Source of the DNA: Candidatus Jingweiarchaeum tengchongense | GTDB lineage: Archaea; Nanobdellota; Nanobdellia; Jingweiarchaeales; Jingweiarchaeaceae | Assembly: GCA_025920705.1 (NCBI GenBank) | Contig: JAPDLJ010000004.1 | Coordinates: 1-64,000 of the forward strand | Reading direction: 5' to 3' | DNA length: 64,000 bases | Shown here: piece after piece, positions 1-64,000 of the stretch | Position numbering within the stretch: the stretch's first letter is position 1 | Layout of the letters: every line of letters begins with the position of its first letter | Notes under the pieces: model-generated | The model's database searches: none | Seen by the model: only the letters and a program-made list of their open reading frames with translations | What the model was told of the DNA's origin: nothing | Program-made: the position numbers and the translations under genes

Positions 1-2198
1 GGATATCTGGTACCATTCGGATAACAATTCGGTATTTGCTCGTTTTCATAGCTACATGAATAGGGCTGAGCACAGCAGCTTGTGAAGCTGGGTATTCTAA
101 AGCTCTCGAAGTTTGTATTATTAGAAATCAATGTTATTGGATACTCTCCTTCATCATCACCACAGCAGTAAGGATATCTGACATTTGGCATGTTCCAGTA
201 TGTTGGAATTCCTTTTATTTGACCATACAGTGAACATGCCCATTCATAGTCATCCGGGTGTATCCAAAAACTGCCTTCCCCACTATAATTAAAGACAATA
301 CTATAATTTTTACTAAAATTATTATAACATAGGGCATCATTGATGATACTCAAATTCTGATAGCATTTGTCATTATAAGCACATTTGCTGGTGGAATTAC
401 AACAGGCAACCATATCACCAGGGATAAAAGAATTGAAGTTTGTTGAATTAAATAGTTCACTAATTGTAATTATCTCATTATCATCATCTCCACAACATCT
501 ACTCCCAATTGCATATGGAACTTCTGTAATTTCTCCACCTGAAGCCCAATTGTTGCGGGAACAATATACATAAATAAACGTATTCCGCCAATTCTCTTTG
601 TAATATTTATTTATACATGTGGCCGCACAAGCCGAGCTGTTATCATCAGCGTGTATCCAGTAGCTATTACTGCCATATGTCATACACACAGCATCTCCAA
701 CCATATTCATATAATAAATATTAGAAAAGTAGCAACTGTTGTTCCATACACAACCAGTTGTTAAATTACAGCATCCGTACCTATCTGTGTACGGATTAAA
801 ATTTTGGAATGGAGTTGAATTAATTACTGAACTATTTATCTTATACTCGTCAGTGTCATCCCCACAGCAATAAGAATTACAACCGTATGAACTGTATCTT
901 CCATCCTGAGCTGGTGGAGAACCTAGACATGGAGAACCACCAATTGCCCAGCTTGACGCTCCAGCATAAGAAGTGCAGTAAGACGAAGTTGAATCAACAT
1001 CATATGCATAACAATTATAACAATAATAACTCGAATTGTAAGGCACAAGAGTAGGTGTTCCACGATTGTTATAACACCCGCAGCTACCAGCTTGGAGGCA
1101 CTTGTAAAAACCATCTGTTTTTCCTACACAGAGCACACTACAGCTTGTATTTAACACTTCCACTTTCCCAAGCGTAATACTAACATTTGGATTAATTTCT
1201 CGGATGTATATCCAATCAATCCAAGTGGTTATATTACCTGTAAAATACCCCTCCCCTTCCTTTAACCTAATACTGTATAATTTATACCTACCAGGAAAAT
1301 AGACTGTTGAGGAAGAGAGACCCATAAAGTTCATGTAAACATGCGTAGAATTCGTTCTAATTATTACTTTATTCCAATCTCTTGAGTCTGGAGGATAGCT
1401 CGTAGTAGAACAATAAGTGGATACTCCATAATAGAAATATCCATCATTACTATAGCCCCCACCTGAAAAACAAATACCAGGACCAATATCTATCGAATTT
1501 TGGCTAGAATAACTGTACAGATATATGTACATACTGTGCGTCAAATTTATATAACCAGTACTTACAGAGTGCGAATAACGCATTCTTGCAACTACTTCTA
1601 AGTTATCCATATTTTTATCAATGTATTTATATCTCTCCGCGGAAGCATAGCCATACGTTGAACAATATATCCCATTAATAAGTTGTCCATCTATCGAGCT
1701 TAAATTGTAAGTACAATTTGTTCCATTGTATCCGTAAGCTGTCATTCCACCACTCCCAGTCCCATCCTCAGCGAATAGAAATACGTTACTCATGTTATCT
1801 TCTTTTAAGTATGAAGAGTTTCCAAAAAACATGTAAATTGTTTTAACAGAATTCGCTGGTATTCTATCTATTTTTATATATATCGTTGAATTTGTACCCG
1901 AGGTATTACTACAGTTTTCGATCCAATAAGGATATTTATAAGGCCAATCGTTTGGATTGAAACTTGAGCAATCCGTGAACCTTATGTCACCACAATCATT
2001 TCGAAGTTTTCCCTGAGAAATGTAGGTTGGTGTATCGAAGCTAATACTAATCGTGTAATTCGTGAGTTCAGAAGATCCGCTATTGTTGATATTTATTTCA
2101 GTTCGATAATTAAAAGTTGCAAAGGATGGGCCAATTGAGAGAAATAACCAAACTACGATGAGTGCCAATAAAATGAATTTTTTGTGGTGCGAATACAT
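1..2198 (-). CDS. Secreted Cys-rich DUF2341 protein, C-terminus beyond window
   Basis: The frame opens at an ATG at 2198 and stays free of stops to base 1, so at least 732 residues are present and the C-terminus is cut off. Residues 1-27 form a signal peptide (basic start, hydrophobic core ending near SFA). Residues about 30-115 match DUF2341: a DIRFTDC motif, a YWIE motif and a later IYMFFGN motif. A beta-rich segment that could be a LamG/concanavalin-like domain follows to about residue 340. The rest is very rich in Cys, Asn, Ser and Tyr, with three repeats each opening with CCGDD or CCGDDD (near residues 444, 568 and 678) followed by CC, C and C. DUF2341 is usual in exported archaeal and bacterial surface proteins, so a cell-surface role is inferred; the partner or ligand is unknown. 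Confidence 0.8.
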   Translation of the reverse strand, partial: MYSHHKKFILLALIVVWLFLSIGPSFATFNYRTEININNSGSSELTNYTISISFDTPTYISQGKLRNDCGDIRFTDCSSFNPNDWPYKYPYWIENCSNTSGTNSTIYIKIDRIPANSVKTIYMFFGNSSYLKEDNMSNVFLFAEDGTGSGGMTAYGYNGTNCTYNLSSIDGQLINGIYCSTYGYASAERYKYIDKNMDNLEVVARMRYSHSVSTGYINLTHSMYIYLYSYSSQNSIDIGPGICFSGGGYSNDGYFYYGVSTYCSTTSYPPDSRDWNKVIIRTNSTHVYMNFMGLSSSTVYFPGRYKLYSIRLKEGEGYFTGNITTWIDWIYIREINPNVSITLGKVEVLNTSCSVLCVGKTDGFYKCLQAGSCGCYNNRGTPTLVPYNSSYYCYNCYAYDVDSTSSYCTSYAGASSWAIGGSPCLGSPPAQDGRYSSYGCNSYCCGDDTDEYKINSSVINSTPFQNFNPYTDRYGCCNLTTGCVWNNSCYFSNIYYMNMVGDAVCMTYGSNSYWIHADDNSSACAATCINKYYKENWRNTFIYVYCSRNNWASGGEITEVPYAIGSRCCGDDDNEIITISELFNSTNFNSFIPGDMVACCNSTSKCAYNDKCYQNLSIINDALCYNNFSKNYSIVFNYSGEGSFWIHPDDYEWACSLYGQIKGIPTYWNMPNVRYPYCCGDDEGEYPITLISNNTNFESFRIPSFTSCCAQPYSCSYENEQIPNCYPNGTRY

Positions 2199-2356
2199 CT
2201 TTACTTATTGAAAGGTTTCATTTATATTTAAATGTTATTTTGATACGAAGATAAAATCTCAATTTTGGTTATGACACGGTAAACCTCACAAAAATTAATG
2301 AATAGAAAGCTTTTTAATAGTGTAAATAATTAATAGAGAAAATTAGAGGTGGAAAC

Positions 2357-2803
2357 ATGCCAGTAATAGGCGCAAATTTTAAGGAAATGGTTTTTAGAAG
2401 ACTTGAAACAAAAAAAGAGGTAAGAATAAAACAAGTGAGTCATAATGTGAAAATAAATGATTTAGAACTTAGGGATGTGAATTTTGGTAAATTTAAAAAG
2501 ATATTAATATTTAATTATAAGTACACAGTGGACTATCTACTGGAAAAAGAAAGCGAGAAAATAGGGGAAATAATAATAGACGGAGAAATCCTCTACCTGG
2601 ATGAAGAGAAAAAATTGCAGGAAATGGAAAAGGAGTGGAAAAAGGATAAAAAGATAGATCCAGAAATAATGAGACAAGTATTACAGGCAGCTATAGATAA
2701 TGCACAAGTAGAAGCAATTTACAATGCTAAAAAAGTGCTCTTACCAAGTCCAATCCCATTAGGAGTTGTGAAAAAGGGAGAGGAACAAGGTTATATCGGT
2801 TAA
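2357..2803 (+). CDS. Conserved archaeal protein, possibly SecB-like fold
   Basis: A 148-residue soluble protein with a good start: GAGGTGG ribosome binding site at 2346-2352 and ATG at 2357, with a TATA-like TTTTTAATAG at 2311-2320. Strand-rich N-terminal half (residues 20-85), then a charged helix (85-125), then a Pro-rich tail with PSPIPLG. The layout, beta-sheet followed by a long helix and a Pro-rich end, resembles small archaeal proteins with a SecB-like fold, but I am not certain of the family. No catalytic motif is visible. It is divergent from the secreted protein upstream and stands alone. Function not assigned. Confidence 0.6.
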   Translation: MPVIGANFKEMVFRRLETKKEVRIKQVSHNVKINDLELRDVNFGKFKKILIFNYKYTVDYLLEKESEKIGEIIIDGEILYLDEEKKLQEMEKEWKKDKKIDPEIMRQVLQAAIDNAQVEAIYNAKKVLLPSPIPLGVVKKGEEQGYIG

Positions 2804-3155
2804 AATAGCAACATTTGTCTATTTCCTATATTTTAGTATATTGTAACAATGTTTGATAGTTAAAAATAGCCTTAAAATAGCTTTTTTTAGTCTTTTATGA
2901 GCCTTGTTTTTTATTATTTAAAAACCACACCTTTCTTCTTAGATCGGTTTTTTAATGCCGTTCCGGAACTTCACTTTATAAATTATTTACAATATAGAAA
3001 TGTGTTGAAACTGTTGCCAAATCTGTCGAATGTGTTGTCGAATATGTTTCAACAGAAAAGTTTATATTTAACAACTGTTTAAACTGTTGTTGAAAGTGTC
3101 GAAACTGTTGTCGAATGTGTTGGAATTTATTAAGAGAATATTGGGTTTTCATACT
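2804..3155. other. Gene-poor stretch with promoter and repeats
   Basis: About 350 bases without a convincing gene. A T-rich run at 2880-2887 could end the upstream transcript. A 61-codon open frame here has no ribosome binding site and an unlikely composition. The right part (3001-3122) holds repeated GTTG/GTCGAA-type elements around a TATA box, described separately. Confidence 0.5.
3001..3122. repeat. Repeated operator-like elements around a TATA box
   Basis: Two exact copies of GTCGAATGTGTTG lie at 3025-3037 and 3110-3122, and two copies of GAAACTGTTG at 3007-3016 and 3101-3110. TGTTTCAACAG near 3045-3055 is an inverted version of the TGTTGAAAC element. They flank a TATA-like TTTATATTTAA at 3061-3071. 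This looks like a multi-site operator for the following regulator/SdpI pair. The function is inferred from position and repetition. Confidence 0.55.
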
Positions 3156-3800
3156 ATGAAAAATGAAGAAAAAGAATCAAAGAAAGAACAAGAAATTATC
3201 AAAGAAGAGTCTATTGTAACGGTAGAAAAACCAACTGACAAAACCGAACTTAAAAAAATTGAGAAACCGATTATAAGTAGTTCAGAGGAGAAACCCATAC
3301 AACCCATAACTTCCTTTGAGTCTAAAATCATAGAATATGAAAAAGAGAAGCAACTTCCACCCATTTCTCAACCCCAAGAAAAACAAACCACAGACATCCT
3401 AACAAGTTGGCAAGCGCAGATTAAAGAATTAGCAGATCATCCATTGTCCCAGGTTAAGATAATCAACACAGAAATGTTTTATAATTTAACAGAGATTTTA
3501 AAAGATATGAACACAAAATTAAGTAAATTAGATGAGATTTTAAACATATTAAAAGAAAAACAAAAAGAAAAATATTCAATAATTGAAAAAAAAGAAAAAT
3601 TATCTAGTATTAAGGATAAAGAATTTTTAAATTTCTTTTTAGAAGGAGAAAAACATACAGCTTATGATTTGGCACAAAAATTAGGAATGAGTCGAAGTAC
3701 CATATCATTTAGATTGAATCGCTTATTTGAACAAGGTTTATTGGAAAAAGAATTAATAGGTAAGAAAATATTCTTCAAATTAAAAAAAGATGAAAAATGA
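3156..3800 (+). CDS. Coiled-coil protein with C-terminal winged helix, SdpR-like position
   Basis: I take ATG 3156 as the start (214 aa); an in-frame TTG at 3087 is possible but would place the start inside the repeat region. Residues about 1-95 are low-complexity, rich in Lys, Glu and Pro; about 110-160 form a coiled coil; about 160-214 are a winged helix with a clear recognition helix (LAQKLGMSRSTISFRLNRL) and a basic wing. Its stop overlaps the ATG of the SdpI-like gene by 4 nt, so the two are co-translated. In Bacillus, SdpR is a small ArsR-type repressor paired with SdpI; here the DNA-binding domain is attached to a long coiled-coil extension. Repressor of its own promoter is inferred from the repeats upstream. 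Confidence 0.7.
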   Translation: MKNEEKESKKEQEIIKEESIVTVEKPTDKTELKKIEKPIISSSEEKPIQPITSFESKIIEYEKEKQLPPISQPQEKQTTDILTSWQAQIKELADHPLSQVKIINTEMFYNLTEILKDMNTKLSKLDEILNILKEKQKEKYSIIEKKEKLSSIKDKEFLNFFLEGEKHTAYDLAQKLGMSRSTISFRLNRLFEQGLLEKELIGKKIFFKLKKDEK

Positions 3801-4432
3801 GAAAGAGCGAAATGATAGTATTGGCTATAATTGCGTTATCTATATTCATAAGTGCGTACCTTTACCCAAATATACCAGAAAATATGGCTTCCCATTGGAA
3901 TATAAAAGGTGAAGTTGATGCTTATGCACCCAAATTACAAATTCTGTTCTTATTCCCATTGATTTCAATCATTCTTCTCATTATATTTATTATTATACCA
4001 AGAATTGATCCATTAAAAAAGAATATCAGTAAATTCAGGAGATATTACGACTGGTTTTTATTAATATTAATTCTTTTTTTATTCTATGTCCATACGTTAG
4101 TTATTCTTTGGAATGTGGGCTTCAGGTTTAATATTATTCAATTCTTAACACCTGCTTTTGCTTTTCTTTTCTACTATCTCGGAATTTTAACAGAGAATAC
4201 GAAAAGAAACTGGTTCATAGGAATAAGAACCCCGTGGACGATGAGTAGTGATAGAATTTGGAATAAAACACACAAAACTAGCGGCAAATTATTCAAATTA
4301 ATTGGAATAATTTCATTTCTTGGTATACTTTTCTATGAATATGCCTTGATCTTCATCTTCATACCAATTTTTTTGGTAGCTATTTATGCTACAGTTTATT
4401 CATATTTAGAATTCAAAAAGACAGAGGAATAG
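3797..4432 (+). CDS. SdpI family membrane protein
   Basis: A 211-residue membrane protein with about six hydrophobic helices. The N-terminus has the DUF1648 signature (YPNIPENMASHWNIKGEVD at residues 23-41), and the later half has the SdpI hallmark GIRTPWTMSSDRIWNKTHKT. In Bacillus subtilis SdpI gives immunity to the SdpC toxin and sequesters SdpR at the membrane. Here it overlaps an upstream winged-helix gene by 4 nt, the same regulator-then-SdpI order. No toxin gene is adjacent, so a signalling or general envelope role is as likely as immunity. Confidence 0.88.
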   Translation: MRKSEMIVLAIIALSIFISAYLYPNIPENMASHWNIKGEVDAYAPKLQILFLFPLISIILLIIFIIIPRIDPLKKNISKFRRYYDWFLLILILFLFYVHTLVILWNVGFRFNIIQFLTPAFAFLFYYLGILTENTKRNWFIGIRTPWTMSSDRIWNKTHKTSGKLFKLIGIISFLGILFYEYALIFIFIPIFLVAIYATVYSYLEFKKTEE

Positions 4433-4433
4433 T

Positions 4434-4450
4434 GCTAAAAACTTTTTAGC
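4434..4450 (+). terminator. Stem right after the SdpI-like gene
   Basis: GCTAAAAA and TTTTTAGC form perfect 8-bp arms around one base, two bases past the stop codon. A tight hairpin or bidirectional operator is possible; no long T tract follows directly, so the terminator reading is weak. Confidence 0.3.
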
Positions 4451-4674
4451 AATGCTAATAAATTTTATCAAGGTTTTTTGATGGTAAAAATGGAAAAAAA
4501 TTTTCCGAAACGGAGAAAAATAAGATTTTAAAATGAATTTATTAAAAGGTACCTTACAAAAGGTATCCACGGCAAATATTCCTTATTATTTGGTAGTTTT
4601 TTATATGAAAATTGCTTTTTCTACCTTTCAAAAGTTACTGGAAATCATTTTTTGAACTCTGTAGAACCTTATCA

Positions 4675-4694
4675 ATAAGTAACTAGTAACTTAT
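4675..4694. promoter_or_regulatory. Imperfect 20-bp palindrome upstream of winged-helix gene
   Basis: ATAAGT-AACTAGTA-ACTTAT is symmetric except for one A/A pair on each side. It carries the same AAGTAA half-site as the perfect inverted repeat 22 bp downstream, so both may bind the same protein. A shorter palindrome AAGGTACCTT lies further up at 4546-4555. The remaining part of the 4451-4754 gap holds no gene that I can see. Confidence 0.5.
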
Positions 4695-4715
4695 GTATAA
4701 AGGACTATAATAAAA

Positions 4716-4740
4716 TTTATAAGTAAAAATTACTTATAAA
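4716..4740 (+). promoter_or_regulatory. Perfect inverted repeat over the TATA box of the winged-helix gene
   Basis: TTTATAAGTAA, three A bases, then TTACTTATAAA: 11-bp perfect arms. The left arm includes a TATA-like TTTATAAG about 30 nt before the ATG at 4755, fitting a leaderless transcript. An operator that covers its own TATA box points to autoregulation. Confidence 0.6.
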
Positions 4741-4754
4741 AAGTATACGAGAAT

Positions 4755-5084
4755 ATGGATGAGATACTATTTTTAATGTTTGGAAACCATCCAAAGAGTA
4801 GAAAATTATATGAAGAAGCCAGAAAAGTCATCGAAATTCTGAAGGAAAGAAAGGAGATTTCTAGAGAAGAGTTAGCAAAATTACTTGGATTAGATTTAAA
4901 TAATCCGGCTCAGAAAAAACACTTCTATAACATAGTTTCACCCATGTTTAACAAAGTACTAGGTTCTGACAGGAAAGGTAGAGTAGTATATTACCACTTA
5001 AGTTATGATATCTTCAGGGTTTATTTAGATAATCTTAGAAGGAAGGGAAGATACTACCTTACTGGAGAGGAAGAAAAAATCTAA
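4755..5084 (+). CDS. Small winged-helix DNA-binding protein
   Basis: A 109-residue protein with a winged helix at residues 20-90: helix VIEILKERK, then ISREELAKLLGL, then a recognition helix KKHFYNIVSPMFNKVLG and a wing around KGRVVYYHLS. The FYN..xP pattern in the recognition helix recurs in the protein at 14442-14900, so the two are probably paralogues. No effector domain is seen. The palindromes immediately upstream make autorepression likely. It may act on other AAGTAA-type sites. Confidence 0.68.
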   Translation: MDEILFLMFGNHPKSRKLYEEARKVIEILKERKEISREELAKLLGLDLNNPAQKKHFYNIVSPMFNKVLGSDRKGRVVYYHLSYDIFRVYLDNLRRKGRYYLTGEEEKI

Positions 5085-5310
5085 TTTGATAGAGCCTGAA
5101 TCAATTTTTGTTTAATTAATTTAATTTTTCTTAAATCATAAATACCTAAAAATTCATATTCTTTTTTAGCTGAATAGATGATCTCTTTTAGTCTTGTTTT
5201 ATACTCAGAGAAATTTTGCATTCTTTACTTAGACTTTTTTGTGTAAATTTATTTTTTGATTCCTCTAAAAAACTATATAGTATTTCCCTGTAAATTCGCT
5301 CTATTTTCAT
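5081..5310 (-). pseudogene. Possible frameshifted small winged-helix gene
   Basis: Reading leftwards, an ATG at 5310 opens a 40-codon frame ending at 5188 whose sequence looks like the first two helices of a winged helix (REILYSFLEESKNKFTQKSL, then SKECKISLS). A second ATG at 5221 in another frame opens 46 codons ending at 5081 with helix-like basic sequence (YKTRLKEIIYSAKKEYEFLG). Joined by one frameshift they give about 85 residues. It could be a decayed regulator or two tiny overlapping genes; neither has a strong ribosome binding site. Its end overlaps the stop of the convergent winged-helix gene. The rest of the 5085-5408 interval holds only AT-rich DNA. Confidence 0.35.
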
Positions 5311-5408
5311 TTTCGAAAGAAAACATTTTTTTTATAAATATTTCTATATTTATCGAAACTTTTATAAATAAATTTATGTAACAATGAAAATATCAAAAGT
5401 TAGCATTT

Positions 5409-6548
5409 TTACTGTTCCTTCACAAATGAAAGTATAAGTAAGGCAGCTATACTCAATACAGAAGAGAAGTAAAGAGGAGCGAAGATATGGACTTTTTCCC
5501 AGAGAAAACCAGCAATTAGTGATGCAGGTAATGCGCAGAAACCCGTACTCATTTGAAATATACCTAGTGCACTGGCTCTATATTCCTTTGGTGAAAGCTC
5601 AGACACAAATGCTCTTTGAACGGGTTCAATTGATGCTTTATGTAGGCCGTAAAGTACGAATAAGAATGAGACTCCAAGGAAAGAATTAATAAAAGTAAAA
5701 CCAATACACATGATTGCAAATAAAAGATAAGATAATGTTAAGACAATTTTTCTGTTGAATTTATCTGCAAATTTTCCAAACGGTAATGACATGATTGAAG
5801 CAACCACATTAAATATGAGATAAAAAATCGGTATCGTTAAGATATTAAAACCAAGTTCCTTCGCATAGATCAATAAGAAAGAATAACTAAAAGAACCAAG
5901 CGCAAATATGCAACTTAGAATTAGAAACAATTTATACTCTTTATTTAAACTTTTAATATAGAACTTTGTCTTCGTTCCTCTCCTAATTCTTTTTTCCTTC
6001 ACATATAGAAAAACCAATAATGCGCTGATAATTGACGGTATCGCAGCAATCAAAAACAAGTTTCTGTATCCAAGGATACCGAATAATAAAATACAGGCAA
6101 CGATGCCACTTACAGCACCGAGATTGTCCATCATTCTCAGGAATCCAAAATTTCTTCCTCTATCACTTCTAGTAGATGCATCCGCAATCATTGCATCTCT
6201 TGGTGCTCCTCTTATCTTACCAACTCTATCCAAAATTTTGAATGGTAAAATATGTACCCATGTTTTTGAAATTGCATATCCGATTCTTGCGATAGATCCA
6301 CATAAATAACCAGTCCAAACAAAAATCTTCCTTTTTTTTATTCTATCAGATATATAACCTGAAAGACCTTGGGATAAATTAACTAGTGCGTCCCCCAATC
6401 CATCAATTAGGCCCAATATCTGCATGTTTGCATTGAGTACAGAAGTCAAAAAAAGTGGCCATATTGGATATATCATGTCCGAGCCAAGATCATTCAGAAA
6501 CGATGCTAATGAGAGCGTCAAAACAAGTTTTTTTTCTTTTTTACTCAT
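5409..6548 (-). CDS. MFS transporter
   Basis: A 379-residue protein with about 12 membrane helices. The loop between helices 2 and 3 has the MFS motif A form GYISDRIKKRK, and the helix 4 region reads DRVGKIRGAPRDAMIADAS, a signature of one MFS subfamily close to predicted drug/sugar exporters. The substrate cannot be told from the sequence. It stands alone on the minus strand, about 50 nt downstream of the nitroreductase gene, so the two may share a transcript. Confidence 0.85.
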   Translation of the reverse strand: MSKKEKKLVLTLSLASFLNDLGSDMIYPIWPLFLTSVLNANMQILGLIDGLGDALVNLSQGLSGYISDRIKKRKIFVWTGYLCGSIARIGYAISKTWVHILPFKILDRVGKIRGAPRDAMIADASTRSDRGRNFGFLRMMDNLGAVSGIVACILLFGILGYRNLFLIAAIPSIISALLVFLYVKEKRIRRGTKTKFYIKSLNKEYKLFLILSCIFALGSFSYSFLLIYAKELGFNILTIPIFYLIFNVVASIMSLPFGKFADKFNRKIVLTLSYLLFAIMCIGFTFINSFLGVSFLFVLYGLHKASIEPVQRAFVSELSPKEYRASALGIFQMSTGFCALPASLIAGFLWEKVHIFAPLYFSSVLSIAALLILSFVKEQ

Positions 6549-6598
6549 TTATAAAATTAGATTAATTATAAATTTATACTTTGTTTTTTGTAGAAAAA

Positions 6599-7138
6599 TT
6601 ATTTTTTCTTAATAATTAATGGATTACCATATCTTTCCAGATGCACAATTTCTTTGAGTTCTTTTTTTGGTCTTATTAAATGAATAATCTTTCCACTAAT
6701 GTCTGTCTTTTTCTTTTCATACCCCATTGCAATGATTGCTACAATCCTTAATTTTTCAGGAATTCCAAATTCTCTTTTTATTTTTTCTTCATCAAATCCA
6801 CCAATCCAGCAAGTACCTAATCCTTCAGCAGTAGCAGCAATTACCATTGTTTGTAGTGCAATGCAAACGTCATGTATATAAAATTTTGATTTTGGATCTC
6901 CACAACCAATTACTACAACAGGCGATTGAGATAAGAATTTACCGAATGGACAAAATTTTGCAAGTAGTTCTCTCCTCTCCTTTTCTTGTACTATAATGAA
7001 ATTCCAAGGTTGCATGTTCATCGCAGAAGGTGAGTGCCTAGCAGCATCTAGGATTTTTATTAATTTTTTCATTGGAATTGGCTTTTCCTCATAAGAACGA
7101 ACACTTCTCCTCTTTTTGATCGCTTCGAAGACATCCAT
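6599..7138 (-). CDS. Nitroreductase family FMN oxidoreductase
   Basis: 179 residues, the usual length for a compact nitroreductase. FMN-binding signatures are present: RRSVRSYEEKPIP at residues 11-23, the SPSAMNMQPWNFIIV segment at 37-51, and the late GLGTCWIGGF and PEKLRIVAIIAMGY segments. Family members transfer electrons from NAD(P)H to nitro compounds, quinones or flavin-related substrates; the true substrate here is unknown. Cytosolic. The gene is divergent from the 7212 gene across a short AT-rich promoter region. Confidence 0.88.
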   Translation of the reverse strand: MDVFEAIKKRRSVRSYEEKPIPMKKLIKILDAARHSPSAMNMQPWNFIIVQEKERRELLAKFCPFGKFLSQSPVVVIGCGDPKSKFYIHDVCIALQTMVIAATAEGLGTCWIGGFDEEKIKREFGIPEKLRIVAIIAMGYEKKKTDISGKIIHLIRPKKELKEIVHLERYGNPLIIKKK

Positions 7139-7211
7139 TCTAAAATTAATACAATAAGATTTATTAAAAATTTTCCAAATTAATTTATTATCAAGGAATC
7201 ATTATTTTATT

Positions 7212-7724
7212 ATGAAAGGTAAGAAATTAGTTATCCTTGGAGAACATCATCTTTGTGATGAATGTGTGAATGCAGAAATTTCTAAAATCAAAGAGATTGA
7301 AGATAAAATAGATCTTGTGGGCTTGGAAATAGTAGACGTTAAAAAGAAAAATACAAAACTATGCTCAAAATTTAATCAAATTCCACTTGAGAAATTTATT
7401 GAAGATGTCGTTGAAAATAACTTTCCACTCTGTAGTAAAAGTGAAATGTATGAGACTTTAAAAAAACATGAGCCACTATTAAAATACTTGCAAACAAGTA
7501 ATAAAAAAATATACCCACTCGGTAATCCATTTGCAAGGAACCATGCAGCATCGCTCGTCAAGTCAATAGATTCATGTTTAGACACTTGCCAACGAGGGAC
7601 AATAGCGATCATTGGGTTTGGTGACATAATTGAATATTATACTCAATTTGTTAAGAAATACAGATGCACGATTAATAACGTTCATCAAATCCATCAAATA
7701 TCACACGAGAAACTTTATTATTAG
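7212..7724 (+). CDS. Uncharacterised protein, possibly TraB/ChaN-like
   Basis: A 170-residue soluble protein not firmly recognised. It opens with a strand and ILGEHHLCDECVNAEI, followed by IDLVGLEIV, and later has GTIAIIGFGDIIEYY. The GE-H and GLE motifs with these spacings recall the TraB/ChaN/EreA fold, but the protein is shorter than most members. It has eight Cys residues, including CDEC, many for a small cytosolic protein. A DUF167 gene follows 20 nt downstream and probably shares the transcript. Confidence 0.5.
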   Translation: MKGKKLVILGEHHLCDECVNAEISKIKEIEDKIDLVGLEIVDVKKKNTKLCSKFNQIPLEKFIEDVVENNFPLCSKSEMYETLKKHEPLLKYLQTSNKKIYPLGNPFARNHAASLVKSIDSCLDTCQRGTIAIIGFGDIIEYYTQFVKKYRCTINNVHQIHQISHEKLYY

Positions 7725-7743
7725 TCGTTTTTAACATTCATTT

Positions 7744-7971
7744 ATGATTATAGATGTGAATGTAATTCCTAATTCAAAACGACCCAAGATAATAAAAACT
7801 GCAGAAAATAAATTCAAAGTTAGGGTCGATGCACCTCCCATTAAAAACAAAGCAAATAAGCGTCTTATTGAAATAATTTCGGCGTATTTCAATGTTAAAA
7901 AATCGCAAATAAAAATAATCTATGGATTAAATTCAAGGAGTAAGAGAATTGAGATTGAGCAATTTAGATAA
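7744..7971 (+). CDS. DUF167 family protein (YggU-like)
   Basis: 75 residues, the normal length for the family. The signature is clear: VIPNSKRPKI near the N-terminus, then VRVDAPPIKNKANKRLIEIISAYFNVKKSQIKII and a closing GLNSRSKRIEI. Structures of the bacterial relative YggU show a compact alpha/beta fold; the function is unknown. It is probably co-transcribed with the upstream gene. Confidence 0.9.
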   Translation: MIIDVNVIPNSKRPKIIKTAENKFKVRVDAPPIKNKANKRLIEIISAYFNVKKSQIKIIYGLNSRSKRIEIEQFR

Positions 7972-8009
7972 AAACATATTTTTATCTTGATACTTTTTTA
8001 TAATTAGTT

Positions 8010-8540
8010 ATGGAAGAGTGGCATGAGGTTTGGAGCGCTAGAGAACCACCATTAGTCAAAATTTTATTAAAATATGTTATTCCTATTGGTGCAGTTCTAT
8101 TTTTCATTTACCTTAACTATCACATCTATGTTAATGTTCTACCAAGGGCTAGTGTGTATGGCGGTTTCCCAGGAATAACAATCAGATATATTGCGGTTCT
8201 ATTGGTTTTGATATCTATTGCTTTCATTTGTAGGAATGGATTAAGACAGCAGATTAAAATATACAAGGAAGGTATATGGTTAAATTCGACAGAGTTTGAT
8301 TTCTATTTTTTCAAATTAAAAACAAAGTGGACTAGACCAGAAAAATGGATAAAGTGGGAAGATGTCAAAGGATTGATCATTCGTTCAAGAGTCAAGTTTG
8401 AGAGAGTTGATATTTTATACATTGATGTGATTACTAAAAATGGTACCTATCCAGTGGTGTTACGAATAGAGGATGCAATTAATATGAAGGATGCAATTAT
8501 AAAAGAAGGATATGGAGAAAAACTCAAAAATAAAATTTAG
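8010..8540 (+). CDS. Two-helix membrane protein with C-terminal PH-like region
   Basis: 176 residues. Two hydrophobic helices lie at about 18-40 and 58-78; the C-terminal 95 residues are soluble and beta-rich, with a WIKWEDVKGLIIRS strand pattern resembling the bacterial PH-like domains that follow paired membrane helices. No enzyme motif is present. Promoter: TATA-like CATATTTTTATC about 28 nt before the ATG. Role unknown; a membrane-associated accessory protein is inferred. Confidence 0.6.
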   Translation: MEEWHEVWSAREPPLVKILLKYVIPIGAVLFFIYLNYHIYVNVLPRASVYGGFPGITIRYIAVLLVLISIAFICRNGLRQQIKIYKEGIWLNSTEFDFYFFKLKTKWTRPEKWIKWEDVKGLIIRSRVKFERVDILYIDVITKNGTYPVVLRIEDAINMKDAIIKEGYGEKLKNKI

Positions 8541-8544
8541 AATT

Positions 8545-8955
8545 TTAAGACTTCTTTTCCTCTATTTTATATGCGCCTTCCTTTTCCCATGTGTTCCTTG
8601 CAATCTTTGCTACATCATCAAAGTTCTGTACGATCGTTAAGTAATGTTGTTTCTCAGTTTCCTTTGCCAAATTAAGTGCTTCATTGAAATACATCCTTGC
8701 TTTTTCAATATCACCTTCAAAAAGTGCTATGTTTGCAGCAAACGTTAAATCTCTTGGATTTTTTGTTTCTACTAGTTCATCGATCTTCTTTCCAAGTCTA
8801 CTGGGGTTGAGCAGGAGCATGTGGGATAGTGCATCGTATAAATCGCTACGATTGGCTTCATTGCAAGCCACTTCTAGTGGAGTTGTAACTTTGATCGGTT
8901 GCTCTACTGGCTTTTTCTCTTCCTCCTTCTTTTTTCCAAATTTGAAAAGTTTCAT
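8545..8955 (-). CDS. Small helical protein with TPR-like repeats
   Basis: 136 residues with a strong GGAGGT ribosome binding site six bases before the ATG. The first 25 residues are Lys/Glu-rich and disordered; the rest is helical, with two TPR-like helix pairs, one including FAANIALFEGDIEKARMYFNEALNLAKE. It follows the kinase-like fusion gene by 4 nt and is clearly in its operon. A scaffold role is possible; no specific partner can be named. Confidence 0.6.
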   Translation of the reverse strand: MKLFKFGKKKEEEKKPVEQPIKVTTPLEVACNEANRSDLYDALSHMLLLNPSRLGKKIDELVETKNPRDLTFAANIALFEGDIEKARMYFNEALNLAKETEKQHYLTIVQNFDDVAKIARNTWEKEGAYKIEEKKS

Positions 8956-8959
8956 TTCA

Positions 8960-9940
8960 TTACCTCCTATCTTTTAATTTCTTTTCTTCTTCTAAAAATT
9001 TGAAAAATTCATCTTCAGAATAGAAAATATAGTCGGATGGATAGGATGTGAAGGGACTGTAATGGGGTGATGGAAAAATCGTATACACCTTCTGGTTATT
9101 TTCAAATCCAGTTATCTGTTCTGTAATTACACCACTTGAGTGAACTATTTTTGGGAAATAAACAACAACTTCCCTACATTGTCTGACAAGTTTTTTATCC
9201 CTATTCACGGTGTCATTATCAACTACTAATTTCCATTCAAGTGGTGCATCACCGATAAATATTGGTAAAATCACATTTTTATATTCCATTAATTTCTTGG
9301 CGAATTTATCCACTTTTTGCATATTCTCAGCATCTAAGTGTGTTATTGGCGCACTTAGATATGTGAGTTCTTTTTCTGGTTCAAATATCAATTCATAAAG
9401 CGTTGAGCCAGGTTGTCCTTGTGGAATTAAATAAAATGGTTTCCCAGCGAATTGTGCGGCAGTTTTCGTTTCCAGTTCTTCAACACATTGCCAATGTATT
9501 ACATTTCCAAGATTTAGCTTTCCTTTCCATTGTGGATTTTGCTCAAGCTTTTTATGTATTTTAATTGGGTTGTCAATTATTGTGATATACAAATCCGGAT
9601 TGAACCTTCTCAAATAAGAAACATCGAATGCTTGTCTAAAATCATTTTTCCATAAAAAATTTGCATGTGAATCAATGATAGTTATATCTTCATCACCAAC
9701 TTGGCTTATTATTCTTTCAAAGGCGGCTGAGCGCAGGAACTTTAGTGCCAAATCATCAAGGTCAAGTATCTTCTCTTTACTTAAAGGTATGTCCAGACTT
9801 CTACCAATATCGAACATTGTATGCGCAACATCAAGATGCTTTACTGTTTTTCCCCTCTCTTTGCAATAATCTTCAAATTTCTTTATGTAATTTCTCCTGT
9901 TACTACCATGTATTCCAGTACAAAATATTTTCATAATCAT
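8960..9940 (-). CDS. Adenylate kinase-like P-loop domain fused to a deoxyribosyltransferase-like domain
   Basis: 326 residues in two parts. Residues 1-195 resemble an archaeal adenylate-kinase-like P-loop family, with a glycine loop GIHGSNRRNY in place of the usual GxxGxGK[ST] (the Lys is not in its standard position), then DSHANFLWK and FNPDLYITIIDNP. Residues about 196-326 start with LTYLSAPITHLD and contain FAKKLMEYKNVILP and a later CREVVVYFPKIVHSSGVITE, recalling nucleoside 2-deoxyribosyltransferases. Similar two-part proteins are known in archaea but uncharacterised. A nucleotide-metabolism or nucleotide-sensing role is inferred. Its promoter overlaps a palindrome-like element at 9950-9970. 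Confidence 0.6.
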   Translation of the reverse strand: MIMKIFCTGIHGSNRRNYIKKFEDYCKERGKTVKHLDVAHTMFDIGRSLDIPLSKEKILDLDDLALKFLRSAAFERIISQVGDEDITIIDSHANFLWKNDFRQAFDVSYLRRFNPDLYITIIDNPIKIHKKLEQNPQWKGKLNLGNVIHWQCVEELETKTAAQFAGKPFYLIPQGQPGSTLYELIFEPEKELTYLSAPITHLDAENMQKVDKFAKKLMEYKNVILPIFIGDAPLEWKLVVDNDTVNRDKKLVRQCREVVVYFPKIVHSSGVITEQITGFENNQKVYTIFPSPHYSPFTSYPSDYIFYSEDEFFKFLEEEKKLKDRR

Positions 9941-9949
9941 TTGAAAATG

Positions 9950-9970
9950 TTACTACTTTATTAAAGTTAC
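9950..9970. promoter_or_regulatory. Candidate operator between divergent genes
   Basis: TTACTACTTTA, then TTAAAGTTAC: nearly palindromic, and its first 11 and last 5 bases are identical to the element at 14386-14406. It sits where the minus-strand gene needs its TATA box. A shared regulator is inferred. Confidence 0.4.
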
Positions 9971-10058
9971 GCTTTTTCGTTTTTGCTTCAAACACTACCG
10001 ACGTATAGTTACCAAAAAATTATATTTGAGTATTTCATCGTTTCAATTTGGTGAGCAT

Positions 10059-10331
10059 ATGGAAGAAGAAATTGAAGAGGTAAAAAAAGAAGAAGTTGGC
10101 AGAGTAACACACTTTTATCCCAAAATTAGTGTGGCAGTAGTAGAGCTAAGTGGAACTTTAAGAGTCGGAGACAGAATACTAATAAAAGGAAATATTACAA
10201 ATTTTGAACAAGATGTTGAATCAATGCAAATAGAACACGCGAATATTGAAGAAGCAAATGCAGGCCAATCAATAGGACTTAAAGTGGCCCAAAGAGCTAG
10301 GGAAGGAGACATTGTTTACAAATTATTGTGA
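10059..10331 (+). CDS. Small EF-Tu domain-2-like translation factor protein
   Basis: I choose ATG 10059 (90 aa) because GGTGAG lies just before it; a TTG 33 bases earlier is less likely. After an acidic N-terminus, the protein is one beta-barrel: VGRVTHFYPKISVAVVELSGTLRVGDRI, then VESMQIEH and AGQSIGLKV. This is the OB-like domain 2 of translation GTPases, without the GTPase domain. Standalone archaeal copies of this kind are common and uncharacterised. An RNA or ribosome contact is possible. Not an operon partner of its convergent neighbour. Confidence 0.8.
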   Translation: MEEEIEEVKKEEVGRVTHFYPKISVAVVELSGTLRVGDRILIKGNITNFEQDVESMQIEHANIEEANAGQSIGLKVAQRAREGDIVYKLL

Positions 10332-10340
10332 TTCTATTTT

Positions 10341-10676
10341 TTATATTACTTTTATTAAATTACAACTCGTGTCCAATTCAACAAAGTGATGCGCACTTCC
10401 ATTTCTATAAGCCTGACACTGGTTTTCCGGTAAGTCATCTATTGGTTGTCTTGGAGAATGTGCAATATCACAAACCCAATCTTCAATGTTCCAATTTGGT
10501 TCATTATCTGAAAGACATGGCCCATTCTTATATGCTTCTTCTATTGATGTGCCCACTGGTTTATTTCTACAAATTTGCATACATAATGTAATCGCTTGCT
10601 GTTTCTTGTCCTGTGACTGTTGAATACAACCAATGATAAAAACCATAAAAAATATCAAAATCAAAACTTTTTTCAT
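10341..10676 (-). CDS. Small Cys-containing lipoprotein
   Basis: 111 residues. The N-terminus is a lipoprotein signal: MKKVLILIFFMVFIIGC, with the lipidation Cys at residue 17. The mature part has six Cys and the run WVCDIAHSPRQPIDDLPENQC followed by HHFVELD. The same C-AHSPR-P-ENQC pattern is seen in uncharacterised exported archaeal proteins. It should face outward, anchored to the membrane; disulfides are likely. No function can be given. Confidence 0.75.
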   Translation of the reverse strand: MKKVLILIFFMVFIIGCIQQSQDKKQQAITLCMQICRNKPVGTSIEEAYKNGPCLSDNEPNWNIEDWVCDIAHSPRQPIDDLPENQCQAYRNGSAHHFVELDTSCNLIKVI

Positions 10677-10694
10677 ATTTCAAATCTGATTATA

Positions 10695-11105
10695 TCAATA
10701 TAAAATACTTTCTATCCTTACTAAATCACCATCTTTCAAATTAAATTTTTTTCTTAAACATATAGGCGCAATTATCTCAATTACATCTTCACCATAACAT
10801 GTTTTATCAATTTTAAGTGCATGTCCTCTAATTTTTTTATTTACCTTCACTGCATAGCAAGACGCACCCCCATATTCAACGCCATTCTCAACGAAACCAT
10901 CTATCCTCACACCTTTATTTAAGAATAATCTTTTCTTAATCTCAATGTATTTTTTATCTAATTTCAAGTTTAGAGTTCCGGGAAATGGTTTATAACCCAA
11001 TTTTTTCTTGAATTGTTTAACAAACGATTCAATGCTCAAGAAATGTGCTCCCCTACCCATTCCGGTAAATACACTACCGACCAATTCAATTTTTTCCATC
11101 TTCAT
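10695..11105 (-). CDS. ribK: CTP-dependent riboflavin kinase
   Basis: 136 residues, the usual size of the archaeal enzyme (DUF120/RibK), which makes FMN from riboflavin using CTP. Signatures: GSVFTGMGRGAHFLS at the N-terminus (nucleotide-contact loop), PFPGTLNLKLD in the middle, and the C-terminal APICLRKKFNLKDGDLVRIE. Many archaeal homologues carry an N-terminal winged helix; this one is the short catalytic form. Two ATGs lie six bases apart at the start. It is divergent from the thiolase gene, with about 90 bases of shared promoter DNA. Confidence 0.93.
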   Translation of the reverse strand: MKMEKIELVGSVFTGMGRGAHFLSIESFVKQFKKKLGYKPFPGTLNLKLDKKYIEIKKRLFLNKGVRIDGFVENGVEYGGASCYAVKVNKKIRGHALKIDKTCYGEDVIEIIAPICLRKKFNLKDGDLVRIESILY

Positions 11106-11196
11106 CTTTATTTAAACTTTTCTGCTAAGAAAATTTATATTAATTAAACTTTTACTTCCTTTCTACAATTTATTAACTATTTTGGAGAGATGACAA

Positions 11197-12393
11197 TTGA
11201 CGAAAGCTCAAGCTGCAATTGTCGGCGCTGGAAGAACAAGATTTGGTGAACTTTGGAATCAGAGCGCTGAAAGACTTGTGGTAGAAGCAGGTCTGGATGC
11301 AATTAAATCTGTTGATAAGGGAATTGGTAGGAAAGACATCAATGCATTTTATATTGGTAGCCTACTTCTTGAAAAAACAACAAATATATCAACACTCGAC
11401 GCTTATTTATCAAGAGAATTAAGTGTACATGCCCCAATTGCAATTCTAAAATCAGGATCCTCAGCATTATATAATGGTGTGAATGCGATAAAATCAGGCT
11501 TAGATGTAGTTTGTGTGGGTGGAATTGAAAAGATGACTGATGCATTTGTTAGTATACCGGAATTCCTAACTTCTACCATTGATCAATACGAAGCAGACGC
11601 TGGCTTCACTTATCCAGGTTTATTTGCAGCAATGACAAATAAGTATATGTTGGATTTTAATGCAAAGCGAGAAGCATTTGCGAAAGTGCCATGTAAAAAC
11701 CACTATCATGGGATGAACAATGAATTTGCGCAATTTAGAAATAAAATGCTTCCAGAAAGGGTTCTCTCCTCACCATTGGTCGCAGACCCGATAAGAACAT
11801 TTGAATGTGCGCCAATATCAGATGGTGCGGCAGCAGTTATCATTACAAAACCAGAAATTGCTAAAAAATTTACAGACACGCCAATTTACATCGTTAGTAG
11901 TTCACAAGCAACGGACCATATTTCATTGTACAGTAGACATAGTATGACAAAGTTTGAAAGTACTGAATTAGCAATGGAAAGAGCGTTAAAGGAATCATCA
12001 ATTGGGCTAGATAAAATTCAAATTGCTGAGGTTCATGACAGCACACCGATTGAGGAAGTGCTATTTTTAGAGGATGCCGGATTCGTGAAGAAAGGTCTTG
12101 GATGGAAGATTGTTGATGAAAGTATAAAATCTTTTGAAGGATCAAAACATATTCCTTATGTTTTGGAGGATGGTAGAGAGTTAGTAATCAACTGTGGCGG
12201 CGGACTAAAGGCTGATGGACACCCAATTGGTGCTACAGGTGTCAGACAAGTTTATGAAGCTTTTAAACAATTAAGAAACGAAGCCGGTAAGAGGCAAGTA
12301 TCATTGGATAAACAAATTGAATCAGCAGTCCTTCATGATACTGAGAGTTCAGGTGCAGTTTCAACGATACATATTTTGAGGAGATTTGAATGA
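11197..12393 (+). CDS. Thiolase-like protein lacking the nucleophilic Cys
   Basis: 398 residues. The start is TTG at 11197, seven bases after GGAGAG; an out-of-frame ATG at 11190 leads nowhere. Overall it matches the archaeal (SCP2-like) acetyl-CoA acetyltransferase: GAGRTRFGEL, the VVCVGGIEKMTD segment, AGFTYPGLFA, and GLKADGHPIGATG near the C-terminus with its catalytic His. The nucleophile position is changed: the family motif around C-A-S-G-G reads L-K-S-G-S here (residue 84), and the late H-N-G-G motif reads HDTESSG. It overlaps the DUF35-HMGCS gene by 4 nt. In archaea thiolase, DUF35 and HMG-CoA synthase form one complex, so this copy may be structural or catalyse differently. Confidence 0.85.
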   Translation: MTKAQAAIVGAGRTRFGELWNQSAERLVVEAGLDAIKSVDKGIGRKDINAFYIGSLLLEKTTNISTLDAYLSRELSVHAPIAILKSGSSALYNGVNAIKSGLDVVCVGGIEKMTDAFVSIPEFLTSTIDQYEADAGFTYPGLFAAMTNKYMLDFNAKREAFAKVPCKNHYHGMNNEFAQFRNKMLPERVLSSPLVADPIRTFECAPISDGAAAVIITKPEIAKKFTDTPIYIVSSSQATDHISLYSRHSMTKFESTELAMERALKESSIGLDKIQIAEVHDSTPIEEVLFLEDAGFVKKGLGWKIVDESIKSFEGSKHIPYVLEDGRELVINCGGGLKADGHPIGATGVRQVYEAFKQLRNEAGKRQVSLDKQIESAVLHDTESSGAVSTIHILRRFE

Positions 12394-13922
12394 GCGAAAT
12401 AACTGGTCCAATTGTGAGAAGAAAAGTTGAAACGTCTTATCGATTAATAGGTAGTCAATGCGAGGAATGTGGTAGAAAATACTTTCCAGCGAAGGAATTC
12501 TGTGGATTTGAGGGAAGGAAAAGCAGAATGAAAGAAATTTCTTTCTTTGATGATGTTGGTGAGATTGTGAGTGGTAGTTTGATTAGAGAATCACCAAAAA
12601 GATTTTCAAAGCTTTCTCCATATGTCTCAGTTATCACTTCTTTCGATGGTATAAGAATACCTGGTAGATTGACTGATGTTGATCCCTCAGAGATACAAAG
12701 AGAATTTGATATTTCAAGATATGCTGGAAAAAGAGTTTTCCCTGTTTTTAGAAGAATCTATGAACAACCCGGAGGGATAATTACATACAGTAGTTTGAAT
12801 TTTGTTGATCAAGATTACCATAAACACATCAAAATGGAGCCAAGCCTAGAACAAGCTGTTTCTGATCAAACCGGCATTGTTGGTTATGGTGTTTATATAC
12901 CGAGATTCAGATTAAAAGTTGCTGAAATTGCTAAAAAATTTGGTAAAGAACCAAGTATTTATGAAAAAGGCCTTGGTTTGATTGAGAAGGCAGTTGCAAA
13001 CTTGGATGAAGATTCTGTTACAATGGCTGTGGAGGCTGGAAGGAGAGCATTGATCCATTCTCGCCTTCCAAGGGAAGCGATACAAGAAGTTTATGTTGGT
13101 TCAGAATCAAATCCCTACGCGGTTAAACCGATCATGAGCTCAGTCATAGAAGCACTAGCATTAGGTAATGAATATAAAGACGGCTATGCTACTGGTGGCG
13201 CAGATACAGAATTTGCATGTAAAGCAGCGACAGCAATGTTCAAACCAGCAATTGCAATTACAAGTGATTCAAGGATTGGAATCGAAAATTGTATGGTGAT
13301 CGGTAGCGATAACTCTCAGGCACATCCAGGTGATGACTTAGATTATTCTGTTGGGGCTGGTGCAGCCGCATTCATTTTTGGTAAAAAAGGAGTAATCGCT
13401 ACAATTAAAAAATGTGTTTCTTACACAACAGACACTGCAGACTTTTATCGAAGGGATTTACAACAATTCCCGAGACATGAGGACAGGTTTACTGGAGAAC
13501 CTGCCTATTTCAAACATGTTATCGGTTGTGGTGAGTTATTGTTACAAAAAACAGGAATGAAGCCAAAGGACTTTGATTATGCTGTTTTTCACCAACCAAA
13601 TTCGAAATTTCCTGAAAGAGCAGCATCAATTTTAGGATTCACAGAGGAACAAATTAAACCAGGTCAAAAAGTAAGTATGATTGGAAACACATATTCAGCT
13701 GCTTGTCTAATTGGCCTTGCAGGAATTTTAGACATAGCTGAGCCAGGAGACAAGATTTTCATGGTTGGTTATGGTTCTGGTGCGGGTAGTGACGGTTATT
13801 TCATTGAAGTAGAGAAAGGAATTTTGGATAAGAGGGAAAAAATAATCCCAGTTGATTCTCAAATAAAATCTGATAAAAAAATATATGTAGATTATGATTT
13901 CTATAGAAAAAGTAAAGGTTAG
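12390..13922 (+). CDS. DUF35 domain fused to HMG-CoA synthase
   Basis: 510 residues, against about 350 for archaeal HMG-CoA synthase alone. Residues 1-145 are a DUF35 (rubredoxin-like zinc ribbon plus OB fold) domain: C24, C27 and C38 are present but the fourth zinc Cys is missing (C38-G-F-E). Residues 162-505 are the synthase, which condenses acetyl-CoA with acetoacetyl-CoA in the mevalonate pathway: E215 in VEAGRRA, nucleophile C277 in EFACKAAT, H401 in HQPN, and GNTYSAACLIGL near the end. In most archaea the DUF35 protein is a separate gene bridging thiolase and synthase. Its start overlaps the thiolase stop by 4 nt. Cytosolic. Confidence 0.93.
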   Translation: MSEITGPIVRRKVETSYRLIGSQCEECGRKYFPAKEFCGFEGRKSRMKEISFFDDVGEIVSGSLIRESPKRFSKLSPYVSVITSFDGIRIPGRLTDVDPSEIQREFDISRYAGKRVFPVFRRIYEQPGGIITYSSLNFVDQDYHKHIKMEPSLEQAVSDQTGIVGYGVYIPRFRLKVAEIAKKFGKEPSIYEKGLGLIEKAVANLDEDSVTMAVEAGRRALIHSRLPREAIQEVYVGSESNPYAVKPIMSSVIEALALGNEYKDGYATGGADTEFACKAATAMFKPAIAITSDSRIGIENCMVIGSDNSQAHPGDDLDYSVGAGAAAFIFGKKGVIATIKKCVSYTTDTADFYRRDLQQFPRHEDRFTGEPAYFKHVIGCGELLLQKTGMKPKDFDYAVFHQPNSKFPERAASILGFTEEQIKPGQKVSMIGNTYSAACLIGLAGILDIAEPGDKIFMVGYGSGAGSDGYFIEVEKGILDKREKIIPVDSQIKSDKKIYVDYDFYRKSKG

Positions 13923-13926
13923 AAAT

Positions 13927-14370
13927 TTAATGATATAATACTTTTTCCAATCCGATTTGTGGTTTAGTTTCTGTTTTGTATAATGTGCTTATAGATTTAC
14001 TGAAACCATATGATCGATAATTGCTTTCCTTTTCAAACTTTTTCATAAAATCTTCTAATACTTCATCTGCAACTTTAATACCAGTTTGTATGTACTCGGG
14101 ATGCCCCATCAAGTCTGACATTACTTCTACTAATCTATGTAAGTATTTTGTTAAGAATATACTTGCATGCACCGCCTCTTCCTTTGTCCTTATGTTTTTT
14201 AAGTTCTTTGCCCCATTTAAATGTGTTTCAAGTCCATTTCTGATGAGTCTTGCATAATCTTGTTCATCTTTAACGAATTTACCCAATGCTGAAACTACAT
14301 TTCCTAGTCCACCAAAATTGATTACTCGTTGGACTTCTTCCTCCACCAATTCGTCCAATGTCTTATCCAT
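13927..14370 (-). CDS. Uncharacterised helical protein
   Basis: 147 residues, all-helical and soluble, with no recognised domain. Notable segments are QRVINFGGLGNVVSALGKFVKDE and HASIFLTKYLHRLVEVMSDLM. GGTGATT just before the ATG gives a clear ribosome binding site. It is divergent from the winged-helix gene at 14442, and the shared promoter has a perfect 16-bp palindrome, so the neighbour probably regulates it. A metal or small-ligand four-helix fold is possible but not shown. Confidence 0.6.
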   Translation of the reverse strand: MDKTLDELVEEEVQRVINFGGLGNVVSALGKFVKDEQDYARLIRNGLETHLNGAKNLKNIRTKEEAVHASIFLTKYLHRLVEVMSDLMGHPEYIQTGIKVADEVLEDFMKKFEKESNYRSYGFSKSISTLYKTETKPQIGLEKVLYH

Positions 14371-14385
14371 CCTGAATCACCTTTA

Positions 14386-14405
14386 TTACTACTTTAAAGT
14401 AGTTA
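14386..14405. promoter_or_regulatory. Palindromic operator between divergent genes
   Basis: ACTACTTTAAAGTAGT at 14388-14403 is a perfect palindrome. In the wider view it reads TTACTA, 8 bases, TAGTTA, with a close copy (TTACTA, 8 bases, TAGTAA) at 15948-15967. It lies just upstream of the TATA-like TAATATATAAAG (14406-14418) of the plus-strand winged-helix gene. Confidence 0.6.
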
Positions 14406-14441
14406 CTAATATATAAAGTTTTTGATTTACCTTTTTTAAGA

Positions 14442-14900
14442 ATGGAGGAAGAGAAGCAAAGAAAAATTGTATCACGTGGGATTCCATCTAAAGAGTGCTT
14501 CTGGTTTCCAGCAATTGAGAAATGGAAAGAGATTGATAAAAAATGGGAACTTATAGACATTGTACAACACATTTATCCAAAGGAATATCAAAAACAATAC
14601 AATGAGATTACATTCAAATTTTTAAGTTTTTTATTAGAAAATCCATTTGGAATAGATGGAGGCAAAGTGAGTGAATGGATTAAGCACAATAACATAAGTA
14701 AAGCAACTTTTTACAATGTGATCATTCCACATTTAGTTGATATTGGTATTATAAAGAGGAGAAGAATGTACGGCGAAGGAGGAAGAAAAACGATTATTAC
14801 TACAAGTGAAATCTTTTCAAATTTTTTAAGAAAAATAGCAGATAGTTGGACAGATGTTTTAAATGAAAGGAAAAAAGAAGGAGAAACTAAAAATGAATGA
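14442..14900 (+). CDS. Winged-helix regulator
   Basis: 152 residues, starting about 30 nt after the TATA-like sequence, so probably leaderless. Residues 50-125 form a winged helix with recognition helix SKATFYNVIIPHLVDIGII and a basic, Gly-rich wing (RRRMYGEGGRK). The FYN...P element is shared with the 4755-5084 protein. The N-terminal 45 residues, with CFWFPAIEKWKEIDKKW, are unusual for regulators. The palindrome in the divergent promoter suggests that it represses itself and the 13927 gene. It overlaps the HD gene by 8 nt. Confidence 0.7.
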   Translation: MEEEKQRKIVSRGIPSKECFWFPAIEKWKEIDKKWELIDIVQHIYPKEYQKQYNEITFKFLSFLLENPFGIDGGKVSEWIKHNNISKATFYNVIIPHLVDIGIIKRRRMYGEGGRKTIITTSEIFSNFLRKIADSWTDVLNERKKEGETKNE

Positions 14901-15543
14901 AAAAATAATCATAAAGAAAACAGCCGAATTTGTAAAGAAAAAACTTAGTAGTGAGCCGACGGGACATGATTGGTGGCATACTTATAGGGTTTGGAAGATG
15001 GCTTTGAAAATTGCAAAGTATGAGCAAGGTGTGGATTTATTTGTGGTGCAAATTGCAGCACTCCTACATGATATAGAAGATTGGAAGTTTAATGATACTG
15101 GATTAAAGCTAACAAAAAGATGGCTCAGAAGGATGAACATTGATGAAAAAAAGATTTCTCAAATTTGTGAGATCATAAAAAATATTTCATTCAAAGGAGC
15201 ATTTGTTAAATCAAAAGTGAGCACAAAAGAGGGTATGATTGTACAAGATGCAGATAGGTTGGATGCAATTGGCGCGATTGGAATTGCAAGGACATTCGCT
15301 TACGGGGGGCACAAAGGTGTTGAGATTTACAACCCCAAGATTAAACCGAAGAAACATAAATCGTTTGTAGCATATAAGAGAAGCAGGAGTCCAACAATAA
15401 ATCACTTCTATGAAAAGTTACTCTTGTTGAAGAATATGATGAATACAAAAACCGCTAAGAAGGTTGCAATTGAAAGACATAAATTTATGAAAAAATTTTT
15501 ACATCAATTTTTTAGAGAATGGAATTTAAAGGATGTAGAATGA
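14893..15543 (+). CDS. HD-domain phosphohydrolase
   Basis: I choose ATG 14893 (216 aa), with GGAG about 10 nt before; an in-frame ATG at 14863 would overlap the previous gene more. The HD metal site is complete: H at HDWWHTYRVWKMAL, the LLHDIEDWKF HD pair, and the second D in QDADRLDAIGAIGIARTF. This matches the YedJ/PDE-like HD family, which hydrolyses phosphate esters, possibly nucleotides. It sits in a four-nucleotide overlap with the downstream DUF123 gene, so the three genes from 14442 form one operon. Confidence 0.87.
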   Translation: MNEKIIIKKTAEFVKKKLSSEPTGHDWWHTYRVWKMALKIAKYEQGVDLFVVQIAALLHDIEDWKFNDTGLKLTKRWLRRMNIDEKKISQICEIIKNISFKGAFVKSKVSTKEGMIVQDADRLDAIGAIGIARTFAYGGHKGVEIYNPKIKPKKHKSFVAYKRSRSPTINHFYEKLLLLKNMMNTKTAKKVAIERHKFMKKFLHQFFREWNLKDVE

Positions 15544-15926
15544 AAGGCACGTACATTTTAATAATTGAATTAAAGAAACACATTAAATTGAAAATCGGTT
15601 CACTCGGCTCGTTCGATTTTCCACAAGGCTTTTATTATTATGTTGGTTCTGCGCTTAACAATCTAGAAGCTAGAATTGCGAGACATATTAAAATTGCAGA
15701 GAAAAAAAGTGGGAAGAAAAGATGGCACATTGATTATTTGTTATCAAACAAAGAGGTAAGACTGAAAGGAATAGTTCTCCTTAAAGGCAAAGTTGAGCAT
15801 AAGATTGCCAACAAATTAGACAGGAAGTTCCTTATAGTAGCAAAAAAATTTGGTTCGAGTGATTGCGGTTGTGTTACACATTTATTTTTTTCTAAAAAGT
15901 TTAAACCACTCCAGATCGTATTTTAA
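15540..15926 (+). CDS. DUF123 (GIY-YIG-like) protein
   Basis: 128 residues from ATG 15540, which overlaps the previous stop (ATGA). It carries the DUF123 pattern: TYILIIEL, then GSFDFPQGFYYYVGSALNNLEARIARHI, RWHIDYLL and a late SSDCGCVTHLFF. DUF123 is a GIY-YIG-related domain often attached to endonuclease III or standing alone in archaea. A nuclease role is a family-based guess. Confidence 0.85.
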   Translation: MKGTYILIIELKKHIKLKIGSLGSFDFPQGFYYYVGSALNNLEARIARHIKIAEKKSGKKRWHIDYLLSNKEVRLKGIVLLKGKVEHKIANKLDRKFLIVAKKFGSSDCGCVTHLFFSKKFKPLQIVF

Positions 15927-15947
15927 TTTTTCCCAATTAATTTATTG

Positions 15948-15967
15948 TTACTATAATAAAATAGTAA
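15948..15967. promoter_or_regulatory. Inverted repeat upstream of meaB
   Basis: TTACTAT, six bases, ATAGTAA: perfect 7-bp arms. The half-sites and their 8-base spacing match the operator at 14386-14405. A TATA-like AAAATATAATTTT follows at about 15983-15995. Confidence 0.45.
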
Positions 15968-16014
15968 AATATTTGAATACATTAAAATATAATTTTAACA
16001 TAGAAAGTAAGTGA

Positions 16015-16074
16015 ATGTCGCAAATAATTAAGATTTTACAAAAAATTAGGCTGGATGAAGAATTCAAAAATTGA
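16015..16074 (+). other. Short upstream reading frame before meaB
   Basis: A 19-codon frame from ATG 16015 lies about 26 nt after a TATA-like element, so a leaderless message would begin at it. It ends 12 nt before the meaB ATG and is in the same phase. It may be a leader peptide or a chance frame; its nucleotide sequence partly resembles the start of meaB. Confidence 0.25.
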
Positions 16075-16086
16075 AATTTATAGAAA

Positions 16087-17034
16087 ATGAGCGAAGAATT
16101 AATTCAAAAATTATTAGAAGGAGATAAAAGAGCAATTGCAAAAGCGATAAGTTTAGTTGAGAATGAACCAAACAATGCTAAACAATTGATAAAAGAGATT
16201 TATCCTTACACAGGAAATTCTTATGTGATTGGGATTACTGGAGCTCCCGGCACTGGAAAAAGTACATTGATTGCAAAATTAATTCCAGAATTTTTGAAAG
16301 AAAAGAAAAGGGTTGGTGTTTTGTTAATCGATCCAAGCAGCCCATTCAGTGGTGGCGCAATATTCGGAAATAGAATAAGGATGTCTGACCTGACAAACGA
16401 TGAGAATGTTTACATTAGAAGTATGGCAACAAGAGGGATGTTGGGTGGAGTATCTAGAGCGACAAGCGATGCAATAAAAATTTTTGATGCATCAGGTAAG
16501 GAAATAATAATCATCGAAACGGTTGGTACAGGCCAAGTGGATGTTGATGTATTTAACAAAGTTCATACAAACGTTGTTATAACAGTGCCCGGCTTGGGAG
16601 ATTATGTCCAAACATTGAAAGCAGGTATTCTTGAAATTGCTGATATATTTGTGGTAAACAAAGCTGATAGAGAAAATGCAGATAGGACAGTAAGTGATCT
16701 TGAAGAAATGCTATCAATTGGTCCAAAGAAAGAGTGGAAGGTACCAATTATAAAAACAATAGCAACAGAAGGGAAAGGCATAGACAAACTTTATTATGAG
16801 ATAAAACGACATCAAAATTATTTGATGACTAGCAATCTTATGCAAGAGAAACAAAAAAAGATTTGCTACTCAGATTTGATCGACATAATTGAACAAGGTA
16901 TTAGGAACAAAGTTCAAGATAAGGTAAAGAGCAAAAAATTTGATGAAATCCTAGGAAGAATCATTTCAAAGGAAATTGATCCATATTCCGCTTCAGAAGA
17001 GATATTAAATAATGGAAAAAGGGAAATCAGATAA
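16087..17034 (+). CDS. meaB: MeaB/ArgK-type G3E GTPase
   Basis: 315 residues. The P-loop GAPGTGKST is at 52-60, followed by LIDPSSPFSGGAIFGNRIRMSDL, the G3 region IETVGTGQVDVDV, and NKAD for guanine specificity. The family chaperones adenosylcobalamin-dependent acyl-CoA mutases such as methylmalonyl-CoA mutase, assisting cofactor loading and protection. No mutase gene is in the window, whereas they are often adjacent. The gene is about 35 nt upstream of nreA on the same strand. Confidence 0.93.
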   Translation: MSEELIQKLLEGDKRAIAKAISLVENEPNNAKQLIKEIYPYTGNSYVIGITGAPGTGKSTLIAKLIPEFLKEKKRVGVLLIDPSSPFSGGAIFGNRIRMSDLTNDENVYIRSMATRGMLGGVSRATSDAIKIFDASGKEIIIIETVGTGQVDVDVFNKVHTNVVITVPGLGDYVQTLKAGILEIADIFVVNKADRENADRTVSDLEEMLSIGPKKEWKVPIIKTIATEGKGIDKLYYEIKRHQNYLMTSNLMQEKQKKICYSDLIDIIEQGIRNKVQDKVKSKKFDEILGRIISKEIDPYSASEEILNNGKREIR

Positions 17035-17069
17035 AAGAACTTTTAAACCATTCATTTTTATATTCCAAT

Positions 17070-18389
17070 ATGAAATTTAAAATACACAAATCATGGCTTT
17101 TTCCAATTCAAGATAAACAAACGAGCATTCTAGAATTAATTCCAAGTAATTTTAAAAATGTTAAAAAAGTAAATATGTGTGTGTTATGTAAAGGAGCTAG
17201 GATGCTTTGTGGTAAATTAAGCTGCCCAATTCTTTTAAAATTTTATTATCAGAAGAAGACAGAACCAATGATAAATAAATTAAATTTAGAAGGCTCATCA
17301 CCACCAAGTTTGTTTATTGGTAGGATAGGTTTTCCATATGTGCATATAGGACCACTGATACCCCCAATATATGGGGATACTTCTTTTTTAGATACACCAG
17401 AACTTTGGATTGGGAAAAACATAGAAGAAATCGTGGACTTTAGATTTAAACTTGTAAGGGGAGAGTATAGGGTTAATGTTTATGATGTGAATAAGGAGAA
17501 TAAAATAATAGATGCAATAAAAGAACTAGCATTATCCGAATTCTCAGTAGATTCCGAAGCATTCTTTTCTAAAAAACCAAAAATGAAATTGATTTTAAAC
17601 GATGAAGTGCAGCCATTTGGTCCATCAGCACCACTGAAAAAGTTAAGTATAAGAAGTATGAAGACAGACCATAAGATTGAGAGTGTCTATTATGATACTG
17701 ATCTTAGGGCAAGCGAAGCAATAATGAAACTGTATAAAAATGGTGTTCTTGTTTCGAGGATACAAAGAGCTTTTAGTGCAGGAATTTTCGGAATTAAAAA
17801 ACAACGTAGATTTGTCCCAACAAGGTGGAGCATCACAGCCGTGGACAGCATCATTTCAAAAGAACTTTTAGAAAGTGTGAAAGAGTTCCCAATAATAAAT
17901 GAGTATCGCGTATACGAATCAAATCAATTGGATAATAGATGGTTTGTACTTATGATACCAGATGTATGGAGTTTCGAGCTTATAGAAGCTTGGTATCCAA
18001 ACACCGTATGGAATCCTGAAGGAGAAAAAATTGTAATTTTTTCTGATTGTGAAAATTATTATGGAAGGAAAGGATATCCTGATATTGGAGGATGCTATTT
18101 TGCATCAAGACTTGCAGTTGCTGAGCATCTCATCAAAGAAAAAAAACAGGCGAGCATAGTGATATTTAGGGAAGCGCACCCAGGGTACATTATGCCCGTT
18201 GGTGTTTGGAATGTGAGAGAAAATGTGAGAAATGCATTAAAAGGGAAACCAATGAAATTTACCAATTTAAAAGAGTCACTTAATTACATATCCTCTAAAC
18301 TTGACATAAAGATGGAAATATGGATAAAAAATAGTAAGGTACTCAAAAACATTTTTTCTCAGCGTAGGATTCTTGAGTTTACAAATTGA
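17070..18389 (+). CDS. nreA: NreA-type DNA repair protein
   Basis: 439 residues with both halves of the family (DUF650 and DUF651). An N-terminal zinc-finger-like set of Cys (37, 40, 47, 52 in CVLCKGARMLCG and CP) is followed by SLFIGRIGFPYVHIGPL, DTPELW and PTRWSITAVDS, then HPGYIMPVGVW near the end. The last residues, QRRILEF at 431-437, resemble a PCNA-interaction (PIP) box, as reported for other NreA proteins. The family protects against DNA damage such as mitomycin C in haloarchaea. Its exact activity is unknown. Confidence 0.92.
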   Translation: MKFKIHKSWLFPIQDKQTSILELIPSNFKNVKKVNMCVLCKGARMLCGKLSCPILLKFYYQKKTEPMINKLNLEGSSPPSLFIGRIGFPYVHIGPLIPPIYGDTSFLDTPELWIGKNIEEIVDFRFKLVRGEYRVNVYDVNKENKIIDAIKELALSEFSVDSEAFFSKKPKMKLILNDEVQPFGPSAPLKKLSIRSMKTDHKIESVYYDTDLRASEAIMKLYKNGVLVSRIQRAFSAGIFGIKKQRRFVPTRWSITAVDSIISKELLESVKEFPIINEYRVYESNQLDNRWFVLMIPDVWSFELIEAWYPNTVWNPEGEKIVIFSDCENYYGRKGYPDIGGCYFASRLAVAEHLIKEKKQASIVIFREAHPGYIMPVGVWNVRENVRNALKGKPMKFTNLKESLNYISSKLDIKMEIWIKNSKVLKNIFSQRRILEFTN

Positions 18390-18402
18390 AAAGTATATAT
18401 AC
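18389..18402 (+). promoter_or_regulatory. TATA box for the AbrB-PhoU gene
   Basis: AAGTATATATAC lies about 29 nt before ATG 18425. This spacing fits a leaderless transcript and supports the internal start rather than an ATG at 18386 that overlaps the nreA stop. Confidence 0.6.
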
Positions 18403-18424
18403 AATCCAAATTAATATGATTAAT

Positions 18425-19324
18425 ATGGAAACAAGAAAAGTACAAAAATCTGGCAAGGGAATTTTCATTTACTTACCCATTGATTGGTGCAGAGAATTTA
18501 AGATTACCAGAGGTAGCACGGTAAATTTGATTAAAGGAACGAGAGGAGAATTGATACTCGTTCCCTTCAAGATAAAAGAAGAGAAAAAAATATTTGTAAT
18601 TAAAATGCGTGATGTGTCACCGAAGATACTTGATAAAGCGATTGTATCATCATATATCGTTGGTGCAAATGAATTTAATATACAATCTGAAAAAATAATA
18701 CCAAGCAAACTTGATGTCCAGAAGTATTTGGTTGGGCTCGAACTTTCACAAGCTACAGAAAATTCTGTTACATTTACTTCAACAATGAAACTTGAAGATG
18801 TTGAAGAAAAGATAATTATGTCAATTATAAGAAAGATAATTGCACTTACAGAACATTTAGATACAAAGAATTTTGAAGCCAAAAGAAGATTAGAAGATGA
18901 TGTAGATAGGAGTAGATTATTATTGGATAGGACAATGCACCAAGCATTGACAGATCCAAGTTATAGGAGAGAATTAGAATTGACCACAGTTGGTTGCGTA
19001 CATATAATACAAATAAATAGACTCCTTGAAAGAATATCAGATTATCTTGCACTCTCACATTCCGACGATAAAAAATTAAACGAAGATTTGAGAAACTTAA
19101 TGGGGATGCTTTTCTTGTCTCTTTCAGAGAAAAATCAGAAGAGAATCGAATCTTTGTTTATTGCAACTAGTGTTTGTATGAAAAAACTTGAAAGGGCAAA
19201 GAAAAAATTGGATGAAAGAGATTACATACGGTTGAAAAGAGTCGTAGAGCATGTTGAAGATATCGCCGAAATACTACTTGATGATTTATTTTATAATAAT
19301 ATGGTGCAATTTGAATTAAAATGA
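18425..19324 (+). CDS. AbrB/SpoVT-PhoU domain regulator
   Basis: 299 residues from ATG 18425. Residues 1-50 form a swapped-hairpin AbrB-like DNA-binding domain (RKVQKSGKGIFIYLPIDWCREFKITRGSTVNLI). The rest is PhoU-like three-helix bundle sequence, including E-D-D-V-D-R-S-R and a later ERISDYLAL metal/helix motif. In archaea such AbrB-PhoU fusions are thought to link phosphate transport to regulation. No Pst transporter is nearby, so the target is unknown. It overlaps the radical SAM gene by 4 nt. Confidence 0.86.
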   Translation: METRKVQKSGKGIFIYLPIDWCREFKITRGSTVNLIKGTRGELILVPFKIKEEKKIFVIKMRDVSPKILDKAIVSSYIVGANEFNIQSEKIIPSKLDVQKYLVGLELSQATENSVTFTSTMKLEDVEEKIIMSIIRKIIALTEHLDTKNFEAKRRLEDDVDRSRLLLDRTMHQALTDPSYRRELELTTVGCVHIIQINRLLERISDYLALSHSDDKKLNEDLRNLMGMLFLSLSEKNQKRIESLFIATSVCMKKLERAKKKLDERDYIRLKRVVEHVEDIAEILLDDLFYNNMVQFELK

Positions 19325-20124
19325 AAATAAGTGAAGTGTACTGCAAAACAGCATTATCAAAATCAGGACTTATTAATGTTGACTACGCACTGAATCCGTA
19401 TCGAGGTTGTACCCATGATTGCGTTTACTGCTATGCACCTGCAATTCTCAGAGAAAAAAGGCAATGGGGTAAATTTGTGGATGTAAAAATAAATATGCCA
19501 ACAGTACTAGCCAATGAAATTAAGAAAAAGAGGAGGGGTTTAGTTTATATTAGTTCAGTAACAGATGCCTATCAACCAGCTGAGAAAAGGTATGAAATAA
19601 CAAGAAAGTGCTTAGAAGTTTTGTTAAAAGTAAATTTTCCAATTTCGATACAAACAAAATCAGTACTTGTACTTAGAGATTTGGACGTAATAAAAAAATT
19701 TTCAAATAAAGATATTGGATTTACAATTACAACGATTGATGATGATGATAGAAAAAAATATGAACCAAATAGTGCTCCAGTCGAAGAAAAATTCAATGCA
19801 ATAAAAGAAATTAAGGAATTTGGCGTAAATACATGGGTATTCATTGGACCATTTCTACCTTACATTACAGACAAAAACGATAACATTGAAAGGTTAATTA
19901 ATAAACTTGCAGAGTTGCATGTTGATTATGTGATGATTGATAAATTGAACCTTAGACAAGGTGTATGGGATAGGATCAAATTCTTTCTTTCAAATCATTA
20001 TCCAGAGTTAATAGGAAAATATGAAGAAATTTTTTTTAAAAAAAGTGATTATTACAAAAATGTTAAATTGAAAATAGTGGACTTATGTAAGCGTAATAAC
20101 TTAAATTTTGAGTTCTGCTACTAA
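19321..20124 (+). CDS. Radical SAM protein, SPL-like
   Basis: 267 residues. The 4Fe-4S/SAM motif is CTHDCVYC (C30, C34, C37) inside NPYRGCTHDCVYCYAP, a form typical of the spore-photoproduct-lyase-like (SplB-related) archaeal/bacterial family. YISSVTDAYQPAEKRYEITRKCLEVL follows, then TITTIDDDDRKKYEPNSAP. The reaction is unknown for most members. It starts on the last bases of the AbrB-PhoU gene, so both are co-transcribed. Confidence 0.88.
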   Translation: MKISEVYCKTALSKSGLINVDYALNPYRGCTHDCVYCYAPAILREKRQWGKFVDVKINMPTVLANEIKKKRRGLVYISSVTDAYQPAEKRYEITRKCLEVLLKVNFPISIQTKSVLVLRDLDVIKKFSNKDIGFTITTIDDDDRKKYEPNSAPVEEKFNAIKEIKEFGVNTWVFIGPFLPYITDKNDNIERLINKLAELHVDYVMIDKLNLRQGVWDRIKFFLSNHYPELIGKYEEIFFKKSDYYKNVKLKIVDLCKRNNLNFEFCY

Positions 20125-20128
20125 ATGA

Positions 20129-21448
20129 TTATTTACCTCTTGCTAATCTTATGTGCGAAGATGCCAGTTCATCGCCACATGCAAGTGTGCCCAATAAATT
20201 TATTTCTTGTGCAGTAACCGCTGCGCCTATTATCTCAGCAAATTTCTTTGCATTTTCACCCGGTTTTTTACCAGCACCATAGCAACCCAGCATATCTAGG
20301 CACTCCTTAGCAGTTGCGTAACTTGTCCCACCACCAACTGTACCAATTTCCACACAAGGCAAAAATACACCAAACCTCAATGAACCATTTTTTAGAACTT
20401 CAGCTTTATCAAATGCACTTGAGCTCTCAACAATTTGTGCTAGATCTTGCCCAGTTGCAGCAAATATCGCTGCAATTGTATTTGCTACATTTGCATTGAA
20501 ACCAGTTAATGTACCAGCCAAAGCAGAGCCCTGATAATTTTTTGAATAATTAATTCTTTCAATATCTCTTGGCTCAATTTCTTTTATTATCTCGCCATTT
20601 TCATTCATCAATTGATAATTCTTTTTTAATACCTCAAGAGGTATTATTACTTCTGTTTGGACACTCTTTCCCCTTCCAAAAATCACATTTATGTGTGTAC
20701 TTTTCTTATCAGCACACATATTTCCAGAAAGCGCCTTTAATTTCATTTCAGGATACTTTTCAAGGAGCACTTTTACTGCGTTTGCGGCATATTTAGTTGC
20801 TGAGTTCATACCCATACTATCTCCTGTTTGGAAAACGTATCTTAATTGTATCTCATTTAATATCTGAAATGTTTGTATGTCAACTAATTTACTTACCTTT
20901 CCTTCTCTCTCAGCTGCCTTCTTCATTTCATCGTAAAGTTCCCCCTTCTTATTTACTTCCTCACATAATTTAAATGCATCATCAATACTTGGCGTTTCAA
21001 TAATTACAGATCTTGTCATCGAATCTTTAGTCACAATACTCCTTACACCACCAGATTCATTTATCACATTACAACCCCGATTGAACCCAGCAATAAGTGC
21101 AGCTTCACAATTAGCCAATGGAATATAAAATTCACCAATTGCATGATTACCTTTTATCTTTAATGGACCACCAAAGCCAAGCGGAACAACTGCACCACCA
21201 ATGATCTGTTCAATCGCTGTGGTTTTTTTATCTATTGAGCAAAAGTCATCATAATGCTTTCTTATATGATTAAATTTCTTTCCAAGTTTTTGCTCCAGAA
21301 AGTCTATCCTTAGCACACTTGCATCTTTACAAGCATTTCCCCAGTCTTCTTTTTTACATTTATGAACATCTCTAAAAATGATATCTTCCAGTTCATATGC
21401 TTTAATCTCACCCTTTAAAAATTTGTCTTTGATATTCTCGATTGACAT
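20129..21448 (-). CDS. hmgA: HMG-CoA reductase
   Basis: 439 residues, matching class I archaeal enzymes, which reduce HMG-CoA to mevalonate with two NADPH. Catalytic features seen: the Glu in NCEAALIAGFNRG, the Lys in NMCADKKSTHINVIFGRG, the Asp in GDSMGMNSATK, and the C-terminal His in LASSHIRLARGK. GTVGGGTSYATAKECL is also present. It is the next mevalonate step after the synthase at 12390-13922 but is a separate, oppositely oriented unit. Cytosolic. Confidence 0.96.
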   Translation of the reverse strand: MSIENIKDKFLKGEIKAYELEDIIFRDVHKCKKEDWGNACKDASVLRIDFLEQKLGKKFNHIRKHYDDFCSIDKKTTAIEQIIGGAVVPLGFGGPLKIKGNHAIGEFYIPLANCEAALIAGFNRGCNVINESGGVRSIVTKDSMTRSVIIETPSIDDAFKLCEEVNKKGELYDEMKKAAEREGKVSKLVDIQTFQILNEIQLRYVFQTGDSMGMNSATKYAANAVKVLLEKYPEMKLKALSGNMCADKKSTHINVIFGRGKSVQTEVIIPLEVLKKNYQLMNENGEIIKEIEPRDIERINYSKNYQGSALAGTLTGFNANVANTIAAIFAATGQDLAQIVESSSAFDKAEVLKNGSLRFGVFLPCVEIGTVGGGTSYATAKECLDMLGCYGAGKKPGENAKKFAEIIGAAVTAQEINLLGTLACGDELASSHIRLARGK

Positions 21449-21571
21449 TTTATCACCAATAAAGAATACTTTTCTTTATAAGTTAGTCATCTATAAGTGT
21501 TTTTAGCAGAAAGGTTTAAAAAGGCTGGTAAACTCAATAGTTTTTTATTTTCAAAATCTAATTTTAGATAT

Positions 21572-22555
21572 ATGGCTGATGTCATTTTTGTTGATAAACT
21601 AGAGAAATTAGAGAGGGCAATAAGGAGCTTTGATTTAAGTGCTTTTAAAATTGATAAATTACCAATAAAACTCCACATGGGTGAAGCCGGAAATAAATAT
21701 TATGTAAATCCAAAAATTGTGAAAATTATTGTTGATGAATTTAAGCGTATAGGTGCAAGTCCTTTTTTATTTGATACAATTTCAAAATATGAAGGACCAA
21801 GAGCGACAAAGTCAGGTTACAAAGTGGTTGCATTTAAACATGGATTCACAAAGCAAAATGTTGGATGTGATGTAATAATAGGTGATGAAGGCAAAGAGGT
21901 AGAAATTAAAGGTTACAAATTTGAGATAGCAAATGAGATATACAATGCACCTTGTTTCGTTGTAGTTTCTCATGCCAAAGGCCATAGTGATGCTGGATTT
22001 GGAGGAGCAATAAAGAACCTTGGTATGGGGTGTGTTTCAAGAAAAACGAAAGGATTTATTCACTGTGCTGGGCAACCAAGAATAATGAAGGAGAGGTGTA
22101 CACTTTGTGGAACATGTGAGGCAGCCTGTATATTTGATGCAATTAAGGTGAATGAGGAATGGAAGATAGATTATTCTAAATGCTTTGGTTGTGGTAGGTG
22201 TATTGCAGCATGTCCAAATAAAGCATTAAAGCCAATAACTGAGAATTTGAGAAAAATGCTGGCATATGCAGCAAAAGCTTGCGTCAAAGGAAAAAAAGTA
22301 CTTTACATAAATGTACTATTAAACATCACAAAATTTTGTGATTGTATGCCAAATCCATTGCCTATTATCTGTAGAGATATAGGTATCTTAGTTTCAGGTG
22401 ATCCAGTCTCAATAGACAATGCTTCAATTGATCTGATCGAGAAATATAGTGGGAGAAAGTTAAAAGAAATAGAAGGTGTGGATCCAAGAGAACAGGTAAT
22501 CGGTGGAGAAGAAGTGAAACTTGGAAGAGCAAGCTACGAATTGATAAAAATTTGA
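21572..22555 (+). CDS. DUF362 protein with two 4Fe-4S clusters
   Basis: 327 residues from ATG 21572; homologues usually start with a similar MADV-type strand, and the in-frame GTG at 21497 gives an unusual extension. The N-terminal DUF362 part has KLHMGEAGNKYYVNP and VVVSHAKGHSDAGFGGAIKNLGMG. A ferredoxin insert holds CTLCGTCEAAC and CFGCGRCIAACP, the two cluster motifs. The family is unassigned but probably redox. It is divergent from HMG-CoA reductase. Confidence 0.87.
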   Translation: MADVIFVDKLEKLERAIRSFDLSAFKIDKLPIKLHMGEAGNKYYVNPKIVKIIVDEFKRIGASPFLFDTISKYEGPRATKSGYKVVAFKHGFTKQNVGCDVIIGDEGKEVEIKGYKFEIANEIYNAPCFVVVSHAKGHSDAGFGGAIKNLGMGCVSRKTKGFIHCAGQPRIMKERCTLCGTCEAACIFDAIKVNEEWKIDYSKCFGCGRCIAACPNKALKPITENLRKMLAYAAKACVKGKKVLYINVLLNITKFCDCMPNPLPIICRDIGILVSGDPVSIDNASIDLIEKYSGRKLKEIEGVDPREQVIGGEEVKLGRASYELIKI

Positions 22556-22693
22556 GCGAAAGATTTTTAAAATAATACGTACTTTCAAGTTAAATTATGT
22601 ATTACTTAAATAAGAAACACAAGTGAACTATTTTTCCATAGTCTCAATTTTCTTAAATTCTGGTGGTTTAAATGGGTGGTCACTTAAAGCAAC

Positions 22694-22705
22694 CTATATA
22701 AAAAG
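22694..22705 (+). promoter_or_regulatory. TATA box for the GNAT gene
   Basis: CTATATAAAAAG lies about 22 nt before ATG 22721 and only about 13 nt before ATG 22712, favouring the second ATG as a leaderless start. Confidence 0.5.
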
Positions 22706-22720
22706 ATTGGAATGCACAAT

Positions 22721-23530
22721 ATGCTAGCATATAGGCTGCAAGAGAGTTACATACCTTACGAAACAAAAATAAAAACACTTGAGGAAACAATTAATACATT
22801 TAAAAGCGAAGATGAATTTTTTGAAAGAGCATTCTTACTTGAAACACAGTTCCCTCCAGGAATAGCATTTACTAACTTCGATGGTGATCAGCCAGAATTG
22901 TTGAATGATTTCAAGAGAAACAGGGATCTTACTTTCTTTGCAGTTTTGGAATATACAAAAAATAATGCCTCATTAGAGATATACAAAGAAGTGTACGATG
23001 AGAACACAAACGAAATCAATGTACTTGCTGGTTACGGAATGGCAATTAATACATCCAATATTTCTGTATTCAAAGAACAGGATGTAAAAGGTTATATAAG
23101 CTCAGTAATTGTGCATCCAATCTATCGACAGAAAAATATAGCTAGCGAATTACTACAACCAATTCTAAAAAAATTTGATTCGATGAGAACATCCACATTT
23201 TTAACAACTTGGTGCAATAGTGATAACAGGATTAACTATTGTTATTATCCTCCAATAAAATTTTGGATGAGAAATGGTTATGAACCAGTGGATATCAAAT
23301 TCGCTAGTGCAATACTGGATGGAATTAGAGAGATGCATGCAAGGGAAGGAATAAAAGGTAGGAATTATATTTTGATTGAGAAAGAAATTTCTTCACTTGA
23401 AAAATTATTGAATAATCACTTAGATCTACCAAAGAACATGCGGATTGCGATTTTGAAAGAATATTATGAACCAATAGGTTACAATGAGAATAGATGGGAC
23501 GGAATAATAATGTTAAGAAAGCCAAAATAA
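22721..23530 (+). CDS. GNAT family acetyltransferase
   Basis: 269 residues (the ATG at 22712 adds three). The acetyl-CoA binding motif is GYISSVIVHPIYRQKNIASELLQPILKKF at about 125-155. A flanking region of about 75 residues precedes the GNAT core, and about 90 follow, with a WCNSDNRINYCYYPPIKFWMRNGYEPV segment typical of acetyltransferase C-terminal strands. Substrate (protein or small amine) unknown. It stands alone. Confidence 0.8.
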   Translation: MLAYRLQESYIPYETKIKTLEETINTFKSEDEFFERAFLLETQFPPGIAFTNFDGDQPELLNDFKRNRDLTFFAVLEYTKNNASLEIYKEVYDENTNEINVLAGYGMAINTSNISVFKEQDVKGYISSVIVHPIYRQKNIASELLQPILKKFDSMRTSTFLTTWCNSDNRINYCYYPPIKFWMRNGYEPVDIKFASAILDGIREMHAREGIKGRNYILIEKEISSLEKLLNNHLDLPKNMRIAILKEYYEPIGYNENRWDGIIMLRKPK

Positions 23531-23544
23531 TTTAAATTTTTATT

Positions 23545-23697
23545 TTAAGAATTTCTTTTTTCTTTACTTAGATAAAATTCGCCACTAGCAACTAATTTTA
23601 GTTTGTCTTTATTGTATACATTTATGTAACTGATTAAACTGAAGTCAAATCTCTTGGAAAAAAGAGAGATTGCCAGGCGTAATAGCTTTTTTAACAC
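23545..23697 (-). pseudogene. Possible thioesterase-like gene relic
   Basis: A 50-codon frame starting with GTG encodes a plausible protein fragment whose end, VYNKDKLKLVASGEFYLSKE, is like the last strands of hot-dog thioesterases. Only about a third of the usual domain is present and the ribosome binding site is weak. It could be a remnant or chance. Nothing else is seen in 23531-23756. Confidence 0.25.
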
Positions 23698-23756
23698 AGC
23701 TTCTTACGAATAGAAGTATTAATATCAAAGAATTTATATCGTGTTACACGGTTGAC

Positions 23757-24890
23757 TCAATTCTTACAAAAAGAAAATATAATCTCTTTGTATATCTCCT
23801 TTGCTTTCTGTATATCTGAAATTTTTATAAATTCATCCACAGTGTGTGCATTTTTTGCATTTCCTGGGCCAATTACAATACTGTCAATCTTAGCAGTTCT
23901 ACTGAAAATTTCGGCTTCGGTGTAGTAACTTACTCCAATTGGATTCGCATCCATTTTTAACTTTTTTAACACAGCAGAAACATTTTTTACAATATCTGAT
24001 TTTTCGGGAGTGAAAAATGCAGGATGACTTGTTACAACATCTATTTCAGCTTTAAAATTTTTATTTTTATCTCTTAATTTTTTAATAATTTTTTCAAATT
24101 CATATTTTACACCCATCAAGTTTTCTCCAGGAATTATTCTCCTATCAATTTCAATTTCACAATAATTCGGAACTACGTTTGACTTGGACCCACCTTTTAT
24201 TATACCGACATTAAACGTTGGTTTTCCAAGAATGTAATGTGATTTATTTACTTTTTCATAAAATTTTCTAATTTCACGAATGAAATCAACTGCATTGTAT
24301 ATCGCATTAACTCCATTCTCGGGTTTACTTGCATGTGCTGATTTTCCAAAAAATTTAATTAAGAACTGAATAACCCCTTTATGGCAGGAAACTATCTTTA
24401 AATTTGTTGGTTCAGTTATAATTGCATATTTAACATTTTTTAGGAATTTTCTTTTATTTTTTGCTAGACATATGGCACCTTCTGAAAGTGTTTCTTCATC
24501 ACATGTAAATACAAACACAAAACCTTTATCCAACTTTTCTTTTATCGCTTCCATACCAGCAATTATTGCTGCTGCCATTGCCCCCTTTACGTCGCAAGCA
24601 CCTCTGCCATAGAGTTTTTTACCTTTGATCTCTCCAAGTGGATTAAACTTCCAATTTTTCTTCTCACCGATAGGTACTGTATCCATATGTGCATTTAGCA
24701 TAAGCACTGCATCCTTTGGTTTAGAAGAATATGCTATTACATTTTCTCTACCATTCACATTTTGAGTGTAAACAGAAAAACCTTCTTTCTCTAGAAAATT
24801 AGTAAGAAATTTAACCATTTCTTTTTCATTACCTGGTGGGTTTTCAGTATTTATACTTATTAGTATTTTTGCAAGCGTCGTTGCATCCAT
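23757..24890 (-). CDS. M20 family metallopeptidase (ArgE/DapE-like)
   Basis: 377 residues. Zinc ligands and the catalytic site are seen: NAHMDTVPIGEK, GRGACDVKGAMAAAI, CDEETLSEGA, and a later ITEPTNLK; the C-terminal GPGNAKNAHTVDEFIKI carries the last His. The dimerisation insert has the GKSAHASKPENGVNAI motif. The family removes acyl groups from amino acids or cleaves dipeptides (acetylornithine deacetylase, succinyl-diaminopimelate desuccinylase). Substrate unproven. Stands alone on the minus strand. Confidence 0.9.
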   Translation of the reverse strand: MDATTLAKILISINTENPPGNEKEMVKFLTNFLEKEGFSVYTQNVNGRENVIAYSSKPKDAVLMLNAHMDTVPIGEKKNWKFNPLGEIKGKKLYGRGACDVKGAMAAAIIAGMEAIKEKLDKGFVFVFTCDEETLSEGAICLAKNKRKFLKNVKYAIITEPTNLKIVSCHKGVIQFLIKFFGKSAHASKPENGVNAIYNAVDFIREIRKFYEKVNKSHYILGKPTFNVGIIKGGSKSNVVPNYCEIEIDRRIIPGENLMGVKYEFEKIIKKLRDKNKNFKAEIDVVTSHPAFFTPEKSDIVKNVSAVLKKLKMDANPIGVSYYTEAEIFSRTAKIDSIVIGPGNAKNAHTVDEFIKISDIQKAKEIYKEIIFSFCKN

Positions 24891-24925
24891 TTTTGAATAT
24901 AGAATCTGATAATTTAAGAAATTTA

Positions 24926-24967
24926 TTCATAATCATGAAGTTTATTATTGATTTCTTCATTAATGAA
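24926..24967. promoter_or_regulatory. Repeated TTCAT...ATGAA elements
   Basis: TTCAT-AATC-ATGAA at 24926-24939 and TTCAT-TA-ATGAA at 24956-24967, with GAATCATGAA just after, occupy the promoter between the M20 and ATP-cone genes. A small dimeric regulator could bind there; nothing identifies it. Confidence 0.35.
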
Positions 24968-25063
24968 TCATGAATTTAAAAATATGTACGTAGTGAGGGT
25001 ACTGATCAACGAATCAAAAGTATTTAATACTTGATTTTTATTTTTTAGATTATTGTGATAAAG

Positions 25064-25321
25064 ATGAAAAAAATAATTGTCATAAAGCGAGATGGTAGTA
25101 GCGAAGTTTTCAAAAAAGAAAAAATTGTAAAAGCTTGCATCGCTGCAGGTGCAGATAAAAAAACAGCTAAGCAAATTGCAGATAAAGCAAGTAAAAAAGT
25201 ATATAATAAAATAACTTCGCTCGCAGTAAGAGATCTGGTTTTGAGTCTTCTAAGACAAAAAAATCAAAAATGGGCTGAGAACTGGTTAAAATATGAGAAA
25301 GAGAAAGGAAAATCACCATAG
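25064..25321 (+). CDS. Standalone ATP-cone domain protein
   Basis: 85 residues from ATG 25064. The whole protein is one ATP-cone: KKIIVIKRDGSSEVFKKEKIVKACIAAGADKKTAKQIADK. In other proteins this domain senses ATP/dATP at the N-terminus of ribonucleotide reductase and of the repressor NrdR. Here it is not attached to a reductase and has only a short basic tail (QKNQKWAENWLKYEK). A regulatory subunit is inferred. Confidence 0.85.
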   Translation: MKKIIVIKRDGSSEVFKKEKIVKACIAAGADKKTAKQIADKASKKVYNKITSLAVRDLVLSLLRQKNQKWAENWLKYEKEKGKSP

Positions 25322-25358
25322 CGTCAAATTGATAACTTATGATTACTTCTAAATAATT

Positions 25359-26165
25359 ATGAAGTTTCGAGTTACATATGTACTAATTCTAGCAATGTTC
25401 ATTGTATATTTTCTTTCATTCACTTTGAAAACAAATGTTGAAAGTTTATATTTTAACCTCAATGAGTTTCTATCTGGAAGATATTACATCATAATTACTG
25501 CACTCTTTCTCCACCAAAATTTTTTTCATTTAATTTTGAATATATCACTTTTATATCTTTTTGGGACAACATGCGAAGAAATTTTAGGCATTAAAAAAAC
25601 AATTTTTACTTTTTTGTTCGTAGGTATAATAACTTTTTTTATAAGTGGATTAGTTTATGAAACAAATGCAAGATTTGTTGGGTGTTCTGGAGCTATTTTT
25701 GGAATTATGACATTGGTTTTATTCATAAAACCGATAAAATATACAGTAGATTTTCCTTTCAAACTCATTTTTCAAGAGGGGAGAGAAATAGAAATTGGAA
25801 TAAAAGAAGAAAAGTTCGACCTTAGCACAATTTGCTTGGATTATTTGATAATTACACTCATTGTTTTCACGATGATTATGCTGTATGGGATAATTCCAAT
25901 AAAAAATGTTGCACATTTTGGACATGTTGTTGGTGTCATTTTAGGTTCTGCTTTCGGCCTTATCTGGAATCCCAAATTAAAAGAATATGCAATGAGAGCA
26001 TCTACAATTTTATTTTATCTTCTCTTTATTTTCATAATTTTTTTCTTTGCACTCTATCTCATCACTTATTTTTTAGATATAAAACCAATTTATTCACCAA
26101 TAAACTCATTCCTATTTTCAACCATTAAATTTATTTCTGACTTTTTACAATCATTCTTTAAGTGA
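25359..26165 (+). CDS. Rhomboid family intramembrane serine protease
   Basis: 268 residues and about six or seven membrane helices. The catalytic Ser is in GCSGAIFG (S110) and the His in VAHFGH (H186), with HLILNISLLYLFG for helix 2. An extra loop of about 25 charged residues (EGREIEIGIKEEKFD) sits between the Ser and His helices. Rhomboids cut single-pass membrane proteins within the bilayer. A second rhomboid lies at 37434-38066. Substrates unknown. Its stop is close to the downstream small gene. Confidence 0.9.
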   Translation: MKFRVTYVLILAMFIVYFLSFTLKTNVESLYFNLNEFLSGRYYIIITALFLHQNFFHLILNISLLYLFGTTCEEILGIKKTIFTFLFVGIITFFISGLVYETNARFVGCSGAIFGIMTLVLFIKPIKYTVDFPFKLIFQEGREIEIGIKEEKFDLSTICLDYLIITLIVFTMIMLYGIIPIKNVAHFGHVVGVILGSAFGLIWNPKLKEYAMRASTILFYLLFIFIIFFFALYLITYFLDIKPIYSPINSFLFSTIKFISDFLQSFFK

Positions 26166-26170
26166 CAATA

Positions 26171-26476
26171 ATGAGTTTGAAGGCATTGAACCTAATCAAG
26201 AAATTAATCTTTGAGTCAGCGAAAGAAAATAATTTTCATTTAACTGTTGATTTTGAACGTTATTTGCTTGAATTTTTTAGAAGTAGGTTTTCACTAATTG
26301 GCTCAGTAAACTTTTGTGATGATCTGGAGAAAAAATTAAAGGAAATAAAAAAAGATCAACCTGAAATTTTGAAGAGAATGGTAAAAGAAGCAATGGAATT
26401 ATATCAAAGAAGGACACCACTTATCATAGTTAAAAAGAAAAAGAAGAGGGCGAAAGAAGCCGTAGAAATCATTTAA
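26171..26476 (+). CDS. Small basic helical protein
   Basis: 101 residues from ATG 26171 (a GTG nine bases earlier overlaps the rhomboid stop). Helical, with a strongly basic KKKKKRAK stretch near the end. Residues 25-55 contain a compact FERYLLEFFRSRFS segment. No family recognised. It follows the rhomboid gene, so it may be its partner, and its end overlaps the convergent HerA-like gene by 8 nt. Confidence 0.55.
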   Translation: MSLKALNLIKKLIFESAKENNFHLTVDFERYLLEFFRSRFSLIGSVNFCDDLEKKLKEIKKDQPEILKRMVKEAMELYQRRTPLIIVKKKKKRAKEAVEII

Positions 26477-29400
26477 TCTTTATCTTGTTTTCTATGTCTT
26501 CTAAATAATATTTTACAAGCTCAAGCATTCCATGTCTTAGTTTTTCAGCTGCAAGTTCCAAACTTATTTTCATCTCCGAAACATCTCTCCTATCTTTTAA
26601 TTCATCAATCTTTTCCTTCAGTTCTAATATTTTTTTTCTATAAATCTGAATCTCATCAATCTTTTTATTTGGAATCGAATGTGGTGAATGGAGTAAGGGT
26701 CGAAATTTTATGAAGTATGGGTTCGCATTATTATATTCTGGATTTTGTATCATACCAACCCCCGTCTTTAATTTTGGTATCATTTTAGCAAAGGCACCAC
26801 CATACTTTTCTTTTATCCTGTTTATATCCCCTTCGTAATTTGTCCTGAACTGAATTTCAGTTTCAACATTAGCTCTTATTACTGCTTTAAAATCAGTTAG
26901 AACTTGCGATGTAAGCAATAAACCGATTCCCCACTTTCTAAATTCCCTAACTGCTTTCTCGAGCATTAAGTATGCCTTTTTTCCACCATACTTTGGTAAT
27001 AAGCGATGCACTTCTTCAAGCACAATCAACAACTTTAATTTTTCACTTTCTTCTAGATCTGCTTCAAAAAATGAATTTAGAAATTTTTTTATAAATTCAT
27101 CAAAATCTTCATTATTGAGTTCATTCAAACAGAATACTGTAATCCCACCTTGCCAATATCTTTCCATCTCTATCTTTGTATCTGCGTCTATTCTTATGAT
27201 ATCTGTTGCAAAATTCATTGGTTCCTTTAAACCAAATTCTTTATAGAGTCTTAACATGCTTTGTTCATCACACTTTGAGATAAACCCAGTCCATTGTTGT
27301 GTTGGATCGAGCACGATTACAGGTATTTTTAATTTAAGTAGTTCTTCAGCAATTATCATCGCAGTTACTGACTTTCCTGAACCGGTTGAACCTGCAAGTA
27401 GCATATGTTTCATTAATTCATTTACATCGATGTATGCGTTCTCTTTTGTGTTCAAAATTTTACCTAAGTATATACCTTTTTTAGGAATTTTTGAAAAATC
27501 TACCTCAATCTTTTTTGGTTGGGCAATAAATTTTGTTTTCTCTATGAATTTTTTCTCAATTCCAAAGACGAACAATAAACTTGATAGAATTAAAATGAAT
27601 ATCACCAAAATACCAATCCACTCAAAGCTTCTCTTTAATTTTATTTCGTCAGATAGCTTATTTATGTAGTCAATTATGGCCAATATTATTTTATCCGCGG
27701 ACACATAGTCACCAAGTTCGATATACATGAGCGATTTATTTAAAAGAAATTCAATGTTTAACAAACTTGAATATAAGTTTGATTTCGGAAATAAATGAAG
27801 TTGGTCTATTTCTTCTCTTAAATTTTTTATTTTATCTTTAATTGTATCGATTCTCTCCATATAGAATGGGCTCCTCGAGTTAAATTTTAATGGTATAATA
27901 GAACCACCTTCATCATAATCAATGTACAATAGATAATCATACATTCCTTCTTCCAAGTTCAGATTCAATATTATTTCCAAATTTTTATCCAGTATTGAAA
28001 AATTTTTTGAATAATTCAGACTTTCTATTCTTACATTTAGATGATGGATTGGAAGTCCGCACACATTTTCTAATATTATCTTTATCTCATTTGATTTGTT
28101 TGAAGATATTAGGAAATTTGTCTTACTTATTTTCACACAATCTTTCTTGACAAATAAACTTGCACTTGCATTTATTTTTTGTTCATACATATAACTAGCT
28201 AATACTATAACCTCGTATACACCAGGATCAATTTGCATCGGAATTAATATTGCTCTATCTAAACTTAGAAAATCTTCCACAAATACTGTTTCATTTGTTT
28301 TCTCAAATACCTTTTCACCTTTTTTTATCTGATATTCTAAAAATACATTCGTTGCACCTTTTCCAAAATTTGTGATATTAACAATGAAATTTAGAAGACT
28401 CCCCACCCAAACAACATTATTCTTCAAATCAACAGAAATATTTAGGAAAGGTACTGCCCGATTTACAATCATTGTTGTATTTATTTTGTTACTGCTAACT
28501 GGATTGTTGGCTGAAACACCATTCGCCGTGACTGAAAAAGGATAATCTCCTATAATCGCATCTAATGGAATTACAAATCTAATTTGAAATGTTTCATTTG
28601 TATTCATTGTTATGTTTTTATAGATTGGATTTATCTGATACCATGAATTGTTTAGCCCACTTATTGATAAGTAAACATTACTTATATTACCATTATGCGC
28701 ACTTACGATTGCATTTGTATCATAGAAAGAAGCTTGCGTCAGTATTATTCTTGTTGGAAAATACAATGTCAATTGAGCTTGCGTAGGTTGGTATGGTTGT
28801 TGCGGTAAATCATTAACTACATAGATTAATGTTGGGATCTCATTCCAATGTTGCAATGAATCTTTCGCATAGTATTTCCATGCATAAACTTTTCCAATTG
28901 TCCAATTTCCAGCACCTATCTTATAGCTTACACTATATGGCTCACTTGCATCTAATGTGATTGTATAATTCGTCCAGACTCCAGAATAGTTTGAACTGAA
29001 AATTACTTCTGTTAAGTTGATTGAATCATTCCACACCACATTACAAAAAACATCTTCATTATAGTATGGATTTCTATTTGGTATTTGTGTGATATTTGAA
29101 TAAAATGGGGTATTTAAGTCTACCTTGAAATTAATTAAATTTGATGTTCCATTTAATATATCATCTTGACATATCACCCACAGTTTATACATTCCTTCTG
29201 ATAAATTCGTGATGTTTATTATTCTAAAAGAACCATTGTTGACGATCGAATCATATACAATTTCATCATTCAAACCATACCAACAACTTAAGTTTGTTTT
29301 ATAATTATCAATTGTTGTATAGTTTAGTATAACCCAATCTTTTCCGATAATCGTATTGTTCATCGGTTCTGTAATTAAAACTTCTGGATTTAAAATATCA

Positions 29401-29756
29401 ATAAGCAATTGATCACTCCAATTTGTTGAATTCCATTCATTCAATGTATTATTTACATAGACCATCGCCCTTATTTTGGTTGTTGAGTCTATTACCTTTG
29501 TTGAATTTGACCAACCTGGCGTTGTATTAAATAAAATTATACTATCATTGTAGATTGAGTTAGAATAGTTCCAAGAGACAATGAATGAACTTAGATTACA
29601 ACTTGCATTACTTTCATTCCAAAAAGCATATACTTTAACTTGATTTTCAGCTACTCTCTCAATGCTAAAGTTATACCAGTAAGGTATAGCAAAGCATGCC
29701 GATACAAATGGTAATAAAAGTACAAAGATAATCATGAACCTAAAATTTATTCTCAT
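26469..29756 (-). CDS. Membrane protein with extracellular domains and a cytosolic HerA/VirB4-type ATPase
   Basis: 1095 residues. A signal peptide (about 1-23, ending near SACFA) precedes about 690 residues of exported Ig-like/APHP-type repeats rich in N-glycosylation motifs (N-x-S/T). A single membrane helix follows at about 713-732 (WIGILVIFILILSSLLFVFG). The C-terminal 350 residues are a DUF87/HerA-type ATPase: Walker A GSTGSGKS at 789-796, Walker B LLIVLEEVH at 909-917, RxFRKWGIGLLLTSQV with a sensor. HerA-family hexamers translocate DNA, while VirB4/FtsK relatives pump DNA or proteins. A surface-to-cytoplasm architecture like this suggests DNA transfer, secretion or pilus assembly. Not shown by sequence alone. 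Confidence 0.85.
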   Translation of the reverse strand: MRINFRFMIIFVLLLPFVSACFAIPYWYNFSIERVAENQVKVYAFWNESNASCNLSSFIVSWNYSNSIYNDSIILFNTTPGWSNSTKVIDSTTKIRAMVYVNNTLNEWNSTNWSDQLLIDILNPEVLITEPMNNTIIGKDWVILNYTTIDNYKTNLSCWYGLNDEIVYDSIVNNGSFRIINITNLSEGMYKLWVICQDDILNGTSNLINFKVDLNTPFYSNITQIPNRNPYYNEDVFCNVVWNDSINLTEVIFSSNYSGVWTNYTITLDASEPYSVSYKIGAGNWTIGKVYAWKYYAKDSLQHWNEIPTLIYVVNDLPQQPYQPTQAQLTLYFPTRIILTQASFYDTNAIVSAHNGNISNVYLSISGLNNSWYQINPIYKNITMNTNETFQIRFVIPLDAIIGDYPFSVTANGVSANNPVSSNKINTTMIVNRAVPFLNISVDLKNNVVWVGSLLNFIVNITNFGKGATNVFLEYQIKKGEKVFEKTNETVFVEDFLSLDRAILIPMQIDPGVYEVIVLASYMYEQKINASASLFVKKDCVKISKTNFLISSNKSNEIKIILENVCGLPIHHLNVRIESLNYSKNFSILDKNLEIILNLNLEEGMYDYLLYIDYDEGGSIIPLKFNSRSPFYMERIDTIKDKIKNLREEIDQLHLFPKSNLYSSLLNIEFLLNKSLMYIELGDYVSADKIILAIIDYINKLSDEIKLKRSFEWIGILVIFILILSSLLFVFGIEKKFIEKTKFIAQPKKIEVDFSKIPKKGIYLGKILNTKENAYIDVNELMKHMLLAGSTGSGKSVTAMIIAEELLKLKIPVIVLDPTQQWTGFISKCDEQSMLRLYKEFGLKEPMNFATDIIRIDADTKIEMERYWQGGITVFCLNELNNEDFDEFIKKFLNSFFEADLEESEKLKLLIVLEEVHRLLPKYGGKKAYLMLEKAVREFRKWGIGLLLTSQVLTDFKAVIRANVETEIQFRTNYEGDINRIKEKYGGAFAKMIPKLKTGVGMIQNPEYNNANPYFIKFRPLLHSPHSIPNKKIDEIQIYRKKILELKEKIDELKDRRDVSEMKISLELAAEKLRHGMLELVKYYLEDIENKIKIK

Positions 29757-29801
29757 TGTCTCTTAATAATATGAATTTGAATATTTTATATTTATTCAAA
29801 A

Positions 29802-29987
29802 TTACCTCATTCTGATAATTGTAATACTACATATTTTGTCAAATGGTATTAATACTGAAGATTCTGCTGCCAGTATGACATAGTCATCTTTTATTGTTTT
29901 TAGTATACCGTTATGGACAGCGCCATCCAACGTCCCAATTTTTACAACCGAATTTTCAAAATTTTTTAAATCTTCAATGAATCCCAT
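29802..29987 (-). CDS. Small Sm-like (LSm) protein
   Basis: 61 residues, shorter than typical archaeal Sm proteins (about 75). The Sm1-like strand pattern VVKIGTLDGAVHNGILKTIKDDYVILAA is followed by a short Sm2-like end SVLIPFDKICSITII. Such proteins bind U-rich RNA as a ring. It is separated by 18 nt from the DUF763 gene upstream on the same strand. Confidence 0.72.
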   Translation of the reverse strand: MGFIEDLKNFENSVVKIGTLDGAVHNGILKTIKDDYVILAAESSVLIPFDKICSITIIRMR

Positions 29988-30005
29988 TATTTTAAAATCA
30001 ATTTT

Positions 30006-31124
30006 TTAATTTATATCATTTATTAAGAAAGAATTCAATCTTTTTATTGCATCCAATTTCTCCCTTTTACCAATATTTGCCATTTTTATCGCATCTTCTA
30101 ATACTTCTATTGATTTATCGTATTGCTTTTTATTTATTTTATAAGGATATCCATCTTTTCCACCATGCGCAAAAGAATATTTAATGACACAGTCCTTCCA
30201 GCTTGCCTTAGCCCCATATATAAGATCAGAAATAAGCGCAAGCGCCCTAATTGTTTTTGGTCCAACTCCTTTGATCGCGATTAGTTCTTCATAATTTTTT
30301 GGCTGGATTTCATATACCTTTTTCAAAGTTTTAATTATCTCCTCACCTAAATCTTCTTTAATTATTTTATGTCTCATCGGCATTCTAAGTACTTCAACGT
30401 CATTCATGAATTCATTCAATAATTTTTGTCTACCTAACAAATACTTTTTTAAATGCAGTGGATTATCATTTACGAGATCAACACAGGCATTTCTGCACTC
30501 TTCACTTTCTTTCGCAGTCATATTTAAAACATTTGTTTTTTTAATGTCACAAACTACAGCTGCGTGTGGTTCTTCAATGAGATTTTTTAACCCTTCAGAT
30601 ATCCAATGATATCTCCTTGCATATTTGGTTTCAGTATCCATTCCTTGTTGGATGACTACCCATCCTCCATCTTCGCTTACGATGAAGCTGTGATGATATA
30701 ATTGGAAACCATCCTGTAATACAGCATTATCTACCTTAGCAACAATTCTACTTGTATATTTCAAATCTTCAATTTTTTTATCTGAAAAATTAAAAACCCC
30801 ACCTATTTTTTCAATTTCATTTGCTACTTCCCTTGAAGCTTTTCCCTTACCACCCAAAATAGCAATTCCCATCTCAGTTCCAATACCCTCTTTCAATGCC
30901 CCAGTTGTGACTGTAGTACAACCACTTGAATTCCAATCATATCCAGCCACACATGAAAGTGCTTGAAACCAGAAAGGATCAGCAATTCTTTTGAGGAATT
31001 CATTTTTTCCGTATTCAATCACAATTATTTCTACGATCTCCCTACAAAGTTTCACCATTCTATCGAACAACCACTTTGGGCACTTACCATCATGAAGAGG
31101 AAGTTCTGCAACGCCAGTTATCAT
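30006..31124 (-). CDS. DUF763 family protein
   Basis: 372 residues, the usual length. Matches include the N-terminal GVAELPLHDGKCPKWLF, GYDWNSSGCTTVTTGAL, DGFQLYHHSFIVSEDGGWVVIQQGMD, and a C-terminal helix-hairpin-helix-like AIKGVGPKTIRALALISDLIYG. The family is widespread in archaea and unassigned; the HhH-like segment hints at DNA or RNA. Same strand and close to the Sm-like gene. Confidence 0.92.
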   Translation of the reverse strand: MITGVAELPLHDGKCPKWLFDRMVKLCREIVEIIVIEYGKNEFLKRIADPFWFQALSCVAGYDWNSSGCTTVTTGALKEGIGTEMGIAILGGKGKASREVANEIEKIGGVFNFSDKKIEDLKYTSRIVAKVDNAVLQDGFQLYHHSFIVSEDGGWVVIQQGMDTETKYARRYHWISEGLKNLIEEPHAAVVCDIKKTNVLNMTAKESEECRNACVDLVNDNPLHLKKYLLGRQKLLNEFMNDVEVLRMPMRHKIIKEDLGEEIIKTLKKVYEIQPKNYEELIAIKGVGPKTIRALALISDLIYGAKASWKDCVIKYSFAHGGKDGYPYKINKKQYDKSIEVLEDAIKMANIGKREKLDAIKRLNSFLINDIN

Positions 31125-31184
31125 AATTTAAGAAGAAAATTTTTTTCTTATAAGCCATTTCAGCAAACTTCCAATTTTCCATTA

Positions 31185-31271
31185 CTAAGGATTTACCCAA
31201 AGCATATAAAGTAATATTAATGCCAACATTGCTAATATAATGATAATAACCGCATACTGTGCTTTGCTCAT
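31185..31271 (-). CDS. Predicted 28-residue single-pass membrane peptide
   Basis: A small frame: ATG 31271, stop TAG at 31185. It encodes MSKAQYAV, then about 15 hydrophobic residues, then LYMLWVNP: a classic one-helix membrane peptide with a short cytosolic and outside end. No ribosome binding site is clear. Not assigned, but the length, topology and lack of overlap with another gene make it worth testing. Confidence 0.4.
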   Translation of the reverse strand: MSKAQYAVIIIILAMLALILLYMLWVNP

Positions 31272-31307
31272 TTTAAATCAGAATTCTTACAAATTAATTA
31301 ATTTTTC

Positions 31308-31721
31308 TTAAAATTTGAAATTAAATTTTTCTCTTGCAACATTCTCTAGTTTTATTATCTCACTTTTTTTAAAACCGATATAAACACCATTTTCTTTTCC
31401 ACCGACCCAAGTTCTTGTTTTTTCGTTTTCTCCCAAGATCAAATTTAAAAATTTATGGAGAACAACAATACTTTCATCATTCAATTTAATTTTTAATCCA
31501 TTTTTTATCCCATGTATACTTAAAAATTTTCCGTTATTCACAATGTGATTCAATGATTCATGCTCTATATCCAAATGTGTCACTCTCGCTAATGAAAAGC
31601 CCTTGACATGAATGTAAACAGAAGCCCCATCCAAGCTTACTTTTTTGTTTTCCTTCTCTATGTAAACTTTAGCTTTTTTTAAACTCAACTTACCAATACC
31701 AGGACCAGTCATTTTCTCCAC
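31308..31721 (-). CDS. Uncharacterised protein at the end of the Ku-ligase operon
   Basis: 137 residues, beta-rich and soluble, with no recognised domain. It begins near GPGIGKLSLKKAKVYI and ends in a basic tail. It overlaps the preceding HhH-glycosylase-like gene by 13 nt, so it belongs to the operon that begins with Ku. A role in the same repair process is inferred from position only. Confidence 0.55.
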   Translation of the reverse strand: MEKMTGPGIGKLSLKKAKVYIEKENKKVSLDGASVYIHVKGFSLARVTHLDIEHESLNHIVNNGKFLSIHGIKNGLKIKLNDESIVVLHKFLNLILGENEKTRTWVGGKENGVYIGFKKSEIIKLENVAREKFNFKF

Positions 31722-32398
31722 CTGCAGAAGTCAATCACTTTACATAAATTACATTTTCCCTTTCTACATAAATCCTTACCAATTTTCAATAAAGAAGTTT
31801 CAAGATCAATTGCATCATACCCAGGTAACCGATTTTTCTTCCATACTTCCTCAATTTCATCAAAACTACCTTCTTTGATAATCCCAAGATTTTTACCACT
31901 GATAATTGTAAACTTGCTTAACTCTAAATCTCTTATTTTCCAGACATATCTAAGTTCCCTTAGGAATATATTTATTGTAATATCACCTATCCCCTTCCCA
32001 AGCGCCTTTATTTTATTTTTCAAATCTTCTGTGTTTGATGCGCTTTCACGTATTTTGTTTATATCACTATCATAATTTTTAACCAAATTTTTCATTACTT
32101 CAAGTAATTTATCCGCTGTTTTGAAATCATATCTTGTGTAACTTCCTTCATCAAGGATTTTCACTAACCCATTCCAGCCCGTTTCTATGATCTTTTCTGG
32201 ACTTAATACTTTATATTTCTTAAAGCAGAAATAGGTCTTGATTGCAGATTTCTCGTTAATTGGTGCACCAAACAAAATACTTGCAAGAAACCACTTAAAA
32301 ATTTCATTCTTTTTTTCTAATTCTATACCTAATCTCTTTGAGTAACATGGGCCATACCAAGTTACAACTGATTGAATCAATTTCTTTATTTTTATCAT
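31709..32398 (-). CDS. HhH-GPD-like protein with a C-terminal Cys cluster
   Basis: 229 residues. A helix-hairpin-helix region sits at about 130-150 (KALGKGIGDITINIFLREL), and the end has CRKGKCNLCKVIDFC, four Cys spaced like the 4Fe-4S loop of endonuclease III (the first gap is shorter). The standard catalytic Lys/Asp positions are not certain. It overlaps its upstream neighbour by 4 nt and its downstream one by 13 nt. A DNA glycosylase or a DNA-binding partner for end repair are both possible. Confidence 0.6.
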   Translation of the reverse strand: MIKIKKLIQSVVTWYGPCYSKRLGIELEKKNEIFKWFLASILFGAPINEKSAIKTYFCFKKYKVLSPEKIIETGWNGLVKILDEGSYTRYDFKTADKLLEVMKNLVKNYDSDINKIRESASNTEDLKNKIKALGKGIGDITINIFLRELRYVWKIRDLELSKFTIISGKNLGIIKEGSFDEIEEVWKKNRLPGYDAIDLETSLLKIGKDLCRKGKCNLCKVIDFCRWRK

Positions 32399-33066
32399 TT
32401 GTTTCCCTTATCAGATTCTTTAATCCATATTGCCCAGCACAACTCTATCTGTGAGATTCCAATCTTATTTGCAATCACTTCTATTTTTTTTATTAGATCA
32501 ATTTCATTATCCGATTTTATCTTGAATAATCTCTCAATCGAACGTTTGATTATTTTATCTGGCATTGAAGTATCAACACCAACTTGCATTCTCAAATATT
32601 GAAATGTAATCAAACCCACACCTTTGATCTTTCCAATTTCATCTTCTTCCCAATTCTCATAATTTGCTTTTTTAGCCCAGTATTTTAATGCACCAAAATC
32701 GCTCAAATTTTGTTCTTTTTTTATCCTTAATATTCTCTTACATATTTCAAGGCAAGCATTCCAGACCCTTTCATTTTTGATTAATTTTCTTAGTCTTTCA
32801 TCTTTGGCATTTAATTTGACAAAATCTTCAAGTGTCGAGATTTTTCTTGTTCTAACATAATCCTCATAAAATTTCTCAACTCTAGGAACGACAATTTTAA
32901 AATAATTTAAACCAATACTGTCTAAGCAGGCATCAATTATAATTAAAAGTGCGTTTCCATACCACCTTTTTCCAGAAAAACATAAGTTAGCATAGTACTT
33001 CGCTTCTTCTATTACATCAGAAAAATAGCTTTCATAGATTTTCTTCCAGTACACACTCTTTGGCAT
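32395..33066 (-). CDS. HhH-GPD superfamily protein without iron-sulfur loop
   Basis: 223 residues, helical. At about 140-185 it has EIGKIKGVGLITFQYLRMQVGVDTSMPDKIIKRSIERLF, close to the HhH followed by the Asp and Arg helix of endonuclease III/AlkA-type enzymes (G-V-G, then a D-x-x-x-P-D and R). No Cys cluster. It overlaps the ligase stop by 35 nt, so all these genes are translated together. A base-excision role beside end joining is inferred. Confidence 0.6.
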   Translation of the reverse strand: MPKSVYWKKIYESYFSDVIEEAKYYANLCFSGKRWYGNALLIIIDACLDSIGLNYFKIVVPRVEKFYEDYVRTRKISTLEDFVKLNAKDERLRKLIKNERVWNACLEICKRILRIKKEQNLSDFGALKYWAKKANYENWEEDEIGKIKGVGLITFQYLRMQVGVDTSMPDKIIKRSIERLFKIKSDNEIDLIKKIEVIANKIGISQIELCWAIWIKESDKGNK

Positions 33067-34024
33067 CTTTATCCTCTCTTAGTCTGATAAAGCTTGGTGC
33101 TCTGAGCATAAGATCTTTCGTTATTTCCATGAATTTAACCTCACAAACAATTCTTGGTTGCACCCATTTAACAACGTATTTTTTTTCATAGTCTTGCCAA
33201 TTCTTTAATGTGTCCTTCACCGGACATTCAGCAGCAATTTCGTCAAGTTTATTTTTAATTTCTCTTAACTTTTCATCATCCCAACCAGTTCCGACTCGTC
33301 CAATATGAAACAATTTTCCTTTATGATAACAACCGAGTACAAGCGCACCAAAATATCCTTCCCTTTTTCCTTTACCTTCAGTATAACCAATTATTACTGC
33401 ATCAATTGTTTTTAGATTCTTTATCTTTAGCCAAAATTTTGATCTTTTTCCAATCAAATATGGTGAATCTTTCTTCTTCATCATAAGCCCTTCAAACCCG
33501 ATTTTCTTTATCTCTTCAAATAATTTCTTACAATTTATTCCATTAAATTCTTCAGATATTCTTATGAAAGGATTATCTTTCAAGACATTTCTTAAAATCT
33601 TTTTTCTTTCAATTAAAGGCTTATCAATTAATTCTTCACCATTTAAATAAAGGATATCGAAAACAACAAATGTGGCTGGTATTGTTTTTGAAAGTACATC
33701 AATCTTAATTTTGTCGTCTACATGTTCCCTCATTTGTAATGAATAAAAGTCTGGTTTACCTTCTTTGTTGTAAGTTACAATCTCACCATCCAATATCACT
33801 TGCCTTGCATTTATTGCATTTGGGAGTGCACTATATATTTCAGGATATTTATGTGTAAAATCAATCATTCTACGATTTAAAAATCTTATATGATTTCTAT
33901 CAGCATCAAAATAACATATCGTCCTAGTTCCATCCAATTTTATTTCACAAATCCAATCTTCATCATCAAATGCGCTTGAGGAATAAGCGAGCATTGGTTT
34001 TATGTCTTTTTCCATTAGATCCAT
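33032..34024 (-). CDS. LigD-type ATP-dependent DNA ligase
   Basis: 330 residues, the size of the ligase domain of bacterial LigD. Motif I is EIKLDGTR (nucleophile Lys near residue 28-30); motif III is DGEIVTY, motif IV is FEGLMMKKKDSPY, motif V WLKIKN. The OB part ends with KWVQPRIVCEVKFMEITKD and LRAPSFIRLREDK. No polymerase or phosphoesterase domain is attached, unlike the full LigD. It follows the Ku gene by 32 nt. Its role is to seal ends held by Ku. Confidence 0.93.
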   Translation of the reverse strand: MDLMEKDIKPMLAYSSSAFDDEDWICEIKLDGTRTICYFDADRNHIRFLNRRMIDFTHKYPEIYSALPNAINARQVILDGEIVTYNKEGKPDFYSLQMREHVDDKIKIDVLSKTIPATFVVFDILYLNGEELIDKPLIERKKILRNVLKDNPFIRISEEFNGINCKKLFEEIKKIGFEGLMMKKKDSPYLIGKRSKFWLKIKNLKTIDAVIIGYTEGKGKREGYFGALVLGCYHKGKLFHIGRVGTGWDDEKLREIKNKLDEIAAECPVKDTLKNWQDYEKKYVVKWVQPRIVCEVKFMEITKDLMLRAPSFIRLREDKDAKECVLEENL

Positions 34025-34056
34025 AGTCTAAATTTAAAATTTAAAGAATTAATTTT

Positions 34057-34842
34057 TTACTTTTCTTCTTCACCTTCTTTCTCAATGCTTTCTTTTAGTG
34101 CTGAAATAAGTTCCTCAGCTTTTTCAACTCTTTCTTCTGCACTCACTTTGAACTCCTTACCTTCACTCTTTGCTTTTATTAATTCCTTCAACGCTTCGGT
34201 GTATTGGTCTTTAAATTTTGCTGGATTGAATTCTTGTTGTGTGAGCTTGTTAATCAACATCTTAGCAAGTTCTAGTTCTTCCTTACTTACAATAACAAGA
34301 TTTTCGAGTTCCTTCAATTTTTTTATGTCCTTAATTTCAGATAAGAAGAAGAGGATATGCATTATTAAACCATTTTGGAATGGTCTTAAACAAACAAGAT
34401 ATTCCTTATCTCTCATTACCACTTTTCCCACGGCTGCCTTATTTGTAATTCGAAGTGCTTCCACTAGTAATGAATAAGATTTTACTCCACCCTCGTCAGG
34501 TACAACATAATAACTTTTCTCAAAGAATATCGGATCTATTTGTGAAATATCAACAAATTGTTTTATATCGATTGTCTTTGTGCTTGGTAGTTTTATTTTG
34601 TTTAAATCTTCCTTTTCAATAACAATCCACTTATCTTTAGAAATCTTAAATCCCTTTTTTACATCCCGCCATGCAATTTCTTTTTCACACTTTGGGCACC
34701 AACGTTTGTATTCTAATGGCGTGTTACATTCACTACACAAATTATTAAATTCTATTTCCTTTGGCTTAGTTGCCACATAAATTTTTATTGGAATGTTGAC
34801 AAGCCCAAATGAAATCGATCCTTTCCAAATTGCGTGCACCAT
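34057..34842 (-). CDS. ku: Ku protein
   Basis: 261 residues, bacterial/archaeal Ku length. It begins HAIWKGSISFGLVNIPIKIYVATKP, has a zinc-ribbon pair of Cys (CSEC and CPKC at about 37-54), the VPDEGGVKSYSLLVEALR segment, and KVVMRDKEYLVCLRPFQNGL. The C-terminal tail is basic and acidic mixed (KAKSEGKEFKVSAEERVEKAEEL). Ku forms a dimeric ring that threads onto double-strand ends and recruits LigD-type ligase. The next gene is such a ligase, giving a two-component end-joining system. Uncommon among archaea. Confidence 0.95.
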   Translation of the reverse strand: MVHAIWKGSISFGLVNIPIKIYVATKPKEIEFNNLCSECNTPLEYKRWCPKCEKEIAWRDVKKGFKISKDKWIVIEKEDLNKIKLPSTKTIDIKQFVDISQIDPIFFEKSYYVVPDEGGVKSYSLLVEALRITNKAAVGKVVMRDKEYLVCLRPFQNGLIMHILFFLSEIKDIKKLKELENLVIVSKEELELAKMLINKLTQQEFNPAKFKDQYTEALKELIKAKSEGKEFKVSAEERVEKAEELISALKESIEKEGEEEK

Positions 34843-34948
34843 ATTTTAAAAGAAAAATTCAAACTTTATTTCTTTAACGATTCTAGAAATTGACTTCATT
34901 TAACAGAATCATAAATTTTTTAATCCATAATTCCCATATTTTATTAAG

Positions 34949-35725
34949 ATGATCAAAAAAATGACCTACTTCTTTATGTTTTTGTTAATATTAATTAGCT
35001 TTGGTTGCGTCAAACAAGAGGAAGCTAATATCAATAAAACAACTCAAAATCAGACAATTCCACAAATCACAAATGAAACAAATTTAACTCTTCCACCGGT
35101 AAATTCAACGGAAATAGGAATAAATGAGACAAAAAAATTGTGTAGTGGTAAGGTGGATGTAATTTCATCTTTTTATACAGGTGAAGCATTAACAGGTGAA
35201 ATAACAATAGCATTATTGTTGAATCTTGAGTTTAAGTCTTATAACTTTGGTTATTACAATTGTAGTATTAACAATATTTTAAAGAACGATACCTATGAGT
35301 TTTTTACTGTAAGCTCCTTTGAGGAAAAATGTTCATATAATACAATTGTGAACAAGAGAACAGGCGATGTGTGTATTGTATTCAGTGATAAAACATATGG
35401 GGAAGAATTTTTGATACTTGAAAATAAAATAATTCCAAAGATTGAAATTGTGAATTTGACATGCGATGCGTCGACTGATAAGATCAAATTTTCGCTTAAA
35501 AGAAATACAATCACAAAGGAATTGCGCAGCCCAATTGAATTAAGATACTACAATGAGATAGAAGCAATTGTTTATTCAAAGAAAATAGATTTTGTTAATT
35601 TTTCATTGCCCATTGAAGTAAAAACACCGATTACATATAGAAGAAATTATACAATTGGAATAATTTATTATTATAAAGATAACTTGGAAAAGGGATTTAT
35701 TACGATAAAAAATTGTAGCACCTGA
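34949..35725 (+). CDS. Predicted lipoprotein
   Basis: 258 residues. The N-terminus is a lipoprotein signal with LISFGC (lipidation Cys near residue 20), followed by a Thr/Asn/Pro-rich linker. The rest is beta-rich with seven Cys in all, probably disulfide-bonded, and several N-glycosylation motifs. Not recognised. Two small genes follow (7 and 1 nt gaps), which may form an operon. Confidence 0.65.
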   Translation: MIKKMTYFFMFLLILISFGCVKQEEANINKTTQNQTIPQITNETNLTLPPVNSTEIGINETKKLCSGKVDVISSFYTGEALTGEITIALLLNLEFKSYNFGYYNCSINNILKNDTYEFFTVSSFEEKCSYNTIVNKRTGDVCIVFSDKTYGEEFLILENKIIPKIEIVNLTCDASTDKIKFSLKRNTITKELRSPIELRYYNEIEAIVYSKKIDFVNFSLPIEVKTPITYRRNYTIGIIYYYKDNLEKGFITIKNCST

Positions 35726-35731
35726 TGTAAA

Positions 35732-35956
35732 ATGGAAATATTTAAATTTTTACTTGGAATTGTGATCGTCGGACTTGGTTTTATCTCAGTATACAGTGTG
35801 GCAAGCTATAATGTCTATTACACCGAAATAAACATTATTTTTGGTGTTATTGGCTTCATCTTGACAATGGTGGGTTCGATTATATTATACAAAGGTTGGA
35901 TATCAAAACCAGTTGAACTTTTTCCAAGTCCAAGAAACATTTTAAAGCGGAAATAG
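35732..35956 (+). CDS. Small two-helix membrane protein
   Basis: 74 residues with hydrophobic helices at about 3-25 and 36-53. A short, Pro-rich and basic end (FPSPRNILKRK) follows. No family recognised. Between the lipoprotein and the zinc protein, all on one strand. Confidence 0.55.
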   Translation: MEIFKFLLGIVIVGLGFISVYSVASYNVYYTEINIIFGVIGFILTMVGSIILYKGWISKPVELFPSPRNILKRK

Positions 35957-36154
35957 ATGTCAGAAATTAAGGAATGGATTCAAAATAGGAAAGAAGAATT
36001 AAGGTACTTCTATTGTGAAATAGGAAACCACAGGATTGAAATTGAAAGTGCGAAATGTAAATTTTGTGGAAAAATATTTTGCGATGAACATGGGAACATT
36101 AAGGAAAAGATATGTTTAAACTGTGTCAAGTTATACAACGAATCAGTTCCTTAA
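35957..36154 (+). CDS. Small zinc-binding protein, AN1-like
   Basis: 65 residues. The Cys/His pattern is C-x6-H, then CKFCGKIFCDEH, then CLNC: close to the AN1/treble-clef zinc fingers found in short archaeal proteins. Binding of zinc is likely; the ligand or partner is unknown. Last of three small plus-strand genes. Confidence 0.65.
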   Translation: MSEIKEWIQNRKEELRYFYCEIGNHRIEIESAKCKFCGKIFCDEHGNIKEKICLNCVKLYNESVP

Positions 36155-36786
36155 ACCATCGATTTCGCAAGCACTAATGATTTCTTTATTTGTTCATTCA
36201 CATTTTCATTTGTAATTTCCATGTGGCCAGGATAGAGTTTTGTTATGTCAAGTTTACATAAAATTTTCAAAGATTCAATTAATTTCTTGTGATCACCACC
36301 AGGCAAATCAGTTCTTCCAAATCCACCATCTGGAAAGACAGTATCACCAGAAAAAATTACCTTCTCATTTTTTTCATACAAACAAATACTTCCAGGCGTA
36401 TGCCCCGGTGTATGAATAACGATTAATTCTATGTCTCCGAGATTAAATCTCTCGTTTCCCACGAGACATTTATCAATCTTTATTTTTGGATTGTTCTTAC
36501 CAAAAATATTAGAAGCTGTGAATTCTGATTTTTTGATTAATACTGCGTCATCTCGATGCATAATTATCTTTGCCCCAGTTCTTTTTTTAATTTCCATCGA
36601 AGCAGCAATGTGATCATAATGCATGTGTGTTAAGATAATATAATGTAATTTTTTTATTTTATTTTCATAAATTTTTTCTATCACTAACTTAGCATCCATA
36701 CCAGCATCGATGAGTACTGGTTTTTTCGAAAGTATAAGATAAGAATTCGCACTGATATAGGAAGGAGAAATTTTTATTACATTCAT
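36151..36786 (-). CDS. Metallo-beta-lactamase fold hydrolase
   Basis: 211 residues. The metal site is THMHYDHIAAS (HxHxDH) with HTPGHTPGS and FSGDTVFPDGGFGRTDLPGG, the pattern of glyoxalase II/sulfur dioxygenase-like enzymes. The closing YPGHMEIT is also present. It overlaps the start of a second metallo-beta-lactamase gene by 4 nt. Substrate unknown. Confidence 0.88.
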   Translation of the reverse strand: MNVIKISPSYISANSYLILSKKPVLIDAGMDAKLVIEKIYENKIKKLHYIILTHMHYDHIAASMEIKKRTGAKIIMHRDDAVLIKKSEFTASNIFGKNNPKIKIDKCLVGNERFNLGDIELIVIHTPGHTPGSICLYEKNEKVIFSGDTVFPDGGFGRTDLPGGDHKKLIESLKILCKLDITKLYPGHMEITNENVNEQIKKSLVLAKSMV

Positions 36787-37376
36787 TTCTTTTTTACCTT
36801 GAACATTGGAGCATGACCCGGAATTATGAAATCTGCGATCTTCAATATTCTTTTTCTGTTTTTCATTAATGTTTTATTGTTCCAAGCAATCGGATCTTTC
36901 TTATTTATTCTATCTTTGCTTGGAATTAGATCACCAACAATTGCGATTATACCTTTATTTGATCTTACTATTACTGAGCAATCATCTCTTGTATGTCCAG
37001 GTGTTTTCATGATGCTAACATCTTTTGTAATTCGCATTTCCTTACCATCCCATTTTGAAAATTCACCGTTTTTTAAAATTATTCCTGAGGCAATTATCGC
37101 TGCATTTTTGAAGAGGAAGTTATTTGATATGTGATCAAGGTGATAATGTGTATTAATTACAATATTTATTGAATTTATCCTAACTCCTTCTATATTCAAT
37201 GCAGAAATGATCTCTTTATCTTCATTTAAATTTCCCGTGTCAACTAAAATTATATCCTTCCCATTTATTACTAAAACAACATTTGAACTTGCTCTTTCAT
37301 AATTCTTTCTTTTGATCCAGAAACCTTTCTTTATTATTTTTATAAAAACCATGTTTTTTCTGAGTATATTCTCCAT
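36783..37376 (-). CDS. Metallo-beta-lactamase fold protein
   Basis: 197 residues. NTHYHLDHISN provides the HxHxDH site, and MKTPGHTRDDCSVIV, AIVGDLIPSK and IIPGHAPMF the remaining ligands. It is the upstream gene of a tandem pair, the pair divergent from the second rhomboid. Similarity to its neighbour is only in the metal-site motifs, so it is not a recent duplicate. Confidence 0.85.
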   Translation of the reverse strand: MENILRKNMVFIKIIKKGFWIKRKNYERASSNVVLVINGKDIILVDTGNLNEDKEIISALNIEGVRINSINIVINTHYHLDHISNNFLFKNAAIIASGIILKNGEFSKWDGKEMRITKDVSIMKTPGHTRDDCSVIVRSNKGIIAIVGDLIPSKDRINKKDPIAWNNKTLMKNRKRILKIADFIIPGHAPMFKVKKK

Positions 37377-37433
37377 AATATATTTTACTGTTGATAAAAT
37401 AAAACTTATTAAAGAGAAAAACGTTGGATAATT

Positions 37434-38066
37434 ATGCGACTATTTACAATATTGATAATCCTTAACATCATTTCTTTTCTTATTCTAGCAAATGCACAAT
37501 TTTTTGGAATCAATGAAAAGTTTATTACTGAAAATATTCTTTTCTCTCAGAAAAATTTTGTTAGCGGTGCCTATTGGACTGTTATCACTTCTCTTTTTGT
37601 GCATGCGGATATTATGCATCTACTTTTGAACATGTTGGGCCTTTATGCTTTTGGCAAAACAGCTGAGAAAATTTACGGATCTCTTAAGTTCATTCTCGTT
37701 TATTTTGTTGGTGGTATACTATCATTTCTAGTTGGTTCATTCTTTTATCCAAGCGAAGCATTCTTGGTCGGTGCATCTGGTGCAATTTTTTCGCTTTTAT
37801 CGCTTGTAATGCTTTCAAAGCCAATTAGTTTTTCAATCGTGTTTTTTCCACTTCCACTTGGTTTAATTTCATTTCTTTACATTGTCTCAAATATACTGTC
37901 TGTAATTTATAGAGATAAAAGTAATATCGGATTTTTCGCACACATTATCGGTTTCTTAATTGGTTTTATTTTTGGAATTAAATGGTGCCCAGAATGGAAG
38001 AAAAATTTCCTTGTTACGCTCATCACCTTTGTCATATTCTTAATCATTGTTGTATTCATCCTTTAA
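37434..38066 (+). CDS. Rhomboid family intramembrane serine protease
   Basis: 210 residues, the basic six-helix form. Catalytic Ser in GASGAIFS (S115) and His in FFAHIIGF (H170); helix 2 has HADIMHLLLNMLGLYAFG. It is shorter than the rhomboid at 25359-26165 and lacks its charged insert. Upstream it is divergent from the metallo-beta-lactamase pair. Confidence 0.9.
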   Translation: MRLFTILIILNIISFLILANAQFFGINEKFITENILFSQKNFVSGAYWTVITSLFVHADIMHLLLNMLGLYAFGKTAEKIYGSLKFILVYFVGGILSFLVGSFFYPSEAFLVGASGAIFSLLSLVMLSKPISFSIVFFPLPLGLISFLYIVSNILSVIYRDKSNIGFFAHIIGFLIGFIFGIKWCPEWKKNFLVTLITFVIFLIIVVFIL

Positions 38067-38144
38067 TTTTCCTACAATGAATCATTAATTTTTGTATTTA
38101 AGTAAAAAGGAATGTTTAAAAATAAATAAGTTTTTAGAAATTCT

Positions 38145-38354
38145 ATGGGTGGTAAGGCAAGAAAGGAAAGACCGAAGATAAAAGTTAAGACAGAATGGCA
38201 GAAAATTGAATCAAGTAGAAAATTTCCAAATTGTAATGGAATATATGATGATTGTCCTCCAAAGGATGCGCTTGGGACATATTTGAAAACAAAAAATCCA
38301 GAAGACCTACCTGAAGTATGTAGGAAGTGTCCATTTTTCTTCGCAAAGAGATAA
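38145..38354 (+). CDS. Small conserved Cys-rich archaeal protein
   Basis: 69 residues with a leaderless-type start: TATA-like GTTTAAAAATAAA is centred about 25 nt before the ATG. The N-terminus is basic; the rest has C-x6-DCPPKDALGTYLKT and LPEVCRKCPFFFAKR, four Cys, probably a zinc site. This pattern recurs in archaeal proteins of unknown role. Its stop is just before the cytidylate kinase start, so they are likely co-transcribed. Confidence 0.7.
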   Translation: MGGKARKERPKIKVKTEWQKIESSRKFPNCNGIYDDCPPKDALGTYLKTKNPEDLPEVCRKCPFFFAKR

Positions 38355-38355
38355 A

Positions 38356-38946
38356 ATGGGAACTTTTATTAAGGTGTTAAAAAAATTTGAAAATAGAAAT
38401 TTAAAAAAAGAAGGGATTACTATTACCATTTCTGGACTTTCTGGAAGCGGTAAGTCTACGGTGGCAAAAGAAATTGCAAAGGCAACAGGTTTAAAGTACT
38501 TTAGTGGCGGGGCAATATTCAGAAGAGAAGCAAAGACGAGAGGAATAAAATTGGTTGAACTATGCAAAATAAGAGAGAAGGAACTGGATTTACTTGTTGA
38601 TAAAAAAATTCTTGAGTTAGCTCAAAGAGGGAATGTGGTTATAGATTCAAGACTTGCTGGACTGGTAGCTGGAGATTTTGCAGATATTAGAATTTTTGTT
38701 TTATGCTCTCTTGAAAAAAGAGCAAGAAGAGTAGCGAGGAGGGACAAGAAAAAATATGAAGAAACGTTGAGACTAATAAAAGAAAGAGATGAAGCCGATC
38801 TTAAAATGTACAAAAAAATATACAAAGTAAATATGTTGGATTTAAATTATTACAATTTTGTGATCGATAACACTTTAATAAATCTTTCAGATTTAAAGAA
38901 ATTATCAAGATTTATTGGTAAAGCGTTGTTAAAAGAATTTAAATAA
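38356..38946 (+). CDS. cmk: Cytidylate kinase (archaeal type)
   Basis: 196 residues. P-loop GLSGSGKST at 27-35, then KYFSGGAIFRREAKTRGI, DSRLAGLVAGDFADIRIFVLCSLEKRARRVARRDKK and a C-terminal NFVIDNTLINLSDL. It phosphorylates CMP and dCMP. The N-terminus has about 20 extra residues before the first strand, with no other ATG available. In archaea cmk is often near ribosomal protein genes; here it follows only a small zinc protein. Confidence 0.9.
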   Translation: MGTFIKVLKKFENRNLKKEGITITISGLSGSGKSTVAKEIAKATGLKYFSGGAIFRREAKTRGIKLVELCKIREKELDLLVDKKILELAQRGNVVIDSRLAGLVAGDFADIRIFVLCSLEKRARRVARRDKKKYEETLRLIKERDEADLKMYKKIYKVNMLDLNYYNFVIDNTLINLSDLKKLSRFIGKALLKEFK

Positions 38947-38947
38947 G

Positions 38948-40237
38948 TCAAGCATCTCTGTGAACATAATTTGCTTGTGCTTTCTTTAACATATCTGTAA
39001 TGTTTCTATCATACTCATAATTACGTGGTAATGGTGGTATTACATACCACTTTTGCTTTTTTGTTTCTGGAATTTTTAAGTATAACATTGTCATTCTAAA
39101 AGTAGCATCTATTACCATTAATAACATAAGTGAGAGTACAAAATTTACTTTTTCCCAAATGAAACCACCAAGGATGAAAGCAGGAATCGAAAATAAGTTC
39201 CAAACGAATGTTTCAAGTGCGCTCCATCTACTTCTAAATTCAGGTGATACAAGCTCCATCATTTCCATGCTCCAAGCTATGCTAAAAGCATCAGATATTC
39301 CCCAAATAAAGTAAGATAAAATTAAAATTTCAGGTGATTTTGCCGAGATAAATAGTATTATTGCAAGATACATTATCAAATGACTTAAAATGATTGTCTT
39401 TTTTCTTCCAACTTCATCTGCTACATTACTAGCCTTGAGTGAGAAAATCATATTTGATAATTTCCTAAGCGTTATCATCATTGCAAGATCAATAGCACTT
39501 GCACCAATAGTAACAGCGTAAATCAGCATAAAAGGAGAAGATAGACCAAATATCAATGCACCAACTGATTTGATTATTAACCAATATCTTAGATTTTTAT
39601 TTTCTTGCAGCTCGAAATAATCTTTTATGATATTTCCCTTCTTACCAAAAAATCTCTCATCTTTTTTCAAATAAATTGTGACGTACACAAAAAGTACAAT
39701 AATCAAAATTAACTGCACAAGATAAATTGGCTTTATGTCTTCAACTTTCATACTATTACCAATTATTTTAGAAGCAATTATCGGGGCAACTATGACAGGT
39801 AAAATTGTAAATATATTAACGAGCGCGTAGACATAACCCCTCTCTTCATTGTTTGTACTGTTAGCCAATATTGCATTCCAAGCAGGAGAAGAGATGGCAG
39901 TGCTGATACCACTAAATATAATAGCTATTACAATAATGTTCCAATCATTTGCAATGAAGTAAAAGAATGGAACCAATATACTTAAAAATAATCCGAATAA
40001 ATAAACTTTTTTTCTATCAAATCTGTCAGCTAAAAACCCACCAGGTAATGAAAAAATAGATATTAAAAATGAATTTAGTGATGACAGAAAACCGATTTGT
40101 ATTTTAGAGGATGCAAATTGATTTACATAAACTGAATCGTAGGGCTCACTAACACCGCTTATAAAATTTGAAAGAAAGGTTTTCGTAAATATGACTTTAA
40201 GTTCATCTGAAAAATTTTTTAATTTATTTTTTATCAT
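38948..40237 (-). CDS. MFS transporter
   Basis: 429 residues with about 12 membrane helices. The loop 2-3 motif is GGFLADRFDRKKVY, and helix 4-5 reads SGISTAISSPAWNAILANS. Substrate unknown; the sequence is distinct from the transporter at 5409-6548. The C-terminus is a charged, Tyr-rich cytosolic tail (PRNYEYDRNITDMLKKAQ). Convergent with cmk. Confidence 0.85.
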   Translation of the reverse strand: MIKNKLKNFSDELKVIFTKTFLSNFISGVSEPYDSVYVNQFASSKIQIGFLSSLNSFLISIFSLPGGFLADRFDRKKVYLFGLFLSILVPFFYFIANDWNIIVIAIIFSGISTAISSPAWNAILANSTNNEERGYVYALVNIFTILPVIVAPIIASKIIGNSMKVEDIKPIYLVQLILIIVLFVYVTIYLKKDERFFGKKGNIIKDYFELQENKNLRYWLIIKSVGALIFGLSSPFMLIYAVTIGASAIDLAMMITLRKLSNMIFSLKASNVADEVGRKKTIILSHLIMYLAIILFISAKSPEILILSYFIWGISDAFSIAWSMEMMELVSPEFRSRWSALETFVWNLFSIPAFILGGFIWEKVNFVLSLMLLMVIDATFRMTMLYLKIPETKKQKWYVIPPLPRNYEYDRNITDMLKKAQANYVHRDA

Positions 40238-40339
40238 GTCGAAAAAATCTTTACACCTCGATGCTATAAAAATATTTCTTAATCACCATGAATTAAATTT
40301 ATAAAATATATTTAAAAAACTAATGCGAAATTCTTATAT

Positions 40340-40855
40340 TCAAGAATAGATCAAATTAAAGAGTTGTTCTTGTTCAACTTCGATTGTCTTTAAAAAATTT
40401 TCAGTTTTTTTGATGTATTCACCAAGATCTTTTAAATTTCCTCTATTATAATTTGTTAAAATATAATTTACCATATTATTTGCCCCATCTATCCTCAATT
40501 TAAGCGAGTTTATTCTTGCTATTGAGACTCGATCTTGTCTTTCATTGATCTTACTTTCCAACATATTCAAACTATATCTAATCTTTTGAAATCTCTGTGA
40601 TATTTCTCTGACTTTCTCATCAATTCCAACACTGACCACTTCACCAGTTGTATATACATGATATGCTAAGAACAGATTTAAGGCAAGTCCCAAAATCAAT
40701 ACAAATGGAAAAATATATGCAATTTGAATCAGGAAGAAACAAATCAAAATATAAGAAAATAAGATGATGATACCTAGTTGTAAGTTACCAAGGTAGATAT
40801 AACCAATTCCCGGCCAAATGAAATTTGTTATACTTGCAATTATCTTTTTTTCCAT
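40340..40855 (-). CDS. TM2-like membrane protein with a coiled coil
   Basis: 171 residues from ATG 40855, which shares a base with the stop of the long upstream gene (TAATG). Hydrophobic helices at about 7-25 and 30-60 include FIWPGIGYIYLGNLQLGIIILFSY, close to the TM2 domain. Residues 75-165 form a helical, coiled-coil tail in the cytosol. Position suggests translation together with the split protease. Role unknown. Confidence 0.6.
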   Translation of the reverse strand: MEKKIIASITNFIWPGIGYIYLGNLQLGIIILFSYILICFFLIQIAYIFPFVLILGLALNLFLAYHVYTTGEVVSVGIDEKVREISQRFQKIRYSLNMLESKINERQDRVSIARINSLKLRIDGANNMVNYILTNYNRGNLKDLGEYIKKTENFLKTIEVEQEQLFNLIYS

Positions 40856-43800
40856 TATCCTATCCACCCCAACATTTTTATTATTAATGTTAATATGAAG
40901 CCTGGAAGTCCAAGCGCCAACAGAGAAAACATTTCTATTGTCCTCAAGTTTTTATCTTCTTTGGTTAAACTGATTATCGTACCATTACTTGCATCGATGA
41001 TTGCTTTCGTGTTAATCCGTGCTTCGAATAATAATAAAACTTTCTTTTTTGACACCCCGCTTATTTCATAATATGGATTCATATTTTCCTCAGAAACTTT
41101 TACTTCATTAATTTCACTCATTTCACCTGAAATTGATGAAATTGCACCACGTAGATCTACATTCATTTTACTTGCTGCAATATCACTAATTGGTTTGTAT
41201 TCTACTGACACATTCTTAATTTCTCCAGCGATTTCAATCGTGATCGTTGTGTTTCCTGGCGCATATACTCTCTGCGTTTGATTTTGTTGAGGTCCAGCTT
41301 CGCTAACCTTAATTACAGTTAGACTTTTACTCATTGTTTTCTCAGTCGAAACATTATTAACGAGGTACCTAACTCTCGCTGTAATTGTATAAATACCACT
41401 TGTGTTCAGATTTCTTATTATGAAATCCGTAGTTGAACTTGAATTCCTAGATATGGTGATTGATCTAGCAGGATCGGTTTGTAGCGGGAACGGAGCTAGA
41501 ATATCGACCGTAACCGTTTTGTCTGTTGTTCCATTATTTCTTATCACGACTGATGCCCTTATTTCCTCTGAAACATTTGCGCTTGCTGGAACATCAAAAT
41601 TAACGATTGATATTGTGTCTGTTTCAGGTGTAGTTATTAACTTTACGATAACTAGTAAAGATGCAATATTTGATTCAACTGTAGTCACATTGCTTTTGCC
41701 AGCTGCGCCATAAAGTAATGTTAAATTTTTGTTTTCATGACCTGGAGGCACATTGACAGTAACTGTGAATGCAGATTGTGCCCCAGGATCTAAACTCATT
41801 GCACTTGGTGATGAACTTATCCAAGAGCAATTCGTAAAACTTACACAGACAAAACTGATGTTTTCCACTTTTCTTGTATAGATATTTTTAATATTTACTA
41901 TGAAATTAAATTGTCCACTGTTGTTTACGGTGACCTGTATTGTTCCACTACTCACATTTAATCCAACAATGGAACTTGGTGGAGTCCATACACATTGTGT
42001 TGATGATTCACACCCATTACTCCAACTTCCATCACAATTATAGTATCCACTGTTACAATAGCAAACACCACCACTACAATATGCATTTGATCCACAATTC
42101 ACACCAGCACATGGATTACAAGGCGTACTACTACAAATACCATTACAACAATATTTTCCTTGACATTCAGAAGCAGATGAACAACTTACACCATCACACT
42201 TTCCACAATCCTGCGGACAATTTGAACAACTTTCACCCAAATCACCCCTACACACACCATCACCACAGTAACCACCATAACGCATTGCTACAGAAATTCT
42301 CTTACTTATGTTCGTTCTTTCTATCGCTAAATTAGTATAATCAAAGCTGCCCAGTAAGAAATAATTACCAACTTCTGAAAATGTATGAGTATAACCTAAG
42401 TTTTTAGTCTCGCTCGTTGATATATTTAATGGTGTCGAATTGATTAGATAATAAGAATTATTTTTTATATAGAAGAATAGAAATGTACCTTCTATCGACT
42501 CATTTATTAAGTTAGTTAATGTAAAGTTTACCAGGTATGTTGAATTTGTTACAAATATATTCGAGGCAGAGACAGAAATGCTTAATGGTGGATTTATTTC
42601 TATTTTATCTTCACCAATTATTGAATTTGAATCTGGGGATGCGAAATCAAATTTGTAAATCAATTTATATTTCCCAGGGTTATAAAATAGACTTAATAGT
42701 GTGGAGTTGGATATAGCCTGATTATCTTCCAATTCTATACTTTCATTAAATAAGTTCTGTATTACAGTACCATTTTCAAAACATAAATTCAATGTGTAAT
42801 TGCCACTCACATTTAATCCACCAGTATTGTTAACGATGCCAGTTAAGTTCACTACATCACCGTAAATCAATTCTGATTTATTTATTATATTTAAGATGTG
42901 TAGACCCACATATTGTAAAGAAGGTGTTATTGATACATTTGTCTCATTTTCGGATGTCGTTTTTAATTTTAATACCACATCATATGTTTTATTTGGAATA
43001 AGATCAATATAAAGTGGAGAATTTAGATCTCTCAGAATTATTTTTTTCAAATTACCCATATCTACAACACTATTGAACAAATAATTTTGGATGACACCAT
43101 TTAAACTAGATGATTCAGTTTGATAATCAAGTAAAGTGTCATTATTCGCATCAAAAACAAGTTTATCATTAGACCCATAGACAGCCTCCTTACCATCAAT
43201 TTTTCCATAATACAAATAAGAAGAGTAACCACAAAGCGGACTTGAAAGACTTACATAAGCGTGAGTAGAGTAAACAGATATTTGATAAGCAGTAAAATTT
43301 AAACCATGGATTGTGATGTTTGAATTCTGAGAGATCTGTGTCTCATCGCTGAAATCATCATCTGAATCACTATCAAAATAGAGATAACCCTTATCACTTA
43401 CTAACATGTTTGGTGTATAAGTGGTTGTACTTACAGACAGGGTATAATTTCCTACACCACTCCAAAGATCAACCATTATGTAATAAGTGCCAGCAGTCAA
43501 TATTGAGCTACAACTCTCTGTTGCTGATCCGCCAGTATATGGTCTACAACTCCAGTGACTTGAATCAGGGCAATTACCGTACCACTCTGTGTATAAGTCG
43601 TAATCTACGCCAGAATCCATACTTAGTGTAACAGTAATTAGTTTACTTTCATTTATTGTAAACTTATAATATTTGTATGTTTGTGTCGAATCAATGACAT
43701 ATTCATTCAATGAAATTGAACATGCATTACTGCATGAATTACCACAATTTTGTGGCGCATATACAGTTGAATAATTAGGCGGTGTGTGTTGAAGCATAAA

Positions 43801-46281
43801 TGATCCCAGATAAAACTTGTGATTTGTTGTTGGTATATTTCCAACATAATAACCAGTAGCATCCAAAAATCCATCTGACATGTTTGCTCCAGTAGAATTT
43901 TTCAAATCATAGTCTATCGTCACAAAAGTTTGATAGCAAGATGATTTACTCAGATTCCCACTAATTTCATTTTGTTTCACAAAGAACGAATCCACATCAA
44001 CTTTTACAGCCATCATCGGTATTACTGTTCTATTTGAACTAATGTTAAATAAGATTCTATAAGTTCCATTTTCTGGAGATGAAATCATTCCCCACAATTC
44101 ATCATCTTTTATCGTCAAATTCAGCTGTTGTGTAAAATTAAGATAGCTAGCGATTGTAATTGGTGTTATTATCGTAAGGTTTGGATCATACCCTTTTATG
44201 TATCCTTTAATTACTTTCCCTGTGTTGTTGGTTACATCAATATAAATACTCAAATTTTTGTTTGCATTACTTTCTAAAGAATTAAATGAATTGTTAATGT
44301 TTATACCACTACAATTTGAGGCTTCGTAGAATGTGTATAAAATGTTTACTGTATGATTATAACCATACTTACTAAAAACAATCCTCCAATTTCCAGGTAC
44401 TATATCATATGTTTGAAATGTTGTGCTAGAATAATACCACCCACCCAGATAAGTTACATTGTTAGGATTATAAATTGTTATTACTACCCCTTCAGAGAAA
44501 TCATCAGGGACGATATTTATACTCATCTTCACAATTCCGCTTGGAACATTTAAGTTATATGTATAAGTATTATATGGCCAGTCAGAATAACTTCTAGAGG
44601 TAAGCTGAATAGTGCCACTTCCTGTTGATTTTACTCTTTCACCACAGTAGATAAACCAACTAACATTTGTTAGTGGAACGCCAAAATTATAATAAGTCAA
44701 ATTCAATGTTTTATTTGTTTCATTTATATCAAATAACACATAAACATCAGTTGGTTCTGATTTTATTGCATAAAGCGTTGAATTTAGTTCATATGTTGGA
44801 CTTGTATTCGCAATTATCAAAATTTTACTCAAATAAATTACTTTATTTGTAAAATCTGTTGAGAGGCTTAAATTATTATAACCAAATATAATGTTGCTAG
44901 TGATATCAATACTATAATTTTGATCTGTTGTATTTGCAGTGATATTTATTAACTCGTTTCCATTCAGCAATACTGATATATCACTTTCACTGTCATTTAT
45001 GTGTAATGTTAGATTCACAATAACTTTGTTCAATTTAAAAGGGCGAGTAGGGGAGAAGTAGAACAGATATGTTTTATTTGTTGAATTTATTACATCATAA
45101 GAAAGGTTTGTATAATTTAGTAATGTTTGAATTGTTGGATCCATTCGATATGTTCTTAAGACGATTGTATAATTTCCAGTAGTTGGATTACCAAGTGAAG
45201 TACTTGATGATAAATCAACTATTTCCTTTGAAGGTGAGACAACGTAGAATCTATCATTAGTGCTTAAGTTTGAAGTAAAGTATAACTTTGTTTGAGTTGC
45301 CGGAGGTACCTCAATGAAGTAATAAGTAGTGTTTGTAACATTTATTGTCCCATTTAAACTAGCAGTACCATTTGTTAATGAAATTTTTTGCGCTATTTTT
45401 ACGTCACAAGGCACTAACATGCTTCCATTGTTCCATGAGAAATTTATGAAACCAGTGTATATGCCACCAGGTATATTGGTTGGTACATCCACATTTACAT
45501 CTATTACTTGATGTGATTCGCTCCTATTTCCAAGTTCTATGTAACTTATATTTTGTGGTCTGAATGTAATCCAACCTGCTATTTCACCACCAGTCCTTAC
45601 CGTGAGATTTTGTAATTGTTTTCCAATTATGATTGTAAATCTTCCGCTTGTACTTGAACCAGGAATAAGTCCATATAAAAGCATTGGTTCACTCAAACTT
45701 GTTTCTCTCTCAGGACTTTCAGTATATGTTGAAATATTCCATAAATTCGGTATGACAGCAATTGTAACATTATTATTCATAAGAAGCCAATATGAATTGT
45801 TGATATCAATTCTACCAGTTCCTTGATGGAAAGCATCATATTCAATTCCATAACTATCTTTTAATTTATCAGCTCCAAGCATTAATGCTGCTTTTATTAA
45901 TTCTGGCCTTGGTCTTTGTCCACCATGTGTGCTTTTGTAAGCTTGGATTAATAGAGCAGCAGCTCCAGCAACTTGTGGTGTTGCCATTGATGTTCCACTT
46001 GCCATTGTATAGTAACTATCAATTACTGTTCCCATACTTGTTCCACTAGCTCTTGCAGCAATGATATTAACGCCAGGAGCGACAACTTCTGGTTTAATAT
46101 TGCCTTCCATTGTTGGTCCACTACTACTAAAACTCGCCATCCTATCTACTTGATCAGAAGCGCCAACAGTCATTGCTTTTAGTGCTTCACCAGGAGATTC
46201 AATTTGAATATATTCACCTATACATCCTGCTATTAAAATTATTCCAATCAAAATCAAAACTAAAAATATTTTTTTATCCAT
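40855..46281 (-). CDS. Split subtilase C-terminal half: lipoprotein with the catalytic Ser, PPC and Cys-rich domains
   Basis: I start at ATG 46281 (1808 aa); upstream in-frame codons lie inside the first half-gene. Residues 1-20 are a perfect lipoprotein signal, with LIAGC and the lipidation Cys at 20. Residues 23-130 continue the S8 protease fold: YIQIESPGEALKAMTVGAS, FSSSGP and the catalytic Ser 98 in GTSMATPQVAGAAALL. Asp, His and the oxyanion Asn are in the other half (46274-47149). A long Asn/Thr-rich exported region follows, with a PPC-like domain at about 840-960, a Cys-rich EGF-like section at about 1330-1430, CARDB-like repeats, and a membrane helix near the C-terminus (LLALGLPGFILTLIIKML). 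Confidence 0.88.
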   Translation of the reverse strand: MDKKIFLVLILIGIILIAGCIGEYIQIESPGEALKAMTVGASDQVDRMASFSSSGPTMEGNIKPEVVAPGVNIIAARASGTSMGTVIDSYYTMASGTSMATPQVAGAAALLIQAYKSTHGGQRPRPELIKAALMLGADKLKDSYGIEYDAFHQGTGRIDINNSYWLLMNNNVTIAVIPNLWNISTYTESPERETSLSEPMLLYGLIPGSSTSGRFTIIIGKQLQNLTVRTGGEIAGWITFRPQNISYIELGNRSESHQVIDVNVDVPTNIPGGIYTGFINFSWNNGSMLVPCDVKIAQKISLTNGTASLNGTINVTNTTYYFIEVPPATQTKLYFTSNLSTNDRFYVVSPSKEIVDLSSSTSLGNPTTGNYTIVLRTYRMDPTIQTLLNYTNLSYDVINSTNKTYLFYFSPTRPFKLNKVIVNLTLHINDSESDISVLLNGNELINITANTTDQNYSIDITSNIIFGYNNLSLSTDFTNKVIYLSKILIIANTSPTYELNSTLYAIKSEPTDVYVLFDINETNKTLNLTYYNFGVPLTNVSWFIYCGERVKSTGSGTIQLTSRSYSDWPYNTYTYNLNVPSGIVKMSINIVPDDFSEGVVITIYNPNNVTYLGGWYYSSTTFQTYDIVPGNWRIVFSKYGYNHTVNILYTFYEASNCSGININNSFNSLESNANKNLSIYIDVTNNTGKVIKGYIKGYDPNLTIITPITIASYLNFTQQLNLTIKDDELWGMISSPENGTYRILFNISSNRTVIPMMAVKVDVDSFFVKQNEISGNLSKSSCYQTFVTIDYDLKNSTGANMSDGFLDATGYYVGNIPTTNHKFYLGSFMLQHTPPNYSTVYAPQNCGNSCSNACSISLNEYVIDSTQTYKYYKFTINESKLITVTLSMDSGVDYDLYTEWYGNCPDSSHWSCRPYTGGSATESCSSILTAGTYYIMVDLWSGVGNYTLSVSTTTYTPNMLVSDKGYLYFDSDSDDDFSDETQISQNSNITIHGLNFTAYQISVYSTHAYVSLSSPLCGYSSYLYYGKIDGKEAVYGSNDKLVFDANNDTLLDYQTESSSLNGVIQNYLFNSVVDMGNLKKIILRDLNSPLYIDLIPNKTYDVVLKLKTTSENETNVSITPSLQYVGLHILNIINKSELIYGDVVNLTGIVNNTGGLNVSGNYTLNLCFENGTVIQNLFNESIELEDNQAISNSTLLSLFYNPGKYKLIYKFDFASPDSNSIIGEDKIEINPPLSISVSASNIFVTNSTYLVNFTLTNLINESIEGTFLFFYIKNNSYYLINSTPLNISTSETKNLGYTHTFSEVGNYFLLGSFDYTNLAIERTNISKRISVAMRYGGYCGDGVCRGDLGESCSNCPQDCGKCDGVSCSSASECQGKYCCNGICSSTPCNPCAGVNCGSNAYCSGGVCYCNSGYYNCDGSWSNGCESSTQCVWTPPSSIVGLNVSSGTIQVTVNNSGQFNFIVNIKNIYTRKVENISFVCVSFTNCSWISSSPSAMSLDPGAQSAFTVTVNVPPGHENKNLTLLYGAAGKSNVTTVESNIASLLVIVKLITTPETDTISIVNFDVPASANVSEEIRASVVIRNNGTTDKTVTVDILAPFPLQTDPARSITISRNSSSTTDFIIRNLNTSGIYTITARVRYLVNNVSTEKTMSKSLTVIKVSEAGPQQNQTQRVYAPGNTTITIEIAGEIKNVSVEYKPISDIAASKMNVDLRGAISSISGEMSEINEVKVSEENMNPYYEISGVSKKKVLLLFEARINTKAIIDASNGTIISLTKEDKNLRTIEMFSLLALGLPGFILTLIIKMLGWIG

Positions 46282-47149
46282 TATTACCAGCCGCAACAGC
46301 AACAAAAATACCTTGGTCAACTGCATTATTTACTGCTTCAGTTAATGGTGACATTGGACCACTGTAACTACCCCCGAGACTTAGACTAATTACATCAGCA
46401 CCATTTTGAATCGCCCAATCAATTCCAGCAATTATATCAGAACTATATCCACTACCTTCAGCATCAAGCACTTTTGCAATCAAAAGGAATGCATCAGGTG
46501 CAACACCTTTAAATTTTCCATTAGATTGTGTACCTGTTCCAGCTGCTAGGCTTGCGCAGTGTGTACCATGACCATGATCATCGTAAGGGTCTGGTCTACC
46601 ATTTATGAAGTCTTTCCATCCTCTTATTTTTCCTACAGGAAAAAGAAAATCAGGATGAGTTGGATCAATTCCAGTATCAATAATTGCAATTGTCACATTG
46701 AAACCAGTAATTTTCTGATCCCAGACTGGTTGCACATTGATATAATTACTCCTATTGTCAACATAAGAAGAGTATTCACTTTGCATTACTTTTATTGGTT
46801 TCGGTAAAGAAACTTTTTCATCGGAATATATCTTCTCAATTTCTTTACTCCATACCAAGTCTTTCAATACTTCTTTATTTGCTTTTATTGCAATCCCTTT
46901 AAAAAATTTGTATTCATAAATTATATTTGCACTACTTTTTATTTTAGATTCCAAAGATAAAGATGGTTTTTGTGAAAATTTTATTATAACCCTTATTTCC
47001 TCTTTGGATTCATTTGAAATTTTCTCCAATAACTTTTCATCAAATTTGGAATTTATTATTTCATTCTTTCTTTCTTCGATAGAAAATGTTACCGAGATAC
47101 AAATAAGTAAGAAAATTATAGACATGATAAAAACCAACTTTTTCTTCAC
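46274..47149 (-). CDS. Split subtilase N-terminal half
   Basis: I choose the GTG at 47149 (291 aa) since a TATA-like CTTAAAAAT is about 25 nt upstream and a signal peptide (KKKLVFIMSIIFLLICISVTFS) begins there. Residues about 25-115 are an inhibitor/I9-like prodomain, then the S8 domain starts with catalytic Asp 158 (IAIIDTGID), His 194 (HGHGTHCAS) and the oxyanion Asn 289 in AAGNNG, where it stops with TAA at 46274. The sequence that should follow (ending in the catalytic Ser) is in the overlapping next gene. The stop overlaps that gene's start by 8 nt (ATGGATAA). Confidence 0.88.
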   Translation of the reverse strand: MKKKLVFIMSIIFLLICISVTFSIEERKNEIINSKFDEKLLEKISNESKEEIRVIIKFSQKPSLSLESKIKSSANIIYEYKFFKGIAIKANKEVLKDLVWSKEIEKIYSDEKVSLPKPIKVMQSEYSSYVDNRSNYINVQPVWDQKITGFNVTIAIIDTGIDPTHPDFLFPVGKIRGWKDFINGRPDPYDDHGHGTHCASLAAGTGTQSNGKFKGVAPDAFLLIAKVLDAEGSGYSSDIIAGIDWAIQNGADVISLSLGGSYSGPMSPLTEAVNNAVDQGIFVAVAAGNNG

Positions 47150-47211
47150 AATTATAACTTTAAAATTCACATTTTTAAGTTTTTGTTGTACTCAAGAGTA
47201 AAAGCAATAGA

Positions 47212-47221
47212 ATTTAAAAAG
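47212..47221 (+). promoter_or_regulatory. TATA box for polB
   Basis: TTTAAAAAGG is centred about 25 nt before the polB ATG (47241), with no Shine-Dalgarno sequence, consistent with a leaderless mRNA. The 70-bp gap also serves the divergent subtilase gene. Confidence 0.5.
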
Positions 47222-47240
47222 GTATTTTTAAATACAAAAT

Positions 47241-49307
47241 ATGGATAAGTTTACTGGTACACTATACTACTGTGATTTTGATGAAGAAAATAAAGAAGTA
47301 AGAATATGGTTGAAAAATGGTGATAAAACACTCGTTGGAGTAAAAAGATGGGAAGATAGAAAGGAAGATATCCCAGAATGGCAATCTTTCTTGCTTTCAA
47401 ATAACCTGACTCCACTTTCAGAAGTAGTAGTTTATGGCAATGAAGAAAACGGAAAAATAAGGCTCAATAAGATAGAGTCAATTGGTGATGGAAAAAATAA
47501 ATTAAAAAAATTTTATTTTAAATCAATAATATATAGTGATGATGGATTCCCATCAGCTGAAAAAGACCCGATCGTAATTATTGTTTGTTTTGCCGATGGA
47601 TTTAAAACATTTGTTTCAGAAGACATGGATGATAAAAAATTAATAATAGATTTTATTGATTTTATTAAAAAATACAATCCAGATATAATTTTTGGATTTG
47701 GACAAGATACAGAAGACTTCCCGTACATATTCAAAAGAGCGAAGAAGCATAAAATCAATTTTAATATTGGTAAATTTAATGAGGCACCAATAGAGACTGG
47801 AAAATATTTTCGTGGAATGATAATGAAAGAAACAGTAATTCCAGGAAGAATAAATGCTGATTTCTTCCCTGTCGCGATAAGGGAATTTCCAAATTTACCA
47901 ACGAAGAGTATCGAAGAAGTTGCTGAAAAACTTGGGATTAAAATACCTTACAAAGAAATTCTAGATTATGAGATTGGTAAGTATTGGAAAAATAAGAGGA
48001 AAGAACTCATTGGTTATGCACAAAAAAAGTTGAAATTGATAAAGGAAGTTGTTGATAAACAAATTACATTTCAGATAGAGCTCTCAAAGATCACAAAAAT
48101 AATGCCGCAACAAGTTTTTAGATATACAGTTGGTGAACTTGTTGATGGTATTGTATTATACGAAGCTAAAAAAAGAAATTATCCTATTGGTAAAAGGAGG
48201 GAAGGAGAAACAGAATACTATGTCGGAGGTGAAGTTTGGTTAAAGGCACCAGGAATTTACGAAAATATTGCTTATTTTGATTTCAAATCAATGTATCCCA
48301 GCATCATTAGTAAATTTAACATATCACCAGAGACGATTGATTGTGATTGTTGCAAGAATAAAGTTAAGCCAATCATCGTTGAGGAAGGCAGGAGAAGAAT
48401 TCAACATCATATCTGTCAGAAAAAGAAAGGTCTACTTGCTGAAATTGTGAGAAATTTAATAGAGAAAAGAAATGAAATAAAAAAAGATATGAAGAAATAC
48501 AAGGAAGAGAGTGGTGAATACAAACAGCTAGATGCCAAACAACATGCAATTAAAGTAATAACAAACGCAACTTATGGTTATATGGGGTGGGCAACCTCAC
48601 GTTTGTATACAAAAGAAGGCGCAGAGATTACAACTGCACTTGGCCGAAAGTACATTAGAGAACTGAAATCATTCATGGAAAAAAATGGATTTGAACCAAT
48701 ATATTTGGATACAGATGGAATACAAGTGATAAGTAAAAAGAAGGTTGATATAAAAAATTTGGTAGAGGAATTAAACAAAGCTTTCCCAATTTCAATCGAA
48801 TTTCAATATATTGCAAGAAGGGCAATTTTCTTTGCAAAGAAAAAATACTGTCATTTGGTAAATAATGAAATAGAGGCAAAAGGAATGGAGTTTATAAGAA
48901 AGGATTATCCAAAGATAATAAAAGAAGCACAACGGAAAGTAATAGAGATAATCTTAAAAGAAGATGACATTCAAAAGGCAAAACAAATTGCAAGTGAATT
49001 CAGGAAGAGGATCGAGAACAAGAGCATCGATAAATCTGAACTCATTTTGATTGAGCAATTAGGTAAGAAATTAGAAATGTATGAAAGGACAAGTAAAATA
49101 AAGAGTTGCGCTGAATGGTTAAAAAAAGAAAAAGGGATCGAACTTCACCGAGGAATGAACTTAGAGATTGTGATCATTAAGGGAAAGGAACCAATAAATT
49201 ACAGGGCAAGACCAGTCCAATTCTTTGATCTTGATGATATAGACATCGATTATTACTTAACACTTTTTGACCAGGTAATAGGAAGAACGTTTGAGATAAA
49301 AATTTAA
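47241..49307 (+). CDS. polB: B-family DNA polymerase with degenerate exonuclease
   Basis: 688 residues, about 80-100 shorter than typical archaeal PolB. Polymerase motifs are intact: A, DFKSMYPSII (near 347); B, KVITNATYGYMGW (near 438); C, YLDTDG (near 489) with both Asp. The exonuclease is not: the D-x-E of ExoI reads FKSI (in KKFYFKSII), ExoII keeps GFGQDTEDFPYI, and the ExoIII Asp is replaced (YAQKKLKL). So proofreading is probably lost. It may be an accessory or translesion-like polymerase, or the replicative one with a separate proofreader. The ATP-dependent ligase follows by 25 nt. Confidence 0.92.
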   Translation: MDKFTGTLYYCDFDEENKEVRIWLKNGDKTLVGVKRWEDRKEDIPEWQSFLLSNNLTPLSEVVVYGNEENGKIRLNKIESIGDGKNKLKKFYFKSIIYSDDGFPSAEKDPIVIIVCFADGFKTFVSEDMDDKKLIIDFIDFIKKYNPDIIFGFGQDTEDFPYIFKRAKKHKINFNIGKFNEAPIETGKYFRGMIMKETVIPGRINADFFPVAIREFPNLPTKSIEEVAEKLGIKIPYKEILDYEIGKYWKNKRKELIGYAQKKLKLIKEVVDKQITFQIELSKITKIMPQQVFRYTVGELVDGIVLYEAKKRNYPIGKRREGETEYYVGGEVWLKAPGIYENIAYFDFKSMYPSIISKFNISPETIDCDCCKNKVKPIIVEEGRRRIQHHICQKKKGLLAEIVRNLIEKRNEIKKDMKKYKEESGEYKQLDAKQHAIKVITNATYGYMGWATSRLYTKEGAEITTALGRKYIRELKSFMEKNGFEPIYLDTDGIQVISKKKVDIKNLVEELNKAFPISIEFQYIARRAIFFAKKKYCHLVNNEIEAKGMEFIRKDYPKIIKEAQRKVIEIILKEDDIQKAKQIASEFRKRIENKSIDKSELILIEQLGKKLEMYERTSKIKSCAEWLKKEKGIELHRGMNLEIVIIKGKEPINYRARPVQFFDLDDIDIDYYLTLFDQVIGRTFEIKI

Positions 49308-49332
49308 ATGTTGGGTTTGGTATGAGATTAGT

Positions 49333-51072
49333 ATGAAGTTCTCAAAACTTGCAGATTACTTTGAAAAACTTGAATCGACAACAAAAAGACTTGAAATGTT
49401 TGAAATACTTTCAAATATGTTCAAGGAAGCAGAAATCGATGAAATAGATAAAATTGTTTACTTTTCACAGGAAAGATTACTTCCACCATTCAAAGGTGTA
49501 GAAATTGGTATGGCCGAGAAACTTGTAGAGAGGGCAATCGCAAAGGTTTGCAATGTTGGAATAGGGAAGGTGGAAAGTTTATATAAAAAGATGGGTGACC
49601 TTGGTTTAGTTGCTGAGTCAATGTTTAAAGGAAGATCTGGAAGTAAACTTGATGTGACAGTGGTCTATAATGAATTGATGAAAATAGCAAAAACTTCCGG
49701 TCCTGGAAGCATAGAATTAAAAATAAATTACTTAGCTGGAATTTTAAGTAAGTGCAGTCCAAAAGAAGCAAAATACATTGTAAGATTTGTTTCGGGTAGA
49801 TTGAGGTTGGGGATCGGAGATCCAACAATATTAGATTCGCTATCAAAGGCAAAGGTAGGAGATAGAAGCCTAAGGGAAGAACTGGAAAGAGCATATAATC
49901 TTTGTTCGGATCTTGGACTCGTTGCCCAGACACTTTTTAAAGAAGGCATAAAAGGAATTAAAGAATTTAAAGTGACTGTTGGAAATCCGATAAGAATGGC
50001 ACTTGCAGAACGTCTACCAAGCGCTGAAGAAATTATAAAAAAAGTTGGTGGAAAATGCTCAGTCGAAGCGAAGTACGATGGTTTTAGAGCACAGTTACAT
50101 AAAAAAGGGGATGAAATTGAAATTTTCTCGAGAAATCTCGAAAGGACCACACACATGTTTCCAGAGATAGTTAAGGCAGCGAAGGAACAGATAAGAGCAA
50201 AGGACGCAATTTTGGAAGGAGAAGCACTTGCCTACAACGAGGAGACAGGTGAACTTTTTCCATTTCAGGTTACAATACAAAGAAAGAGAAAACATGGAAT
50301 AAAAGAACTGGCAGAGGAATATCCGTTGCGCATGTTCGTATTTGATTTACTCTATGTGGATGGTGTGGATTATACAAAAAAGAGTTATGAGGAAAGGAGA
50401 AAAGCGCTTGAGAGAATAGTGAAAGATGGCGATGTAATAAAAATCGCAGAAAGAATTGTTAGTGATGATCCAAAAGAAATCATGAGATATTTTGATGAAT
50501 TGGTTGCAAGAGGTCTGGAAGGAATAATGTGTAAAAAATTAGATTCTCCATATCAAGCAGGTGCAAGAAACTTTAATTGGATAAAGTTAAAAAGAAGTTA
50601 TAAGGGAGAACTCGCGGATACAATAGATGTTGTTCTAGTTGGATATTTTAAAGGAAGAGGGGCAAGGGCAAAATTTGGTATAGGTGCATTATTAGGCGCT
50701 GTTTATGATGACAAATTAGATGTATTCAAGACAGTCGCAAAGATAGGAAGTGGATTGAGTGAAGAGAGATGGGTTGAAATAAGGAAATTACTTGATGAAA
50801 CAAAAGTTCCAAATAAACCAGCAAGGGTAGATAGTTTAATAGAACCAGATGTTTGGGTTGAACCAAATTATGTTATCACAGTTAAGGCTGATGAGATCAC
50901 GAGGAGCCCAGTGCACACTTGTGGTAGAAAAGGAGATGAACCAGGATTTGCACTTAGATTTCCAAGAATGACGGGATGGATCAGAGAAGATAAAAAACCA
51001 GAGGATGCAACAACGGAGAAAGAGATAATGGAAATGTTCAAAATGCAGAAACATGTAAACCTTCAGACTTAA
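49333..51072 (+). CDS. lig: ATP-dependent DNA ligase
   Basis: 579 residues, the standard archaeal replicative ligase length. An N-terminal helical DNA-binding domain (1-210) precedes the nucleotidyltransferase domain: motif I EAKYDGFRAQLHK (Lys near 247), motif III LEGEALAYN, motif IV GLEGIMCKKLDSPY, motif V NWIKLKR. The OB domain ends with LRFPRMTGWIREDK. It seals Okazaki fragments in other archaea. It is a different enzyme from the short ligase next to Ku. Closely behind polB, probably one operon. Confidence 0.96.
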   Translation: MKFSKLADYFEKLESTTKRLEMFEILSNMFKEAEIDEIDKIVYFSQERLLPPFKGVEIGMAEKLVERAIAKVCNVGIGKVESLYKKMGDLGLVAESMFKGRSGSKLDVTVVYNELMKIAKTSGPGSIELKINYLAGILSKCSPKEAKYIVRFVSGRLRLGIGDPTILDSLSKAKVGDRSLREELERAYNLCSDLGLVAQTLFKEGIKGIKEFKVTVGNPIRMALAERLPSAEEIIKKVGGKCSVEAKYDGFRAQLHKKGDEIEIFSRNLERTTHMFPEIVKAAKEQIRAKDAILEGEALAYNEETGELFPFQVTIQRKRKHGIKELAEEYPLRMFVFDLLYVDGVDYTKKSYEERRKALERIVKDGDVIKIAERIVSDDPKEIMRYFDELVARGLEGIMCKKLDSPYQAGARNFNWIKLKRSYKGELADTIDVVLVGYFKGRGARAKFGIGALLGAVYDDKLDVFKTVAKIGSGLSEERWVEIRKLLDETKVPNKPARVDSLIEPDVWVEPNYVITVKADEITRSPVHTCGRKGDEPGFALRFPRMTGWIREDKKPEDATTEKEIMEMFKMQKHVNLQT

Positions 51073-51971
51073 TCTTCAGTAAAAATTCTTTTACTCTTAT
51101 ACTCTTCATCTGGAAATTTTTCCCAAAGTTCTTTTCTTCTTGCCTCAAGGAGGTCATTCTGCTTTCCAATATATTCAGCCGCTGTTAAAACTTTTACACC
51201 TTTCTCTTCAGCTCTTTCAAAAACTTCACTTATCTTTTCTCTCCACTTTAAATCTCTTAAAAAATGGTGATCAACAACAAGTGCCTCAAGTGGACAATCC
51301 TCAATGATTCTTATCATGTTACTTATTGACTTTTTCATCGCTTGCACTCCAAATCTATAAAACATATATGAAAGTGGACCATCCAAGAAAACCAGGTTTG
51401 GTTTATTTTCAAGTATAAAATTTAATTGATCTGTTTGACTTGGACCCTCGACATCACTTGTGTGTATGAATTTATATTCACCATCATCAACTAATATCTC
51501 AACAACAAAACCAAGTCTTGAGTTTGTTCCGTGGAAAACAGGTCTAGAAAATTTTATTTTTGTTTTACCAAATTGAAATTCTTTACCATCGCAATATTCC
51601 AACTTTTTAGGTAAATTTTTGATTTGATTAATAAAGAAAGCAGCTCTACCTTTTTGACTGTAATTGATTTTTTCTATTGGATTTTTTATTAAAACAATTT
51701 TATTCTTGTAAATTTCTAGACCCTCATTTGGATCATGATGGTCATAATGGTAATGTGAAATGATGAGTATGTCACATTGTTTAGCAAATTTTATAATTTC
51801 ATTCCAGTGTTCATCTAATCTTTTTAATTCAAGTGGATGTGGTTGTATTCCATACCTTATTGGTGCCAGTGAAACACCAGGATCAATAAAAATATTGATA
51901 TCTTTTGTCTCCAAATAACAAGCCATACTCCTAGTGCCCATACTATCAAATGCAATCGGTACTATCTTCAT
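51069..51971 (-). CDS. UPF0282 metallo-beta-lactamase fold protein
   Basis: 300 residues from ATG 51971. The opening KIVPIAFDSMGTRSMACYLETKD..IFIDPGVSLAPIRYG is the UPF0282 signature, followed by ISHYHYDHHDPNE for the metal site and HTSDVEGPSQT. The family is archaeal and uncharacterised. It is convergent with the ligase (ends overlap by 4 nt) and is nearly joined to the beta-CASP gene upstream. Confidence 0.9.
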   Translation of the reverse strand: MKIVPIAFDSMGTRSMACYLETKDINIFIDPGVSLAPIRYGIQPHPLELKRLDEHWNEIIKFAKQCDILIISHYHYDHHDPNEGLEIYKNKIVLIKNPIEKINYSQKGRAAFFINQIKNLPKKLEYCDGKEFQFGKTKIKFSRPVFHGTNSRLGFVVEILVDDGEYKFIHTSDVEGPSQTDQLNFILENKPNLVFLDGPLSYMFYRFGVQAMKKSISNMIRIIEDCPLEALVVDHHFLRDLKWREKISEVFERAEEKGVKVLTAAEYIGKQNDLLEARRKELWEKFPDEEYKSKRIFTED

Positions 51972-51972
51972 T

Positions 51973-52965
51973 TTAATCTTTCTCAATAAAATCAAGTATC
52001 TTCTTTTGGGAATTGTTTAACGAGATCGCATCATATCCCAATTTTCTTAATTCGTTTGCAAATTCATCTGCGAACCCATGAAATGTAAAAATCTTTTTAG
52101 GATTAACCATTTTCACTGTTTCAACTAAACCATTAAAATCTGCATGATCGCTGAGCGGAAATGCTTCATCGCAATTAAACATGTACTTATAACCATCACC
52201 AATTACCCAACCAGAAAACATCACTACTTTAGCATCAAATCTTTCTTTTATTTTTTTAATTGTGGTTGAATGGTGAAGATAGGTTGGGAAGATGAATATA
52301 CTCGGCTTACTTATCTGTTTAAAACCATAAATTTCAAAATCCTTTATTTTCGTTCCAAGAAAAGAATATATTTCATTTATCCTGGCAATTGATTCATGAA
52401 CATAGACTTGCCAATTTAGCTCTTCAACCATTTTTGTTAATATCTGTGCCTTTCCTAATGTGTAACCAAGCAATATCACACTATTATTTTTTCTTAATTC
52501 ACTAGAAATCCAATCTCGCGCTTCTCCTATCACTTCATTTTGCTTCGGAAAAATGAATTCTCTGTTTCCATACGTTGATTCAATAATTAACACATCCGCT
52601 TTTGGTGGTTTGAATCCGTTTAAGAAAAATCTTGAGTTATTACAAAAATCACCTGTATAGAGAATTTTTTCATCATCCTCAATTAACAATGCACTTGATC
52701 CAAGAATATGACCTGTATTTATTAATTTTAGATTTAAACTTGATTCCCCTTCTTTCAATAACCTTGGTGTAATATAGTACTTATTAATAATTAATCCAGC
52801 GGTTTCCCTTGAGCACAGTATTTTTGTATTTTTGAATTTTCTTATTAAATGATCGCTATGTGCATGTGATATAAAATTTAAATCACCAACTCTCTTTCTT
52901 GAATCACAAAGAATTTCAGTATTATTTATTTTTATACTGATACCATCATTACCGCTTATCAACAT
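51973..52965 (-). CDS. Beta-CASP metallo-beta-lactamase nuclease
   Basis: 330 residues from ATG 52965 (an in-frame TTG at 52986 is less likely). Metal motifs: SHAHSDH, TGHILGSSA, YTGDFC, ESTYG, and the beta-CASP features LSDHADFNGL and FTFHGFADEFA. These proteins are RNA or DNA nucleases (CPSF73/Artemis/SNM1-like); the small form near DNA ligase genes is often called ligase-associated exonuclease. Here the ligase and polymerase genes are next door but on the other strand. RNA processing remains possible. Confidence 0.88.
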   Translation of the reverse strand: MLISGNDGISIKINNTEILCDSRKRVGDLNFISHAHSDHLIRKFKNTKILCSRETAGLIINKYYITPRLLKEGESSLNLKLINTGHILGSSALLIEDDEKILYTGDFCNNSRFFLNGFKPPKADVLIIESTYGNREFIFPKQNEVIGEARDWISSELRKNNSVILLGYTLGKAQILTKMVEELNWQVYVHESIARINEIYSFLGTKIKDFEIYGFKQISKPSIFIFPTYLHHSTTIKKIKERFDAKVVMFSGWVIGDGYKYMFNCDEAFPLSDHADFNGLVETVKMVNPKKIFTFHGFADEFANELRKLGYDAISLNNSQKKILDFIEKD

Positions 52966-53045
52966 CAAATAAAGAAAGGAAATCAACAGATTTAAACATT
53001 ATTGAATTCGAAAGTGTTTTTAATTAAGAACGTATACTAATTTTT

Positions 53046-53501
53046 ATGAAAAAAGGTGTTGAACTTCCAACTAGCACGATTGTAATCATTATCGTTGCAC
53101 TACTTGTCCTCGTTGTTGCGCTGATCGTGACAGGGAAAGGTGGTGATATTGCAGCTAAGATAGGCTCGTTAGTATATGGGACAACACCATCTTCCGTGGA
53201 GCAAATAAGATTATCATGTGAATTGGCATGTGCTGCAGTAGCAAATGCATGTGGTGATGTAGATTGCATGTATAAATCAGATTATTGTCAAAAAACATTT
53301 TTGCTCGATCAAAATAAAGTTCATTGTTGGGATGCTACAGTGAATTTTCATTGCAATATAACAAGACTTGGAACGGAATTACCATGTATCTATGATCCAA
53401 CACTAAATACACGTATGTGTTGTCAGGACAGCACACCAACAAATGCTGAATGGAATGCTGATTGTGGCGTTCCAAATTTTAATACTGGTTGTCCGACCTA
53501 G
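53046..53501 (+). CDS. Cys-rich membrane-anchored pilin-like protein
   Basis: 151 residues. The N-terminus, KKGVELPTSTIVIIIVALLVLVVALIV, is a short positive segment followed by one hydrophobic helix, as in archaeal type IV pilin-like proteins; a clear peptidase-cleavage motif is not obvious. The exported part is Cys-rich (C-x3-C, CGDVDC, MCC and C near the end). Likely disulfide-stabilised at the cell surface. It may be an archaeal pilus-like or envelope component. Confidence 0.65.
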   Translation: MKKGVELPTSTIVIIIVALLVLVVALIVTGKGGDIAAKIGSLVYGTTPSSVEQIRLSCELACAAVANACGDVDCMYKSDYCQKTFLLDQNKVHCWDATVNFHCNITRLGTELPCIYDPTLNTRMCCQDSTPTNAEWNADCGVPNFNTGCPT

Positions 53502-53623
53502 CTCCAATCCTTACTTTTCTCCTTTATTCTATTCAGCCACCATTCAGCATCTCTTTCCATTTCTTCCTGTTTCTTCTTTTTCTCAATTTCTGAAAGCCAA
53601 TCATCTATTTTATAGAATTTCAT
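53498..53623 (-). CDS. Small charged 41-residue protein
   Basis: ATG 53623, stop TAG at 53498, with an AGGTG ribosome binding site just before. The peptide is helical and strongly charged (DDWLSEIEKKKKQEEMERD, then AEWWLNRIKEKSKDWS). It overlaps the end of the convergent pilin-like gene by 4 nt. Real by its ribosome binding site; function unknown. Confidence 0.55.
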   Translation of the reverse strand: MKFYKIDDWLSEIEKKKKQEEMERDAEWWLNRIKEKSKDWS

Positions 53624-53725
53624 TTTTTCACCTATTATAAAAAAAGAAATTTTGTTTTTTAATTAGAACCACACACATTCCACTTTTCCACTAATCTTTT
53701 AACTTACAATTTTTTAATAATCTAT

Positions 53726-54046
53726 ATGAAAATATTTTTCAAAAAGAAAGATGAAAATGAAATTGTTGTAGAAACAGAGAATGCAAGTGATGAGAGCGAA
53801 GGCAAAGTCATATTACAGATCAAGTCAGATGATAAGATAAAAACTTTTGTTTTGACCATTAACGAAGCAAGAGAACTAAGAGATAGAATTTCAAATTTTT
53901 TGGAAAAGAACGATCAAAAAATTATAGAACTACTTAATCAATATAGCACCTATACAAGTGAAATACCTAGTAGTGCATTTAGTATGTTTGACACAGAAAC
54001 AAAGGTTGAGAAAAAACAAGAACCAAAGATACAGTTTTACTATTGA
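53726..54046 (+). CDS. Uncharacterised acidic protein
   Basis: 106 residues with a beta-rich centre (EGKVILQIKSDDKIKTFVLTINEARELRDRISNFLEKNDQ) and a Tyr-ending C-terminus (QFYY). No domain recognised. Its stop touches the convergent RMD1-like gene. Expressed status unknown, but the composition is protein-like. Confidence 0.5.
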   Translation: MKIFFKKKDENEIVVETENASDESEGKVILQIKSDDKIKTFVLTINEARELRDRISNFLEKNDQKIIELLNQYSTYTSEIPSSAFSMFDTETKVEKKQEPKIQFYY

Positions 54047-55189
54047 CTATTTAAAAAGCTCAATCACTAAGAGGATTAGCTCAATTAAAAATATTATCAC
54101 AATCAATATCTCGATCATTTCTGAGCGATGTACATCGATTTTATCACTGGCAATCGTATAAAGCTCAGCCAATGTGCTTAACTTTTCATTTATTGTTTTC
54201 TCCCAATCATCAAGATGCAATCTTTCTGAAAGGAAAGAATAGTGCTTTGCCAATGTATAATCACCAATGAATTTTGTGATGTTGCGTGTGTTCTCCAATA
54301 TTTCACTCATTTTTATCCTCAACTCTGAAATCTCTCTGACAGTCTGCTCAATTTTTTTACCTAGGAACACAAATTTCATTCCACCAACTGTGAGTTTTTT
54401 TAAATCATCATGTGCCTTTGCTATTTTTTTATCGACAATTTCGTCATATACTCTTAATTTTAATAATTGAAGTAGTGCAAGTTCAGTTACTAACAAATAA
54501 TCCTCATACTTCCCGCTTGGTTCAATGATCAAACTTGAGCCCCAATCGACAATCACAAGATCATTGGAGAAATAAGAGAAATTGAACTTTATCGCTTCAT
54601 TAATCTCTGTTTCTGAAATTTTATCGATTTTATCTTCTTCCCTGAGAATTCCAGTAATAACTCTTTTATTTCCTTTTAAAAAATTACTTGCATCTATCTT
54701 CCCATTTTCAATTTTGCTGATACAAAAAATTTTGTATGTTTCAGGAATTTCAATTGATTTAGTGGCTTCGTAGATTGGTTTTATATATTCTTTCAAGCTC
54801 TCTTCAGTTCTATCTTTTATCTGCTTACTCATTTCCCTGAAACTTGTTTTCTTGCCACCATACTTGAAAACGAATTCCTTAGAAAATTTTAACAGCTCCT
54901 TTATCTCACAAGAGAATGGTATTTTGAACAATATCGAGATTGCGCCAATATTGTATATTCTTACATTTATCCTAAACTCTTCCTCTTTATCAAATATCTT
55001 CATCTTTCTTTTTCCCAAATCAACAAAAATTGGTGGCCAACCAAGTTCAATGTATTCTGGCATAGCTCGATCTGATTTTAATCCAAAGAATTGAGGTAAT
55101 CGATTTAGAATCTTTTCCACTTTACTTATGTCTATTTCACTACCAACACTGTAAAGATAAATGCAAACAATTTCCCCACTAACCTTCAT
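54047..55189 (-). CDS. RMD1/DUF155 family membrane-anchored protein
   Basis: 380 residues. The DUF155-like part includes SYFSNDLVIVDWGSSLIIEP and LALLQLLKLRVYDEIVD, with a long helical stretch (IEQTVREISELRIKMSEILENTRN) and a C-terminal membrane helix at about 358-378 (IEILIVIIFLIELILLVIEL). In yeast RMD1-family proteins occur in mitochondria, and in prokaryotes they are unassigned. Tail-anchored topology is inferred. Confidence 0.8.
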   Translation of the reverse strand: MKVSGEIVCIYLYSVGSEIDISKVEKILNRLPQFFGLKSDRAMPEYIELGWPPIFVDLGKRKMKIFDKEEEFRINVRIYNIGAISILFKIPFSCEIKELLKFSKEFVFKYGGKKTSFREMSKQIKDRTEESLKEYIKPIYEATKSIEIPETYKIFCISKIENGKIDASNFLKGNKRVITGILREEDKIDKISETEINEAIKFNFSYFSNDLVIVDWGSSLIIEPSGKYEDYLLVTELALLQLLKLRVYDEIVDKKIAKAHDDLKKLTVGGMKFVFLGKKIEQTVREISELRIKMSEILENTRNITKFIGDYTLAKHYSFLSERLHLDDWEKTINEKLSTLAELYTIASDKIDVHRSEMIEILIVIIFLIELILLVIELFK

Positions 55190-55222
55190 AAATTTCTTAA
55201 TAAATTTAACCTACTTAAACCT

Positions 55223-55561
55223 TTAGATAAGAGGTAGCTTAAAAGCAGTAAAGAAATCAAGGAAAAGATGCGAGGCATAACCAATTAAAAAACTAGCAAT
55301 TCTGAGTTCGTTATTCTTTATGAAATAAATCGAGAAAAATAGCATAATTAAAAGTGTTGTGACACTATGAAAGAATTTTCTATGTTTTCTTTTCTCAGGA
55401 ACTTCAATTACATCAGGCAAAAGCGATCCAAATGAACAGAAGATTGCATTTGCAACTCTTTCTTTGAATGAGAATGTTGCAATTGATTCAAAAAAACCTA
55501 TTATTTCAGTCAGAAAAAAACCAACCAGAAATGCAAATAAGAAATGTGTTTCTCTTCTCAT
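55223..55561 (-). CDS. YdjM/DUF457-like membrane hydrolase
   Basis: 112 residues, a short member. GSLLPDVIEVP, KHRKFFHSVTT and GYASHLFLDFFTA form the predicted metal-binding His/Asp set of the YdjM family, between four hydrophobic helices. Family members are predicted metal-dependent hydrolases of the membrane. It overlaps the gene upstream by 4 nt. Confidence 0.78.
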   Translation of the reverse strand: MRRETHFLFAFLVGFFLTEIIGFFESIATFSFKERVANAIFCSFGSLLPDVIEVPEKRKHRKFFHSVTTLLIMLFFSIYFIKNNELRIASFLIGYASHLFLDFFTAFKLPLI

Positions 55562-55833
55562 TTTATTGTGGGCAAGTTTGTTCCCTCTTTCTCCTCTTCC
55601 TTCTTTTTTTTATGTGTCTGATATATCAAATAAAATATTATACTAAAAACAAAAGAGAAGTAGAATAGAGAAAGGATCCATGGCGCAATTTTTAAAGTGG
55701 TAATGTCATTGGTTAGAATCTTACCAAATCTCTTTGTAATGTCAATAATGTTGAACATGAGCGAGAATATCATAATTCCAACCACATAAACGATAGTAGC
55801 GGCGAAAGCAACTTTTTCGAACGGTATATCCAT
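55558..55833 (-). CDS. Small two-helix membrane protein
   Basis: 91 residues, with hydrophobic helices near 7-30 and 48-70 and a Lys/Glu-rich end (HKKKKEEEKEG). It overlaps the YdjM-like gene by 4 nt (ATGA), so they are expressed together. Not recognised. Confidence 0.55.
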   Translation of the reverse strand: MDIPFEKVAFAATIVYVVGIMIFSLMFNIIDITKRFGKILTNDITTLKIAPWILSLFYFSFVFSIIFYLIYQTHKKKKEEEKEGTNLPTIK

Positions 55834-55884
55834 GAAAAAGAAGAAGACTTTTAAATTTATAAATATACTGATATTTTGTGTGAA

Positions 55885-56325
55885 ATGAAGCGAGTACTGA
55901 AAGAAATACCATTATCTGAGATTTGTCTAAGAAAATTTGAGAAACCATCACAAGACATAGACGATGTGCTTAGAAAGTTTTGCATATCTATTGGTCTTCT
56001 GCAGAAAGGAGATTCTAGAGATTCAATAATTGATGTTTTGAAAATATTGTTGATAGCAAAGAGAGATAAGAAATTATTAAGCTCAGAAGAAATAAAAAGT
56101 GAGCTTGATAAAATTAGAAATGAAAAGATTGCTAGTTCAAATGTAAGGAGACATTTACTAAGACTAAGACAAATTGGTATTGTAGAAGAAATAAAAAATA
56201 AGTATAGAATAAAAGAATTTTTGAAATTACGAGAGATATTTGAAAATTACATTGAAAAGTTCATTATCGAACCAACGACACAACGAATAAAAGAATATTG
56301 TGACGAGATAGACAAGAACTTCTAA
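55885..56325 (+). CDS. Winged-helix-like regulatory protein
   Basis: 146 residues from ATG 55885, about 24 nt after the TATA-like TTTATAAATA (55857-55866), so leaderless. Residues 45-115 look like a winged helix (LLSSEEIKSELDKIR, then SSNVRRHLLRLRQIGIVEEIKNKYRIKEF). The N-terminal 40 residues hold IPLSEICLRKFEKPSQ, which is not typical of known families. Convergent with the 56322 gene (4-nt overlap). Confidence 0.6.
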   Translation: MKRVLKEIPLSEICLRKFEKPSQDIDDVLRKFCISIGLLQKGDSRDSIIDVLKILLIAKRDKKLLSSEEIKSELDKIRNEKIASSNVRRHLLRLRQIGIVEEIKNKYRIKEFLKLREIFENYIEKFIIEPTTQRIKEYCDEIDKNF

Positions 56326-56609
56326 CTTTTTTCCAATTTTTCAAATCTCTTGTACAAGTTTTCTAAGAGAGAAGCTATTTCCTCACCTTCCTTACTCAAT
56401 GATACAATTTTTAATCTACCTTTCTTTTCAAATTGGACCAATCTTGCTCTTTGTAATTCTTGAAGTATCCTTACGGTGTGGGAATAAGTACAATCAACTT
56501 GTTTTGCGAGCACACTTACATATTTTATCCGATCTTTCTTTGCTAATTGAATCAGCATCAAAACTGGTTTTTTTCTAAAGAAGAATGTGATGAGTTTTTT
56601 TTCTTTCAT
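56322..56609 (-). CDS. Winged-helix (MarR-like) protein
   Basis: 95 residues. Helix pattern KYVSVLAKQVDCTYSHTVRILQELQRARLVQFEKKGRLKIVSLSKEGEEIASLL is a compact MarR/phage-repressor winged helix with a basic wing. It lies 6 nt after the histone stop, giving a histone-regulator operon. It may control the histone gene or chromatin-linked genes; target unknown. Confidence 0.75.
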   Translation of the reverse strand: MKEKKLITFFFRKKPVLMLIQLAKKDRIKYVSVLAKQVDCTYSHTVRILQELQRARLVQFEKKGRLKIVSLSKEGEEIASLLENLYKRFEKLEKS

Positions 56610-56615
56610 TTTTCT

Positions 56616-56831
56616 CTACCTTAATTTTACCAATTTTATGTCATCACTTTTAATTGTCTTTCTACCAGCATGAGATGCCATTTTTACTGCGCTTTCACTA
56701 ATCTTTACACCAACTTCCTCTAGGATCTCAGCCATCTTCTTAACCGCTTCTATGCTTACCCTGTTTACTCCTTCTCTACTTCCCACTTCTCGCATCAATT
56801 TTTCTAGTGTAGCAAGTGCGAGTAAACCCAT
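56616..56831 (-). CDS. Archaeal histone
   Basis: 71 residues, one histone fold of three helices. VNRVSIEAVKKMAEILEEVGVKISESAVKMASHAGRKTIKSDDIKLV matches HMf-type archaeal histones, with the conserved HAGRKTIKSDDI end. The start differs from most (GLLALATLEKLMREVGSREG instead of a Pro-containing loop). It should form dimers and wrap DNA. Confidence 0.9.
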   Translation of the reverse strand: MGLLALATLEKLMREVGSREGVNRVSIEAVKKMAEILEEVGVKISESAVKMASHAGRKTIKSDDIKLVKLR

Positions 56832-56897
56832 ACTCTCAACTTGTTTTATTATTTTTTTATATAAATATTTATCTAATATAGGTTTTTAAATAAAAAT

Positions 56898-57149
56898 TTA
56901 AAATCCAGATTTTGAGAAATGGATTCCTGCAGCAATGAAGACTAAGATAATTAATATTATAACAGCAATTGTGATCACCCAGCCCTGTTGTGCCCATGAA
57001 ATGAAATTGATGATTGCATCATTTATTGTACAGAATACAGAGAAAAGCGCAAACGTTTGCTGATTTGTATTATACATATTACACAAAATCGGTGAAAGGA
57101 AAAAGAGTGCCAGTATGATGATGATAACTGAAAAAATTTCCTTTTTCAT
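56898..57149 (-). CDS. Small membrane protein with signal-like N-terminus
   Basis: 83 residues. The first 23 residues form a signal-like hydrophobic helix (KKEIFSVIIIILALFFLSPILC), and a second helix is at about 55-78 (WVITIAVIILIILVFIAAGIHF). The arrangement resembles TrbC/VirB2-type pilin subunits, but Cys and Asn content differ. Its start overlaps the stop of the small Cys/His gene (ATGA). Confidence 0.6.
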   Translation of the reverse strand: MKKEIFSVIIIILALFFLSPILCNMYNTNQQTFALFSVFCTINDAIINFISWAQQGWVITIAVIILIILVFIAAGIHFSKSGF

Positions 57150-57298
57150 GTTTTATAATAAGCAGAACTAATATTTATTAAATGCTGGCAATGAGGTGCC
57201 AATTTTCTACAAGTAGTATTAACATCATCCCAACTAAAACAAATAAATCTTGTGTTTTGATTACGTCCTTTAAATCTACTTATTTTTGCATTTCCCAT
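57146..57298 (-). CDS. Small 50-residue Cys/His protein, coupled to the membrane gene
   Basis: Not seen by length-limited gene calls: ATG 57298, TGA at 57146, overlapping the next ATG by 4 nt. The peptide has C20, C30, H36, C37 and H39 (with RFICFSWDDVNTTCRKL, then APHCQHL), a possible zinc site, and a basic start (NAKISRFKGRN). The translational-coupling overlap is the main evidence. Function unknown. Confidence 0.55.
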   Translation of the reverse strand: MGNAKISRFKGRNQNTRFICFSWDDVNTTCRKLAPHCQHLINISSAYYKT

Positions 57299-57348
57299 AC
57301 TAATTTTTTTATAAGTTTTGAATTTTAATTTTATTTGGTAAATTATTG

Positions 57349-57975
57349 TTAAAGAATTTCTTTTAGTGTTTTTATATCAAATTTAGTATTTGAACATCCA
57401 TTTTTTGTTAAAAACACACCTTGACCTGGAACAGAAAGTTTTTCCAGATAAGAATAACCCAATTTCAATTCTTCTGGACATGCTACACCGACGATACCAT
57501 TATAATGATACTTCTCAAGTATCTTTGGTATACAAGAACCACCAGGCAATACATATACATCATATCCTTTGGATCTTCCTAACGTGGTCGATTCACTTAT
57601 CAAGCAATCTGGTGAGCAGTTTTTACAGTAATAAGATGGTACGTTTGGGTCAAAATAAGCTTTGCATCTGTTGTCCATATATTTCCTTGCACAATGTGGT
57701 AAGAAAAGCGCCCTCTTTCCAGTTTCCTCAAATTTTGCCCTATTCTTCAAATTCTTAATTTGAATCTCAATCAAGTCACTCACTACTGTAATAGAATTTG
57801 ATAGATTCAATCCAGTCATTTCATCGACTTTGAATTTTTTCACTATTTTCGTTGCAAGGTTTTCGATTTTACTTGTCAAATCCTTCTCATCAATGAAATT
57901 TACGACCTTTTTCGTGATATCTCTAAAAAAATCCTTTGGGAATCCAGAAATATCAAAGTTGAATTTATATGGCAT
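57349..57975 (-). CDS. DUF116 protein
   Basis: 208 residues. The DUF116 signature is present: LFLPHCARKYMDNRCKAYFDP, YYCKNCSPDCLI, DVYVLPGGSCIPKIL and GIVGVACPEELKLG, with nine or more Cys, likely an iron-sulfur or zinc site. The family is archaeal/bacterial and unassigned, often near lipoate or polyprenyl genes. It stands alone here; its end is about 50 nt from the small Cys/His gene. Confidence 0.88.
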   Translation of the reverse strand: MPYKFNFDISGFPKDFFRDITKKVVNFIDEKDLTSKIENLATKIVKKFKVDEMTGLNLSNSITVVSDLIEIQIKNLKNRAKFEETGKRALFLPHCARKYMDNRCKAYFDPNVPSYYCKNCSPDCLISESTTLGRSKGYDVYVLPGGSCIPKILEKYHYNGIVGVACPEELKLGYSYLEKLSVPGQGVFLTKNGCSNTKFDIKTLKEIL

Positions 57976-58079
57976 AATTTAATGTAAAAATTTTTTTCTT
58001 AAATTTTTATTGTTTTTAAAAATAATGGCTCATTTCAAATTCTTTAGACAACTAGCCACAGTTTCCTTATTCAAATGAA

Positions 58080-58163
58080 TGCCCCTTCCGGGATTCGAAC
58101 CCGGGTTACAGCCTTTCCACTTGCAACCGCAGGGCCGTGTCCTATCCACTAGACTAAAGGGGC
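58080..58163 (-). tRNA. tRNA-Arg(GCG) with a 12-nt intron
   Basis: Minus-strand tRNA: acceptor GCCCCTT pairs with AAGGGGC, D arm TAGTCTAGTGGATAGGAC, anticodon stem CGGCC/GGCTG, T arm CCGGG TTCGAAT CCCGG, discriminator A, no CCA encoded. After removal of the intron the loop is CTGCGGA, with anticodon GCG, the same as the tRNA-Arg(TCG) loop apart from the wobble base. Mature length 72 nt. Confidence 0.9.
58115..58126 (-). other. tRNA intron
   Basis: The 12-nt segment TTGCAAGTGGAA lies between bases 37 and 38. It fits a bulge-helix-bulge: bulges GG^T and AA^A, each cut after the second base, separated by four pairs C32-G, U33-G, G34-U and C35-G (two are wobble pairs). A Cys(GCA) reading with another register is possible, but the A discriminator and similarity to the other tRNA-Arg favour Arg. 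Confidence 0.75.
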
Positions 58164-58198
58164 ATAATTAAAAAGAAATGTTTTATTTTATTAAAATC

Positions 58199-59560
58199 TT
58201 ACCAGCCAAACATCTTACCTAATTCTTCCGAGCTCTCACGCTTCTTTACTACCTTTATATCACCATTCTGTGCCAGTAGTTTAGTTGGAGATGATAATAA
58301 ACATAGATGCGAGGCAAATGAATCTTGATAAGCACCCGTGTCAAAAATAGCGATGTATTGCTCGCCATTTGAATCTTCCAATCTTGGAAGTAAGACATAA
58401 TTTCCACCGGATGTATACTTATCATCCGCATCGCAACTGATTCCAGCAAGCCAAACTTTTTCCAATCTTTTTGAATTTGCATTGTTTGCCGGTACAATAT
58501 GCCACCTTTGTTTTATTCCCCAAGTATCTGGTAAATTTGTAATAAAACTACCATCAACAATGTACCATTTCTTTGCAGTTGCATTTGGAATCGTTTTTTC
58601 AGAAAGCACTTTAAATATTGTGACTTGTGCAGGAGCAACAACAGCCCTGCCCCACTCGCAAATTATGTTAGGATGTTCTATTTGGTATTCATTGCAAATG
58701 TTACTCAAGTTTTTTATAATATTTTTAATGACGACCTCAGGACTATAAAGTTTTTTTCTTTTTTCATACGGAATTGCAAAGCCTCCACCAATGTCCAATG
58801 TGTCCAATGTTGGATTTTCTTTCTTTGCTTTTATAAAAACTTCCATTGCCTTCTTCACTGCATTAACAAGATCTTCCCAAACTTCTATTTGTGAACCGAC
58901 ATGGTAATGTAGTAGTTTTAAGTTCTTTATTTTTCCAAGTTCTATGATTTCATCGGGGTTAAAACCAAATCTACCAATCTTATGATCCCAGTGCGATTTC
59001 ACCCTCAAATTCAAATTTATCCTGACACCAATATCACCCTTGAATTTTTTTAAATATTCAAATTCATTTGGTGCTTCTATGATTGGAATGATATTTAATC
59101 CTTCCTTTTTCAATTCAGCGATCAGTGCCAAATACTGCTCTGTCTTTGGCCCATTACATACCACTTTAATTTTTGATGAGAATCTATTTTTTTCCCAAAG
59201 CCTCTTAACGATCCAGAGCTCATTTGCAGAGGCTACTTCTATGTTTGCCCCCTCACTAACAAGCGAAAGAACAAATTCTTTTCTAGGATTGACTTTCATT
59301 GGATAACAATAAGTAAATTTCCCCTTATAACCAAAATATTTGATGTAGTAATTGAATGTATCGATAATTCTTCTGACTCTCTTTTCAATAATAAATGGAA
59401 AAACAATTTCTAATGGAGTTCCGTACCATTTCGCTAGTTCATACAGATTGTATTGATAATTCCCCTCTTTTACAATAATGTCCCCTGACCTACTAATATC
59501 AAAATTTTCAGTACAGAATTCTTCTCTTCCAATTTTCCAAAATTTTTTTCGATTTCGCAT
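58199..59560 (-). CDS. speA: Biosynthetic arginine decarboxylase (short SpeA type)
   Basis: 453 residues, shorter than bacterial SpeA (about 630). Fold-III PLP enzyme: the Schiff-base Lys is K89 in YCYPMKVNP, followed by GANIEVASANELWIV, LLHYHVGSQIEVWEDL, LDIGGGFAIPY, and CEWGRAVVAPAQVTIFKV. The C-terminal half has DGSFITNLPDTWGIKQRWHIVP and the ISCDADDKYTSGG region that marks SpeA over diaminopimelate decarboxylase. It makes agmatine, the archaeal polyamine precursor. The gene sits between a tRNA-Arg gene and argS. Confidence 0.9.
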   Translation of the reverse strand: MRNRKKFWKIGREEFCTENFDISRSGDIIVKEGNYQYNLYELAKWYGTPLEIVFPFIIEKRVRRIIDTFNYYIKYFGYKGKFTYCYPMKVNPRKEFVLSLVSEGANIEVASANELWIVKRLWEKNRFSSKIKVVCNGPKTEQYLALIAELKKEGLNIIPIIEAPNEFEYLKKFKGDIGVRINLNLRVKSHWDHKIGRFGFNPDEIIELGKIKNLKLLHYHVGSQIEVWEDLVNAVKKAMEVFIKAKKENPTLDTLDIGGGFAIPYEKRKKLYSPEVVIKNIIKNLSNICNEYQIEHPNIICEWGRAVVAPAQVTIFKVLSEKTIPNATAKKWYIVDGSFITNLPDTWGIKQRWHIVPANNANSKRLEKVWLAGISCDADDKYTSGGNYVLLPRLEDSNGEQYIAIFDTGAYQDSFASHLCLLSSPTKLLAQNGDIKVVKKRESSEELGKMFGW

Positions 59561-59610
59561 CTTGTCTTTATTTTATTGATATAAGCATCGCATATTAATT
59601 AATTTTATTA

Positions 59611-61320
59611 TTACATGAATTCAGGGATTTTTATTCCAAGGAGAAGCAGACATCGTTCAATTACAAGCTTTGTTGCATGGACAATTGCAATTCTCATCCT
59701 TTTTTTCTCTTCATCTTTCTCACTTAATACTGGACATTTATCATAAAATTCATTGAATTTTGATGCAAGTCTGTAGCAGTAGTCAGCAAGTAGGTTTACT
59801 TTGTATGTTTCACATATCTTCTTTATCAATGCTGGAAAAATTGAGATTTGTTTAATTAGTTCAATTTCTACCTCTTCGACTTGATTGCATCTAATCTTAT
59901 TTTCAATCTCCCCATATTTTTCCAATATCTTATTTGCTCTTACGCAGGCATATTGTAGGTAAGGACCAGTGTCCCCTTCAAACTCTAACATCTTCTCCCA
60001 ATCAAATATAATTACTTTATTATTATCAAATTTTAACATACCGTATTTCATTGCCCCTATTGCAATTATCTCAGCGATCTTTCTTGCTTCTTTTTCACTA
60101 ATTTTAGGATTTCTTTTTCTCACTTCTTCATATGCTTTTTCTTTCATTTTATCAGCGAGCTCATCGTATAGTACAACTGTTCCCTCTCTTGATGACATCT
60201 TACCGCTTTCGAACATCACGAGTTCATAAGAAAGATGATAACAATCACTTGCTTGTTTAAATCCCAGTAGTTCCAATGTCTTAAATAGCTGTTGAAAATA
60301 CATTTTTTGCTCAGATCCAACGACATATATCGATTTCTTTATTTTATATTTCTCAAACTTTTCCTTCGCAAGTGCAAGATCCTTTGTTGAATATAAAGAT
60401 GTTCCATCGCTCCTCAATAACATAAAAACATCTAGACCATATGCACTTAAATCAACAATAGGAGCACCTTCACTAATTTTTGCAATCCCTTTTTTTAGTG
60501 CCTCTTCTACGATCCTCTTACCCTTTCTTTCAAGCTCACTCTCAAAAAAATATACATCAAATTTTACATCTAGTTCTTTATAAATCCTCTTGAAATCGTC
60601 CAAACTCCATTTTCTTGTTTTCCTCCAAATATTTATTAACTTCTTGTCTCTTTCCTCAAGTTTCTTTAAAATTTCCTTTACTTCTGCTTCGTATGCCGGA
60701 TTTTCTTCGATCCTTTTACAAGCCTCGGCATAAATTTTTCCAAGCCATTCCCCCTTTCTTTCCTTTGGCTCTTCACCTCTATGAAATTTCAGATAGCACC
60801 AGAGACACCTTGCCACATGCGTTCCAATGTCTCCCGGGTAATTTGCTCTTATTACATCAAAATTTGCAAATTCCAGTATCCTTGAAAGTGCATCCCCAAG
60901 GCAAGTATTTCTTAAATGACCAATGTGAAATGCTTTGTGTGTATTTGGCTGTGAAAATTCTACCATTGTTCTTATCCTCTTACCAATATTCAATCTCCCA
61001 AATTTCTTCCCTTCTTTTAATATTTTATTCAGCAAATTTTCACAAAATTCTTCTTTCTTTAAGAAAAAGTTGATGTAACCAGAAATGACTTCAATTTTTG
61101 AGAAGTTACTTTCCTTCCCCAATTTAATTTTTTTTACAATTTCATTTGCAATTTCATTTGGATTTCTCTTCATTTCCTTAGCCAAATCAAATGCAATCGT
61201 GCATGAGAAGTCACCAAATTTTTTATCTGGAGGAACCTCAATCCAATTATCTTTAACTTCTAGCTTTGTTATTTTACCTACGATTTTCTTTATCTCTTCA
61301 ATTGGCTCCATCTTACTCAC
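59611..61320 (-). CDS. argS: Arginyl-tRNA synthetase
   Basis: 569 residues, class I. N-terminal Arg-N-like domain (1-100), HIGH motif HIGHLRN at 132-138, and the KMSKS-type SGKMSSREGTVV; the C-terminal helical anticodon-binding domain contains YLQYACVRANKIL and ends with LLLLGIKIPEFM. The start can be Met 1 or Met 4. It charges the three tRNA-Arg species nearby. The gap to speA is 50 nt. Confidence 0.97.
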   Translation of the reverse strand: MSKMEPIEEIKKIVGKITKLEVKDNWIEVPPDKKFGDFSCTIAFDLAKEMKRNPNEIANEIVKKIKLGKESNFSKIEVISGYINFFLKKEEFCENLLNKILKEGKKFGRLNIGKRIRTMVEFSQPNTHKAFHIGHLRNTCLGDALSRILEFANFDVIRANYPGDIGTHVARCLWCYLKFHRGEEPKERKGEWLGKIYAEACKRIEENPAYEAEVKEILKKLEERDKKLINIWRKTRKWSLDDFKRIYKELDVKFDVYFFESELERKGKRIVEEALKKGIAKISEGAPIVDLSAYGLDVFMLLRSDGTSLYSTKDLALAKEKFEKYKIKKSIYVVGSEQKMYFQQLFKTLELLGFKQASDCYHLSYELVMFESGKMSSREGTVVLYDELADKMKEKAYEEVRKRNPKISEKEARKIAEIIAIGAMKYGMLKFDNNKVIIFDWEKMLEFEGDTGPYLQYACVRANKILEKYGEIENKIRCNQVEEVEIELIKQISIFPALIKKICETYKVNLLADYCYRLASKFNEFYDKCPVLSEKDEEKKRMRIAIVHATKLVIERCLLLLGIKIPEFM

Positions 61321-61350
61321 TTTACTGACAAATCATAATTAAATAATCTA

Positions 61351-61422
61351 TGGACCGGCTGGGATTCGAACCCAGGGCATCGACCTCGCGAAGGTCGCGT
61401 CATACCACTAGACCACCGGCCC
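61351..61422 (-). tRNA. tRNA-Ala(CGC)
   Basis: Minus strand. Acceptor GGGCCGG/CCGGTCC carries the G3-U70 wobble that marks tRNA-Ala. Anticodon stem CGACC/GGTCG with loop TTCGCGA gives anticodon CGC; T arm CTGGG TTCGAAT CCCAG, discriminator A, no intron, no encoded CCA. Confidence 0.95.
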
Positions 61423-61423
61423 A

Positions 61424-61495
61424 TGGGCCTACAGGGATTCGAACCCTGGTTTGCTGGTCCGAAGCCAGCTGTCCTATCCACTAGACTATAGGCCC
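61424..61495 (-). tRNA. tRNA-Arg(TCG)
   Basis: Minus strand. Acceptor GGGCCTA/TAGGCCC, stem GCTGG/CCAGC, loop CTTCGGA with anticodon TCG, T arm CAGGG TTCGAAT CCCTG, discriminator A. One base separates it from tRNA-Ala, so they form a tandem transcript. No intron or CCA. Confidence 0.95.
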
Positions 61496-61528
61496 AATAG
61501 AAAGAGAAGATAAATTAGATAAAAAACT

Positions 61529-62887
61529 TTACTTTAACATCTGTGATTCTTCTATGCGCTCAATTCCTCGTTTTATGTCAAGGAATAGATCTTTTGCTTT
61601 TTCCACGTGTTTAATTCCAATCTTTTTACTTTTTTCTTCTTCCGCGAGTACTTTTATTGGAGCTAGCAATTGTGTTACATAACGTAAAGATGTTTTTTCT
61701 CCAAGGTCAGCTAAATAATCCAAAACTTCTTTATCCAATTCAATCTTTTCTTCCTTTGCTCTGATCTTCAATATTTCCCTGATTTCATCCTTGTTATATT
61801 TCTTTGTACTAATGATCAAAACTCTATCCAAGAGATCAAGGGGAAGACCGAAATAAGATTTTATATCTGTGCCTCTGATCGTCGTGGTTCCTCTATTTGT
61901 TGCAAAGATTAGAATTGGTGCCAGTTCAGATTCAATTGCACGATTTAAAAATGCGATTGATTCTATGTCAAGCATATGGACTTCATCTACGTAAAGGACA
62001 CCAGGCAACAATTCACATCTCCCTTCCTGGACTAATGTTTTTATGTACTCATCAACTTCCTTTCTGATTTCAGGCTCAATTTCCTTTGATTCTCTTCCGC
62101 CAAAAAATAGACTAAATATATCCCCACCACTCTGTTTTGCGATTGAAACATCAAGCGAATGTAATGTTACAGGATAAACAAATTCCTTTTCCTTTAGTAC
62201 TTTACCACTAGGCACATCTATCAACTGCGTTGATGTTAAATCCAATTTCTTTTCCTCAGCGCTTTCCCTGCTCTTACCAATCTTTACAATCCTACCGCCA
62301 TCAATATCGATGTTAACTACATCTCCAGTTTCAACTCCTTGTTGAATTAATTGAATGGCAAAACTTTGATCCATCGTTAATTTTTTGCTTTCATCCTTTG
62401 TCGCAATTTTTATTGTTGCACCGACAGGGATCTTTTGATATGGATTGTAAGGATGCTGTGCTGTTTCAATTGATATTTCCTTTACTTCACCTTCATATAT
62501 CTTCCTTATCTCATGGATTCTTGCTCCGATAGCCTTTCTTAACGTTTGAGTTAGAAATTCTGTTTTCTTTATCTCAGTTGAGAAAATTTCGCTTGCAGCC
62601 AATGGTACGAAAGGTACATCTTTCCCTAGCTCCTTTGCAATAGCCATCGCCAATGCAGTTTTTCCACTACCGGGAGGACCAGCAAATAACACTGCTCTTC
62701 CAGCAAACTTGCCTTCTTTTATTAATCTTACAATGATGCCACAAGCTTCCCTTGCCTCAATTTGTCCAACCATGCCATCCGCAATTGGTTTTGCTTTAAG
62801 TCCATCTAAACCTAAACCAGAAATGTGTGAGTGCGCTGCTATTCTTTCCCATTCTTTTAATTCAGAAATTTCTCTTACTTCTACCAT
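61529..62887 (-). CDS. TIP49/RuvB-like AAA+ ATPase
   Basis: 452 residues, the size of eukaryotic RUVBL1/2. Start AAHSHISGLGLD; Walker A GPPGSGKTA at 70-78; an OB-type insertion domain in the middle (about 120-240); Walker B LYVDEVHMLDIES; sensor region ATNRGTTTIRGTDI and LPLDLLDRVLIIST. Family members are hexameric helicase-like chaperones. Archaeal homologues are uncommon, found in some lineages, and their role is unknown. tRNA genes and argS are downstream. Confidence 0.95.
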   Translation of the reverse strand: MVEVREISELKEWERIAAHSHISGLGLDGLKAKPIADGMVGQIEAREACGIIVRLIKEGKFAGRAVLFAGPPGSGKTALAMAIAKELGKDVPFVPLAASEIFSTEIKKTEFLTQTLRKAIGARIHEIRKIYEGEVKEISIETAQHPYNPYQKIPVGATIKIATKDESKKLTMDQSFAIQLIQQGVETGDVVNIDIDGGRIVKIGKSRESAEEKKLDLTSTQLIDVPSGKVLKEKEFVYPVTLHSLDVSIAKQSGGDIFSLFFGGRESKEIEPEIRKEVDEYIKTLVQEGRCELLPGVLYVDEVHMLDIESIAFLNRAIESELAPILIFATNRGTTTIRGTDIKSYFGLPLDLLDRVLIISTKKYNKDEIREILKIRAKEEKIELDKEVLDYLADLGEKTSLRYVTQLLAPIKVLAEEEKSKKIGIKHVEKAKDLFLDIKRGIERIEESQMLK

Positions 62888-62928
62888 ATTTTTCTTATAT
62901 TCTTCAAAAAAATATAAAAATTTTACGC

Positions 62929-63207
62929 TCAGTACATGTTAAAATCATCAAATTCATTCTTAGCTTTTTCCCATTTGATGTCCATCTTGTCAATTCTGGC
63001 TAATGGATGTCTTCTTATTCTATCAATTAGACTTTTCACGTCCTCCTTTTTACCTTCAAATACACCTTCAACACTACCATCCTTCAAATTTTTGATGAAA
63101 CCCTTCACATCTAATGCCTTTGCATTAAAAACAGCAAAGTACCTGAATCCAATACCTTGGACTCTTCCATAAACTCTGATGTGTGCGCGTACTTTTTCAT
63201 CTTTCAT
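62929..63207 (-). CDS. Acylphosphatase
   Basis: 92 residues. Catalytic Arg 22 in RVQGIGFRYF and Asn 40 in GFIKNLKDGSVEGVFEG. It hydrolyses acyl phosphates such as acetyl phosphate. It shares one base with the upstream small coiled-coil gene, so both are in one operon. Confidence 0.93.
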   Translation of the reverse strand: MKDEKVRAHIRVYGRVQGIGFRYFAVFNAKALDVKGFIKNLKDGSVEGVFEGKKEDVKSLIDRIRRHPLARIDKMDIKWEKAKNEFDDFNMY

Positions 63208-63398
63208 TATCTCACATGCAATTTTTTCATCGTTTCATCCATCAATTTTTTTAGTTGTTCTCTTCTTTTTGTTAACTGTTTCAAATATTCATTTATTTCC
63301 TTAAGCTTGAACTCAAGCCCTTTCTTTACCTCTGTATACCTTCTTATTTGTTCATCGATTTCTCTTATCTGCGCGATGATTCTATCAATTGATTCCAT
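63207..63398 (-). CDS. Small coiled-coil protein
   Basis: 63 residues, almost wholly a charged coiled coil (REIDEQIRRYTEVKKGLEFK and later LKQLTKRREQLKKLMDETM). The size and pattern recall half of a prefoldin-like or SlyX-like helix pair; no beta part is present. Upstream of and overlapping acylphosphatase by one base. Function unassigned. Confidence 0.6.
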   Translation of the reverse strand: MESIDRIIAQIREIDEQIRRYTEVKKGLEFKLKEINEYLKQLTKRREQLKKLMDETMKKLHVR

Positions 63399-63453
63399 CT
63401 GATCACAAGTTTAAATAAAGATGTCGATTATTTATTTTTTTCCTTTACTTAAG

Positions 63454-63592
63454 CGGGCCTAGGGGGATTTGAACCCCCGACAAACAGCTTTCACTTCTCG
63501 GAATAGGTCAGTCACTTCATTGTTTTTCAGACCGCCATCAAGTCTTCATCGAATAGGAGGCTGCTACCCTATCCAGGCTGGGTGATAGGCCC
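63454..63592 (-). tRNA. tRNA-Arg(CCT) with a 64-nt intron
   Basis: Minus strand. Acceptor GGGCCTA/TAGGCCC, D arm ACCC AGCCTGGATA GGGT, anticodon stem GCAGC/GCTGT, variable TTGTC, T arm GGGGG TTCAAAT CCCCC, discriminator G. With the intron removed at 37/38 the loop is CTCCTAA, anticodon CCT. A cut after base 35 would give CCA (Trp); the canonical site and the CTCCTAA loop favour Arg. No CCA encoded. Confidence 0.8.
63490..63553 (-). other. tRNA-Arg(CCT) intron with box C/D-like motifs
   Basis: Within 64 nt there are ATGAAGA (box C-like, bases 5-11), CTGA (D'-like, 24-27), ATGAAGT (C'-like, 34-40) and CTGA (D-like, 43-46). The C to D' spacer is 12 nt, as in archaeal guide RNAs, but C' to D is only 2 nt. 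TTCG and CGAG can pair as an inner stem. CCTATTC occurs at both ends of the interrupted loop. A strict bulge-helix-bulge was not found. Confidence 0.45.
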
Positions 63593-63627
63593 ATTTAATG
63601 GTATTGTTTTAAATTTAATGAATCTAT

Positions 63628-64000
63628 TTAAACATATCCTTCTTCCAATGCAGCTACCAATAGTTTTATTGTATTTTCAATATCATCCAAACTTGCAACT
63701 TCAACAGGTGAATGAATGTATCGGGCAGGGATACCTATACTCGTTGAAGGAACACCTTCTTGGCTGATATAAATAATTGCAGCATCCGTCATTCCAGCAG
63801 AGCCGACATATGTTTGGAAAGGTATTTTATACTTATTAGCCGTTTCTTCTAACCATTTGTTTATCTTTGGATCAGCAATGAGACCCTTACCACTCGCTTC
63901 AATGTACTCTATGATTGGACCACCACCTAATTTTATTGGTGAGTGTTTTTCTTCTATCCCAGGATGATCACCAGGTATGCAAACATCAATTGCAATACCA
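63628..64000 (-). CDS. M42 family metallopeptidase, C-terminal part
   Basis: The window cuts the 5' end; 124 codons and the stop TAA (63628-63630) are present. The residues KHSPIKLGGGPIIEYIE, TYVGSAGMTDAAIIY, and GIPARYIHSPVEVASLDDIENTI match the last third of M42 (TET-type) aminopeptidases, with the conserved His in RYIHSP. It would be a large cytosolic tetrahedral aminopeptidase. The gene ends about 35 nt before tRNA-Arg(CCT). Confidence 0.9.
   Translation of the reverse strand, partial: GIAIDVCIPGDHPGIEEKHSPIKLGGGPIIEYIEASGKGLIADPKINKWLEETANKYKIPFQTYVGSAGMTDAAIIYISQEGVPSTSIGIPARYIHSPVEVASLDDIENTIKLLVAALEEGYV

Follow-up and report, generated by a model that had tools for sequence, protein, structure and literature searches.

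What kind of machine combines, in a single archaeal protein, a large exported domain with a cytosolic ATPase of the HerA type? The gene that raises this question lies in the stretch of DNA analysed here (the window), 64,000 nucleotides of a contig of Candidatus Jingweiarchaeum tengchongense. A first-pass annotation of the window had described one protein with a signal peptide, a glycan-rich exported part, a single membrane helix and a complete HerA-like ATPase, and had proposed a search for homologues of the same architecture and a look at their gene neighbours.

Architecture of the window protein and its spread

The gene is a single frame of 1,095 codons with an ATG start and no internal stops (Table 1). 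This uninterrupted frame bears out the claim that exported part and ATPase are joined in one protein. The signal peptide and the single membrane helix are likewise confirmed, the former as a hydrophobic segment at residues 7-25 and the latter at residues 714-732, where the sequence is hydrophobic throughout. An assembly accident, in which the exported part would really be a separate gene, is excluded because the same architecture recurs across many genomes and in the paralogues of the protein's own genome.

Table 1. Coordinates of the ATPase gene, its parts and other genes of the window
Feature	Residues	Position	Strand	Basis
Whole gene, SPEARE-type surface-anchored HerA-like ATPase, 1,095 aa	1-1095	26469..29756	-	ORF, Pfam, alignment, tree
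Signal peptide	1-25	29682..29756	-	hydrophobic segment 7-25
Ectodomain, beta-rich, 37 N-glycosylation sequons	26-713	27618..29681	-	prediction, relatives, sequon count
Membrane-proximal three-helix bundle, end of ectodomain	about 629-713	27618..27872	-	pLDDT about 70-92
Transmembrane helix	714-732	27561..27617	-	sole TM helix after signal segment
Cytosolic HerA-type ATPase core	733-1040	26637..27560	-	Pfam, profile, structure match
Walker A, GSTGSGKS	789-796	27369..27392	-	sequence motif
Walker B, LIVLEE, usual D914 replaced by E	910-915	27012..27029	-	family alignment
C-terminal coiled-coil tail, common to SPEARE-type proteins	1041-1095	26472..26636	-	alignment and model helices
Rhomboid protease gene		25359-26165	+	
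Rhomboid protease gene		37434-38066	+	
Subtilase (S8), two overlapping frames		40855-47170	-	profile match
Ku and ATP-dependent DNA ligase genes, adjacent		33032-34842	-	

The ectodomain carries 37 N-x-S/T sequons; when its residues were shuffled 2,000 times, the mean was 11.8 and the maximum 23. The cytosolic residues 733-1095 carry none, so that the excess is confined to the outward side. This agrees with the description of the roughly 690-residue exported part as glycan-rich. The Ig-like label of that part holds only partially, since the Pfam scan of the window protein returned neither an Ig match over cut-off nor a laminin-G match. Weak similarities to Ig-bearing relatives connect residues 112-217 to an exported protein bearing Big_13/PKD matches and residues 349-535 to the stalks of SPEARE-type family members. 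Structure prediction without an alignment models the residues up to about 628 as all-beta at low confidence and gives, at about 629-713, a confident three-helix bundle that the first-pass annotation had not mentioned and whose final helix is continuous with the TM helix; this single-sequence prediction is usable for the bundle only.

The search for homologues was productive. The ATPase is found at E <= 1e-30 in 66 of 371 sampled genomes of the protein's own phylum, mostly in frames of 700-1,500 aa but reaching 8,189 aa outside its own genome, and the architecture extends to two further archaeal phyla, the nanohaloarchaeal one with 15 of 28 genomes and a third with 10 of 29. All 29 rows checked share the TM-then-ATPase layout, and an N-terminal signal can be seen in those whose gene start falls within the sequence retrieved. 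Across this family the motor is conserved, and the ectodomain can be as short as about 230 residues or longer than 11,000. A single scan of genome contigs yielded only three loci. Viral contigs searched with the window protein as query contained no relative, and a viral origin was dropped.

The protein's own genome (1.12 Mb in 40 contigs) encodes two paralogous ATPases, each forming the C-terminus of a long open frame (4,862 and 12,056 residues). Both giants have a hydrophobic segment at the N-terminus, then thousands of residues rich in sequons, one TM helix and the ATPase; the helix bundle of the window protein is not seen in the sequence directly before their TM helices. The longer frame (G000:C23:5724-41894, loci L005-L007) exceeds the 9,409-aa and ~9,000-aa archaeal proteins that have been called the largest in print.

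The nanohaloarchaeal matches point to the family. They include open frames of 9,433, 8,891 and 8,592 residues, with a paralogue of 623-677 residues next to each. Both the frame lengths and the tandem layout fit the published SPEARE giants SVXNc_0300 (9,409 aa), BNXNv_0298 (8,880 aa) and the Nanopetramus SG9 protein (8,553 aa) (PMC10266531, PMC6642349). The alignment of the window protein to these giants covers the ATPase and the coiled coil after it from end to end, with 37-44% identity, and a midpoint-rooted tree places it, on a long branch (1.03), in one group with SPEARE-size giants and its genome's own paralogues (support 100/100). SPEARE proteins have been described as having a signal, a large ectodomain, a TM helix near the C-terminus, and a cytosolic ATPase and coiled coil (PMC6642349, PMC10266531). 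Adhesion domains in the ectodomain, such as laminin-G or Ig repeats, also count among the marks of the kind. The window protein shows the same order, with a large outward ectodomain after its signal peptide, a C-terminal TM helix and a cytosolic end in which a homologous ATPase of the FtsK/HerA superfamily precedes a terminal coiled coil. It differs in its size (1,095 aa versus several thousand for most published members), in its ectodomain and in not being nanohaloarchaeal. Size is not strictly defining, however, because small members occur in published work, at 655 and 717 aa (PMC6642349) and among the small SPEARE-like genes noted in 2022 (PMC9563170). Judged by sequence, then, the window gene is a small member of the SPEARE-type family.

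The kind was thus already known: the published nanohaloarchaeal giants, the small SPEARE-like genes and the similar cytosolic sequences that Hamm et al. noted in 2019 in Woesearchaeota, Aenigmarchaeota, Micrarchaeota and Altiarchaeales (PMC6642349) had all been reported before, and the window gene's combination of signal peptide, ectodomain and HerA-type ATPase is not unprecedented. What is new here is a HerA-like core without room for a HAS-barrel, a partner gene (c2) at 31 loci, and the lack of a consistently linked channel gene.

HerA ranks above VirB4 as a match to the motor

A 2023 paper reinterpreted the SPEARE proteins of Nanohaloarchaeota (PMC6642349) as ATPases of a VirB4/TraG-like secretion type (PMC10266531). 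Both sequence profile and structure place the core of the window protein nearer to HerA than to VirB4. Pfam identifies DUF87/HerA (2.8e-13) and HerA_C (1.6e-5), both above cut-off, and a profile built from 13 family members ranks HerA structures first (4d2i, 2e-14). The predicted ATPase domain (pLDDT 67.6, pTM 0.70) has Sulfolobus HerA 4d2i as its top fold match (Z 20.4, 227 residues, 3.8 A), followed by other HerAs (Thermococcus 9x1m, Z 20.0), VirB4 (Z 16.9) and TrwB (Z 15.6). Of 53 family-conserved positions 50 are retained, including Walker A and the SQ motif, and Walker B has Glu in place of the family's usual Asp.

The claim of a complete HerA-like ATPase needs qualifying. The relationship to HerA and both Walker motifs are present, but the likeness covers the core only: the alignable part of Sulfolobus HerA begins at HerA residue 107, and with about 56 residues between the TM helix and Walker A there is no room for a HAS-barrel. 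The window protein also differs from HerA translocases, its best fold and profile matches, in being exported and membrane-anchored and in having no adjoining NurA. Its signal peptide, TM helix and want of room for a HAS-barrel rule out a soluble HerA/NurA repair helicase. A defence-type HerA is likewise rejected, as the PADLOC matches fall within the shared ATPase core and the Pfam-scanned neighbours include no defence partners such as Sir2. The 2019 reading of SPEARE included a type III restriction enzyme, and this too is rejected: ResIII scores just above its cut-off on the core (23.5 versus 22.5 bits) and the HerA match is far stronger. That slight excess probably accounts for the older 'restriction endonuclease' reading. 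Elsewhere in the genome, a separate 503-aa HerA/CedD-like frame (G000:C39:37376-38392, L096; 83 bits to the CedD model) is possibly the genuine HerA of this organism.

Among characterized membrane-anchored motors the nearest are CedB and CedD of the crenarchaeal DNA import system, both HerA-type ATPases with a TM anchor. Saccharolobus cannot import DNA without CedD (PMC11868833), whose model (NF053655) is the best NCBIfam match of the window protein, at 6.9e-15 and 54.7 bits, far short of the 600-bit cut-off. Unlike the window protein, CedB and CedD carry a VirB4-like N-terminal domain and not a large ectodomain (PMC11868833).

Type IV secretion systems use VirB4 and TraG/TrwB-type ATPases, which belong to the same superfamily as the window protein. 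The 2023 argument for such a system draws in part on PF03135, the N-terminal domain of VirB4, as a feature of the tandem ATPase (PMC10266531). Pfam found no PF03135 match in the window protein or anywhere in its genome, and did not return the domain for the two nanohaloarchaeal tandem ATPases that were scanned.

A coiled-coil partner gene, but no consistently linked channel

We examined the neighbours of 55 ATPase genes at hand-chosen loci, so the fractions that follow are descriptive and do not represent a random sample. A coiled-coil protein with a GELR motif, c2, is encoded no more than five genes downstream, in the same orientation, at 38 of the 50 ATPase genes for which enough sequence was available. 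These c2 genes lie at 31 loci, one c2 being shared between tandem ATPases, and among 616 proteins all 31 c2 hits fall at SPEARE-type ATPase loci. The gene is directly or nearly directly downstream of its ATPase in three phyla (for example L005:3845-5038, L009:1811-3232, and the SPEARE-type loci L104:12756-14294 and L105:12823-14379, with 27 others). No specific Pfam family matches c2, which gives generic coiled-coil matches only.

With regard to c2 the window gene differs from the giants. Both giants of its own genome adjoin a c2 gene, accounting for the two copies in the genome, but none is found beside the window gene or its two nearest tree relatives, G186 and G286, and the same is true of some smaller operon-type members. 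The missing partner, together with the long branch and the Walker B change, might be read as marking a degenerating paralogue that drifts towards loss of function whilst the giants do the work. We consider this improbable, given an intact frame, the conserved positions retained, the strong sequon enrichment, and partner-less relatives of the same subgroup in two other genomes.

A consistently linked channel-like gene was not found: a gene with at least three predicted TM helices occurs within four same-strand genes of 13 of the 55 ATPase genes, against a background of 11.5% per gene, and several of these 13 neighbours are tandem ATPases or large exported proteins. Because no such gene is consistently linked and the sole TM helix is wholly hydrophobic, a pore is not in evidence. 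These observations bear on the published proposal that the nanohaloarchaeal giants are secretion 'straws' (PMC10266531), by which the ATPase would drive a type IV-like apparatus that injects effector proteins into the host. In its favour are the good structural matches to VirB4 and TrwB and the presence of tandem ATPases at several loci. We nevertheless regard it as rather unlikely for the window protein, since HerA outranks VirB4 in both profile and structure, PF03135 is missing where it was sought, and no channel-like gene is linked with any consistency.

Other features of these loci recur. Many operon-type members follow an upstream ribbon-helix-helix-like gene (~90 aa) and a ~1,000-aa exported protein with Ig/PKD matches, in the order ribbon-helix-helix, exported protein, one or two ATPases (L043, L045, L046, L051, L055-L060 and L062). 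MinD/ParA-type genes lie near SPEARE-type loci at L009:8394-9104, L119:11692-12465 and L049:2313-3047, confirmed by Pfam at L009 only, and perhaps serve positioning.

A putative motor for cell contacts

The architecture, the evidence for its topology, the family membership and the conserved ATPase motifs are direct observations, and the scheme that we favor, at a little under even chances, is that of a glycosylated stalk on a HerA-type ring motor that moves a polymer at cell contacts. The glycosylated, beta-rich stalk would face outward and the cytosolic tail would act as the motor, with six copies most likely forming a ring under the membrane through the ATPase. The stalks may touch either the cell's own coat or a partner cell, with ATP hydrolysis then driving polymer movement where contact is made. 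The ring, the adhesion, the substrate, the direction of movement and any pore are inferred. DNA is a more probable substrate than protein because the nearest characterized membrane-anchored motors, CedB and CedD, serve DNA import. The window copy, an operon-less member, may act alone or may borrow the c2 encoded beside its giant paralogues. A coupling of surface contact to a putative translocation is plausible, and a similar idea has been published for the giants of Nanohaloarchaeota (PMC10266531). Counting against the scheme are the absence of c2 beside the window gene, the Walker B Glu, the wholly hydrophobic TM helix and the want of a consistently linked channel-like gene.

A serious rival, though one to which we give distinctly less credence, holds that nothing crosses between cells and that the ATPase remodels, positions or retracts the stalks, or aids export or folding of the ectodomain. 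A conserved motor bearing ectodomains of such different lengths would suit an adhesin of this kind, as would a recurrent partner that is a coiled-coil protein rather than a channel, the MinD/ParA-type genes near some loci, and, in the window protein, a helix bundle that runs straight into the TM helix. On the other hand, the best-matching motors (HerA, FtsK, VirB4 and CedD) are all polymer translocases, and remodelling lacks direct evidence.

We suggest tentatively, and with less assurance than for the favored scheme, that SPEARE-type ATPases, together with the GELR-motif protein encoded downstream, make up a contact machine not described before, which differs from type IV secretion and occurs in three archaeal phyla or more; the window gene would stand for a branch that functions without the linked partner. 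The family bears on the means by which the small symbiotic archaea of the DPANN group adhere to other cells and trade material with them. The spread of the family, the HerA-like core and the linked c2 gene offer concrete targets, and a member of 1,095 aa is far easier to express than a giant of 8,000 aa.

Rhomboids cleave single-pass membrane proteins. The window has two rhomboid protease genes, of which the one at 25359-26165 lies about 0.3 kb past the 3' end of the ATPase gene. In the 2019 proteomics of SPEARE, ectodomain peptides and TM/cytoplasmic peptides were recovered in different size fractions (PMC6642349). The subtilase (S8) elsewhere in the window extends over two overlapping frames that cover profile positions 3-154 and 163-277, a split that is due to a frameshift or sequencing error, and the adjacent Ku and ATP-dependent DNA ligase genes form an NHEJ-like pair.

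Follow-up and report, generated by a model that had tools for sequence, protein, structure and literature searches.

The occurrence of a secreted protease whose catalytic domain is divided between two reading frames raises the question of whether the division represents an assembly error, a gene that has recently been broken, or an enzyme that is now made and exported as two chains. This question is posed by the single S8 subtilase gene of the uncultured archaeon Candidatus Jingweiarchaeum tengchongense, which consists of two overlapping ORFs (referred to here as the N-half and the C-half) on the minus strand of the window, the 64,000-nucleotide stretch of contig JAPDLJ010000004.1 that was analysed. 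The source genome is a 1.12-Mb metagenome-assembled genome (40 contigs, 92.5% complete, 0.5% contaminated) with a GC content of 32% and genes of archaeal type (viz. B-family DNA polymerase, ATP-dependent ligases, and the HMG-CoA pathway).

Several other genes of the window are of interest in their own right. A Ku gene (PF02735, E=2.6e-48) and an adjacent gene for a LigD-type ATP-dependent ligase (33032-34842, minus strand) make up a pair of archaeal end-joining genes in an archaeon with a small genome; neither a polymerase nor a phosphoesterase gene was noted alongside this pair, which is adjoined by two adjacent overlapping genes without a Pfam match (31709-33066, minus strand). The region 26469-29756 (minus strand) encodes a 1095-aa protein in which an N-terminal signal and a long stretch of extracellular type are followed by a HerA/DUF87-type ATPase domain at the C-terminus; this combination of a surface region and an ATPase domain is unusual.

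An earlier note on this DNA had described two ORFs with an 8-nt overlap (ATGGATAA), the first holding a signal peptide, prodomain, and catalytic Asp, His and Asn and stopping after AAGNNG, and the second opening with a lipobox signal and continuing the S8 fold with the catalytic Ser and about 1,700 further residues. The overlap and the lipobox signal are present in the sequence, and the described contents of both halves are supported by the sequence together with Pfam (Table 1). The Peptidase_S8 profile (PF00082; curated cut-off 21.8 bits) is matched at positions 3-154 of 288 by the N-half (113.5 bits), which also has an Inhibitor_I9 match, and at positions 163-277 by the C-half (80 bits), and the two halves jointly represent nearly the whole profile. 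The full Asp/His/Ser triad and the oxyanion Asn are thus present but spread over both ORFs, and the catalytic domain is not contained in one chain, the frame being broken after the C-terminal sequence VAVAAGNNG of the N-half. Relative to subtilisin BPN', the last residue of the N-half corresponds to position 157, two positions beyond the oxyanion Asn, which is Asn155 in BPN' numbering. In the C-half the S8 domain resumes at ESPGEALKAMTVGAS and runs through GTSMATP, and the roughly 1,700 residues past the catalytic Ser include a PPC domain (aa 869-938), a Cys-rich motif, and a C-terminal hydrophobic (membrane) helix from about aa 1785. The same I9-S8 layout and catalytic motifs are found in S8 subtilases of the class (e.g. 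L191, L188, and L033) and in the subtilisin-like serine protease of PDB entry 3afg (phmmer, E=4e-47). The S8 parts are about 46-53% identical to those of the best class relatives, which often have long C-terminal regions like that of the split gene but are unbroken at the split point. In the assembly, the split is genuine.

Table 1. Features of the split subtilase gene and their positions in the window.
Feature	Position	Strand	Remarks
N-half, S8 subtilase	46274..47170	-	298 aa; GTG start, alternative ATG at 47125; stop TAA
N-half contents			Signal peptide, I9 prodomain aa 68-122, Asp165, His201, oxyanion Asn296
Catalytic Asp165 codon (IIDTGID)	46676..46678	-	N-half
Catalytic His201 codon (HGTH)	46568..46570	-	N-half
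Oxyanion Asn296 codon (AAGNNG)	46283..46285	-	N-half; stop codon two residues further on
8-nt overlap ATGGATAA	46274..46281	-	C-half start codon (ATG) overlaps N-half stop codon
61-bp insertion	46217..46277	-	Codes C-half residues 2-21 (DKKIFLVLILIGIILIAGCI); shifts frame; position ambiguous by 2-nt GG repeat
Type-II (lipobox) signal peptide, MDKKIFLVLILIGIILIAG followed by C	46222..46281	-	C-half N-terminus
C-half	40855..46281	-	1808 aa; lipoprotein-type signal, remaining S8 domain with Ser98, long surface region
Catalytic Ser98 codon (GTSMATP)	45988..45990	-	C-half

Comparisons with the nearest relatives (76 genomes, all from the same class and all from other orders) indicate how the two frames arose. 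The earlier note had envisaged that an intact version of the gene might exist in relatives, and in class relatives the gene is indeed intact and the segment at the break absent; the same split was not seen in these class relatives from other orders. The relative G017 is continuous at the break point (AAGNSGPGEQTIGSPGTARKAITVGAS), and in L191 (AAGNDGEYGSNTIGSPG) and G059 (GGNLGEYGFFSTGNP) the residues GEY follow straight after GNxG. As these relatives are unbroken, and some carry GEY directly after GNxG, a clean insertion of 61 bp is the best reading of the locus; its best placement replaces the 58-base segment proposed earlier. The simplest reading is that an ancestral sequence AAGNNGEYIQIESPGEA received 61 bp between AATAATGG and TGAATATATT, which, 61 being 1 modulo 3, shifted the frame. 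The split is therefore the derived state, and the insert both stops the N-half and supplies the C-half with an export signal of its own. The break lies just past the oxyanion Asn, in an S8 loop of variable length; among relatives this loop is mostly 9-11 residues long, with extremes of 2 and more than 20, some of which are due to a permissive search pattern that matched other parts of the sequence.

The clean character of the insertion also bears on the explanation that the split is an assembly error or a variant from a minority strain within the metagenome bin, for which the 40-contig, incompletely recovered assembly gives some reason. However, the flanks of the insert are exactly continuous, which is untypical of a chimeric join, the insert occurs only once in the assembly, which leaves no duplicate to provoke a mis-join, and the adjoining genes of the window look intact; we consider this explanation improbable.

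The split gene is also distinctive among the S8 genes surveyed. A phylum-level S8 profile search covered 371 genomes, of which 265 had a match, and among the approximately 150 best matches listed only the split gene has an internal stop; as weaker matches lie outside the listed best, a few of which are partial, the survey is not a full census. An overlapping set, the matches listed from 19 genomes of one S8-rich family, likewise contained no internal stop. Scans of genome contigs and viral contigs recovered no near relative and distant S8 proteins only, the second genome scan returning mostly Streptomyces. The assembly holds no other PF00082 gene, and a search there for an intact paralogue able to substitute for the split gene found none.

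The N-terminus of the C-half has every part of the lipoprotein pattern: an n-region with K/R, a hydrophobic core, and a lipobox with its Cys. The suggestion that a random indel would be unlikely to create such a signal is upheld by simulation (0 of 120,000 random inserts): with the flanks fixed, none of 60,000 inserts of 59 nt with the first-order Markov (dinucleotide) composition of the insert, and none of 60,000 with that of the window, gave a lipobox signal. Of 127,882 real 59-mers from the window, seven did so, three of them at this site and four at a lipoprotein gene at about 10,680 (minus strand). The signal is far beyond what chance gives in AT-rich DNA. By a strict rule, three lipoprotein signals, that of the C-half included, occur in 384 kb of the genome; the other two begin with CIQ and CIG after cleavage, and the C-half likewise with CIG. 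Lipoprotein-like genes are present in the window at about 10340-10681 (minus strand; MKKVLILIFFMVFIIGCIQQ...) and at 34949-35725 (plus strand; MIKKMTYFFMFLLILISFGCVKQEE...), which indicates that this genome has signals of this kind. Elsewhere, the intact S8 subtilases L194, L195, L201, and L211 start with lipobox signals, followed in some by a Cys-rich CGDGxC motif, and lipid-anchored subtilases thus seem, from their sequences, to be established in the class. In these four proteins the signal occupies the natural N-terminus ahead of the S8 domain, whereas the signal of the C-half sits midway through the catalytic domain.

The origin of the insert was sought within the genome. Searches by DNA and by protein found no second copy in the 92.5%-complete assembly (only short AT-rich words), so the insert was not newly copied from any assembled gene of its own genome. 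Two candidate sources were rejected, viz. a recent copy of the 5' end of one of the archaeon's own lipoprotein genes, which has no match in the assembled genome, and a tandem duplication of the flanks, for which alignment scores fell within those of shuffled sequences. With no second copy and no flank repeat, the donor would be unassembled, foreign or diverged, or else selection formed the signal at this site.

These observations bear directly on the main rival, a recent disruption, according to which the gene was broken by a small piece of DNA, possibly taken up during end-joining repair of a double-strand break, leaving a dead protease whose C-half may still be displayed as a surface protein or may decay, the signal being due to luck or to the origin of the fragment. 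The GG repeat of 2 nt that bounds the insert is what microhomology joining would give, the Ku and LigD-type ligase genes lie on this contig at a distance of 12 kb, and a role in promoting microhomology joining has been proposed for archaeal NHEJ enzymes (PMC4797286). These features make end-joining capture a plausible origin of the insert under either account. A disruption is further favoured by the occurrence of the split in a single genome, by the position of the break at the active site, by the lack of a Shine-Dalgarno site for the C-half, and by the retained motifs, which suit a young event. It is opposed by the finding that an in-frame lipobox signal arises in fewer than 1 in 10,000 fillers, whether random or taken from the window, by the absence of a donor in the assembled genome, and by the lack of internal stops in the listed S8 matches of the class, which implies that broken S8 genes are rare. 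Residue conservation was assessed at columns with a conservation of 85% or more among 57 relatives: all 27 such columns of the N-half are retained, as are 18 of the 19 in the C-half, the one change being His to Gln in GTSMATPQ. The terminal branch of the split gene ranks 50 of 58 in both halves, neither of which is in excess. The conserved residues and the branch fit a recent split and continued function equally. Taking this evidence together, we regard a recent disruption as a serious possibility, to which we assign somewhat less than an even chance.

The start codon of the C-half has no Shine-Dalgarno site, and no convincing promoter was found for it, the best TATA-like word scoring like coding background. 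Few starts here have a Shine-Dalgarno site (5 of 35), and there is none at the overlapping downstream genes at 3797, 19321, and 31709 either, which makes a coupled restart at the C-half possible. A different route to a product is that the insert is skipped, either by translational bypassing from GGA to a downstream glycine codon or by removal of a bulge-helix-bulge intron, yielding one continuous protease. A GGA take-off codon directly precedes the UAA stop, an arrangement like that of gene 60 of phage T4, and landing on a glycine codon of the C-half frame close to the end of the insert (GGA or GGT) would restore a near-ancestral sequence. However, no stable RNA structure is present at the gap (z = 0.34-0.35), in-frame bulge-helix-bulge candidates are no commoner than in shuffled sequences, and skipping would leave the lipobox signal unexplained, and we hold this route to be very improbable.

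The leading account, which in our judgement is about evenly poised between being right and wrong, is that a clean insertion of 61 bp carrying a full lipoprotein-type signal would have made a single-copy surface subtilase into an overlapping two-cistron unit, both products of which are exported and may pair. A ribosome would end the N-half at TAA and could restart at the overlapping ATG; the N-half would leave the cell by its ordinary signal peptide, and the C-half by the new lipobox signal, to be anchored by lipid and by the C-terminal helix. Judging from their signals, both chains are probably exportable, and that both are in fact made and exported we consider a roughly even matter. Archaeal lipoprotein lipidation by AliA/AliB has been described in Haloferax (PMC12186497). 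Outside the cell the chains could conceivably pair to form a single active site, the Ser half remaining tethered while the prodomain of the N-half guides folding, as a break in a loop that tolerates changes in length could allow two chains to come together. This account is favoured by the non-random and, in this genome, rare type of signal, the lack of a donor copy, the lack of a backup S8 gene, the 1,808 codons over which the C-half frame stays open, the core residues kept in both halves, the other overlapping genes that lack a Shine-Dalgarno site, and the precedents of lipobox-bearing intact subtilases in the class and of split proteins in the Nanoarchaeota. Against it are the restriction of the case to one assembly, the lack of a Shine-Dalgarno site or good promoter for the C-half, its selection from a large scan, in which a rare coincidence is possible, and the lipid-bearing Cys beside the break near the oxyanion Asn. 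After Cys20 the mature C-half has almost no linker ahead of the S8 core; with this residue located within a few residues of the core and beside the Asn of the oxyanion hole, the geometry of which follows from the established S8 structure, the active site would face the membrane. That the halves form an active protease is a tentative proposal that we think rather unlikely to hold; equally doubtful is its specific form, a trans-assembled subtilase with a free Asp/His/Asn half and a lipid-anchored Ser half that would be active only where the chains meet at the membrane.

Split proteins that are joined after translation have been documented in the Nanoarchaeota, including 10 in N. equitans (PMC3655853). 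The split genes of Nanoarchaeum equitans and Nst1 resemble the present case in that two ORFs of a small-genome archaeon correspond to a single gene elsewhere, but the listed pairs mostly have non-adjacent gene numbers and encode informational enzymes, whereas the two ORFs described here are adjacent and overlapping (PMC3655853). Unlike those splits, the second half has here gained an export signal. Engineered split proteases and protein fragment complementation likewise rebuild an enzyme from two chains, but by design, and the literature searched, which covered few subscription journals, yielded no natural split subtilase.

Subtilisin folding is well studied, and the assembly of the two fragments is for this reason directly testable. 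If the halves are inactive, the locus would be a snapshot of a short insert providing a start codon and an export signal while breaking a gene. If both halves work, it would represent a natural two-chain subtilisin, a secreted enzyme split through the gain of a second export signal, and would show how gene fission can solve the need of the second half to leave the cell.
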